A stretch of 37,989 bases of DNA from SAR86 cluster bacterium AG-313-N18 (GTDB lineage: Bacteria; Pseudomonadota; Gammaproteobacteria; Magnimaribacterales; D2472): positions 1 to 37,989 of the forward strand of contig QBVY01000009.1 in the NCBI GenBank assembly GCA_003283765.1, given 5' to 3'. Within the stretch, counting starts at the first letter, position 1. Each line of letters starts with the position of its first letter. This document shows positions 1-37,989 of this stretch, in pieces. Below the pieces are notes generated by a model, which was not told where the DNA came from, searched no databases, and saw nothing but the letters and a program-made list of their open reading frames with translations. The position numbers and the translations under genes are program-made.

Positions 1-2
1 AC

Positions 3-881
3 GCTGATAACAATGAAATATATCTTGGCTATGTGGTTCCGCTGGATTATGAAAATCCTTTTCTTAGCCCCTTTGATGAATTCCAAACATGGAAAACTCA
101 TCCGTCTATTCGTAAATATCTAGAAGGTGGAGAACGACTGACTTACGGTGCGCGAGCTCTTATCAAGGGTGGCCTTCAATCACTGCCAAGCATGGAATTT
201 CCAGGCGGAGTTCTCGTTGGTGATAATGCAGGAACTTTAGTTTTCTCAAAAATTAAAGGCTCTCATACTGCAATGAAATCTGGAATGCTTGCAGCCGAAA
301 CAATATTTAAAAATATTGATTCAGAGGGTGAGTTACAGTTTAACGAATTGGTTCAATCTAGCTGGATTCAAACTGAGCTCTATAAGTCTAGAAACTTTGG
401 TCCTATGTTTCATAAATTTGGTGCGTTAATTGGCGCAGCATTTAATGCCATTGATCAATTAATATTTAGAGGTAAGCTGCCCTTCACGCTTCGCCACACA
501 ACACCTGATTATGCTTGTATGAAGCCTGCAGCAGATATGCCAAGAATTGAATACCCAAAACCAGATGGAAAGATAAGCTTTGACAAGCTTAGCTCTGTTT
601 TTCTCTCCAACACTTATCATGAAGAAGACCAACCATGTCATCTCACCCTTAAAGACTCATCAATTCCGATACTGCAAAATCTTCCAATGTATGATGAGCC
701 AGCGCAACGATATTGCCCGGCTGGAGTTTATGAGGTTGTTGAAAAGGACTCTGGTCCGGAATTTGTTATTAATGGTCAAAACTGTGTGCATTGTAAAACA
801 TGCGATATTAAAGACCCATCGCAAAATATAACCTGGGTTACACCCGAGGGAACTGGCGGGCCAAATTACCCAAATATGTAA
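3..881 (+). CDS. Electron transfer flavoprotein-ubiquinone oxidoreductase, C-terminal half (cut by window start)
   Basis: This enzyme passes electrons from reduced electron transfer flavoprotein to ubiquinone at the inner membrane, linking acyl-CoA and N-methyl-amine dehydrogenases to respiration. The frame is open from base 3, so the 5' half lies outside the window and the GTG at 33 is not a true start; about 292 of the family's usual ~550 residues are visible. The C-terminus carries the four cysteines of the [4Fe-4S] cluster: one in CPAGVYE, then CVHCKTC, followed by DIKDP, and it ends in the family-typical GTGGPNYPNM. The TAA stop overlaps the ATG of the next gene by one base (TAATG), so the two are probably translationally coupled. 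FAD-binding residues cannot be checked here. The assignment is firm. Confidence 0.95.
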   Translation, partial: ADNNEIYLGYVVPLDYENPFLSPFDEFQTWKTHPSIRKYLEGGERLTYGARALIKGGLQSLPSMEFPGGVLVGDNAGTLVFSKIKGSHTAMKSGMLAAETIFKNIDSEGELQFNELVQSSWIQTELYKSRNFGPMFHKFGALIGAAFNAIDQLIFRGKLPFTLRHTTPDYACMKPAADMPRIEYPKPDGKISFDKLSSVFLSNTYHEEDQPCHLTLKDSSIPILQNLPMYDEPAQRYCPAGVYEVVEKDSGPEFVINGQNCVHCKTCDIKDPSQNITWVTPEGTGGPNYPNM

Positions 882-1474
882 TGAACAATATTAAACTAAT
901 TGCAGCATTAATTTTTGTAGTAAGTTGCTCATCTGATTCTTCGCAAACTAAGTTCGAATCGTTGCTTGATTCAGAGTGGTCAAAAACTGTTAGTGACAAT
1001 CCAGTTTATGCTTCAAGTATGGGTGATCTCAGTCGAAATGCTGAATGGTCTGATACCTCTATAGAAAATATTTACTCAGATAATCAACATCAATTAGATG
1101 TTCTAAATCAGCTTGATGAATTAGATATAAGTGCTTTCACTGAAGATAATAAGGTGAACTACCTATTGTTTAAACAGCAATATGAAAATTCCATAGAATC
1201 TCATATTTATAAAACCTTTTTAATCCCTTTTAGTCATAGAGGTGGTATTCAACTTCAGCATGAAACAACCAGCATAGTTCCTCTTAGAAATAAACAAAAC
1301 TATTTAGACTGGATAGAGAGAATTTCAAAAATAGATATGTTGGTAGATGCAGCGATTGAAAAAGCAAAAATAGGTATTGCAGAAGAAATTGTGCCTCCAA
1401 GATTTCTTATGCAAAAAGTTTATAAGCAAATTGAGCTCCAAGCTTTTGTAGAACCAAAAGATAGCCCTTTCTAG
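881..1474 (+). CDS. DUF885 lipoprotein, N-terminal part (frame broken at 1471)
   Basis: This is the N-terminal third of a DUF885 protein, a family of predicted zinc-dependent peptidase-like proteins. It starts with a lipoprotein-type signal: a basic start, a hydrophobic stretch and a lipobox-like VVSC, giving Cys16 as the likely lipidated residue. The frame stops with TAG directly after DSPF, where family members normally continue without a break. The rest of the domain, including the HExxxH-like metal motif, continues in the -1 frame from about 1471 (next entry). Joined at that point, the product would be about 575 residues, close to the family's usual length. The bases at the junction, CCCTTTC, form a -1 slippery heptamer in the correct phase. 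It may therefore be a programmed frameshift, a recent inactivating deletion or a one-base sequence error. Confidence 0.8.
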   Translation: MNNIKLIAALIFVVSCSSDSSQTKFESLLDSEWSKTVSDNPVYASSMGDLSRNAEWSDTSIENIYSDNQHQLDVLNQLDELDISAFTEDNKVNYLLFKQQYENSIESHIYKTFLIPFSHRGGIQLQHETTSIVPLRNKQNYLDWIERISKIDMLVDAAIEKAKIGIAEEIVPPRFLMQKVYKQIELQAFVEPKDSPF

Positions 1475-1476
1475 AG

Positions 1477-2607
1477 ATGGATCGATCGATTGACATGAGG
1501 GATACTGAAAAGATCCAGAAAAAGGCTCTCAATATTATTAAATCAAAAGTTATACCTGCCTATGTAAAACTTCATAGATTTTTTAAGGATGAATACCTAC
1601 CAGCCTGCAGAACATCTATCGGCATTAAAGAAATCAAGAATGGTAAAGAATATTATGAATTCTTAGCTAGAAAATTTACAACTACAAACCTCACACCAAA
1701 AGAAATACATGAAATAGGTTTAACGGAAGTAGCCAGAATAAAAGATGAAATGAATTCCATAATTAAGGAAGTGAAATGGGACGGAACCTTTAAATCTTTT
1801 CTAGATGACTTGCGTACTAACCCTAAGTTCTACTATGAGACATCTGAAGAACTTTTTGAGTCATATCTGGCAACTTCAAAAAGAATTGATCCAGAGCTAG
1901 TCAAGCTCTTTAAAGTACTTCCATCAATGCCCTATGGATTAAAACCTATTCCGATGGAAAGCGCGCCTGACACCACAACAGCATACTACCAAAGACCTGC
2001 GGCAGATGGATCTAGAGCTGGTTATTACTATGTAAACTTATATCGCCCTGAAGTTAGACCCAAATATGAAATAGAGGTACTTAGTGTTCATGAGGCGATG
2101 CCTGGTCATCATCTTCAAATAGCCCTGGCCATGGAATTAGATTTACCTAACTTTAGAAAGTATGGTGGCATCACTGCTTTTGTTGAAGGTTGGGGGCTTT
2201 ACAGTGAGAGACTTGGTTATGATCTAGGGTTATACAAAGATCCTTATTCTAAATTTGGTCAACTGACCTATGACATGTGGCGGGCAATTAGACTTGTTGT
2301 AGACACTGGAATGCATTACTTTGATTGGAGCAGGCAGGATGCAATAAATTATTTTCTAGATAATTCTGCAAAAACCAAACAAGATGTTATGAATGAGGTT
2401 GATAGATATATCAATTGGCCTGGACAAGCTCTTGCCTACAAAATTGGTCAACTTAAAATACTTGAACTGAGAGCAAAGGCAGAAGCTGAATTAGGCGATA
2501 GATTTAATATCAAAGATTTTCATCATGAAGTGCTAAAAAGAGGCGCCTTGCCGCTAGATATTCTTGAGGAATATATCATTGAATGGGTTGAAGAAGAATC
2601 TGACTAA
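1477..2607 (+). CDS. DUF885 protein, C-terminal part with metal-binding motif
   Basis: This frame supplies the C-terminal two thirds of the DUF885 protein begun at 881. The motif HEAMPGHH at residues 205-212, and the downstream FVEGWGLY with Glu237, are the family's zinc-peptidase-like signature. The alignment to the family begins upstream of the ATG at 1477, at codons reading L-E-M-D, so this ATG is probably not a real initiation site; no Shine-Dalgarno sequence precedes it. A product starting here would have no signal sequence and would lack the N-terminal third, so either the two parts are joined by a -1 ribosomal shift or the gene is damaged. The 3' end overlaps the convergent DUF1285 gene by four bases, and no terminator is visible between them. 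Confidence 0.8.
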   Translation: MDRSIDMRDTEKIQKKALNIIKSKVIPAYVKLHRFFKDEYLPACRTSIGIKEIKNGKEYYEFLARKFTTTNLTPKEIHEIGLTEVARIKDEMNSIIKEVKWDGTFKSFLDDLRTNPKFYYETSEELFESYLATSKRIDPELVKLFKVLPSMPYGLKPIPMESAPDTTTAYYQRPAADGSRAGYYYVNLYRPEVRPKYEIEVLSVHEAMPGHHLQIALAMELDLPNFRKYGGITAFVEGWGLYSERLGYDLGLYKDPYSKFGQLTYDMWRAIRLVVDTGMHYFDWSRQDAINYFLDNSAKTKQDVMNEVDRYINWPGQALAYKIGQLKILELRAKAEAELGDRFNIKDFHHEVLKRGALPLDILEEYIIEWVEEESD

Positions 2608-3146
2608 TCGTTCATCTCGCCTAGGTCAAATATACAATTAAAGCTTTTAAGAGATAACTTATTTTCAGAAGGACGTTCTTGCTGAAGAGCTATTTCTACC
2701 AATGAATAGTAAACAGAACGAGATATAAATCCTTCGATATTATTTCTTACTTGCACAAACGGAATCAGTTCATCGCCTATTTTCTTAAGTTCTAATTTAT
2801 GGTCTTGATCTAAGGGTATAGATAAGTCTAAATTTGTTTTTAAAATAATATTTTGGAAATCTGAATCAATCTCATAATCAACGATCATGTATGGAGCTAA
2901 ATCTACATTTACAGATACCTTCTCAACAGGTGTAACTAAATAATAATTACCATCCTCAAATTTTAAAATTCTAGAGAATAAAATCTTCAATTTATCTCTG
3001 CCAATGATTGAGCCTTGATAAAACCAATTGCCCTCCCTATCAATTTTCATCTCAACACCCTCACATAAATCTGGATTCCAAAGATGCACGGGAGGATATT
3101 TCTCGTCAATTGAGTTCACAGATTGCAGTAGATCAGAGAAGTCCAT
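2604..3146 (-). CDS. DUF1285 family protein
   Basis: A 180-residue protein of the DUF1285 family, small cytosolic proteins of unknown role found mainly in proteobacteria. Recognisable parts are PPVHLWNPDLC near the N-terminus, a basic stretch followed by GNWFYQGSIIGR, and YYLVTPVEKV with the following VDLAPY. There is no signal peptide or membrane segment. It is the last gene of the long minus-strand run: its start overlaps the end of the LysE-type gene by 14 bases, so it is probably cotranscribed with it. Its 3' end overlaps the convergent DUF885 gene by four bases. The family call is good; the function is unknown. Confidence 0.85.
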   Translation of the reverse strand: MDFSDLLQSVNSIDEKYPPVHLWNPDLCEGVEMKIDREGNWFYQGSIIGRDKLKILFSRILKFEDGNYYLVTPVEKVSVNVDLAPYMIVDYEIDSDFQNIILKTNLDLSIPLDQDHKLELKKIGDELIPFVQVRNNIEGFISRSVYYSLVEIALQQERPSENKLSLKSFNCIFDLGEMND

Positions 3147-3741
3147 ATAAAGTTTGAAGTAAAATTAATAATCCTAATCCAGCAATAAATGCTGATGAAG
3201 CTAACTGGATATTATCAGAATGCTTATTAAATATATCACCCATTGAGTTATGGGTTAATGCATAAGTTACAAAAGAAAACCATGCTGCAGTAATTAATGG
3301 GAAATATAATAAGTAAATAATGGACATTAATGAGCTTGGATCAAGATTTATAAAAGAGAATAAAGATACTGTAAATAAAAATGCTTTTATATTTAGTAAA
3401 TTAGTAACCAAACCAATAATAAAAGGATTTTTAAATAAGGTCTTTGTTTCATCAGGTTGAGATGATTTTTTTGAAATAAAAAAACTAATTCCAAGATAAA
3501 GTAAGTATAAAGCTCCCAAACATTTAATAATAAACTTAGCTTCTTCAGAGCTATATATTAATAATGTAATTCCAGAAATAGCAAAAAAACAATGTATGAA
3601 AATGCCAAAACCTATGCCTAGAGCTGTAAGAATTCCATGAGCCCTTCCTTTGGCAAAGGATTGATGAAAAATAATAGCGGTATCCGGACCAGGTGACATT
3701 ACGGCTAACAAATGAGCTAAAGCTGCTGAAAAAAAGATCAT
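3133..3741 (-). CDS. LysE/RhtB family amino-acid exporter
   Basis: A 202-residue inner-membrane protein of the LysE superfamily, which exports amino acids such as lysine, threonine or homoserine lactones. The family signature MSPGPDTAIIFHQSFAKGR follows the first helix at residues 14-32, and about six hydrophobic segments follow across the chain. Length is normal for RhtB-type members (about 205). The substrate cannot be told from sequence. The ATG overlaps the murB stop by four bases (ATGA arrangement), and the 3' end overlaps the DUF1285 start, so it belongs to the murB-kdsB transcription unit, although no functional link to cell-wall synthesis is known. Confidence 0.88.
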   Translation of the reverse strand: MIFFSAALAHLLAVMSPGPDTAIIFHQSFAKGRAHGILTALGIGFGIFIHCFFAISGITLLIYSSEEAKFIIKCLGALYLLYLGISFFISKKSSQPDETKTLFKNPFIIGLVTNLLNIKAFLFTVSLFSFINLDPSSLMSIIYLLYFPLITAAWFSFVTYALTHNSMGDIFNKHSDNIQLASSAFIAGLGLLILLQTLYGLL

Positions 3742-4700
3742 AATGAAATAATCTCAGGCTCTATTTCTAATTCTATTTTAAATTTTTCATATATCTTTGC
3801 TTTGATTTGATGAAGGAGATCAATAACTTCTTCAAATGATGCTCCACCATTATTAATGAGCACAAGAGAATGATTCTCATAAAAACGTAAGGTATCAGGA
3901 ATACTTATATCTGATTGAATAAGCTCTATAAGTCTGGCTGAGCTTAGCTTGGTGTATTGATCGTCCTGATTCCACCTATGACCATCTAAGAAGGCATCAT
4001 CAAAATTATTAGTTTTCACTATGGGGTTTTTAAAAATACTTCCTACGTTAGGCTCTATCTTTGGATCAGGTAATTTAGAATTTCTAATCTGTTTAACCGA
4101 GTCAGAAAGGATTCTAGGTGTTATAGAAGATGTATCAATTGAATTATCTTCAAGAAAATTAATTAATGCTGGATAGCTTAAATTAGGTTTAAATGTTTTA
4201 TTAAATACAAAATTGACCTTTAAAATAACAAAGTCTTTTAATTTAAATATTGAATCTCGATATTTGAACTGACATTGCTCATTAGTCATAGTTTCAAGCT
4301 TTTTTGTTTTTAAATTAAAACATTCAATACTATGAATAAAAGAACTAATTTCAACTCCATAAGCACCAATATTTTGAATAGGTGCTGCTCCAACAGAACC
4401 TGGAATATGAGTTAGATTTTCTATGCCATAAAGCCTATTTGCTAAACAATATTCAATTAAATTAGCCCAATCAACGCCAGCACCAACTGAAATAAAATCA
4501 TCATTTATTTCTATGTCCTTAAAGCGAACTGCTAAGACTGTCCCGTCAAAATAGTTGCTCAAAAGCACATTCGTACCTGCGCCTAATATTAATAAACGTT
4601 TATTATCAATGCTATCAAGTACCGATAAATCATTAAGTGCATCAATATAAATAAAATTTTTTGCATCAGCCTTTAAACCAAAAGAATTAGATATCATCAT
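3738..4700 (-). CDS. murB: UDP-N-acetylenolpyruvoylglucosamine reductase MurB
   Basis: MurB reduces the enolpyruvyl group of UDP-GlcNAc-enolpyruvate with NADPH and FAD, giving UDP-N-acetylmuramic acid for peptidoglycan synthesis in the cytosol. The 320-residue chain has the FAD-binding GAGTNVLL (40-47), the segment ENLTHIPGSVGAAPIQNIGA (94-113), YRDS with Arg148, GSIFKNP with the proton-donating Ser221, and EIEPEI near the C-terminus with the likely catalytic Glu316. Its length and the presence of the type I insertion match the E. coli type. It lies two bases downstream of kdsB, an order also seen in Pseudomonas, where a phosphatase gene sits between kdsB and murB; that gene is absent here. 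Confidence 0.97.
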   Translation of the reverse strand: MMISNSFGLKADAKNFIYIDALNDLSVLDSIDNKRLLILGAGTNVLLSNYFDGTVLAVRFKDIEINDDFISVGAGVDWANLIEYCLANRLYGIENLTHIPGSVGAAPIQNIGAYGVEISSFIHSIECFNLKTKKLETMTNEQCQFKYRDSIFKLKDFVILKVNFVFNKTFKPNLSYPALINFLEDNSIDTSSITPRILSDSVKQIRNSKLPDPKIEPNVGSIFKNPIVKTNNFDDAFLDGHRWNQDDQYTKLSSARLIELIQSDISIPDTLRFYENHSLVLINNGGASFEEVIDLLHQIKAKIYEKFKIELEIEPEIISL

Positions 4701-4702
4701 GA

Positions 4703-5440
4703 CTAGTCATTTTTATTAGCAAAAATTATTGCAGCTTCTAGGTCTTCAGGAGTATCTATCCCTATTGGAGCTTCACATTCAAAATCTTCAACAACAATAT
4801 TGAAGCCGTTATCTAAAAATCTTAATTGCTCTAATTTCTCTGATTCTTCATTTAAAGTTGGCTTCAATATACTTAAGGCTTGAAGGGTTTCATTGGTATA
4901 AGAATAAATACCTAAATGTTTTAAGTAATTCTTATATTCACCAGTAAATGAGTTGGGTATCACAGCACGCGAGAAATACATGGCTTTCTTTGATTTAGAC
5001 CTTACAACTTTAACTTCATGAGGGCTATTGAAATCCATTGTATCTGAGAACTTAATGCATGCGGTTGCTATTGGTGTATCCAAAGTCACCAAAGTGGGCA
5101 ATTGATTTATGATTTGAACAGGCATAAATGGTTCATCACCTTGAAGATTAACAATTTGAGTATCTTGATGTAAATCAAGTATCCTTGCAGCTTCAGCAAT
5201 TCTATCCATTCCAGAAAGATGGTTTGATGAAGTCATCACAACATTAGCATCACATGACTCACAATGATCCTTAATATCGTCGCTATCAGTTGCAATATAA
5301 ACTTTGGAAGCGTTTGAGGAATTAGCTAAATCAATAATTCGAGAAATTACAGTACGGCCATTAATCATGGCCAAAGGTTTATTGGGCAAACGAGTTGAAC
5401 CAGATCTTGCTGGAACAATGATAACGAAAGAATCAGTCAT
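4703..5440 (-). CDS. kdsB: CMP-Kdo synthetase (3-deoxy-manno-octulosonate cytidylyltransferase)
   Basis: KdsB activates Kdo with CTP to CMP-Kdo, the donor for the inner core of lipopolysaccharide. The 245-residue protein carries the nucleotide-binding PARSGSTRLPNKPL (residues 10-23), YIATDSDDI, and NLQGDEPF with the metal-binding aspartate, all diagnostic of the family, and its length is standard (about 245-250). The ATG is overlapped by eight bases by the upstream Trm112-like gene, so translation is probably coupled. The neighbours (LpxK upstream, MurB downstream) place it in an envelope-synthesis operon. Confidence 0.97.
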   Translation of the reverse strand: MTDSFVIIVPARSGSTRLPNKPLAMINGRTVISRIIDLANSSNASKVYIATDSDDIKDHCESCDANVVMTSSNHLSGMDRIAEAARILDLHQDTQIVNLQGDEPFMPVQIINQLPTLVTLDTPIATACIKFSDTMDFNSPHEVKVVRSKSKKAMYFSRAVIPNSFTGEYKNYLKHLGIYSYTNETLQALSILKPTLNEESEKLEQLRFLDNGFNIVVEDFECEAPIGIDTPEDLEAAIIFANKND

Positions 5441-5597
5441 TTAGAGAAAAAATTCTATCCTCTAACATCCTGGGTATATCATCCTCTATTGGATAGCCAA
5501 TGTTGCATTGATCACACTCAAGATGATCTTCCATATCAATCAACTTTGATTTGCATCTAATGCATCCCATAATATTTAAAATATCCTTATCTATCAT
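5433..5597 (-). CDS. ycaR: Trm112/YcaR-like small zinc-ribbon protein
   Basis: A 54-residue protein found by reading the gap between lpxK and kdsB. It has two cysteine pairs, GCIRCK (Cys12, Cys15) and CDQC (Cys28, Cys31), followed by YPIEDDIPRML, which fits the YcaR/Trm112-like family pattern of two zinc-knuckle pairs followed by YPI-DGIPxML. The ATG at 5597 lies inside the end of the msbA-lpxK gene (11-base overlap) and its TGA lies inside kdsB (8-base overlap). E. coli and Pseudomonas also carry this small gene between lpxK and kdsB, which supports the call. YcaR's exact role is not settled; Trm112 relatives are partner subunits of methyltransferases. Confidence 0.88.
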   Translation of the reverse strand: MIDKDILNIMGCIRCKSKLIDMEDHLECDQCNIGYPIEDDIPRMLEDRIFSLND

Positions 5598-8343
5598 TCA
5601 ACCTCTCCTCTAGCCTATCAATAAATTGGGATTCAATTTTAGACTCAATGCTAAGATACCAAATCTTTGAGTTATTAAAATGTTTGCATTTAGCAGCATC
5701 TTTCTCAGTCATTAAGATTGGAAGATGATCAAGGTAATATAAATCCCTTTTATTATATTTATGATGATCAGGAAATGGATTTTTATCAAACTCAAAACCT
5801 AACCTAAGTAATAAATCAAAAAATCTATTAGGATTACCGACTCCGGCAATTGCATGGACTTGATTATGCATAGGCCACTTATCTACTGAATACTCTTTAC
5901 CAGAATTTAGGTGAATGAACTTTGCAGGACTTAGGGTCATTAAAATTTCATCCCCTTCAGTTGGACCACCATTGTTAACAATAAAATCAACTTCTGTAAG
6001 TCTAGACTTAGGCTCCCTAAGTGGGCCTGCAGGAAATGCTAAGCCATTTCCCAGTCTTCTAGCACCATCTATTACAGCAATTTCAATATCTCTACCCATT
6101 GCATAATGCTGAAGTCCATCATCAGAAATAATTACATCCACATCATGTTTTTCTTGAAGTTTTTTTGCGGCCCTAGATCTATTTTTATCAATAAAAAATG
6201 GCACATCTAATTTAGCTAAAATTTGTGCTTCATCACCAGTTTGTTTGTAGGTAGCATCAGGAGTGACTTCAAGTGTTCCAGAATATTTACCACCATATCC
6301 CCTGCTTACTAATCCGGGTTTAAAACCACGTTTAGCTAACTCACTGGCAATAAATTTGACCAAAGGTGTTTTGCCGGTTCCACCCATTGAAATATTACCT
6401 ACAACAATAATAGGTTTTGGGGAGCTCCATACTTTTTTGGGATTTTTAACATAAGAGTTCCTTCTCGCTTTTGCTAAAGAGGAAAATAAAAAAGTAAAGG
6501 GAGCTAAAATATATAGCCACCAGCTTTTGTTGTACCAAGCATCAATTAGGTATCCTTGCTGAGTTGGCTCCTCTGTAAATGTTGGAAGATATTCCTGACC
6601 AACAGATTTTCTTGAAGGCTTTTTCGGATCACCAGAATCATTAAATTTATTTTGATATAAGCCTTTATAGATACCATCTTGATTTAATAACTCATCATGA
6701 GTTCCTGACTCTGCGACCGAGCCGTTATCTAAAACTAAAATTTTATCTGCATTTTCAATGGTAGAAAGCCTATGGGCAATGACGATAGTAGTTCTATTAT
6801 TGATTAATTGCTCTATGGCCTCTTGCACAATTAATTCAGATTCATTATCTAGCGCTGATGTGGCTTCATCCAAGATAATAATTGGTGAATCTTTATAAAA
6901 AGCTCTAGCTATTGCTATTCTTTGGCGTTGGCCGCCGGATAATAAGACGCCGTCATCACCTATTTCAGATTTAAAGCCCTCTGGAAGTCTTGAAATAAAT
7001 TCATTGCAGCCTGATATTTTTGCTGCTTCCTTTAATTTTATTTCATCAATATCGTTCTCGCCATATGCAATATTTTTTTCAATAGTGTCATTAAACAAAG
7101 TTGGTGATTGATTGACTATTGAAATAGATTCTCGTAGATGAGAGAGCCGATAATCTAATATGCTGACATCATCTATAGAGATTTTCCCTGAGTAATCAGA
7201 ATAAAATCTTGAAATTAAATTGGCGATTGTGGATTTGCCTGATCCAGATTTTCCAACAATAGCAACTGTCTCATTTTGAACGATTTCAAAATTTAAATTA
7301 TCTAAAACCGATTCTTTAGAGTTATATCCAAAAGAAACATCTGAAAATTTAATGTTTCCTATAATCTCTGAGTCTAGCTCACCAGCGTCCTCTTCTTCTT
7401 TTGCATCCAATTGATCAAAGATTTCTACAGCTGCTGCTAAGCCTTTTTGAATTACAGCATTTATATTTGAAAGTTGTCTAATGGGCTTTGCCATTAATCC
7501 CGCAGCAGTTATGAAAGCAACAAAATCCTCCGCACTAAGTTCTATGCCGAGTTGAGAGCCCAATGCAAAATAAGCAACGATAGATAATGAAACCGAAACA
7601 AGTAGCTGAATAATTGGCGTTGCTAAATTACTTGTGGCTTCAAGTTTTAAATTTTGATTTTTATTAGAAGCATTGGCAGCGAAGAATCTATCCTTTTCAT
7701 ATTTTTCAGCATTAAACGACTTTATTTCTAGGTTTCCATCAACAGCCTCAGATGCAAGATGGGTTACGTCTCCCATAGCTGTTTGAATTGTTTTTGCTAA
7801 CTTTCTTAATCGACGACCAGCAACATATACTATTAACGCAATAAAGGGAGTGGTGATCAATAAAAGGAGTGTTAACTTCCAGTTTAATGTAAGCATGTAG
7901 GCTAGCAAGCCCAAAAGAAGGAACCCTTCCCTAACAAAAGTCTTGATAGCATTTGAGGCAGCACCTGAAACTTGCGTAGTAGTAAAAGTAATTCTATTAA
8001 TCAGTTGGCCGGACTGATTTTGATCAAAGAAATTCTTTGGAAGGTTGATGAGTTTTGAGAACAGCTCAGACCTAAGGTCATGCACAATACCGAACCCAAC
8101 TCTGGACATAAAATAGTTACCAATAAAAAAGCCGGCTCCTCTTCCCATTGCAATAAAAATTAATGCTAAAACAAGATATATGCTGAAATCTTCTTGGTCA
8201 GAATTTATGTATTCAATAATTCTTCTAATCCATTCAACAGCAGCAATATCAGCGGATGCAAAAAGAATAAAACCAAAGATACTTAAGATAAAAGAAAATT
8301 TAAATCTAAAGGTATACGAAAATAATCTTTTTAAGGGATTCAT
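5587..8343 (-). CDS. msbA-lpxK: MsbA-LpxK fusion: lipid A flippase joined to tetraacyldisaccharide 4'-kinase
   Basis: One uninterrupted 918-residue frame joins two enzymes that are normally separate. Residues 1-570 are MsbA, the ABC flippase moving lipid A-core across the inner membrane: helices to about 300, Walker A GKSGSGKST (364-372), LSGGQ (468-472), Walker B IIILDE (488-493) and switch His524. Residues 598-918 are LpxK, which adds the 4'-phosphate to lipid A disaccharide: a membrane-associated start, P-loop GNISMGGTGKT (649-659), and DDGLQH (741-746). The linker (about 569-597) is hydrophilic and rich in Pro, Lys and Glu. No start codon lies at the LpxK boundary, where the frame reads GYLIDAW with CTA for Leu. 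Both halves look intact. Its ATG overlaps exbD by four bases, and the next gene overlaps its end. Confidence 0.95.
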   Translation of the reverse strand: MNPLKRLFSYTFRFKFSFILSIFGFILFASADIAAVEWIRRIIEYINSDQEDFSIYLVLALIFIAMGRGAGFFIGNYFMSRVGFGIVHDLRSELFSKLINLPKNFFDQNQSGQLINRITFTTTQVSGAASNAIKTFVREGFLLLGLLAYMLTLNWKLTLLLLITTPFIALIVYVAGRRLRKLAKTIQTAMGDVTHLASEAVDGNLEIKSFNAEKYEKDRFFAANASNKNQNLKLEATSNLATPIIQLLVSVSLSIVAYFALGSQLGIELSAEDFVAFITAAGLMAKPIRQLSNINAVIQKGLAAAVEIFDQLDAKEEEDAGELDSEIIGNIKFSDVSFGYNSKESVLDNLNFEIVQNETVAIVGKSGSGKSTIANLISRFYSDYSGKISIDDVSILDYRLSHLRESISIVNQSPTLFNDTIEKNIAYGENDIDEIKLKEAAKISGCNEFISRLPEGFKSEIGDDGVLLSGGQRQRIAIARAFYKDSPIIILDEATSALDNESELIVQEAIEQLINNRTTIVIAHRLSTIENADKILVLDNGSVAESGTHDELLNQDGIYKGLYQNKFNDSGDPKKPSRKSVGQEYLPTFTEEPTQQGYLIDAWYNKSWWLYILAPFTFLFSSLAKARRNSYVKNPKKVWSSPKPIIVVGNISMGGTGKTPLVKFIASELAKRGFKPGLVSRGYGGKYSGTLEVTPDATYKQTGDEAQILAKLDVPFFIDKNRSRAAKKLQEKHDVDVIISDDGLQHYAMGRDIEIAVIDGARRLGNGLAFPAGPLREPKSRLTEVDFIVNNGGPTEGDEILMTLSPAKFIHLNSGKEYSVDKWPMHNQVHAIAGVGNPNRFFDLLLRLGFEFDKNPFPDHHKYNKRDLYYLDHLPILMTEKDAAKCKHFNNSKIWYLSIESKIESQFIDRLEERLNDR

Positions 8344-8750
8344 GACTGATCAGTATAAGTTTTAATCTGTATGTTTTGAAATCCAAGTTGCTGCAGACCA
8401 TCCATTAAGCTAATTACCCACTCATGATAGGCTTTGCTTTCTATGGAAAGAACTACAACTTCTGATTTAGAAAATGTTGCAGCAACTCCAGCCATTAACT
8501 TATCAATCTGTGTCATAGAAAATTCTTGATTATTAATCACGAGAACTCCAGATTCTAATAAAATAATATTTTGAGAGTTATTTGATAGAGATGATGAAAA
8601 TGATTCAGTCTCAGGAAGGTCCAAAGTTAGGTATTGGTTGGTTTCTATTTTTGATGTAACAACAAAAAAAATCACAAGCAAAAAAACAATATCAATTAAC
8701 GGCGTAATTTCGATTGAAAGAGCCCTTTCTTTATCGTCATAAAATTTCAT
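8340..8750 (-). CDS. exbD: ExbD/TolR family proton-channel subunit
   Basis: ExbD works with ExbB to use the proton gradient to energise TonB-dependent outer-membrane transport. The 136-residue protein has a short cytosolic start, a single membrane helix at about 17-34 that includes the key ITPLIDIVFLL segment with proton-pathway Asp20, and a periplasmic domain with the usual LDLPET sequence after the helix. Length is normal (about 135-140). Its ATG overlaps exbB by four bases, and its stop overlaps msbA-lpxK by four bases. ExbD rather than TolR is favoured by the placement next to lpxK, as in Pseudomonas-type genomes, and by the absence of tol-pal genes. Confidence 0.93.
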   Translation of the reverse strand: MKFYDDKERALSIEITPLIDIVFLLVIFFVVTSKIETNQYLTLDLPETESFSSSLSNNSQNIILLESGVLVINNQEFSMTQIDKLMAGVAATFSKSEVVVLSIESKAYHEWVISLMDGLQQLGFQNIQIKTYTDQS

Positions 8751-9349
8751 TCTTTATAAAGAAAATCTAAAAAAATTGACGTGTTAGCTTGTAAGACTGA
8801 CATTAAAATTACAGTTTTTTGTTCAAAATACCTATAAAAAACTATAGCTGGAACTGCAATAATAAGCCCAAAAGCTGTTGTAATTAAAGCTTCTGAAATT
8901 CCGGCAGCAAGCAAATCTGTATTTGCGGAGCCATTAACATCAATATTACTAAAAACGGTTATCATCCCAACAACCGTTCCTAAAAGTCCTAGCAAAGGAC
9001 TAATGCTTGCGATGGTACTCAGCATCGATAAATTTCTTTCAAGAAGCAATTTGATTTCTGCAGCCTTCTCTTCAGCTTTTGTCTCAACAAATTCTCTTGG
9101 ATTCAAACGGTATTGATAACAATGTTGCAATAAATCACCTAATTGTGACGTAGCTGAAATTTCTTGTTGGTTTTGAGTATGAAAGGAATCCTTTTGGATT
9201 AAATTTTGTACCTGTCTTAACAATCCCTTGGGAGCAACCAACCTCTTCTGCAAGAACCATAGTCTCTCAAGCACTATTGAAATAAGTAAGATAGAACAAA
9301 CAAGCAAAGGCCAGATAAACCACCCACCTGATATTAATAAATTATTCAT
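8747..9349 (-). CDS. exbB: ExbB/TolQ/MotA family proton-channel subunit
   Basis: A 200-residue inner-membrane protein of the MotA/TolQ/ExbB family. Three helices are visible: about 10-28, 105-130 and 148-172. Helix 2 carries ISPLLGLLGTVVGMI and helix 3 EALITTAFGLIIAVPA, the two most conserved segments of the family. It forms the channel pentamer around ExbD. The gene starts one base after lolD ends and overlaps exbD by four bases. No tonB gene is in the window, although a TonB-dependent receptor is (30349-32973). Confidence 0.93.
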   Translation of the reverse strand: MNNLLISGGWFIWPLLVCSILLISIVLERLWFLQKRLVAPKGLLRQVQNLIQKDSFHTQNQQEISATSQLGDLLQHCYQYRLNPREFVETKAEEKAAEIKLLLERNLSMLSTIASISPLLGLLGTVVGMITVFSNIDVNGSANTDLLAAGISEALITTAFGLIIAVPAIVFYRYFEQKTVILMSVLQANTSIFLDFLYKE

Positions 9350-9350
9350 T

Positions 9351-10028
9351 TTATGCTGACTTTAAGTCTCCATTCTCAATACGAAATACTGCGTCCAGTT
9401 TACCAGCATAATTTAAATCATGAGTTGCGACCACAATGCCTATATTATGATTTTGAGCTAATTTAATGGTTAAGTTTTGAATTACCTCGGCATTTTCTTG
9501 ATCTAGATTACCGGTTGGCTCATCCATTAATACGAACTTTGGCTTGTGCACGACAGCTCTCGCAATAGCAACACGTTGTCGTTCGCCCCCTGAAAGCATA
9601 TATGGGTACTTATCTTGTAATGCAGCGATTCCGAGCTCATCAAGAATCTGCATGATTCTTTTTGAATTTTCGTGAACTTTATTATTATTCGCAATCTTAA
9701 AGACTAAATTACAGTTTTCAAAAACAGTTAGGTCATCTAAGAGGTAATGAAATTGGTATGCGTAGCCAAACAAATTTCCTCTCATAGAATTAAAATTATT
9801 TAGATTATTTGAAGAAAGATTAATGTCGTTATAAAAAATTTCGCCATGATCAGGAGTCTCCAATCCAGCAAGAATTTGCAAAAGTGTTGTTTTACCACTT
9901 CCAGAAGAGCCTATAACGCCAATTAAATCTCCCTCAGAGATTGAAATTGTAATATTTGATAGAACCTCAGTTTGATGATCTCCTGATTGATAGGTTTTGT
10001 TAATATTTGAGGCTATAAGTCTATTCAT
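9351..10028 (-). CDS. lolD: Lipoprotein-releasing ABC transporter ATPase LolD
   Basis: LolD powers the release of outer-membrane lipoproteins from the inner membrane through LolC/E. The 225-residue ATPase has Walker [10 protein letters not shown] (40-48), a LolD-type Q-loop YQFHYLL (91-97), signature [14 protein letters not shown] (145-158), Walker B FVLMDEP (165-171) and switch His203. The Q-loop form with F-H-x-L-L helps separate LolD from the related FtsE and MacB ATPases. The start overlaps the end of lolC by eight bases, which fixes the pairing. Confidence 0.95.
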
Positions 10029-11259
10029 GACGCAAAATGGTTACAGGTTTTAACTTGGCAGCTCTAACTGCAGGAAAATATGAAAATATTAAGCTCATTA
10101 CAAGAACTGAAAAGCATATATTCATAAGTTGAATTAATCTAAATTCATAGGGAAAGTAATTTATAAAGTAACTATCCATCAAACTTCTGTTTGTAAAATT
10201 TTCTATAATATTAATTAGCTGATCTATATTTGGAGTGACTATAATCCCTATCAATAAACCAATAAATGTTCCTAAAAATCCAATAATTAAACCAAGGTTT
10301 AGAAAAATAAATGTTAGTTGAGTCTTTGAACAGCCCATTGTTTTTAAAATAGCTATCTCCTTTTCCTTTGTTTTAACTGTCATCACAATAGTAGAGAGAA
10401 TATTAAAAGCAGCCACTGTAATAATTAAAAAAAGCATTAGGCTTATTAATCTTTTTTCTAATTTAATGGCTTGAAATAATGTTCCATGAGTCTGTTGCCA
10501 AGAGGTAAAATAATAACGATCATCATTTAGAAATGGTTCAGCTAGCAAGCTAAAACCGATTGAATTAGCAGCAAACAAATCATTGGTTCTAACTCTTATG
10601 CCTTGAGTAGAATTATTTGGAAGATTTAAAATATTAGCTGCTAAATCATGATGAATTAAAACAAGTGATTGATCTAATTCAGCCTTAAGTTCAAATATGC
10701 CAACCACCTCCAAGGAAATAGTTCTTGGGAAAGTGCCTAAAATTGATGAACGTAGATTGGTTGTAGTTATATTAACAGTATTACCAACTTCTATTCCTAA
10801 GTACCTAGCTAACCAAGAGCCTACAATTACTCCTTTTTTTGGTGAAATATTCTCTAATGACCCACTAGTTATATACTTTGGAAGTATAGACATTGAATCT
10901 TCTAGCTCGGGTTTAATTCCTGTTACAAAAACACCTCTAGATCTGTTATTAGCACTCATTAAGCCTTGAGTTTCAATATAAGGGCTTACACTTACAACAT
11001 TTTCTGAGTTTCTTAATTTAGAAGTCAAGTCATTATAATTACTCAGGCTTTCCTCAGAGCGAATGATCAATTGAGGAACAACGCCTAGCACTCTAGTTTG
11101 CAGTTCCTTTTCAAAACCATTCATGACAGATAAAACTATTACCAAGGCGGCAACTCCAAGCGAAAGCCCTGCAATAGCCATCAAAGAAGTGAAGGATGCA
11201 AATGCACCCTTCTTTGATCGAAAATACTTGTAGCCCAAGTAAATAGGCAATGAGGTCAT
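10021..11259 (-). CDS. lolC: Lipoprotein-releasing ABC transporter permease LolC/LolE
   Basis: A 412-residue membrane protein with the LolC/E layout: one helix near the N-terminus (about 25-48), a large periplasmic domain (about 50-265), and three C-terminal helices. Diagnostic parts are the N-terminal YLGYKYFRSKKG, SVMNGFEKELQTRVLG after helix 1, and FLIITVAAFNILSTIVMTVK at the second helix with KEIAILKTMGCS after it. It extracts lipoproteins for transfer to LolA. Only one permease gene is present here; a second (LolE) could lie elsewhere, or this copy could act as a homodimer. It overlaps lolD by eight bases and begins five bases after the aldehyde dehydrogenase gene. Confidence 0.93.
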   Translation of the reverse strand: MTSLPIYLGYKYFRSKKGAFASFTSLMAIAGLSLGVAALVIVLSVMNGFEKELQTRVLGVVPQLIIRSEESLSNYNDLTSKLRNSENVVSVSPYIETQGLMSANNRSRGVFVTGIKPELEDSMSILPKYITSGSLENISPKKGVIVGSWLARYLGIEVGNTVNITTTNLRSSILGTFPRTISLEVVGIFELKAELDQSLVLIHHDLAANILNLPNNSTQGIRVRTNDLFAANSIGFSLLAEPFLNDDRYYFTSWQQTHGTLFQAIKLEKRLISLMLFLIITVAAFNILSTIVMTVKTKEKEIAILKTMGCSKTQLTFIFLNLGLIIGFLGTFIGLLIGIIVTPNIDQLINIIENFTNRSLMDSYFINYFPYEFRLIQLMNICFSVLVMSLIFSYFPAVRAAKLKPVTILRHE

Positions 11260-11264
11260 GACAC

Positions 11265-12686
11265 TTAGGTTATCTGCTTGAGGACCTTTTCAATATCACC
11301 CTTGTATGGGGGACGGATTGCAGATAACAATTTATCGAACCTTGAACCAATTTGCTTATATACAGCTTTTGCATTGCTGAATGTCTTAAAGCCCTCTTCA
11401 CCATGATAGCTGCCTATTCCAGATGGTCCTACGCCACCAAAAGGCAGATCTTCCTGCTGAATGTGGCCCAATACATCATTAACAGTGACACCACCCGATG
11501 AGGTTCTTGTGAGAACTTGGTCTTCTTCATTCTTATTGGATCCAAAATAATATAAGCCCAATGGCTTATCATTTTTATTGACATATGAAATAGTTTCATC
11601 AATCTCGGTGAATTCTTTGATAGGTAACAAAGGGCCAAAGATTTCTTCTTTCATAATTTCCATATCATCAGTTGGATTCATTACTAGAGTAGGAGGAATC
11701 TTAAACGCTGCTTGTTGCGAAAAATCCTCATTAGCAGGATTGATCTCATCAATCTGCGCACCCTTTTCTTTTGCATCACTTAACAAGCCTTGCAGGCGAT
11801 CATAGTGTTTTTGATTAACAATAGAAGTGTAGTCATCGTTATGTTTTAAATCAGGATAGAAATCCGCAACTGCATCTTTCATTCCAGAAACAAGCTCATC
11901 TTTTTTATCAGAATGTACCATTACATAATCTGGAGCCAAACAAATTTGGCCAGCATTCATAGTTTTGCCTAGCATAATTCTTTTGGCTGCTATAACACTA
12001 TCGGCAGTATTGCTTACAATAACTGGTGACTTACCGCCAAGCTCTAGAGTTACTGGAACTAGATTCTCTGCAGCAGCTTTCATAATATGTTTTGCAACAG
12101 CGCCACTGCCTGTATATAAAAGATGATCAAATTTTTGTTGTGTGAATGTTGCGCCAACATCCGGGCCACCTAAAATGGTTGCAAATTCTTCCTCATCAAA
12201 AGCTGCATCACATAACTCTTTCATTAAATTTGCAGATTGCTCAGTATATTCACTTGGCTTATGCATAATTTGATTTCCTGCTGCAAATATAGAGGCAGCA
12301 GGAGAAAATGTTAAAAACATAGGGAAGTTCCATGGAGATATCATTCCTACAGTTCCGAGAGGTTCATAGTCTACGGAGGCTTTGGCACCCAGAAGACCCA
12401 ATGGAAAATTTGATTTTCTTTTAGATCCTGCCATCCATTTTTTTAGATTTTTCTTTGCATATTCGATACTTGGAACAATTGTATAAACATCGGTAGCCAT
12501 TGATTGATTTTTTGATCTTACGCCAAAATCTTCGTTGAGCGCATCTACGATTTTATAGCGATTTTCCATTACCAAAGACTTCATTCTGTCCAACCTATCA
12601 ATCCGTAGGTCATAGGATGGAGGGCCATTTTTTATAAAATATGCTTTTTGTTTCTCTAGGATATTTTGCATTTGTTGGTGTTCCAT
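11265..12686 (-). CDS. Aldehyde dehydrogenase, coniferyl-aldehyde dehydrogenase-like
   Basis: A 473-residue NAD(P)-dependent aldehyde dehydrogenase that would oxidise an aldehyde to a carboxylic acid in the cytosol. Conserved features are SPWNFP with Asn120, YTGSGAVAKH (cofactor loop), LELGGKSP with general-base Glu215, and NAGQICLAPDY with catalytic Cys249. The ending around GGVGPSGIGSYHGEEGFKTF and the short C-terminal tail resemble the coniferyl-aldehyde dehydrogenase (CalB) branch and the related class-3 fatty-aldehyde enzymes; the natural substrate is not clear. A good Shine-Dalgarno sequence (AAGGAG, about five bases before the ATG) supports the start. It lies 68 bases after an SDR gene of fatty-acid type, so lipid-derived aldehydes are plausible substrates. 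Confidence 0.9.
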   Translation of the reverse strand: MEHQQMQNILEKQKAYFIKNGPPSYDLRIDRLDRMKSLVMENRYKIVDALNEDFGVRSKNQSMATDVYTIVPSIEYAKKNLKKWMAGSKRKSNFPLGLLGAKASVDYEPLGTVGMISPWNFPMFLTFSPAASIFAAGNQIMHKPSEYTEQSANLMKELCDAAFDEEEFATILGGPDVGATFTQQKFDHLLYTGSGAVAKHIMKAAAENLVPVTLELGGKSPVIVSNTADSVIAAKRIMLGKTMNAGQICLAPDYVMVHSDKKDELVSGMKDAVADFYPDLKHNDDYTSIVNQKHYDRLQGLLSDAKEKGAQIDEINPANEDFSQQAAFKIPPTLVMNPTDDMEIMKEEIFGPLLPIKEFTEIDETISYVNKNDKPLGLYYFGSNKNEEDQVLTRTSSGGVTVNDVLGHIQQEDLPFGGVGPSGIGSYHGEEGFKTFSNAKAVYKQIGSRFDKLLSAIRPPYKGDIEKVLKQIT

Positions 12687-12754
12687 TTTTACTCCTTATC
12701 TTTAAAATAATTTATTAGTCTAACAGTTAAACAAAACTCTAAGTCAAGTAATTA

Positions 12755-13636
12755 TCAAGTTGATCTTTTTTGCTTATCTGAATCATTTGTTTTTTTAATC
12801 ATGCTTCTAATATCAGACCAATCATCCTCTGACATTTTTGAAAGTTGAGAGAAAGTGCCTCCACCTGAAAGATATTGAGCACCATCAAGTGCAATTGTTT
12901 GTCCAGTTAAATATTCACATCCATCAGCAATTAAAAAAGTCGCCAAATTTTGTAATTCGCTCATTTCACCAACCCGTCCCATTGGAATGGTGCTCATGGA
13001 GCTTGACTCATCATCCAAAGCACCCTTAGGGCTGAGTCTTGCCCAAGCTCCTTCTGTTGGAAATGGTCCAGGAGCAATTGCATTAATTCTTATTCCGCTA
13101 GGTCCCCATTCAACCGCAAGCGATTTTGTCATAGTGTGAAGTGCAGATTTTGACATAGCTGAGGGAACAACAAAGGGTGAACCCGTCCAAACCCAAGTTG
13201 CAAGTATGGAAATTATTGAGCCTTTGATATTTTGCTCAAGCCATTTTTTTCCAACAGCATTAGTTACATAAAAGGTTCCGTGGAAGACAATATTTGCAAT
13301 TGCATCAAAGCCCCTTGCTGACAAATCTTTTGTTGGAGAAATAAAATTGCCTGCAGCATTATTTACTAGCCCATGAAGAGGACCTTCTTGAAATATAGAT
13401 TCTATAAAATCTTCAACATCCTGAGGGGATCGAATATCAAGTGGTTGATAACGAACATTTGCTCCATATTTATCCTTAAATTCCTTAGCTGTGTCTGCAA
13501 GAACGCTTTCCCTTCTTCCGCAAATAACCAAATCAGCACCATGACGGATATAGTGTTCTGACATCTCTTTACCCAAGCCAGTGCCTCCGCCGGTAACTAA
13601 TATTTTTTTTCCTTTTAGTAGATCTTCTTTAAACAT
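12755..13636 (-). CDS. Short-chain dehydrogenase, 2,4-dienoyl-CoA reductase (DECR) type
   Basis: A 293-residue SDR with the Rossmann motif TGGGTGLG (15-22), GRR (40-42, fits NADPH) and NNAAG (92-96). The usual catalytic Tyr of YxxxK is Ser159, with Lys163 kept. The same change is seen in mitochondrial 2,4-dienoyl-CoA reductase, and the surrounding FVVPSAMSK, the loop APGPFPTEGAWARL and the C-terminal EDDWSDIRSMIKKT also resemble that enzyme. It probably reduces 2,4-dienoyl-CoA during breakdown of unsaturated fatty acids. This substrate is inferred from family likeness. It lies eight bases after hemH, and the ETF-ubiquinone oxidoreductase in the window fits a beta-oxidising cell. Confidence 0.85.
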   Translation of the reverse strand: MFKEDLLKGKKILVTGGGTGLGKEMSEHYIRHGADLVICGRRESVLADTAKEFKDKYGANVRYQPLDIRSPQDVEDFIESIFQEGPLHGLVNNAAGNFISPTKDLSARGFDAIANIVFHGTFYVTNAVGKKWLEQNIKGSIISILATWVWTGSPFVVPSAMSKSALHTMTKSLAVEWGPSGIRINAIAPGPFPTEGAWARLSPKGALDDESSSMSTIPMGRVGEMSELQNLATFLIADGCEYLTGQTIALDGAQYLSGGGTFSQLSKMSEDDWSDIRSMIKKTNDSDKQKRST

Positions 13637-13644
13637 ATAGGTCC

Positions 13645-14655
13645 TTATTTTGTGTTAGTTATATCTATAATAGCTTGAACCCAAGCATCTGAAAAATTTA
13701 ATGATGGAACGTAATCCAACGTTTGACCACCAGCCTCAATAAAAAGTTCTTGATATTCATCACCAATTTCAATGACAGTTTCAAGACAATCAGAGGTAAA
13801 TGCTGGTGAAAAGACAAGAACTTTTTTTATCCCTTTACCCGGGAGCTCTTCTAAAACTTCATCAGAAAATGGTTCAAGCCAATTTTTAGTTAATCTAGAT
13901 TGAAACGTAACCTCATACTTATCCCTAGGAAGTGACAACTTTTCTGCTATTAATTTTGAGGTTTCATAAACCGTAGCTTTATAGCAATAATGATTCTCAT
14001 CATTTATTTCATGCTCACAGTTCTTTCCGTTGCACTGATTATCTAAATAAACTTTGTTGACCTGTGAATTAGGCAATCCATGATAGCTAAATATAACTTT
14101 GTCATATTCTGATAAATTAAAATCTTTTGCTGCATCCACCCATGCATTTATAAATGAGGGATGTTCGTAGTATTGTGAGATGAATTTAAACGAGGGAATT
14201 ACCCAGTCTTTTGACAGTCTCCTCGTAACATCCTCAAAAACACTACCAGAAGTTGCAGAAGCATAATGTGGGAATAGAGGTAAAACCACTAACTCGGATG
14301 GATTGGACTGTTTTATCTGAGTAAGAGCTTGTTGAATGCTTGGCTTTTGATATCTCATGGCATAATAAACATTATATTTTTCTTGTTTGAGATTTAATTT
14401 ATTTGTTAATTCTTGAGTATTTTTTAGCAACGGAGACACTCCACCAGAAAGATCCCAAAGTTTTTTATAAATTTTGCCAGAACTAAACGATCTAAATGGG
14501 CAAATAATTAAGGTAACAAGCAAGAATCTAAGTGCATATGGAACATCTATAACTCTTCCATCCATTAAAAATTCTCTTAAATACTTAAATACATCTAAGT
14601 ATGAGGGGGAATCTGGTGTTCCTAGATTAATTAGTAATAACGCTGGCTTGTTCAT
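13645..14655 (-). CDS. hemH: Ferrochelatase
   Basis: HemH inserts ferrous iron into protoporphyrin IX in the last step of haem synthesis. The 336-residue protein starts with LLINLGTPDSP, contains FSYHGLP with metal-binding His192, FQSRL (251-255) and SPAFTSDCLETVIEI with Glu292. Three cysteines (208, 213, 224) sit in a loop after the catalytic histidine, where some bacterial ferrochelatases carry an iron-sulphur cluster or a Cys-rich insert. With Cys290 there could be four ligands, but this is only a possibility. The start overlaps the end of the MFS gene by 29 bases, and the ATG fits the family's N-terminus well. Confidence 0.96.
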   Translation of the reverse strand: MNKPALLLINLGTPDSPSYLDVFKYLREFLMDGRVIDVPYALRFLLVTLIICPFRSFSSGKIYKKLWDLSGGVSPLLKNTQELTNKLNLKQEKYNVYYAMRYQKPSIQQALTQIKQSNPSELVVLPLFPHYASATSGSVFEDVTRRLSKDWVIPSFKFISQYYEHPSFINAWVDAAKDFNLSEYDKVIFSYHGLPNSQVNKVYLDNQCNGKNCEHEINDENHYCYKATVYETSKLIAEKLSLPRDKYEVTFQSRLTKNWLEPFSDEVLEELPGKGIKKVLVFSPAFTSDCLETVIEIGDEYQELFIEAGGQTLDYVPSLNFSDAWVQAIIDITNTK

Positions 14656-15832
14656 GATCTCTTAATAATGGATGGCCTATTATAAATAATAAGGAAATAA
14701 AGCACAGAGAAGAGCTAAAAAAATATAAATACTCTGGCCCAAATTGATAAATAGGCATTGCTACTATGGGTGTTAAAACATGTCCGATTGGTATAACGGA
14801 GCCTAAATATCCAGCTGCCTTGCCTTGATTGTCAGGAGTTTGAGCTAAAGATAAAGAGGAAGCATTTGCAGGTCTAAACATCCCTCCTCCAAATCCATTT
14901 ATCATCATAGCTAAATAAAATAATGCAATAGATGATGCCAATGCAGCCATAAAATATGAAATTGTTGTTAAAAAAGTACCGTATATCAGTAATTTATTAT
15001 TAGCAATAGGCCTTAGATCAGTAAAAATATATTGACTGACAACCGTCGATATAGAAAGCACCACAAAAGTTAAGCTAATAACTAATGGCAAATCCTTTTC
15101 ATCTGAAAAAACATCAGTCACAAAGAAACCTATTGATTGAAGCAAGGAAGCTTGGCAAAGAGATGATAATGCAGCTATAAATAAAAATGGCCATACAGAC
15201 TTATCTTTGTAAGATATTTTTGCAATAGCTTTTTCAATTTTTTCTTTTGGAATAATATGTTTTGGGAAACTAATATAAATACCAATAGCTGCAATGAAAC
15301 CACAGAAAGCAAAAACGTAAAAAGGTAAGCTCTTTGAATATAAAAATAAAAACCCCCCTAACATTGGGCCCATAATTGTTCCAATTAAAAAACTTGACTC
15401 CAATCTTGCAAACTTTTTAGTTCGCTTTGATCGCTCTGAAATATCTGCCATATATGCAAACGCAGCTGGTCTTGTAGCAGAACCAATCAACCCATTAATT
15501 AATCTACCCAATATAAGCAGAGGTAAAAGATATACTAGATCTAAAATTTTCTGCTCGACAAGGAATAAAGGTGTTATTAGAGCAATTATTGAAACTGAGT
15601 AACCTATAAGGCCTATAACAGCTATATTTCGTCTGCCATACTTATCGGATGCCCTGCCCCACGAAGCGCTGGTAACTGCCCATGCAACTGCAGAGATTGA
15701 AAAGATTGTTGATGTTTCAATAACTGATAAACCTAGATCCCTGGCTAGGGGAGGTACTAAAACAAAAGCAAAAGATTGGCCCAAGCCAACTGCAAATAAA
15801 CCAAACTTTAGCCAAGTTGTAGGATTATACAA
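14627..15832 (-). CDS. MFS transporter, drug-efflux-like (TTG start proposed)
   Basis: A twelve-helix major facilitator with features of the tetracycline/multidrug antiporter group: SWGRASDKYGRRNIAVIG in loop 2-3, LGRLINGLIGSATRPAAFAY in helix 4-5 and FGGGMFRPANASS in the second half. The frame stays open far upstream to an ATG at 15922, but that would overlap trpS by 98 bases and add 30 residues with no family counterpart. TTG at 15832, directly before the first helix, overlaps trpS by only eight bases and is my preferred start, giving 401 residues. No strong Shine-Dalgarno sequence is visible, so coupling to trpS translation is likely. The substrate is unknown. Confidence 0.8.
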   Translation of the reverse strand: MYNPTTWLKFGLFAVGLGQSFAFVLVPPLARDLGLSVIETSTIFSISAVAWAVTSASWGRASDKYGRRNIAVIGLIGYSVSIIALITPLFLVEQKILDLVYLLPLLILGRLINGLIGSATRPAAFAYMADISERSKRTKKFARLESSFLIGTIMGPMLGGFLFLYSKSLPFYVFAFCGFIAAIGIYISFPKHIIPKEKIEKAIAKISYKDKSVWPFLFIAALSSLCQASLLQSIGFFVTDVFSDEKDLPLVISLTFVVLSISTVVSQYIFTDLRPIANNKLLIYGTFLTTISYFMAALASSIALFYLAMMINGFGGGMFRPANASSLSLAQTPDNQGKAAGYLGSVIPIGHVLTPIVAMPIYQFGPEYLYFFSSSLCFISLLFIIGHPLLRDHEQASVITN

Positions 15833-16823
15833 TTTTTGAGATGCCCACAGCCTCGCGTAATTTACCAACAAGCTCTTGGGCTTGGGGACGAACTTTACGA
15901 GCTCCATCAGAAAATAGATCATTTAAATAATCAGGCTGATCTTTTAATTCAGTATATTTTTCTCTGATAGGCAGAATTTCATTATTAATGATGGCAAATA
16001 AATCTTTCTTAACATCGCCCCAACTAATCCCATCTTTATATGATTGCTTCATAGAATTAATTTCCTTAGCATTTGCAAAAAATGAATAAAGTTGAAAAAG
16101 AGTGCAGGCATTATGATCCTTTGGCACGCCCGGCTCTAATGAGTTTGTAATAATTTGAGAAATAGATTTCTGCAGCGCTTTCTCTGATGATAAAAATGGA
16201 ATGATATTGTTATAGCTCTTACTCATCTTTCTTCCATCACTTCCTGGCACTGATATTTCATTTTGTATTAAAGCTTCGGGAAGAGTCAGTAAATTTGAAT
16301 AAGTATGATTAAATTTGCCTGCAATGTCTCGCGCCATTTCCATGTGTTGAGCCTGATCTGGACCTACAGGCACATGGGTAGCATTAAAAATTAATATATC
16401 AGCAGCCATTAGAACTGGATATGAAAATAAGCCCATGTTAATTGCCCTATCCTCGTCATCACCAGATTGAACATTTTCTGCAGCCATAGATTTATATGCG
16501 TGAGCACGATTCAACAGGCCCTTTGCAGCACTACAATTTAAAATCCACGTTAATTCATGTACCTCTGGAATATCAGATTGTCTGTAAAAATATGATTGCT
16601 CAGGATCAAGGCCAGAGGATAACCATGCTAATGCAACATTTTTGACGCTCGCCTCAACTTCATGAGGATTATTTTGTTTAATAAGGGCATGGTAATCTGC
16701 AAGAAAAAAATAAGAATCATTATCAGGAGCAACTAATTCAAGTGCAGGTTTTATGGCGCCCAAATAATTTCCAATATGGGGAGTACCAGTTGTCGTAATT
16801 CCTGTTAAAATTCTTTTTTTCAT
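15825..16823 (-). CDS. trpS: Tryptophanyl-tRNA synthetase
   Basis: TrpS charges tRNA-Trp. The 332-residue class I synthetase has the HIGH-type motif TPHIGNYLG (14-22), GPDQAQHMEMARDIA in the middle and the KMSKS loop at 199-203 (RKMSKSYNN), and has the family's usual length of about 330-340. The gene stands first in the long minus-strand run, only 34 bases from the divergent DUF349 gene, so both promoters must be squeezed into or overlap that gap. I see no leader peptide or T-box-like element. Confidence 0.97.
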   Translation of the reverse strand: MKKRILTGITTTGTPHIGNYLGAIKPALELVAPDNDSYFFLADYHALIKQNNPHEVEASVKNVALAWLSSGLDPEQSYFYRQSDIPEVHELTWILNCSAAKGLLNRAHAYKSMAAENVQSGDDEDRAINMGLFSYPVLMAADILIFNATHVPVGPDQAQHMEMARDIAGKFNHTYSNLLTLPEALIQNEISVPGSDGRKMSKSYNNIIPFLSSEKALQKSISQIITNSLEPGVPKDHNACTLFQLYSFFANAKEINSMKQSYKDGISWGDVKKDLFAIINNEILPIREKYTELKDQPDYLNDLFSDGARKVRPQAQELVGKLREAVGISKIV

Positions 16824-16857
16824 TTAAAGATAATTATAAACATCATAAGAAACTATT

Positions 16858-18288
16858 GTGGAAACTCATAAAATTTTATTTGATTCATTAGATAAGGCTG
16901 AAAGGCATTTTGAAGCTGGAGAAATTCGTCTAGCTCAAAAAATTGTTAATGAAGTTTCAAGAACAATGAAAGCTGAGGGAAAAGTATCTAATAAACTTAG
17001 GCACAGATTCAACTTCATGTCCGCACAATCTAGATATTTTAATGATATTTCATCTTTCGCAACGAACCCAAAAAGAAATGAAATCATTAAAGAAATTGAA
17101 ATCTTAATAGCCAATCCTCATGAGAACCCTAAAAAACAAGCAAATGAAATTCATGGACTTCAAACTAAATGGCAATTACTAGATCAATCATCCAAACCTG
17201 CTGGTCGTGAACAATGGATTACATTTAAAAAGCTTACAGATAAAGCATGGGAGCCATGTGCTCAATACTACGAAGAACTCAAGAAAATCAAAGTCTCTAA
17301 TGCAAAAGAGAGAGAAAAAATTATCGAATCCATTAATCAATACAGCAATAATCATTCTGATAGGTGGCCGGGGTTGATTGATATGAGTCGATTTTTAAGC
17401 AAAGCTTTTCAAAGTTGGCAAAACTATGCACCAGTATTGGATGAAGATTTTTCTAAACTTAAGGCAGCATACCAAGAGGCAAGAAAACCCATCAACAACG
17501 CAATAAAAGAACAGGAAACTAAAAACTATAAAATTAAAGAATCATTGATTGAAAAAGTTAAACAAATTAACGATGAGGATACTCAGGTTTGCATTCAAAA
17601 ATTTCAAAAAATTAAACGTGAATATCAAAATGCCGGACCGTCTGGTAAAAAAAATGAGCCAATATTGTGGAAAAAATTAAATGAGGCTGCTGATAGATTC
17701 TATGAAGCTGACAAAGCCCTGATTGAAAATGAGCTCATTGTAATAAATGATCTAACTAATGAGCTACAAATGGAAAATTGCTCAATTAATGATATTAAAG
17801 AAAAAATTTCTCAACTAAATAAAACTCGCAAATCAAGTGAGTTTGCTAAGCTTCAAAAAGCTATAAAGAGTTTTGAGAAAAAAAAGATTGATGAAATAAA
17901 TTCCTCAAAAGTAGATGTTTACCAAGATCTTTTAGGTCAAATGGAAACACTTGATGACAATCATCAAATCATACATAAAGAAATATTTAAAACATTAAAG
18001 AACCCGCTTTATAACGGCAATGCAGATAAGCTCCTTGAATGCACAGTTCAACTCGAGTTAATAGCAAAAATTGAACCTCCTGCCTCAGATAAACTTATTA
18101 AACAGAAACTAGCCCTTGAGATGCTTCAAAGTAAATTCTCTGGATCTAAAAATAAAGAAGACGAGGTTAAAGATTTGCTTATCGATTTTATTAACAACCT
18201 TCAATCAAAAAAAATTAATGCAAGTGAAAAAAAACTATGGAAAAGAGTTAGTGAGGCTATAAGTAAATTACCTAGTCGCCTTCCTTAG
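16858..18288 (+). CDS. DUF349 domain protein
   Basis: A 476-residue, highly charged and almost entirely helical protein of the DUF349 group. Repeated units with the pattern Q-x-x-W-K-x-L/G separated by helices are visible, for example around residues 100-116 (LQTKWQLL), 180-200 (FQSWQNYAPV) and 250-275 (GPSGKKNEPILWKKLNEA). Some family members are much longer. There is no signal peptide or membrane segment, so it is cytosolic. Its function is unknown. It starts with GTG, preceded only by a weak purine stretch (AAGAAA), and diverges from trpS with a 34-base gap. Its 3' end overlaps the convergent MATE gene by 17 bases. Confidence 0.82.
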   Translation: METHKILFDSLDKAERHFEAGEIRLAQKIVNEVSRTMKAEGKVSNKLRHRFNFMSAQSRYFNDISSFATNPKRNEIIKEIEILIANPHENPKKQANEIHGLQTKWQLLDQSSKPAGREQWITFKKLTDKAWEPCAQYYEELKKIKVSNAKEREKIIESINQYSNNHSDRWPGLIDMSRFLSKAFQSWQNYAPVLDEDFSKLKAAYQEARKPINNAIKEQETKNYKIKESLIEKVKQINDEDTQVCIQKFQKIKREYQNAGPSGKKNEPILWKKLNEAADRFYEADKALIENELIVINDLTNELQMENCSINDIKEKISQLNKTRKSSEFAKLQKAIKSFEKKKIDEINSSKVDVYQDLLGQMETLDDNHQIIHKEIFKTLKNPLYNGNADKLLECTVQLELIAKIEPPASDKLIKQKLALEMLQSKFSGSKNKEDEVKDLLIDFINNLQSKKINASEKKLWKRVSEAISKLPSRLP

Positions 18289-19633
18289 ATTTTAAGACAT
18301 CCATCCATTTATTAGATCTAAATCTTGCAACATAAAGAAACCCTTTTACAACATAATCTGCAACAAGCGTTGAGAATATAATTTCAATCCGCGCATCAAG
18401 TAAAAAGAAGATTATTGCAAGAAACACTCTTATAAATAACAAACAAGTGAGAGTAATAGCGAGTGGAGTTTTTGTATCGCCAGCACCTCTCAAGGCTCCA
18501 CCAAGAGAAAATTCAATAGCCATAAGAGGCTGCATTGATCCAAGCAACCAAATGAAAATCACAGTTAAGCGAACCACTTCATCGTTATCAATCATGAATC
18601 TTGCTAAGGGTTCTGCGAATATTGTAATTACCACCCCAAAGAATGTCATAGATATAATTGATAAACGCATGGCCCCCCATCCAGCACGCTTAGCTTGATC
18701 TTGACTTCCAGCACCTAAATGCTGCCCAACAAGAGTCGCACCTGCGATCGAAAAACCAAATCCAATAACAAAGGAAAAAGATAATATTTGGACTCCAATA
18801 CCATATGCTGCATATGCTTCAGTTCCATAATAAGCAACTAAAATAAGAAATGCTGTTATTCCAATCTGAAAAATGACTTGCTCCAAAGCTGCAGGCAGTC
18901 CAACCTGGAAAATTGCTTTGACTCTAGATGTGTCAAGATTGAATATAGAAAAGTATCGAACAGGGAGCTGATTTGATAACCAAAATACTATCAATAATGC
19001 TGCTCCAATGACAAAAGATACTCCATTGCCAAAGGCTGCTCCGATAACTCCATAATTTGGAAATCCAAGCCAGCCATTTACAAAAACGAGCATAAAAAAT
19101 ATTGCAAACATATTCATTATCAGCCCTATAAATAATGGTGTTTTTACATCTCCAACTGCTCTTAGGGCAGTTATTAGACCCATGCCGCAGCCGAATGCAA
19201 CATAGAATGGAGATATTGCTTGAAGATATTTGGTGGATAATATGAGCGCTTGATCTTTAAGACCAAAAAATCTTACTAAAGGTTCTGCAAATTGCCAGAC
19301 ACATATTGCAGTAATTAATGATAAAAAGATTACAAGCTGAACTGTTCTTGTAAAAAATACACCAGCTTCTAGTTGATTATTGGCGCCCCAATTTCTTGCA
19401 ATAAGCGCTGTTGATCCAGCCAATACACCCGTGAGTACTGCCTGCAAAATAAAAGTTACCCTTTGACCAGTGACTGCTGCAGCAATAGCATCTGGTCCAA
19501 GATTGCCTACAACTTTGATTGCAACAATTGAGCTAGTTGCATAAAAAAGATTAGTTATAATTGAGGGCCATGCTAGGGTCCAAACACCCATTGAACCTCT
19601 TGGAATTTTGGCTCCCCCATCTAGGACTTCCAA
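18272..19633 (-). CDS. MATE family efflux transporter
   Basis: A 453-residue, twelve-helix membrane protein of the multidrug and toxic compound extrusion (MATE) family, driven by sodium or protons. Recognisable family parts are LAWPSIITNLFYATSSIVAIKVVG in the first helix and loop region, VLAGSTALIARNWGANN after helix 2 and its repeat in the second half, AGATLVGQHLGAGSQDQAKRA. It starts three bases after an 81-residue membrane protein, which overlaps a TetR regulator gene. This order suggests the TetR protein controls the exporter. The substrate is unknown. Confidence 0.9.
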   Translation of the reverse strand: MEVLDGGAKIPRGSMGVWTLAWPSIITNLFYATSSIVAIKVVGNLGPDAIAAAVTGQRVTFILQAVLTGVLAGSTALIARNWGANNQLEAGVFFTRTVQLVIFLSLITAICVWQFAEPLVRFFGLKDQALILSTKYLQAISPFYVAFGCGMGLITALRAVGDVKTPLFIGLIMNMFAIFFMLVFVNGWLGFPNYGVIGAAFGNGVSFVIGAALLIVFWLSNQLPVRYFSIFNLDTSRVKAIFQVGLPAALEQVIFQIGITAFLILVAYYGTEAYAAYGIGVQILSFSFVIGFGFSIAGATLVGQHLGAGSQDQAKRAGWGAMRLSIISMTFFGVVITIFAEPLARFMIDNDEVVRLTVIFIWLLGSMQPLMAIEFSLGGALRGAGDTKTPLAITLTCLLFIRVFLAIIFFLLDARIEIIFSTLVADYVVKGFLYVARFRSNKWMDVLKSKEGD

Positions 19634-19636
19634 AAA

Positions 19637-19882
19637 TTATGACTCCTTAATTGAGCTTAGATAGATAACGCCGAATATCAACGTCATTGAAAATGCGATC
19701 AGAGGTGAATCCTTAGACTTAAGTATTTTATTCCTGTAGATAATACATTCGATCAGATGAGCAAACAGCAAAAGATAAAAAATCCCAAACGCTACGTAAA
19801 AAATCCATCCATTAAATGGTTCAATCAAATTTACAATGCCAAAGGCCCATAAGATTAAAGTAATTATATGTGGAGCTTTCAT
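19637..19882 (-). CDS. Small three-helix membrane protein, DUF1145-like
   Basis: An 81-residue protein with three hydrophobic segments (about 5-24, 27-47 and 60-77). The pattern of a Trp and Asn-Leu-Ile-Glu-Pro-Phe after the first helix and LLLFAHLIECII in the second resembles the DUF1145/YhhL group of small membrane proteins, but the match is judged by eye and is not certain. The ATG overlaps the stop of the TetR gene by four bases and it ends three bases before the MATE gene, so it is translated with both. A role alongside the exporter is possible but not shown. Confidence 0.7.
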   Translation of the reverse strand: MKAPHIITLILWAFGIVNLIEPFNGWIFYVAFGIFYLLLFAHLIECIIYRNKILKSKDSPLIAFSMTLIFGVIYLSSIKES

Positions 19883-20481
19883 TTTAACCTCTTGAAGTTT
19901 GTTGAATACATTCTGTCAATCATATTTTCAATAAATGGCTGAATTTTTGCATATGACTCATTATCCTTAATTGCATACCACTGATGCAAATAGAATAAGG
20001 ATCCAAAAAGAAAATTACGATACTCATCAGCATTTCCGTAAATCATTGAGCCATCTGTTTGGCCTTTTTTGAACCAGCTTGTCCAAATTTTATATTGATT
20101 CGCTTCATTAGACTTAATGACATCATATTTAGCAAATTCAGATAGTGACTTTGGCAGCTGCATCAAAAGAGTAAGACCATTTATAGCCATTGCTTTATTA
20201 GTATAAGTCTTAATTTTTTCTAGATGCGTTACATCCATTCTGTTAATGGATTCAATCAATTTATCAAGCTTTGATTGAATTGAAATAACAACTTCTATAA
20301 ATAAGTCGCCCTTACTAGAAAAATAATAGTAAATGGATTTATCAGTTAAATCTAAAGATTTTGTAATTTGCTCTAGTTTAGTATTGTGATATCCATGAAG
20401 TGAAAATATTGAAACAGCGGAATCTAAGATCAGATCTTTTTGCTTAATTCGCTTAGGAGTATTTTTGAGATTTAAATCCAT
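19879..20481 (-). CDS. TetR family transcriptional regulator
   Basis: A 200-residue regulator. Residues 14-60 form the TetR DNA-binding domain: KDLILDSAVSIFSLHGYHNT, then LEQITKSLDLTDKSIYYYFSSKGDLF, a textbook helix-turn-helix of the AcrR/FadR type. The C-terminal ligand-binding part is not recognisable. It overlaps the small membrane gene and lies just upstream of the MATE exporter, its most likely target. It begins 30 bases after the GPH transporter gene, so the latter and the hydrolases upstream may also be under its control. No clear operator palindrome is seen in the short gap. Confidence 0.9.
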   Translation of the reverse strand: MDLNLKNTPKRIKQKDLILDSAVSIFSLHGYHNTKLEQITKSLDLTDKSIYYYFSSKGDLFIEVVISIQSKLDKLIESINRMDVTHLEKIKTYTNKAMAINGLTLLMQLPKSLSEFAKYDVIKSNEANQYKIWTSWFKKGQTDGSMIYGNADEYRNFLFGSLFYLHQWYAIKDNESYAKIQPFIENMIDRMYSTNFKRLK

Positions 20482-20511
20482 GAATATTAAGTATAAAACT
20501 TTGCTATTAAA

Positions 20512-21915
20512 TCACCTAGCATCTAACTGAGATAAAATAGCATTATGTTTTTGACGATCGATGTTATAAAAAGAAAATATTCCAAACGGGACAATCATTA
20601 GCATTGCTACAAAAGGACCTTGAACCATTGCTAAACTAAAAATTTGATCAGCATTGGGTAAAGCCTCAGACCCTCTAGGGAAACCAATGAACTCTAACGC
20701 CAAGCCAGCTACTAAAATCCCCAATCCAGTATTTAGCTTTCCAATCAATGAACTGGACGCAAACATCAAACCTTGTTGACCAATTTTACTTTCAAGCTCA
20801 ACTTCATCACTTATATCTCCAAGCATAGATTCTCGAACTATAGCGCTTGAGGATAAGCAGGTATTGCCTATATAAATAAATGGGGCTAAAGCAAAAAATA
20901 AGTTCCAAGAACCTGAATTTGGAAGAATATCATTTAAATACAGAATTATTGGTATAGGTGGGATCAACGCCGCAAAGGCTATAGAAAATAATAAAATAGA
21001 TCTTTTTTCAATATATAAAACCAATCTTGGTATCAGTATAAATGCTGTGAATGTTGACATGGCATAAATACCCAGAAATGAGGCAATCATTATAGATTTA
21101 AACTCCCAGAAATAAGTATTCATATATATTTGCAATGAGCTGTTTAAACCCCAGCTAACAGCTATAAATAAATATCCAAAGAAAAAAATTAGGAATGACT
21201 TATTTTTTAAAGCTATAAAAATTTGAGAAAAGATTAATTTTAAATTAAAAGCAGTGTGATTATTTGATGAAGTATTTCTATACTGAAGTGTTCCAAAATA
21301 GGTAATAAGCACAGAAATGCACATCAAAGTTGCACCTGTCATGCCATAGTATATCCATGGCTCAGGATTTTGAGTGCCAGGGATATATTCAGGAGTATCT
21401 TTAAAAAAGACAGTGTAGGCTAAGAAAGCATTAAATAGCCCTCCTGCCCATCCAAACATTTCACGAGCAGCAAATATTGAGGTTCTCTCAGTATAGGAAC
21501 GCGACATTTCGCTGCCTAATGATCGATGGGGCACGTCGAAGATGGTCATTCCCAATCTAGTAAGTATAGTAAAAGTAAGCATCCAGAAAAATAATTGTTG
21601 TTGTGTTAAATCCCAAGATACTTGAATGGAAAAAAGCATAAAGTAAGACAGTCCCATAGGAATTATTCCCAGAAGAAAATAAGGATGTCTTCTGCCTAAA
21701 CGATGGTTAGTTCTATCTGAGATTACTCCCATAATAGGATCAGTGAAGGCATCGACCATTAATGCAATAAATATTGCAAGACTGGCGAGGCCAGGAGTTA
21801 AACCAATAACATTAGAATAGAAAAATAAAAGAAAAAAAGTAAAAGCATCACCCTTTACACCATTGGCAACAGCTCCTGAAGCATAAAAAAATTTTTCTCT
21901 AGACTGAATGCTCAT
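20512..21915 (-). CDS. MFS transporter, GPH (glycoside-pentoside-hexuronide:cation) family
   Basis: A 467-residue membrane protein of the MelB-type GPH family, sodium- or proton-coupled symporters for sugars and related solutes. The N-terminal SREKFFYASGAVANGVKGDAF is replaced in most sugar members by the same G-Y-G-x-G-D pattern, and LMVDAFTDPIMGVISDRT followed by RLGRRHPYFLLG is the family signature carrying the cation-binding aspartates. Twelve helices fit. It is placed between lipase/esterase-like hydrolases and the TetR gene, so it may import a product released by those enzymes. Many marine relatives are annotated only as MFS, and the substrate is not known. Confidence 0.85.
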   Translation of the reverse strand: MSIQSREKFFYASGAVANGVKGDAFTFFLLFFYSNVIGLTPGLASLAIFIALMVDAFTDPIMGVISDRTNHRLGRRHPYFLLGIIPMGLSYFMLFSIQVSWDLTQQQLFFWMLTFTILTRLGMTIFDVPHRSLGSEMSRSYTERTSIFAAREMFGWAGGLFNAFLAYTVFFKDTPEYIPGTQNPEPWIYYGMTGATLMCISVLITYFGTLQYRNTSSNNHTAFNLKLIFSQIFIALKNKSFLIFFFGYLFIAVSWGLNSSLQIYMNTYFWEFKSIMIASFLGIYAMSTFTAFILIPRLVLYIEKRSILLFSIAFAALIPPIPIILYLNDILPNSGSWNLFFALAPFIYIGNTCLSSSAIVRESMLGDISDEVELESKIGQQGLMFASSSLIGKLNTGLGILVAGLALEFIGFPRGSEALPNADQIFSLAMVQGPFVAMLMIVPFGIFSFYNIDRQKHNAILSQLDAR

Positions 21916-21963
21916 ATCTCAGTGTTGTAAATATATATATAAATCATTGAATATAAATAAAAA

Positions 21964-22908
21964 TTACTTATTCAAAAAATCAATCAAGGCAATTTTAAAC
22001 TTATCATATGACTCTTCATCCAACATATGACCCATACCCTCTATTATCCTAAGTTCGCTTGATTGAATTAATTTTTCCGCAGAATAAGCATTTTTCACTT
22101 TTATCAAAGGATCAACGTCACCATGAATTATTAATGTTGGAGTATTTATTGATCTAAGAAGTTCTTTCCTGTTTTGAGATCCTATTATTGCAGCCATTTG
22201 CCTAAGAAAGCCTCCATCATCCCCGCCTCTTTCTATATAAGCCCGCATATTATTTCTAAATTGTGGTGTCTCATAACTCTTACCAGGAGTACCGATGAGC
22301 TCAAATAGCTTAATAGACTGATCAATTCTACCCTCAATATCATCTTTAGCTGCAGATCTTTTGAGTAACTGTTGAGTAACCTTGAACTTTGGACCATTAA
22401 ATGGATTTGGTGTTGAAGCCGTTGAGGAAATCATTGTAAATGACTTAGCTCTTAGAGGATGCTGAGCAACTAATACCTGAGAGATCATTCCTCCCATCGA
22501 CATGCCCAAGATATGAGCGGAATCTATTTCCAAATGATCCAGAACAGCTATTCCATCTGATGCCATATCTTCTATGGTGTACTCAGAATTAATTGGAATA
22601 AAAAGAAAATACTTTATGTAGTTTAATGTTTGAGATGGTTCTGATGAAAATCTAGTGGATAATCCGACATCACGATTGTCAAAAACTATAGGTCTAAAAT
22701 TATTTTCTTGTAAATCCTTAATTAAAAACTCTGGCCACAGAGTTAATTGAGCTCCAAGACCAGTTACTAAAAGAATTGGAGTAGCATTTATTGGACCATA
22801 ATCTCTGTAGGCAATGTTGATTAACTTATTTTTAGCAAAGCCCTCTTCAAAAGAAGATACATGAATACAAAATAGTAAAAGTGAAGAAAATAGTTTTCTA
22901 TACAGCAT
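21964..22908 (-). CDS. Exported alpha/beta hydrolase
   Basis: A 314-residue alpha/beta hydrolase with a probable signal peptide (hydrophobic residues 7-19, before FEEGFAKN). The nucleophile elbow is GMSMGG with Ser137; the acid is probably Asp264 or Asp266 in HGDVDPL, and the base is His294 in GMGHML. The oxyanion region is LLVTGLGAQLTLW. This arrangement fits esterases, lipases and lactonases of the fold; the substrate cannot be told. The start overlaps the end of the DUF3089 hydrolase gene by 11 bases, so the two hydrolases are made together. Confidence 0.85.
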   Translation of the reverse strand: MLYRKLFSSLLLFCIHVSSFEEGFAKNKLINIAYRDYGPINATPILLVTGLGAQLTLWPEFLIKDLQENNFRPIVFDNRDVGLSTRFSSEPSQTLNYIKYFLFIPINSEYTIEDMASDGIAVLDHLEIDSAHILGMSMGGMISQVLVAQHPLRAKSFTMISSTASTPNPFNGPKFKVTQQLLKRSAAKDDIEGRIDQSIKLFELIGTPGKSYETPQFRNNMRAYIERGGDDGGFLRQMAAIIGSQNRKELLRSINTPTLIIHGDVDPLIKVKNAYSAEKLIQSSELRIIEGMGHMLDEESYDKFKIALIDFLNK

Positions 22909-24004
22909 GAGCTTTTGATCTTAACTTAACGTTCTCTCTAAGGGCTCCCCAAAAAAGAGACATGTCAAAATTATGCAGGTCACCATCATTAGCAAATCTT
23001 TCAATTTTTTGAATTAATGGGCCTCTGGTTTCAACCATAGAATTTTCAGAAACTCTGGCCTCAAAAGTTAAGTTAGATATAGCTTCGATAGAAAGTTTAG
23101 AGTAAGTATTCTTAGTGGCGTAATAATCTGCAAGCGATAGCTTGTCAGATTTTAGTCTAATGGGGATATTTCTAGGATCAAGAATCCAATCATGATTGGC
23201 ATTCCAAGAAAATGGATTTTGGCAGACCAAATCCTGCTCCATTTGTTCAAGCGTCCACCCATCTGGAGTCCAAAATAAAGATTTTGCTCTATTTCGTCTG
23301 AATCCCTCAATGCCCGTACACCATGAAATAATTGCCTTTAGATCATCCCTAGAGTTAGAAATTGAAAGATCGGGGTAAAGCAGATCAAAGTATTTTGTAG
23401 GTAAAATGTATCCAATTAAATATGCTGCTATAAAATGCTTTTTAGCATCGGAGTTTGATACATATTGGTTTACTAGTCTTTGTCCATGCAAGGCTCCTTG
23501 ACTATGTCCTGCTATAAAAAATGGCTTACCATTGTTGTGCCTTTCCATAAATACTTCAAAGGCATTCGATATATCTGAGTAAGCCAGATCCAAGGCATTG
23601 CATCCATTATTAGATTTAGTATCAAAAAAAGAATAGTAAGTTGCTTGGCGATAATACGGAGCATAGACATTACAGGTCTCAGAAAAAGCAGATGCTTGAG
23701 TTGCTAAGTGACTGCCAGTTCTTTCATAAGCAGCAGAGGTCTCATCAATAGATCCATTCCATTGTTTTTCAAAATACCCTGTTGGATGAATAAAAAAAAC
23801 ATCAACTTCTTTCTTATCAACTGCTGGAGACTTATCAGGAGATAGGTTTTGAAAACCGTCTTTACCAGGTAATGCTGCCCAGCTTTTAACCTCTAAATAA
23901 TTTGGTTCTATTGGATGATTTTCAATATTGAAGTTTTTTTTAGGTTTTAAACTCTTAATAAATTCTAAGTTATTGTTCCACGGACTGAGTTTTTTTTTAG
24001 TCAT
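22898..24004 (-). CDS. DUF3089 family alpha/beta hydrolase
   Basis: A 368-residue protein of the DUF3089 family, an alpha/beta-hydrolase group of likely lipases or esterases. Conserved parts are VDVFFIHPTGYF (68-78), NVYAPYYRQATYYSFF (112-127), AYSDISNAFEVFM and the nucleophile elbow AGHSQG with Ser168. The frame extends upstream to an ATG at 24103, but that would overlap the thioesterase gene by 95 bases and add unrelated residues, so the ATG at 24004, four bases after the thioesterase stop, is used. No convincing signal peptide is seen from this start. Cotranscription with the next hydrolase is likely. Confidence 0.85.
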   Translation of the reverse strand: MTKKKLSPWNNNLEFIKSLKPKKNFNIENHPIEPNYLEVKSWAALPGKDGFQNLSPDKSPAVDKKEVDVFFIHPTGYFEKQWNGSIDETSAAYERTGSHLATQASAFSETCNVYAPYYRQATYYSFFDTKSNNGCNALDLAYSDISNAFEVFMERHNNGKPFFIAGHSQGALHGQRLVNQYVSNSDAKKHFIAAYLIGYILPTKYFDLLYPDLSISNSRDDLKAIISWCTGIEGFRRNRAKSLFWTPDGWTLEQMEQDLVCQNPFSWNANHDWILDPRNIPIRLKSDKLSLADYYATKNTYSKLSIEAISNLTFEARVSENSMVETRGPLIQKIERFANDGDLHNFDMSLFWGALRENVKLRSKAHAV

Positions 24005-24008
24005 GAGG

Positions 24009-24413
24009 TTATAGTTTAAGGAATTTATTAGTTGCTGAAGCTGTTGCAACCAGCTGATCACCCTGATGCAATTCAGCAGATGTAAATGAGATACTTTTAC
24101 CAATCTTATTGATGGTCGCTGATGAGGTAAATTTGCCAGGTATCCCTGGAGCTAAAAAATTAACATTAATATTTAAAGTCAATGGGTTATATTCACCATT
24201 AGTTTTAAAGATCAACAGATGTGCCATAGAAGTATCAAGCATGGCTGTTATAAAACCACCTTGGACATAGGCTCCATTTGAATGAGTGAGCTCTTCTCCA
24301 ATATCAAAGTGCATGGTGATTGTTTCTTTTTTTTCATCAAAATCAACATCATTAGCACCAAGAATAGAAAGGAATTTTGGCGGCTGGCTTAAGTCTATTT
24401 TTGAGGATGTCAT
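24009..24413 (-). CDS. PaaI-like hotdog-fold thioesterase
   Basis: A 134-residue single hotdog domain that probably hydrolyses an acyl-CoA or aryl-CoA thioester. The segment GAYVQGGFITAMLDTSMAHLL has the family's H/Y-x-x-x-x-G-G and the catalytic Asp of the central helix. The strand LTLNINVNFLAPG follows as usual. The open frame runs upstream to 24566, but this would overlap the divergent serine-hydrolase gene by over 100 bases; the ATG at 24413 (MTSSKIDLSQPP) gives the normal family length of about 130-140. It is the first gene of the minus-strand run leading to the hydrolases. Confidence 0.85.
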   Translation of the reverse strand: MTSSKIDLSQPPKFLSILGANDVDFDEKKETITMHFDIGEELTHSNGAYVQGGFITAMLDTSMAHLLIFKTNGEYNPLTLNINVNFLAPGIPGKFTSSATINKIGKSISFTSAELHQGDQLVATASATNKFLKL

Positions 24414-24462
24414 AGGATGTTTAGTGTAATAGAATAGTTGTAATAAATTATAGGGGAAATCC

Positions 24463-25785
24463 ATGAGAATCTTTATATCAATACTAGTATTTTTTTTTAT
24501 TTCTGGGCAAATACATGCGACCTCACTTGATACAAATGATAAAAATAAAATAACAAAACATTTCAATGCTTATATTGATAATGGAAGCCTCCCAAACATA
24601 TCAATTTTGATTAAAAAGGATAATAAAGAAATTTATCGTCATTCTCATGGGTTTGCAGATATAGAGAGTGAAATTAGTGTTAGCGACAAAACAATTTATA
24701 GAATTTACTCAATGACAAAACCAGTAACTGGAGTTGCTATTATGCAATTAGTGGAGAATGGACAGCTAAGACTTAATGACAAAGTTTCAAAGTACATTCC
24801 TGCATTTAAAAACACCAAAGTAATCAACCTTGAGTTTCAAGATTACGTGGTAAAACCAAAAAGAGAGATTACCATTAGAGACCTTTTAACTCACACCAGT
24901 GGTTTGACTTATAGCTGGGCGGGAGAAGGTCCCGTTAATCAAATTTATAGAAAATATAATATTCGACCTTATTACTTTGGAGCCCTGGATGCAGAATTAA
25001 ATAAATTTCCGGGTAATACCTGTCAATTTGCGGCAGCAGCTGCTAACGCCCCTCTCCTTCATAATCCAGGTGAAAAATGGTCATATGGAATAAATATGGA
25101 TGTTTTAGGCTGCGTGGTAGAAGTTATTTCAAAAATGACATTTGCTGAGTATTTACAAAAAAATATCTTTGATCCATTGAACCTTAAAAGCATAGGTTTT
25201 TCTGTAAATCCTAGTGATAGCGCTCACTTTACAACACTCTATACCTCAGGAGCATTTTCTAGAGATGGTGAAGTTGTTGCACCATCAGGGCTCAATCAGG
25301 CTGAACTTATGTTTTCTAAGGAACTGAGATCAATTGATTCGTTCGATAAATCTCCTTACCTAACAAATTCATCTAAATTATATGATGGTGGATCAGGCCT
25401 TGTGTCAAATATTGATGACTATAGTAAATTTGCAGAGATGCTTTTGAATGGAGGTGTCTTAAATGGTGTGAGGATTCTTAGTAAAGCCTCTGTAGAATTA
25501 ATGGCAAAGAACCATCTATCAGATGCGATTCTATCTGATGGAGCTGCATTTGGATTAAAAGGCGTTGGCATGGGATTAACAGTAGGTACTATTATGGATC
25601 CTGGTTTAGCTGGTACTTATTCTGTAAAGGGAGAATTTTTTTGGGGAGGAGCTGCAAGTACAATTTTTTGGGTTGATAGAAAAAATAACGTTACTGCCAC
25701 TATGATGACCCAATACATGCCTTCAGATAAATATCCATTGCGAGAAGAGTTAAAGACTTTGTTATATTCTGGTTTGAGTAACTAA
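24463..25785 (+). CDS. Serine hydrolase, beta-lactamase/class C-like esterase family
   Basis: A 440-residue exported protein with a signal peptide (MRIFISILVFFFISGQIHA, cut before about residue 20). The catalytic S-x-x-K is Ser83-Met-Thr-Lys86, and the second-motif tyrosine is probably Tyr208 in KWSYGINMDVLG. These features, along with RDLLTHTSGL, are typical of the beta-lactamase family of esterases and peptidases (EstB-like), not proven antibiotic hydrolysis. A good Shine-Dalgarno sequence, AGGGGAA, lies about six bases before the ATG. It diverges from the thioesterase gene with a 49-base gap and stops three bases before the 3' end of tRNA-Ser on the other strand. Confidence 0.9.
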   Translation: MRIFISILVFFFISGQIHATSLDTNDKNKITKHFNAYIDNGSLPNISILIKKDNKEIYRHSHGFADIESEISVSDKTIYRIYSMTKPVTGVAIMQLVENGQLRLNDKVSKYIPAFKNTKVINLEFQDYVVKPKREITIRDLLTHTSGLTYSWAGEGPVNQIYRKYNIRPYYFGALDAELNKFPGNTCQFAAAAANAPLLHNPGEKWSYGINMDVLGCVVEVISKMTFAEYLQKNIFDPLNLKSIGFSVNPSDSAHFTTLYTSGAFSRDGEVVAPSGLNQAELMFSKELRSIDSFDKSPYLTNSSKLYDGGSGLVSNIDDYSKFAEMLLNGGVLNGVRILSKASVELMAKNHLSDAILSDGAAFGLKGVGMGLTVGTIMDPGLAGTYSVKGEFFWGGAASTIFWVDRKNNVTATMMTQYMPSDKYPLREELKTLLYSGLSN

Positions 25786-25788
25786 AAC

Positions 25789-25878
25789 TGGCGGAGAGAC
25801 AGGGATTCGAACCCTGGAAACCCGCGAAGGTTTGCTGGTTTTCAAGACCAGTGCATTCAACCGCTCTGCCATCTCTCC
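25789..25878 (-). tRNA. tRNA-Ser (anticodon UGA)
   Basis: A complete 90-nt serine tRNA read on the minus strand. The acceptor stem is GGAGAGA paired with TCTCTCC, followed by discriminator G and an encoded CCA. The anticodon loop CTTGAAA within arms CTGGT/ACCAG gives UGA, and there is a long variable arm with AACCTTCGCGGGTTT, as expected for serine. The T arm contains GGTTCGAATCC. The gene sits between the convergent serine-hydrolase gene and the divergent riboswitch region; its 3' end is only three bases from the serine-hydrolase stop, so no separate terminator is seen. Confidence 0.98.
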
Positions 25879-25944
25879 GTTCCTTAAGGTAAGGCATTTT
25901 AAAGACTTTTAGAAATAAGTAAACGATACTGGATTAGCTCTAGA

Positions 25945-25973
25945 TTGACATAAATGATTGATATTTGTTTAAT
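25945..25973 (+). promoter_or_regulatory. Probable sigma-70 promoter before the glutamine riboswitch
   Basis: TTGACA (25945-25950) is a perfect -35 hexamer and TTTAAT (25968-25973) a fair -10 hexamer, separated by 17 bases. Transcription would begin near 25980, exactly at the 5' side of the riboswitch stem P1. The position match with the RNA start makes this the most convincing promoter in the window. It is read from sequence only. Confidence 0.7.
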
Positions 25974-25980
25974 AACAATA

Positions 25981-26031
25981 TCGTTCATCCTATTCTTGGG
26001 ACGGAAGTAAGTAATAATACTGAAGGAACGC
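25981..26031 (+). promoter_or_regulatory. Glutamine riboswitch (glnA RNA / glutamine-I type)
   Basis: The RNA matches the glnA-type glutamine aptamer as I recall its consensus: CGTTCATCC, then GGGACGGAAGTA, then TGAAGGAACGC. Stem P1 pairs CGTTC (25982-25986) with GAACG (26026-26030). P2 pairs TCCT (25988-25991) with GGGA (25998-26001), with one G-U pair and a six-base loop. The bulged E-loop segment CGGAAGTA follows (26002-26009). P3 pairs AGT (26010-26012) with ACT (26019-26021); its bases differ from the common GG/CC, as expected for a stem kept by covariation. Glutamine binding would report nitrogen sufficiency. The element sits between a good promoter and a small ORF. It is best known from cyanobacteria and marine metagenomes, so its presence here is unusual. 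Confidence 0.88.
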
Positions 26032-26057
26032 ATCTTATTGCCAACCGGCAGGAGATG
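26031..26057 (+). promoter_or_regulatory. Hairpin covering the Shine-Dalgarno sequence (likely riboswitch expression platform)
   Basis: Immediately after the 3' strand of riboswitch stem P1, CATCT (26031-26035) can pair with AGATG (26053-26057), and TGCC (26039-26042) with GGCA (26047-26050), around an AACC loop. The ribosome binding site AGGAG (26050-26054), seven bases before the ATG at 26062, lies in the 3' side of this hairpin. Translational control by hiding the ribosome binding site is therefore likely. Whether glutamine opens or closes it cannot be decided from sequence. Confidence 0.6.
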
Positions 26058-26061
26058 AGAA

Positions 26062-26277
26062 ATGACTAAATGGGAATATAAAATAGTTGATCACAGCAAT
26101 TCAACTGCAATGGGATACTCTAACGAGGAAACAGAAGCATTTAAAATTGAATACAAAGATGCCATCCATTGGAAATATGAAATGTCTATGATTGAATTAA
26201 ACAAACTTGGTCAGGAAGGCTGGGAATTAGTCACTCAAGATGGGGCGAGTCAAATTTACTTAAGACGCCCAATATAA
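26062..26277 (+). CDS. Small DUF4177-like protein under riboswitch control
   Basis: A 71-residue soluble protein. It starts TKWEYKIVD and ends with ELNKLGQEGWELVTQ followed by YLRRP, the layout of DUF4177 proteins (a small alpha/beta domain of unknown function, K-W-E-Y-K-V at the start and L-G-x-E-G-W-E-L-V near the end). A middle insertion of about 25 residues, rich in Asn, Glu and Lys, separates the two parts. It is the first gene after the glutamine riboswitch and starts with a strong AGGAG ribosome binding site held in a hairpin. Marine glutamine riboswitches are often followed by short ORFs, and in Synechocystis a glutamine riboswitch controls a small glutamine synthetase inhibitor. A similar regulatory role here is speculation. 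The next gene starts four bases after its stop. Confidence 0.75.
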   Translation: MTKWEYKIVDHSNSTAMGYSNEETEAFKIEYKDAIHWKYEMSMIELNKLGQEGWELVTQDGASQIYLRRPI

Positions 26278-26280
26278 AGA

Positions 26281-26877
26281 ATGACATTAGAGGAAATAAG
26301 GGTAATAACAATTGTTTATGTTAGTGCCCTTGCTCCTCTAATTATATATTTCTATAAAAAAGATAAAATCCCACTCTGGGTACCTTCAATATATCTAGGA
26401 TCTTTTCTTGCATGCTCACTGGGCTGGGAGCTTTGGTTCACATATGGTTGGCTAGATGGAGATCCAGTTAATCTAAGAAGATCAGAGTCTTTAAATCAAT
26501 GGATTCCTCTTCATATTAATTGGCTTTTAAACTCAATGGCTGATGCTGGAACGATCTCACTTGGCGGTTTATGGTTGATGTGGAAATACAGTGGAAAGAA
26601 TAATCAGGTATTTCATGCATGGAACTGGCCTGCATTCGGTATTTTATTTATATGGTGTATAGCGCAGAATATTTTTGTAGAGCTTTTTTTGTATCATGAT
26701 CAATTATCTATAGGCAAGGAACTCTCTTGGGCTCCTTTCGCTCCAACCGGTCAATTCTTTAACCCGCTACTATTTGAATTTAATGAAAGAAGTGTGATGC
26801 TTCAAACACAATTACCTTGGTTAATTATGGCTCCTATCTTGTATAAAGCAGCAATATATATAGCAAGAAAATCCTAA
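26281..26877 (+). CDS. Unrecognised polytopic membrane protein
   Basis: A 198-residue membrane protein I cannot assign to a family. Hydrophobic segments lie at about 8-26, 33-53, 75-100, 113-135 and 173-192, giving roughly five helices. It is rich in Trp (for example WELWFTYGW and HAWNWPAF), has no signal peptide cleavage site, and contains a conserved-looking NSMADAGTISLGGLWLMWKY stretch. It starts four bases after the riboswitch-controlled small gene, so both are surely on one transcript. It is followed by a 91-base gap before the permease. A role in transport or membrane lipid chemistry is possible, but nothing in the sequence shows it. Confidence 0.7.
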   Translation: MTLEEIRVITIVYVSALAPLIIYFYKKDKIPLWVPSIYLGSFLACSLGWELWFTYGWLDGDPVNLRRSESLNQWIPLHINWLLNSMADAGTISLGGLWLMWKYSGKNNQVFHAWNWPAFGILFIWCIAQNIFVELFLYHDQLSIGKELSWAPFAPTGQFFNPLLFEFNERSVMLQTQLPWLIMAPILYKAAIYIARKS

Positions 26878-26880
26878 TAA

Positions 26881-26925
26881 ATTTTCTCTAAGATCTATGC
26901 ATAGCCAGGTCTCTAAATAGAAAAT
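26881..26925 (+). repeat. Imperfect inverted repeat in the gap before the permease gene
   Basis: ATTTTCT (26881-26887) and AGAAAAT (26919-26925) are perfect inverted arms around a 31-base interior that holds the palindrome CTATGCATAG (26895-26904). It directly follows the membrane-protein stop. There is no T-run afterwards, so it is not a classical terminator. It could be an operator or a weak RNA structure that adjusts expression of the downstream permease and enzyme genes. AT-rich sequence makes chance pairing quite possible. Confidence 0.3.
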
Positions 26926-26968
26926 CTTATGATTAAAAAAGCCTGTGTATTAGGTGTATCATCTTTAA

Positions 26969-28255
26969 ATGAGTTCTGAACAACACAGAGTTATTGGTTT
27001 TTGGCGTGGATGGTCTATCGCTGTCGGATGTGCAATAGGCTCTGGTATTTTCATGATGCCAACATTATTGGCTCCATATGGATTGCTTGGATTGGGCGGC
27101 TGGTTAATAGCTGGTGGTGGTTCAATCCTAGTGGCTTTAACAATGGCCAAACTTGTAAAAAGGATTCCTAGAACTGGTGGACCTTATGTATATGTGAATG
27201 AAGGTCTTGGAAGATTTCCAGGATTTATAATTGCTTGGACATATTGGGTTGCATGTATTTCAGCAATTGCTGGAATATCAATTGCATTTGTTGGCTATTT
27301 AGGTTTCTTTGCTCCCACAATATCAAACTCACCAATTAATTCTTTGCTTGCATCACTAATTCTTGTTTGGATTATTATCATTCTAAATATAAGGAGTTTA
27401 GAAAATAGTTCTAAATTTCAACTAGTCTCCACCCTGTTAAAATTATTGCCACTTATATTTATTATTTATCTTGGCGCAGCAAACTTCAATATTGATAATT
27501 TACCAGAGCTCAATCCAACTGGTCTTCATCCCTTTTCATTGCTTGCAACTGTTACAACCCTTGTCATGTGGTCATTTATTGGTATTGAGACTGCAACGGT
27601 CCCAGCAGATAACGTAATCAATCCTCAGGAAACAATTCCAAGAATTTTAATCGCATCGGTTTTAACGATTCTCATTTTTTATATTTTGGTAAGTCTTGCA
27701 ATCGCAGCAATTGTGCCAACGAATGAATTGATTGACTCCCCTGCACCTTTTGCATTGGCGGCAACAAAGATTTTAGGTGTTACTGGTGGCACGATCATAA
27801 GCATAGGAGCTTTGATTTCTACGCTTGGTTCATTGAATGCAAATACACTTACTGCTGGTAATCTTAGTCTTGCAGCGGCAAGAGATGGCTTGCTTCCAAG
27901 AAAATTTATATTGTTAACTAAAACTGGTACTCCTATTTTTACATATCTGTTAACAGGGGTTTTTGTGAGTATTCTTCTGGTATTAAATTATACGAAGGGT
28001 ATCGTAAATGCATTTGTATTTATGGCAATGCTATCAACACTATCAACTTTAATTGCCTACGCTTTCTGCGCAATAGCTGAATTTAGATTTGCGCAAGCAG
28101 ATTCCAAAAATCAAGCAAGAAACAATGCACTTTTGTTATCATGTGGGACATTTTTATATGCATTTTTTGCGATCTGGGGGGCTGGGATTGAAATGATAGT
28201 TTATTCTTTTGTCCTAATCTTAATTGGGACACCAATTTACTTTCTTAAAAAATAA
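26969..28255 (+). CDS. APC superfamily amino-acid permease
   Basis: A 428-residue inner-membrane permease of the amino acid-polyamine-organocation (APC) superfamily. The first helix carries the substrate-binding AIGSGIFMMP (22-31), a hallmark of the family, followed by GGWLIAGGGSILVALTMAKLVKRIPRTGGPYVYVNEGLG. About twelve helices fit. The layout is like the AdiC, CadB and YjeH branch, which handles arginine, agmatine, lysine or hydrophobic amino acids. It starts 91 bases after the membrane protein and is followed four bases later by a guanidino-group hydrolase gene, so an arginine-like or guanidino substrate is a reasonable guess. No clear ribosome binding site is visible. Confidence 0.88.
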   Translation: MSSEQHRVIGFWRGWSIAVGCAIGSGIFMMPTLLAPYGLLGLGGWLIAGGGSILVALTMAKLVKRIPRTGGPYVYVNEGLGRFPGFIIAWTYWVACISAIAGISIAFVGYLGFFAPTISNSPINSLLASLILVWIIIILNIRSLENSSKFQLVSTLLKLLPLIFIIYLGAANFNIDNLPELNPTGLHPFSLLATVTTLVMWSFIGIETATVPADNVINPQETIPRILIASVLTILIFYILVSLAIAAIVPTNELIDSPAPFALAATKILGVTGGTIISIGALISTLGSLNANTLTAGNLSLAAARDGLLPRKFILLTKTGTPIFTYLLTGVFVSILLVLNYTKGIVNAFVFMAMLSTLSTLIAYAFCAIAEFRFAQADSKNQARNNALLLSCGTFLYAFFAIWGAGIEMIVYSFVLILIGTPIYFLKK

Positions 28256-28259
28256 TATC

Positions 28260-29126
28260 ATGAGTGTTTTTAATGAATATTCTCAAATAAAAGAAGTTGC
28301 AATAAGATCGCCTCTCTCTAGCTTTATTAATAATAAGAAACTTTCAAATGAGTGGAAGACCTTAAGGTTTCATGCGCAACCTGATTTAAAACAAGCAATA
28401 GTTGAATATGCTCATTTTAGAAGTTTGCTTGAAGATGATGGAATATCAATCATAGACTTGCCCTCTTCCCAGCTGCTTACAATTGATAGCATCTATACAA
28501 GAGATAGTATTTTAATTTCTAAAGAAGGGTTAATACTTTGTAATATGGGAAGATCTTCTAGAACGCCTGAGGCTTTAGAAAATTTTAATACTCTAAAATC
28601 TATGGGATACAAAGTAGCTGGTCAAATAAAAGCACCGGGAACACTTGAGGGTGGTGATTTTATATGGATTGACGATCATCATGCTGCAGTTGGACTTGGA
28701 CCAAGAACTAATGCAGAGGGGATCCATCAATTAAAAGAGATATTAGGCCCTTCAGTTGAATTGCACGTTGTGAATTTGCCGAAGCCTGATCATCCTGACG
28801 ATGTTCTGCATTTAATGTCAATAATTTCACCGCTAGATAAAGATCTAGCTCTTATATATAAACCATTCATGCCAAAATCATTTATTAACTGGCTTAGTGG
28901 ACTGGGTATAAAGTTTGTTGAAGTATCAGATGAAGAGTATCCATTAATGGGGTGTAATGTTTTGGCAACTTCACCAAGATCAATTATTATGCTTGAACAA
29001 TTACCAGGTGTTAAATCTGAACTTAAAAAAGCTGGATGTAAGATTAGATTATATAAGGGAATAGATATTAGTCGAAAAGGTGAAGGCGGGCCAACCTGCC
29101 TAACCAGGCCTTTGAAGAGAATATAG
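28260..29126 (+). CDS. Guanidino-group hydrolase, DDAH/arginine deiminase superfamily
   Basis: A 288-residue enzyme of the arginine-deiminase-like (guanidine-modifying) superfamily, which hydrolyses or transfers the guanidino group of arginine derivatives through a Cys thiolate. Visible active-site pieces are TRDSILI (80-86), LEGGDF with Glu130, HPDDVLHLMS with catalytic His184, and GGPTCLTRPL with nucleophile Cys280. The family includes dimethylarginine dimethylaminohydrolase (releases citrulline and dimethylamine), arginine deiminase and amidinotransferases; the exact reaction is not fixed by sequence. The frame runs up to 28224, but ATG 28260 (MSVFNEYSQIKEVAIRSP) matches the family start and lies four bases after the permease stop. 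The Rieske gene follows after three bases. Confidence 0.85.
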   Translation: MSVFNEYSQIKEVAIRSPLSSFINNKKLSNEWKTLRFHAQPDLKQAIVEYAHFRSLLEDDGISIIDLPSSQLLTIDSIYTRDSILISKEGLILCNMGRSSRTPEALENFNTLKSMGYKVAGQIKAPGTLEGGDFIWIDDHHAAVGLGPRTNAEGIHQLKEILGPSVELHVVNLPKPDHPDDVLHLMSIISPLDKDLALIYKPFMPKSFINWLSGLGIKFVEVSDEEYPLMGCNVLATSPRSIIMLEQLPGVKSELKKAGCKIRLYKGIDISRKGEGGPTCLTRPLKRI

Positions 29127-29129
29127 TAT

Positions 29130-30290
29130 ATGAAAGAGACCTTTAAAAGTTTACCAGGCTGGACATATACAAGCGATGCATTTTTTGAGCTTGAAAAAAC
29201 AGAATTAATTCTTAAAAATTGGCAATTAGTTTGCCATCTTTCAAATGTACCAGAAAAAGGAAATTTTTTTACATTTGAAATTTTTAATAAAAGAGTCTTT
29301 GTCATTAGAGGCGATGACGGAAATGTTGAGGCATTTCATAACTTTTGTTCACATCGGGGCACTAAGCTACTCGATGAAATTTCTGGAACTTGCAAAGATA
29401 AAATAACCTGCCCTTATCATGCTTGGGGATATGACTTTAAGGGAAATCTGATTAAAGTTCCTTATGAAGATCAATTTAAAGATCTAAAGAAAAACGATCA
29501 TGGTCTTCAAAAGGTTGAATTGGAAATCTTTCAGGGATTTATTTTTATCAAACTGTTAGAGTCAAATGTACCAAGCGTAACGGACCAATTTGCGCCATAT
29601 ATAAGTGAAATAGAACAATATAGACTTGAGGAGATGAAGCCTCTGGGTCGAGTCACGATGAGACCTAGAAAGGTCAACTGGAAGCAAATCGCTGATAACT
29701 ATGTAGATACATTGCATATACCTGTTGCTCACCCAGGCTTATCAAACATGGTTGGTAAAAGTTATGGTGTTGAGGTTTCATCAAATAATGGATACATACA
29801 TAAGATGTGGGGTGATGGAGCTAACATTCGCAAAGATAACCTGTCTAACATGCTATATGACAAATACTTACCACACATGGACCACCTTCCAGATGATAAA
29901 CAGAGATACTGGCTTTACTACAGACTATGGCCAAATCTTGCTTTCGATATATATCCAGAGCAAATGGATTTTATGCAATTCATTCCAATCGATGCAAACA
30001 CAACAATGATAAGAGAGATAGCATATGCCCTGCCTGACGACCGTCGAGAAACTAAAGCAGCTCAATATCTAAATTGGAGAATCAATAGACAGGTTAATAA
30101 TGAAGATACCTATTTGATAAATTTAGTTCAAGAAGGAATGGGTACCAATAATTTTAAATCTGGTCCTCTTGCAGCATCTGAAGTTAGTTTGATTGATAGT
30201 GCTAACAAAATAAGAGAAGCGTTACCCATTTCCACACAAGAGATAAAACCTGAAGACTCTGAAATATTACAAATTAATTCAGAGGCTTAG
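29130..30290 (+). CDS. Rieske non-haem iron oxygenase, alpha subunit (quaternary amine type)
   Basis: A 386-residue Rieske oxygenase. The Rieske [2Fe-2S] motif is Cys73-Ser-His75 and Cys94-Pro-Tyr-His97. The mononuclear iron site has His196 and His201 in NYVDTLHIPVAHPG, with Asp326 in NNEDT as probable third ligand. The alpha-subunit layout, with the ending GPLAASEVSLIDSANKIREALP, is most like enzymes that demethylate or cleave glycine betaine, stachydrine or carnitine, though aromatic ring hydroxylases share many features. No reductase or ferredoxin gene follows, so electrons must come from elsewhere. It starts three bases after the DDAH-like gene and ends the five-gene plus-strand group; a hairpin terminator comes next. 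Confidence 0.88.
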   Translation: MKETFKSLPGWTYTSDAFFELEKTELILKNWQLVCHLSNVPEKGNFFTFEIFNKRVFVIRGDDGNVEAFHNFCSHRGTKLLDEISGTCKDKITCPYHAWGYDFKGNLIKVPYEDQFKDLKKNDHGLQKVELEIFQGFIFIKLLESNVPSVTDQFAPYISEIEQYRLEEMKPLGRVTMRPRKVNWKQIADNYVDTLHIPVAHPGLSNMVGKSYGVEVSSNNGYIHKMWGDGANIRKDNLSNMLYDKYLPHMDHLPDDKQRYWLYYRLWPNLAFDIYPEQMDFMQFIPIDANTTMIREIAYALPDDRRETKAAQYLNWRINRQVNNEDTYLINLVQEGMGTNNFKSGPLAASEVSLIDSANKIREALPISTQEIKPEDSEILQINSEA

Positions 30291-30300
30291 ACTTACCACT

Positions 30301-30335
30301 AAAAAAAAACGCAATATCATTTCTGATATTGCGTT
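30301..30335 (-). terminator. Rho-independent terminator for the TonB receptor gene
   Basis: A perfect 12-base stem, AACGCAATATCA (30308-30319) and TGATATTGCGTT (30324-30335), closes a four-base loop. On the minus strand it is followed directly by a run of T (nine A's at 30301-30309 on the plus strand), the classical form, 13 bases after the TonB receptor stop. It may also slow transcription arriving from the convergent Rieske gene, though the plus-strand tail is only weakly T-rich (TTCTTATGAGTTCTTTT). It is the only strong terminator I find in the window. Confidence 0.9.
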
Positions 30336-30348
30336 CTTATGAGTTCTT

Positions 30349-32973
30349 TTATCTACTTAACTTAAATCCAACATAAATCATGCGACCGCGTGGATCATGA
30401 TGTTTAGGATCATAACTCCAGTTTGCAGCATCATAGACCAGGGGAACTTCTTCATCCAAAAGGTTGGTAACCCCTACTGATAATTTCAATTCACTATCAG
30501 TCATTTCTATGGTGTATGAATTCATTAAATCCATAGTAAAAAATGAATCAATTTTTTGAGTAAAACCTCTAGATTTAGCAGTGGCATCTAATGGTCTGGT
30601 TGTCTTATAGTCAGTAGTATATCTTCCAAACATGGCCAGAGAATTATTCCCACTTTCTAATGCAGCATGAAAAACTGCTTTAGTTTCAGGCAAGGATCTA
30701 GCGAAATTATCGTGATTAAACTGACCCACAACATCTACAGTTGATCCGTTTAAGGGTATTTCATATTCAAACATATGCATCATATTGACGCCAACTTGAG
30801 CTTGTCCCCAAGCAGTATCAAAATCATATGTTGATTCAAAATCCAATCCGCTAGTATTTACATTTGCAGCATTAAAGTACTTAGTAGTAACACCTGTTAA
30901 AGTTCCAGTAGATGTTCTTTTTACATCAGGATCATTGGGGTTAGCTGCAACTTTTCCTTGCGCACTTTCAATAGTAATCACATCGGTGTAATCAATAGCC
31001 CAGTAATCTAATTTCATAGAAAGTCTATCTGTAGGCTTCCAAATAGCCCCGATGTTCATATTGTCTGATTCTTCAGGATTTAAATTTGGATTATTTGCCT
31101 GAGCAATTCTAATGAACGTTGTACCGCCTTTTGGTGAACCATCAACATTAAAATCTTGAATACCTTGTAACCCGATAGTGGTTGATGTTAATTGAGCTAA
31201 TGAAGCTTCTCGGAAAGAGGTACTCAAAGAAGCCCTTAATGCAAGATTGTCTGATGCTTGGTATCTAAATGATATTTTCGGATTAATGGAACTATCTGCT
31301 TCTAGATCCTCATACCTTAATGCGCCATTTATTTCTAAATTGTCAGATGGATTCATTGATCCCTCAACAAAAACAGCCATAGCATTTCTACTGGCATTGC
31401 TTTCAAGACCGCCACCTAAAAATAATAAATCAGCTGGAACTGTTATATTTCCAGATGCATCAAATTGAGCAATAGATGATGCTCCTCGAGCAACATTAAA
31501 TGTCTCATCTCTGTATTGAAAACCTGAAGCTATATCCATTCCACCCCATTCTCCAGTTACAACAAAATCAAAGACAGCCAATTCAGTTTCCGTCCAAGTT
31601 TGTTGAGCAGTAGAAATCCACTTAATTAAATCAGCAGAGTTATTAGTGGGTGTAAATAAATCCCAAGTTTGGTTTCCTGAATTACCTCCATTACCTTTAA
31701 TGGCAGCACTAAATTTTGAAGTGCTAGTGTCTGGTTGTTGGCCATAAAAATCTTCACTGCTGATGGTGTAATGCGCATCCCAATTAAAACCATTATCAAA
31801 ATCACCAGATAGCCCAATTGAGAATCTATCTGTTTCAATTTCTCTTGGTGCATTAGGAGAAGGAAATGCAGATCCTAAGGCTCGTCCTAACCACATAACT
31901 GGAACAGCAAAAGGACTACCACCAGTGCCAGGCATAATTAAGTTAGCTGGGCTTAGATATGATAAAGCCGGATAAGAAGGTGATTGCGGATTATCATTTA
32001 CATCAATCGCTGTGCTCATATAATCAACTTCTAAAGAATTTCCATTTCCAAGCAATGTTTTAAAAGACCCATACATACTCTCATGGTCTTCATCATTAAC
32101 CACGTTAAATCTAGGTCCATAAACAAAGCCACATCTTGATCCACTTCCCTGTGGAATTAGAATCCCTTGGTTAGCTACACAACTAGGATCAGGAACATTC
32201 TGAAAAGGCGTATAGGTACCAGCATAGGGCCCTGATTCAACTGTATCAGGTCCAAATAGTAAAAAACTTGTGCCTAATCCACTGATTCCAAGTTGCGCCA
32301 AGCTTGGATTAAAATCAGCTCCAGACATTGGCGATCTGTCGAGTACACTCGCTGCTAATACAAAGTTTGAATTACCATTTTCCGCACCCCAAATTAAACT
32401 AACTCTATCGTCAGTTTGACCACTAATATCGGCCTCTTGACTAGATACCTCTATTTCAGTCCCAGTAAAATCCCTTCTAAAAATATAGTTAACAACCCCT
32501 GCAACAGCATCAGAACCATAAATTGAAGCTGCGCCTTCTTTTAGAACCTCTACTCTTTCTAAAGCTACAACTGGTATAGCATTGGTATTAACAAATGCGC
32601 TTCCATCATTGGCAGTAGCCCCAGTTAATGTATGCCTTCTTCCATCTACAAGAATTAGTGTTGAAGAAAGACCCAAGCCTCTTAAATTTACATTAGATGT
32701 TCCCTGGGTTGAGCCTTGAGTAAATGAATCTGAATTATTTTCTGATCCAGAGTTTACTGATAAATTACGAGTAATATCAGCAATGGATGTTGCACCAATA
32801 TCTTCAATTGTTTCTCTATCAACAACCTCAACTGGTGAAGCTCCATCAGTTGGACTTCCTTTGAGATAGGATCCGGTTATTACAACCTCTTCTACATCTT
32901 GTGCAAATGATTGCAATGAAAAGAATGTTACGCACAAAAAGGCAACAAACCATCTAGATTTATACATGTTCAT
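30349..32973 (-). CDS. TonB-dependent outer-membrane receptor
   Basis: An 874-residue outer-membrane receptor that takes up a large or scarce ligand with energy from TonB-ExbB-ExbD. It has a signal peptide (cut after SFAQ near residue 25), a TonB box-like EEVVITGS at 28-35, a plug domain (SPVEVVDRETIEDIGATSIADITRNL, LRGLGLSSTLILVDGRR, VERVEVLKEGAASIYGSDAVAGVVNY), and a long barrel ending in the aromatic-containing MIYVGFKLSR. Cys261 and Cys277 in a surface loop may form a disulphide. The size and loop style resemble the many TonB receptors of marine gammaproteobacteria with unknown ligands. A good Shine-Dalgarno sequence AGGGGAA lies before the ATG. The gene is single, with its own promoter region and terminator. 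Confidence 0.95.
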   Translation of the reverse strand: MNMYKSRWFVAFLCVTFFSLQSFAQDVEEVVITGSYLKGSPTDGASPVEVVDRETIEDIGATSIADITRNLSVNSGSENNSDSFTQGSTQGTSNVNLRGLGLSSTLILVDGRRHTLTGATANDGSAFVNTNAIPVVALERVEVLKEGAASIYGSDAVAGVVNYIFRRDFTGTEIEVSSQEADISGQTDDRVSLIWGAENGNSNFVLAASVLDRSPMSGADFNPSLAQLGISGLGTSFLLFGPDTVESGPYAGTYTPFQNVPDPSCVANQGILIPQGSGSRCGFVYGPRFNVVNDEDHESMYGSFKTLLGNGNSLEVDYMSTAIDVNDNPQSPSYPALSYLSPANLIMPGTGGSPFAVPVMWLGRALGSAFPSPNAPREIETDRFSIGLSGDFDNGFNWDAHYTISSEDFYGQQPDTSTSKFSAAIKGNGGNSGNQTWDLFTPTNNSADLIKWISTAQQTWTETELAVFDFVVTGEWGGMDIASGFQYRDETFNVARGASSIAQFDASGNITVPADLLFLGGGLESNASRNAMAVFVEGSMNPSDNLEINGALRYEDLEADSSINPKISFRYQASDNLALRASLSTSFREASLAQLTSTTIGLQGIQDFNVDGSPKGGTTFIRIAQANNPNLNPEESDNMNIGAIWKPTDRLSMKLDYWAIDYTDVITIESAQGKVAANPNDPDVKRTSTGTLTGVTTKYFNAANVNTSGLDFESTYDFDTAWGQAQVGVNMMHMFEYEIPLNGSTVDVVGQFNHDNFARSLPETKAVFHAALESGNNSLAMFGRYTTDYKTTRPLDATAKSRGFTQKIDSFFTMDLMNSYTIEMTDSELKLSVGVTNLLDEEVPLVYDAANWSYDPKHHDPRGRMIYVGFKLSR

Positions 32974-33008
32974 TAAAATTCCCCTTGATTTTAATTCTAT
33001 TTAAATTT

Positions 33009-33022
33009 GCAGTTTGAACTGC
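33009..33022. promoter_or_regulatory. Palindromic candidate operator upstream of the TonB receptor
   Basis: GCAGTTTGAACTGC is a perfect inverted repeat (six-base arms, two-base centre), 36-49 bases before the receptor start codon. It is a plausible site for a repressor dimer that controls the receptor. A related half-site (ACTGCA) lies about 35 bases further upstream. It is not a Fur box by eye. The identity of a regulator is unknown. Confidence 0.4.
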
Positions 33023-33091
33023 TGTTATGCATAAATTACATGAATAATAGTTTTACTGCAAAGTAAATAAAATGTATATATAAAACTTGTT

Positions 33092-33415
33092 TTACCTTGG
33101 GGTTTGACCAGTTCCAGGGTGTACTATTTCAGTTGGAGGATTTGATGTTACCTCAGGAGAAATAGAATTAGATATTGAAGAGCCGGAAATGGTATTTTTA
33201 AAATCTAAGATATCATTTGCAATCAGAATACAATCTAAATCTCTCCTCAAAGCCTCATCGAGCACCATTTTAAAATAAGTTTTTGAAACAGATTGTTGCT
33301 TGTAAATCATGCTGTAGCAAAGACTTGGGTTGGACTTTGATTCAATCTTAGTTTTTAGCTGCGTAGATGAGCAACCAAAAACAATAAAAATTAATACAAG
33401 ATAAAAATATTTTAT
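33092..33415 (-). CDS. Small lipoprotein of unknown function without a standard start codon
   Basis: The frame from the first ATG (33310, 72 residues) is probably incomplete. Upstream, in the same frame, it encodes a basic residue, a hydrophobic run (YFYLVLIFIVF) and the lipobox FGC-S-S, a convincing lipoprotein signal. No ATG, GTG or TTG occurs between the upstream stop-free region and this signal; the best start is ATA at 33415, or the gene carries a start mutation or sequence error. The mature part has IYKQQSVSKTYFKMVLDEALRRDLDC and a Ser/Asn/Pro-rich tail (about 20 residues). I do not recognise the family. It lies 14 bases after the HD-domain gene and on the same strand, and ends 118 bases before the receptor gene. 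Confidence 0.5.
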   Translation of the reverse strand: MKYFYLVLIFIVFGCSSTQLKTKIESKSNPSLCYSMIYKQQSVSKTYFKMVLDEALRRDLDCILIANDILDFKNTISGSSISNSISPEVTSNPPTEIVHPGTGQTPR

Positions 33416-33429
33416 AACGCTATGTATAA

Positions 33430-33969
33430 CTAAATTGTATGAGGAGCAGCAAAAAATTGATTAATCAATGGCTCAAATGATTCCAAGCTGTCGGTTGCAT
33501 AATCAGGATCAAATGCAGCTTGATCCCATTCATCGGTAAATTCAGTTGCTTTTGCATACCATGACTCACTCTCATACTGCTTACGTAAATCTTGAGGCTT
33601 GCCCATATAGTGATAGTAATGCTCTCCCTGGAAATCCTGATGAGTTCTGATGATGTGATAAGCATCTTCACTAACATATGGTTTAATCATTTCTGCAGCA
33701 ATTTGACCATGATTAGGCACATTTATTACTTTACCAATATCGTGAATTAAACTAATAAGCACCATTTCATCTTCTGCCCCTGCTCTTCTTGCCATTGTGG
33801 CAGTCTGGAGAGCATGATGAAGTTGATCTGTGCCAAAACCAAGGGTTAATGACTCAGCCTCCTTAAGCATTGATATTATTCTTTTTGGCATATCAAAGAT
33901 ATGAGGCATATGCTTTTCGCTGATATGCTGCCACTCCTCTTCAGTACTGTGATCCATTCTTGTAAACAT
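33430..33969 (-). CDS. HD-domain protein resembling mixed-valent diiron oxygenases (PhnZ/TmpB-like)
   Basis: A 179-residue HD-domain protein. The metal ligands fit the diiron HD group: His51 or His52 (LHHALQTA), His76-Asp77 (LIHDIGK), His87 (NHGQIAA), His110 (RTHQDFQG) and a late Asp around 154-156 (FDPDYATDSLESFEPL). This layout, including the N-H-G and the F-D-P-D-Y ending, matches the HD-domain oxygenases that act on 1-hydroxy-phosphonates (PhnZ) or the trimethylammonio-phosphonate TmpB, and not a phosphodiesterase with a longer domain. The substrate is unknown, since no phosphonate gene is present in the window. A Shine-Dalgarno-like AGGT precedes the ATG by six bases. The small lipoprotein frame follows 14 bases after its stop. 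Confidence 0.8.
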   Translation of the reverse strand: MFTRMDHSTEEEWQHISEKHMPHIFDMPKRIISMLKEAESLTLGFGTDQLHHALQTATMARRAGAEDEMVLISLIHDIGKVINVPNHGQIAAEMIKPYVSEDAYHIIRTHQDFQGEHYYHYMGKPQDLRKQYESESWYAKATEFTDEWDQAAFDPDYATDSLESFEPLINQFFAAPHTI

Positions 33970-34049
33970 AAAATTACCTAAAACTCTTTTATATGTTGAT
34001 AAATTAACTTATTCAGGCGAGAAATGGAAATATATACTATTATTTAGCT

Positions 34050-34445
34050 ATGAAAAAAATTAAAAATCGAATGAAATACCTTCCTTCTTTATACTTTCTT
34101 CTTTTATCTCCCCTTTATTTAAACGCGCAATCAGAACAAGCCATAGAAGTGAAAGAGGCATATAAGTATGTTGGCGAAACAAAAATTGTTTGTGGGAGGA
34201 TAGTTTCAACAAAATATCTAAAAAGAGCATCTGGAGGACCAATCTTTTTAAATTTTGGAAGAGATTATCCAAATCAACAAATGACAGGTTTGATATGGTT
34301 TGGTAGATTTTCAGAGTATTTCACATACAAACCTGAAAAATTTCTTAAAAGAAAAAACGTTTGTGTCAAAGGGTATATTTCTCAACATGAGGGTAAAACT
34401 CAAATGGAAATAAGAACTGAGAAACAAATTAAACTAAGAGAATAA
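34050..34445 (+). CDS. Exported OB-fold-like protein of unknown function
   Basis: A 131-residue protein with a signal peptide (about residues 1-26, MKKIKNRMKYLPSLYF..., cut after LNAQ). The mature part has the order AxxYVGETKIVCGRI, GGPIFLNFGRDYPNQQMTG and KNVCVKGYISQHEGKTQMEI, which resembles small exported OB-fold domains that pair 'VCG' and 'VKG' strands around a FLNFG loop. No catalytic residues are evident. A second Met at residue 8 could also be the start. It diverges from the HD-domain gene with an 80-base gap and converges on the DUF385-like gene two bases beyond its stop. The function is unknown. Confidence 0.75.
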   Translation: MKKIKNRMKYLPSLYFLLLSPLYLNAQSEQAIEVKEAYKYVGETKIVCGRIVSTKYLKRASGGPIFLNFGRDYPNQQMTGLIWFGRFSEYFTYKPEKFLKRKNVCVKGYISQHEGKTQMEIRTEKQIKLRE

Positions 34446-34446
34446 T

Positions 34447-34884
34447 CTATCCATTTGAAAACTTTAATACAGTATGCAGTTTAGCTGCTTGCAATAAATC
34501 TTCTGTATCTGGTGAGCCAGCTTTATTTAATTTTATTTTTGCAAAATAAGCATCTACCTTGTTACCGGTAACAAGATCTCTTAAAGTACTTTCAACAATC
34601 TGATCATTGTTAAATTCTAAGTCGATTTTTACATTCATTAGTTTACCTTTGAGCCAAATCTGAGTATGAGATACATCTTTTAAGTTTCTCCACCAAATAT
34701 TCGATCTTAAGGTCACGCATGTATATGAAGATCCATGCTCATGATAACTAACAGGGACACGGTATGGTTTACCAGATCTTCTGCCTTTAAATTGAATAAC
34801 AAGCACTTGATGACTAATAATAAAATGCAACGGTGATCTAGCCAACAATGCAACAAAAGGATTGATTAGAAACCATAAATTCAT
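34447..34884 (-). CDS. Ddn/DUF385-like nitroreductase-family protein
   Basis: A 145-residue single-domain protein of the split-barrel group that includes F420-dependent Ddn-type enzymes. Visible marks are VLVIQFKGRRSGKPYRVPVSY in the N-terminal half and WWRNLKDVSHTQIWLKG afterwards. Cofactor binding cannot be confirmed; gammaproteobacteria generally lack F420, so the cofactor may be a flavin or the protein may have another use. Its start overlaps the end of the S51 peptidase gene by four bases, so both are read together. A short hydrophobic start may dip into the membrane. Confidence 0.78.
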   Translation of the reverse strand: MNLWFLINPFVALLARSPLHFIISHQVLVIQFKGRRSGKPYRVPVSYHEHGSSYTCVTLRSNIWWRNLKDVSHTQIWLKGKLMNVKIDLEFNNDQIVESTLRDLVTGNKVDAYFAKIKLNKAGSPDTEDLLQAAKLHTVLKFSNG

Positions 34885-35576
34885 CGATCTAATTCCAAAA
34901 CTTGATAAGGGTTTTCATCGACTTGGTTTGATTCAAGGGTCACTTTATAGGCATTTTTATTTTTTTTGAATCTTATAGTGGAGTTAGGTTGCTCATTAAT
35001 AAAATGAAGAGCTGCCCCACCTTCGATGCCATACATATAGCTGATTGACTCATCTTGAAGAAATGTTTTGGTTGCAGGGCGTCTTTCAGGCTCCTCATCA
35101 TAGTGAGGTGCACAGTTACCCGGAATAAAATTCATGCATTCCATCATTTTTAGGTCGCTTGCCCAAGAATCGGTAAGCCCACTTTCAAACCAACAGATAG
35201 CTCCAGCACTTACACCACTCATCACTATGCCTTTGTCATATGCTTTTTTTAAAATTAAATCTAGACCCCAATCTCTCCATACAGCTAACATACTCTTAGT
35301 ATTACCTCCACCAACGAAAATTGCGTCTTGTTTTAAAATATGTTCTTCAAGATCAATAGTTCTTTTAAAAAAACTAATGTGAGTTGGTTCACAATTAAGT
35401 CTAGAAAAAACAGAATAGTAATTAACAATGTATGGATCTAAATCACCAGTAGCCGTTGGAATAAAACAAATTTTTGGATTTTTCTTGGATGTTTGATCCA
35501 GAATAAACTGTTCTATTAAAGTTGAATCTTGGGTCCTGCCAAAACCCCCTCCACCAATTGCAATTACTTGACGCAT
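34881..35576 (-). CDS. Peptidase S51 / dipeptidase E family protein
   Basis: A 231-residue cytosolic serine peptidase of family S51 (peptidase E, cyanophycinase-like). The nucleophile is in GVSAGAICWF, with GGGNTKSML before it and APHYDEEPERRP after it, which contains the likely catalytic His. Members cut Asp-X dipeptides or related peptides; the exact substrate is unknown. Two start codons are possible: ATG at 35582 and ATG at 35576. The AGGGA Shine-Dalgarno sequence is correctly spaced (five bases) only for 35576, so that is used. It diverges from the GMC oxidoreductase with a 26-base gap and overlaps the Ddn-like gene by four bases. Confidence 0.85.
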   Translation of the reverse strand: MRQVIAIGGGGFGRTQDSTLIEQFILDQTSKKNPKICFIPTATGDLDPYIVNYYSVFSRLNCEPTHISFFKRTIDLEEHILKQDAIFVGGGNTKSMLAVWRDWGLDLILKKAYDKGIVMSGVSAGAICWFESGLTDSWASDLKMMECMNFIPGNCAPHYDEEPERRPATKTFLQDESISYMYGIEGGAALHFINEQPNSTIRFKKNKNAYKVTLESNQVDENPYQVLELDR

Positions 35577-35602
35577 TTCCATCCCTGAGAGATATTAGAT
35601 TA

Positions 35603-37198
35603 ATGAAATTTAGCCACAAATATATCATTATTGGTGCAGGAAGTGCAGGTTGTGTTTTAGCTAATAAACTCTCGGAAAATCCTGAGAACTCTGTCCTAGT
35701 AATTGAGGCTGGTCCAATGGATAGCTATCCATCAATTAAGATGCCTTTAGCTGCTAGCTCATTATTTAAAAATAAAAAATATGGTTGGGGGTATGAAACT
35801 GAGCCAGAAAAGAATTTAAACAACAGAACTATTAATTGGCCAAGGGGTAAAACTCTTGGAGGCAGTAGCTCTATCAATGGAATGCTATACATTAGAGGGC
35901 AAGCTGAGGATTATGAAGCATGGGAAAGAGCTGGAAACAAAGGATGGGGCTTTCGTGATTTAATAAAATATTTTGTTAGTCTTGAGAACAATCAAAATCA
36001 TGAGGACCAGTATCATGGAAATTTTGGTTCTTTATGGGTAGAAACATATAAACCGATACTCGAAGCTTCCAATTATTTTTTAAACGCTTGTAAAAAATAT
36101 GGATTTATTCAAAACAATGATTTCAATGGTAATGATCAAGAGGGTTATGGCCAATATCAAGTAAATATTAAAGATGGGCAAAGGTTTAGTGCAGCTGAGG
36201 CGTTTCTAAAGCCTGCGCTCAATAGATCAAACCTTGAATTACTAACGAATGCTTTGGTTGAAAAAGTCATCACATCAAACAAAAAAGCTATTGGTGTAAA
36301 AGTTAAAATTAAAAATAAGGTTCATGTTATTGGATGCACATCTGAGATAGTTCTTTGTGGCGGAAGCATCAACTCTCCTCAAATATTGATGCTTTCTGGT
36401 ATTGGGCCTAAGAAACATCTCAAAGATCATCAGATACCCATTGTGCAAGATATACCTGGTGTAGGACAAAATTTGCAAGACCATCTAACAGTTAACATAA
36501 GCTATAAAATTAATAAATTAAAAACCTTTAGCGAACTCATGAAGCCCTTAGGTATGGTCAAAAATTTACTTGAGTATTTCACACAACAAAAAGGATTAAT
36601 GACTTACCCAGCCTCAGATGTTGGAGTGTTTTTTAAAACAAATGAAAAAGTAGAAACACCTAATGCACAAATTCATTTTGCGCCAGGTGCTGGCAAATAT
36701 AATAAAGATGGCGCTATGAAACCTTCATCAGGGATTACAGCTTCTGTTTGTAATTTAAGACCAAAAAGTCGAGGTCATCTTGAGCTTGCTTCATCAAACC
36801 CTTCTGAAGCCCCAAAAATCTATGCTAATTACTTAGATGAAAAAAGAGATATGCAATGGATGATTGAGGGAATAAAGAAAACTAGAGAAATATTCAAAAC
36901 TACGCCCATGCAGGAATTAAATGCTGAAGAGTTGCAACCTGGAATCGAATATATTGAGGATGCTGAAATTGAAGAATTTATTAAAAATGAGTCATTGTCC
37001 GTTTATCACCCTGTTGGCACATGCAAAATGGGAGAAGGTAATGAATGTGTAGTCGATAATCATTTGAAAGTAAATGGTATTTCGGGACTAAGAGTTGCTG
37101 ATGCATCAATATTTCCAAGCATTATTTCAGGAAACACAAATGCAACCTGTAATGTTATTGGGGCAAAATGTGCAGATTTAATCTTAGAAAAAGTATAG
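35603..37198 (+). CDS. GMC family FAD-dependent oxidoreductase (choline/alcohol dehydrogenase-like)
   Basis: A 531-residue flavoenzyme of the glucose-methanol-choline family. The N-terminal Rossmann motif is IIIGAGSAGCVLANKL (8-23), GMC signature 1 is RGKTLGGSSSINGMLYIRG, signature 2 is GSINSPQILMLSGIGP, and the active-site His and Asn are in YHPVGTCKMG and SGNTNATCNVIG. It oxidises an alcohol, perhaps choline or an aliphatic alcohol, passing electrons to a quinone or other acceptor. The frame extends upstream to 35522, but those residues would overlap the divergent peptidase gene and lack family likeness; ATG 35603 is the right start. No betaine aldehyde dehydrogenase gene lies adjacent. Confidence 0.93.
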   Translation: MKFSHKYIIIGAGSAGCVLANKLSENPENSVLVIEAGPMDSYPSIKMPLAASSLFKNKKYGWGYETEPEKNLNNRTINWPRGKTLGGSSSINGMLYIRGQAEDYEAWERAGNKGWGFRDLIKYFVSLENNQNHEDQYHGNFGSLWVETYKPILEASNYFLNACKKYGFIQNNDFNGNDQEGYGQYQVNIKDGQRFSAAEAFLKPALNRSNLELLTNALVEKVITSNKKAIGVKVKIKNKVHVIGCTSEIVLCGGSINSPQILMLSGIGPKKHLKDHQIPIVQDIPGVGQNLQDHLTVNISYKINKLKTFSELMKPLGMVKNLLEYFTQQKGLMTYPASDVGVFFKTNEKVETPNAQIHFAPGAGKYNKDGAMKPSSGITASVCNLRPKSRGHLELASSNPSEAPKIYANYLDEKRDMQWMIEGIKKTREIFKTTPMQELNAEELQPGIEYIEDAEIEEFIKNESLSVYHPVGTCKMGEGNECVVDNHLKVNGISGLRVADASIFPSIISGNTNATCNVIGAKCADLILEKV

Positions 37199-37200
37199 AT

Positions 37201-37989
37201 TTATTTTTGGTAAACAATTCTGCCGCCGACAACTGTTAATACATTTTTTGACTCTAGGATTTCTTGCTCAGGAATACTCATTAAGTCTCTATCAAAAATA
37301 GTGAAATCAGCAAGCTTGCCAACCTCTATCGTTCCTTTAACATCTTCTTGAAAGGAAGCAATTGCAGGCCAAATTGTAAACATCTTTAGCGCTTCAAATC
37401 GTGAGATCCTCTGATCTAGATTCCAGCCCTCGGCATGGTATCCATCAACATCTTTCCTAGCAATAGCAGCATAAAACTCAATTCTTGGATCACCAATTTC
37501 AACCGGGGCATCTGTGCCACCAGCGATGATTAAACCTTGATCAATAAGCTTTTTCCAAGCATATGCATTGTTAATTCTATCTAGACCTAATCTATCTACA
37601 GCAAAATGCAAATCACCTATTGCATGAGATGGCTGCATTGATGGAATAATATCTAACTCAACAAAACGACGCTGATCAATAGGCGTAATATTTTGAGAGT
37701 GTTCTATTCTCCATCTCGGTGATTCTGAAAATTGATTATTTTTTTTTGCCTTTAAAAAAGTTTCTTCATACCAATCTAAAACCACTCTATTTCCATGATC
37801 TCCAATGGCATGAGTTCCAATTTGAATGCCTTTATTTAATGCCTTAGCTAACCTAGGTTTTGTATCTTCTTCAAGAAAAATAAAGACTCCTTTACCTTCA
37901 TAATCGCTATACTTTTCTAATAATGCAGCTCCACGAGAACCCAGGGCTCCATCAGCATACATTTTGATCGCTCGGATAGTTAAAAAGTG
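37201..37989 (-). CDS. YtcJ-like amidohydrolase, C-terminal part (cut by window end)
   Basis: The frame is open to the window edge, so the N-terminal half is outside. The 262 visible residues include MYADGALGSRGA, THAIGDHGNR with a metal-binding His, RIEHSQN and GTDAPVEIGDP (the late catalytic Asp), then the final VKGTIEVGKLADFTIFDRD, all typical of the amidohydrolase 3/YtcJ group. These are metal-dependent hydrolases for amides or related bonds, often with an exported signal peptide, which cannot be checked here. The substrate is unknown. The 3' end lies two bases from the convergent GMC gene, with no terminator in between. Confidence 0.88.
   Translation of the reverse strand, partial: HFLTIRAIKMYADGALGSRGAALLEKYSDYEGKGVFIFLEEDTKPRLAKALNKGIQIGTHAIGDHGNRVVLDWYEETFLKAKKNNQFSESPRWRIEHSQNITPIDQRRFVELDIIPSMQPSHAIGDLHFAVDRLGLDRINNAYAWKKLIDQGLIIAGGTDAPVEIGDPRIEFYAAIARKDVDGYHAEGWNLDQRISRFEALKMFTIWPAIASFQEDVKGTIEVGKLADFTIFDRDLMSIPEQEILESKNVLTVVGGRIVYQK

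Follow-up and report, generated by a model that had tools for sequence, protein, structure and literature searches.

A glutamine-I riboswitch aptamer lies in the 5' leader of a small gene in a 37,989-nt stretch of the genome of the SAR86 cluster bacterium AG-313-N18 (this whole stretch is called the window hereafter). The leader comprises promoter boxes, the aptamer, a hairpin holding the Shine-Dalgarno (SD) sequence and the start codon. From the computed aptamer, hairpin, gene order and distribution we infer that this is, on balance, probably a type-1 glutamine riboswitch that would bind glutamine and turn on translation of a 71-aa DUF4177-like protein, with a putative role in nitrogen plenty, as part of a glutamine regulon spanning the order.

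To characterize the element we searched both strands of the window against the complete set of 4227 Rfam families. The gathering score was reached twice, by a tRNA at 25792-25878 (-) and by RF01739 (glutamine-I riboswitch) at 25980-26034 (+), the latter over the full model (1-53) with 63.8 bits (gathering score 35, E 5.1e-12). By its sequence the window RNA is a member of the already known glutamine-I (type-1, glnA) class. The full-length match bears out the original prediction of a glutamine aptamer core with three stems, and the covariance-model search proposed there as a check came out well over the gathering score; at least 60 of 120 related genomes also exceeded it. The core words (25982-25990, 25998-26009 and 26022-26031) occurred in this order once on the + strand and nowhere on the - strand of the window. 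The ligand core is complete: the GG of J2/3, the AGUA/GAA element, which we take to be the E-loop, and the C after P1 are all present. The interval originally assigned, 25981-26061, holds for the aptamer as far as 26034; its remainder is the expression platform (Table 1). A 44-aa open reading frame (ORF) on the opposite strand (25899-26033) overlaps the site and was taken as a chance occurrence rather than a gene. The tRNA gene adjoins the cassette and, by eye, is also found upstream in several, not all, relatives of the genus; tRNA neighbourhoods are common sites of gene exchange.

Table 1. Features of the riboswitch leader and of the genes downstream (window positions).
Feature	Position	Strand	Basis or remark
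-35 box TTGACA	25945..25950	+	sequence
-10 box TTTAAT	25968..25973	+	sequence; 17 nt spacer from -35 box
Glutamine-I aptamer	25980..26034	+	RF01739 match, pair counts
P1	25982-25986/26026-26030	+	aptamer stem
P2	25988-25992/25997-26001	+	aptamer stem
P3	26010-26013/26018-26021	+	aptamer stem
C right after P1	26031	+	first base of SD hairpin; putative C60 equivalent by position
Hairpin with SD (expression platform)	26031..26057	+	CAUCUUAUUGCC-AACC-GGCAGGAGAUG, -11.1 kcal/mol
Shine-Dalgarno AGGAG	26050..26054	+	sequence; 7 nt 5' of ATG
71-aa DUF4177-like, sP36-related protein	26062..26277	+	ATG at 26062; PF13783 22.8 bits, NF053529 27.8 bits, both below cut-off
198-aa ORF	26281..26877	+	3 nt after DUF4177-like stop; hydrophobic by inspection
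APC-family amino acid permease	26969..28255	+	PF13520 E 7e-45
Dimethylarginase / arginine deiminase-like hydrolase	28260..29126	+	PF02274 E 3e-19; NF045660 E 1e-22, below cut-off
Rieske ring-hydroxylating oxygenase	29130..30290	+	PF00848, PF00355

The secondary structure was assessed on an alignment of 21 distinct leaders, out of 27 with the same layout in the window and its SAR86 relatives. P1 and P2 were paired in every aligned leader, and P3 was unpaired in one cell only. Over P1, P2, P3 and the hairpin together 98.7% of the cells were paired; sliding the partners by 1-3 columns reduced this to 33.5-56.6%. Two-sided changes occurred in one pair each of P2 and P3, and P1 was invariant and thus uninformative on covariation. 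The hairpin stem displayed almost no covariation, its outer pairs CAUCU/AGAUG being identical in 20 of the 21 leaders, which precede different small ORFs. Since near-invariant outer pairs are expected of an SD region, the SD hairpin rests on conservation and energy. The layout was kept in all 14 DUF4177-type leaders found in the window's genus. The good promoter of the original prediction stands in so far as both boxes are present and TTGACA is kept in 12 of these 14 leaders, but the TTGACA/TTTAAT pair is absent from the output of a generic promoter scan of the window, whose rule accepts a second hexamer only if its position 2 is A. Judged from the boxes, transcription is expected to start near 25980, the first base of the aptamer.

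In the solved aptamer, bound glutamine leads to the insertion of G23, which pairs with C60 at the foot of P1; the available part of PMC11477058 describes the roles of G22, G23 and C60. By position C26031 would be the equivalent of C60. Both the glutamine-bound aptamer, for its linchpin pair, and the full hairpin, located directly 3' of P1, would then need this base and be in competition over it. We propose that, upon transcription from about 25980, the aptamer would be made first. If glutamine, i.e. nitrogen, is plentiful, the aptamer would close and claim C26031 for the pair with G23, such that the hairpin would be weakened and ribosomes could start. The outcome would be a translational ON switch, the small protein being made when nitrogen abounds.

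The energetic effect of this competition was computed for all 21 leaders. Losing the C26031 pair costs 2.6 kcal/mol in 20 leaders and 2.0 kcal/mol in one. For the window the hairpin energy changes from -11.1 to -8.5 kcal/mol, and for the short hairpins of other leaders from between -3.3 and -5.1 kcal/mol to between -1.3 and -2.5 kcal/mol. In the computed free-state ensemble the AGGAG bases were unpaired with probabilities of 0.01, 0.47, 0.16, 0.01 (0.012) and 0.00 (0.001). Enforcing the aptamer alone left this accessibility unchanged. With the aptamer enforced and the C withheld, the values became 0.06, 0.48, 0.23, 0.12 (0.116) and 0.07 (0.068). Bases 2 and 3 thus barely respond (0.47 to 0.48 and 0.16 to 0.23), and the SD is never wholly buried or wholly released. 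When three short-hairpin leaders were analysed in the same manner, L064 opened clearly, L051 hardly opened and L097 adopted a different free fold. Given that the hairpin still amounts to -8.5 kcal/mol without the C, an ON switch acting at equilibrium would be modest or weak for the window. A full thermodynamic switch at 26031 finds weak support in the computed ensembles and was set aside.

The controlled gene had been described as DUF4177-like. This holds in kind, since PF13783 matched 19 of 19 members of the protein alignment, including the window protein, at E<=0.01 (best 2.6e-8); the window protein itself, at 22.8 bits, stays under the Pfam gathering score of 25. The sP36 family (NF053529) likewise matched 19 of 19 members at E<=0.01 (best 2.1e-7), the 27.8 bits of the window protein being under the NCBIfam cut-off of 50. 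DUF4177 was the sole Pfam family found for the window protein, which did not match DUF4278. Homologues occur in 21 of 120 genomes; 19 of them form the alignment, in which the others are 59-96% identical to the window protein. The riboswitch leads 14 of the 21 homologues. Upstream of the other seven no RF01739 match at E<=0.1 was found, with six of them judgeable and the seventh (L139) preceded by only 43 bases up to the contig end; by inspection, no nitrogen gene lies beside these seven. AlphaFold2, given the window protein and 13 close relatives, predicted one strand, two helices and two strands (pLDDT 69). A solved structure for the DUF4177-like family was sought and the candidate dropped: the best hit of a PDB sequence search was an unrelated polymerase (E 0.04), and Foldseek with the predicted structure retrieved nothing from the PDB at E<=0.001. 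As a working guess by analogy with its distant relative sP36, the 71-aa protein might damp ammonium uptake or assimilation.

Neither Pfam nor NCBIfam assigned a family at E<=0.001 to the 198-aa ORF that follows. Among 13 relatives from the genus, 11 have an ORF of 198-201 aa at this place; one further locus is cut by a contig end and one lacks it. From the gene order, the APC permease is a possible distal member of the transcription unit. Elsewhere in the window (5587-8343, -) a 918-aa ORF joins, by inspection, an MsbA-like ABC transporter and an LpxK-like kinase.

We then consider the host and the distribution of the element. The cassette pattern (aptamer, P3 variant and SD hairpin), run on 84,980 named species genomes, matched 27 contigs, of which 26 bear the title SAR86 cluster bacterium (SAR86E among them) and one is titled 'Gamma proteobacterium SCGC AAA168-P09'. 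Names of the AG- and AAA- type denote single-cell genomes; many matched titles still begin with MAG. With SAR86 lying within Gammaproteobacteria, the 26 of 27 named matches agree with the SAR86-type host that had been suspected. The window's genome (1.2 Mb in 45 contigs, 73% complete) has a single RF01739 match. Among 120 relatives, the window's genome included, 67 matched RF01739 at E<=0.001 and at least 60 exceeded the cut-off, with 13 of 20 genera represented. The 60 of 120 is a lower bound, as the strict filters placed two of three long-form sites of 35-43 bits (see below) under the cut-off, and many of the 120 genomes are incomplete, such that single absences mean little. In a class-wide sample 4 of 369 genomes matched, three from the same order (the window's included) and one from outside it. 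The aptamer thus characterizes the SAR86 order, and the rest of the class sample rarely has it. Of the two possibilities originally envisaged, a broader use of this RNA and its lateral transfer, the broader use is shown by the 60 of 120 related genomes over the cut-off. A recent one-off transfer into the window's genome alone is incompatible with this spread, the 26 SAR86 records and the 14 cassettes in the genus. The match outside the order (G403, L181) belongs to a small gammaproteobacterial genome, in which two aptamers precede ORFs resembling gltD and gltB (small and large subunit of glutamate synthase).

To survey the genes under control we classified 82 aptamer clusters, found in 80 stretches around sites and in the window; sites outside this survey include G107:C49, G110:C4, G113:C1, G116:C2 and G119:C6. 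Gene classes were assigned from regex signatures, and Pfam was run on ten representatives that did not include TonB, GOGAT or every YRG protein. The gene following the aptamers encodes glutamine synthetase (GS) in 18 clusters, a Gcw_chp outer-membrane protein in 15, a DUF4177-like protein in 14 (all single aptamers, in 14 genomes of the window's genus), a YRG small protein in 7, another small basic protein in 11, a TonB receptor in 7, glutamate synthase (GOGAT) in 3 and a circularly permuted ATP-grasp protein in 2. Five clusters fell outside the regex classes; by eye L104, L108 and L065 precede GS, and L059 and L106 small basic proteins. After the Gcw_chp gene the listed loci have an Amt-sized ORF (388-426 aa), which Pfam identified as Amt in L066. 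Both GS types, Amt, Gcw_chp and CP_ATPgrasp were confirmed by Pfam on the representatives. The YRG protein of L033 is a DUF4278 protein (29.4 bits, cut-off 25.3), and that of L054 reached only 23.0 bits; three small basic proteins gave no convincing Pfam match. The usual nitrogen-gene targets of this RNA class are thus encountered in the SAR86 relatives as GS, GOGAT and Amt contexts, but the PII link also named in the original prediction was not seen.

Several arrangements stood out in this survey. Three aptamers in a row precede the Gcw_chp-Amt operon in L066, L068 and L077. In L048 and L055 the aptamer lies before the gene of the circularly permuted ATP-grasp protein, which has a partner about 295 aa long; a link of the aptamer to ATP-grasp proteins is not known from cyanobacteria. 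The GS/TonB leaders (L071, L083, L088, L052 and L053 among them) have a different hairpin of the GTTAAAC...GTTTAAC/GTTTAGC type (22 of 22 examined), and most of them possess a CCTGCAGA-like stretch 3' of it. This distinct platform may stand for the opposite sign of control.

Provided that the element is a glutamine switch, ON is in our view the fairly likely direction, judging from the folding model and the cyanobacterial small-protein switches. The same riboswitch could also work with reversed sign, i.e. glutamine would steady P1, P1 would stack on the SD hairpin and the gene would be repressed. P1 and the hairpin do adjoin and can coexist, and other members of the order have the aptamer in front of GS and Amt genes, for which repression by glutamine would make sense. 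These leaders, however, use the other platform in the GS/TonB cases, such that the sign need not be common to all. Moreover, most of the SD is already paired in the computed ligand-free ensemble; an OFF switch is disfavoured because there would be little open SD left to close. In cyanobacteria, the small-protein switches covered in the available part of the review PMC6316151 are turned on by glutamine, namely that of IF17 (DUF4278) in Synechocystis and a type-2 switch in Prochlorococcus. We therefore regard repression as a distinctly less probable, though serious, alternative. Control in either direction might also be nearly absent: glutamine would be bound, and the hairpin of -11 kcal/mol would always hold the gene low, or the RNA would act on its own stability. 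The small change of SD access in the window's computed ensembles is compatible with such behaviour. Core and hairpin are nevertheless near-constant across the genus, which suggests selection on both and renders this reading unlikely.

Two further explanations concern the ligand and the origin of the DNA. Other riboswitches have known variant-ligand classes, and the gene controlled in the window is no obvious nitrogen gene; a variant of the class might thus recognize e.g. glutamate or another amide. We consider this quite improbable: as judged by eye, the window RNA keeps the strongly conserved positions of the consensus, and relatives have the same core in front of GS, GOGAT and Amt genes. Contamination, i.e. 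a cyanobacterial or phage piece binned into a SAR86 genome, could be suspected from the fragmentation of the window's assembly into 45 contigs, from the many named records titled MAG and from the presence of the aptamer on viral contigs. Aptamer and DUF4177-like gene occur together in 14 genomes of the genus, however, 26 of the 27 named matches are SAR86 records, several of them on contigs of at least 100 kb, and the window by inspection carries ordinary cellular genes, such that contamination hardly deserves consideration.

We compared the riboswitch contexts with the presence of GlnD and PII. PII was detected in 93 of the 120 genomes, the GlnD uridylyltransferase domain in 71. A riboswitch stands before GS or Gcw_chp-Amt in 21 genomes; GlnD was found in 0 of these 21, compared with 71 of the 99 others, and PII in 1 of 21, compared with 92 of 99; clades are not independent, so that Fisher values on this contrast overstate the case, and part of the absences was read from genomes missing in match lists. 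The 21 genomes come from two genera, namely g7 (8 genomes), which belongs to the window's family, and g13 (13 genomes), which belongs to another, and therefore represent at most few events rather than 21 independent cases. Family f3 comprises all three glutamate synthase cases; here GlnD was not found in 16 genomes and PII was present in most. Where the riboswitch acts on small proteins, GlnD is mostly kept (25 of 32 genomes). The window's genome contains a GlnD domain (G000:C28:5224-5637), three PII genes and two Amt genes, with two PII-Amt pairs on C18, and a GS without riboswitch. A tentative picture, which we hold to be possible rather than probable, is that SAR86 nitrogen control would run via RNA. 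Some clades would have lost PII and GlnD, the protein sensor of glutamine, and placed GS and ammonium uptake directly under riboswitches; clades that keep them, such as the window's, would use the ON switch for small brakes on assimilation, here an sP36-like protein that would shut ammonium transporters at high glutamine.

The aptamer is also found on viral contigs. A scan of IMG/VR returned at least 120 matching stretches, 80 of which were read. The CATC...GATG layout, as detected by regex, was present in 33 of these 80 and not in 47. Among the 80, at least 7 stretches continue with YRG proteins and 21 with small basic proteins that have NPFYP, NPYYP or NPWY at the C-terminus, like those of the SAR86 loci L101 and L110. 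In 130 pattern stretches from viral contigs tblastn detected no DUF4177 relative. The same design of aptamer, hairpin and small protein would thus appear to serve other small proteins in SAR86 and on marine viral contigs, and a phage route, or mobile history of the cassette, is plausible.

A long form of the aptamer was represented by 15 distinct copies (L049:1519-1656, L080:1549-1680, L085:1527-1647, L176:499-630, L178:524-655, L309:2521-2630 and others). It carries a conserved insert in P3, in most copies GGAAGATAGGAAAACCT..AAGTA..GAACGAGACCGA, and occurs in 14 of 120 genomes of the SAR86 order (reversed-pattern control 0) and on 8 viral contigs. In a structure drawn from the same sequences 97.4% of the cells were paired, compared with 41.7-54.1% for slid controls. 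Two-sided changes are present in two helices of the insert and absent from the helix carrying these two, in which certain pairs are disrupted in individual copies. A YRG, DUF4278-like ORF follows all 15 distinct copies. When three long-form loci were scanned with Rfam at E<=1, RF01739 was the sole match there. The insert is a candidate for a new RNA domain nested within the aptamer and might be an aptamer in its own right.

The glutamine-I (glnA) riboswitch was reportedly described by Ames and Breaker in 2011 from cyanobacteria and marine metagenomes. The same range is given in the available part of Weinberg 2010 (PMC2864571), and a 2018 review, as far as its text was available, restricts the glutamine sensor RNA to cyanobacteria; the accessible text of PMC9004378 mentions glnA motifs in 'other marine bacteria'. 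Our literature search, in which subscription journals were mostly uncovered, returned no report of a glutamine riboswitch in SAR86 or with DUF4177. As far as the searches reach, the order-wide SAR86 regulon, its link to missing GlnD and PII and the DUF4177-like target are new. The SAR86 relatives constitute a named bacterial group with glutamine-riboswitch links to GS, GOGAT and Amt; because of these links, part of the unexplained environmental set of glutamine riboswitches may stem from SAR86. The arrangement suggests how a streamlined ocean heterotroph could sense nitrogen without GlnD and PII. In addition, it singles out one small-protein gene for which both switch and target can be assayed.

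With the RF01739 riboswitches described so far the window shares the aptamer sequence and the three stems, and its SAR86 relatives share tandem copies and nitrogen targets; tandem use of the aptamer is already known according to the available parts of PMC2864571 and PMC9481103. It differs from them in its gammaproteobacterial host order and in its DUF4177-like target. The gifB/IF17 switch of Synechocystis, as presented in the accessible part of PMC6316151, similarly places the aptamer before a small protein. There DUF4278 is the main cyanobacterial partner of the glutamine riboswitch, and DUF4278-like targets recur in the SAR86 relatives, whereas the window protein is DUF4177-like and not DUF4278. 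In Methanosarcina mazei the protein sP36 binds AmtB1 and GlnK1, its proposed role being the inhibition of ammonium transport upon nitrogen upshift (available text of PMC10714827). It resembles the window protein in its small size (61 and 71 aa, respectively) and in the weak family match shared by 19 of 19 alignment members, and the two PII-Amt pairs of the window's genome would offer possible partners. The window protein, however, attains 27.8 of the 50 bits required; GlnD, absent from most sP36 organisms (a usual rather than strict absence), is encoded in the window's genome, such that the association of sP36 with missing GlnD does not extend to it; and the available part of PMC10714827 describes no riboswitch before sP36. 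We take kinship of the window protein with sP36, as suggested by the family match, as a lead. The glutamine riboswitches of the phage Melnitz (PMC9004378, in the part available) belong to the same aptamer class and come from marine phages of streamlined bacteria. That study found none in the OM43 host, whereas here the bacterial SAR86 genomes themselves carry the aptamer.
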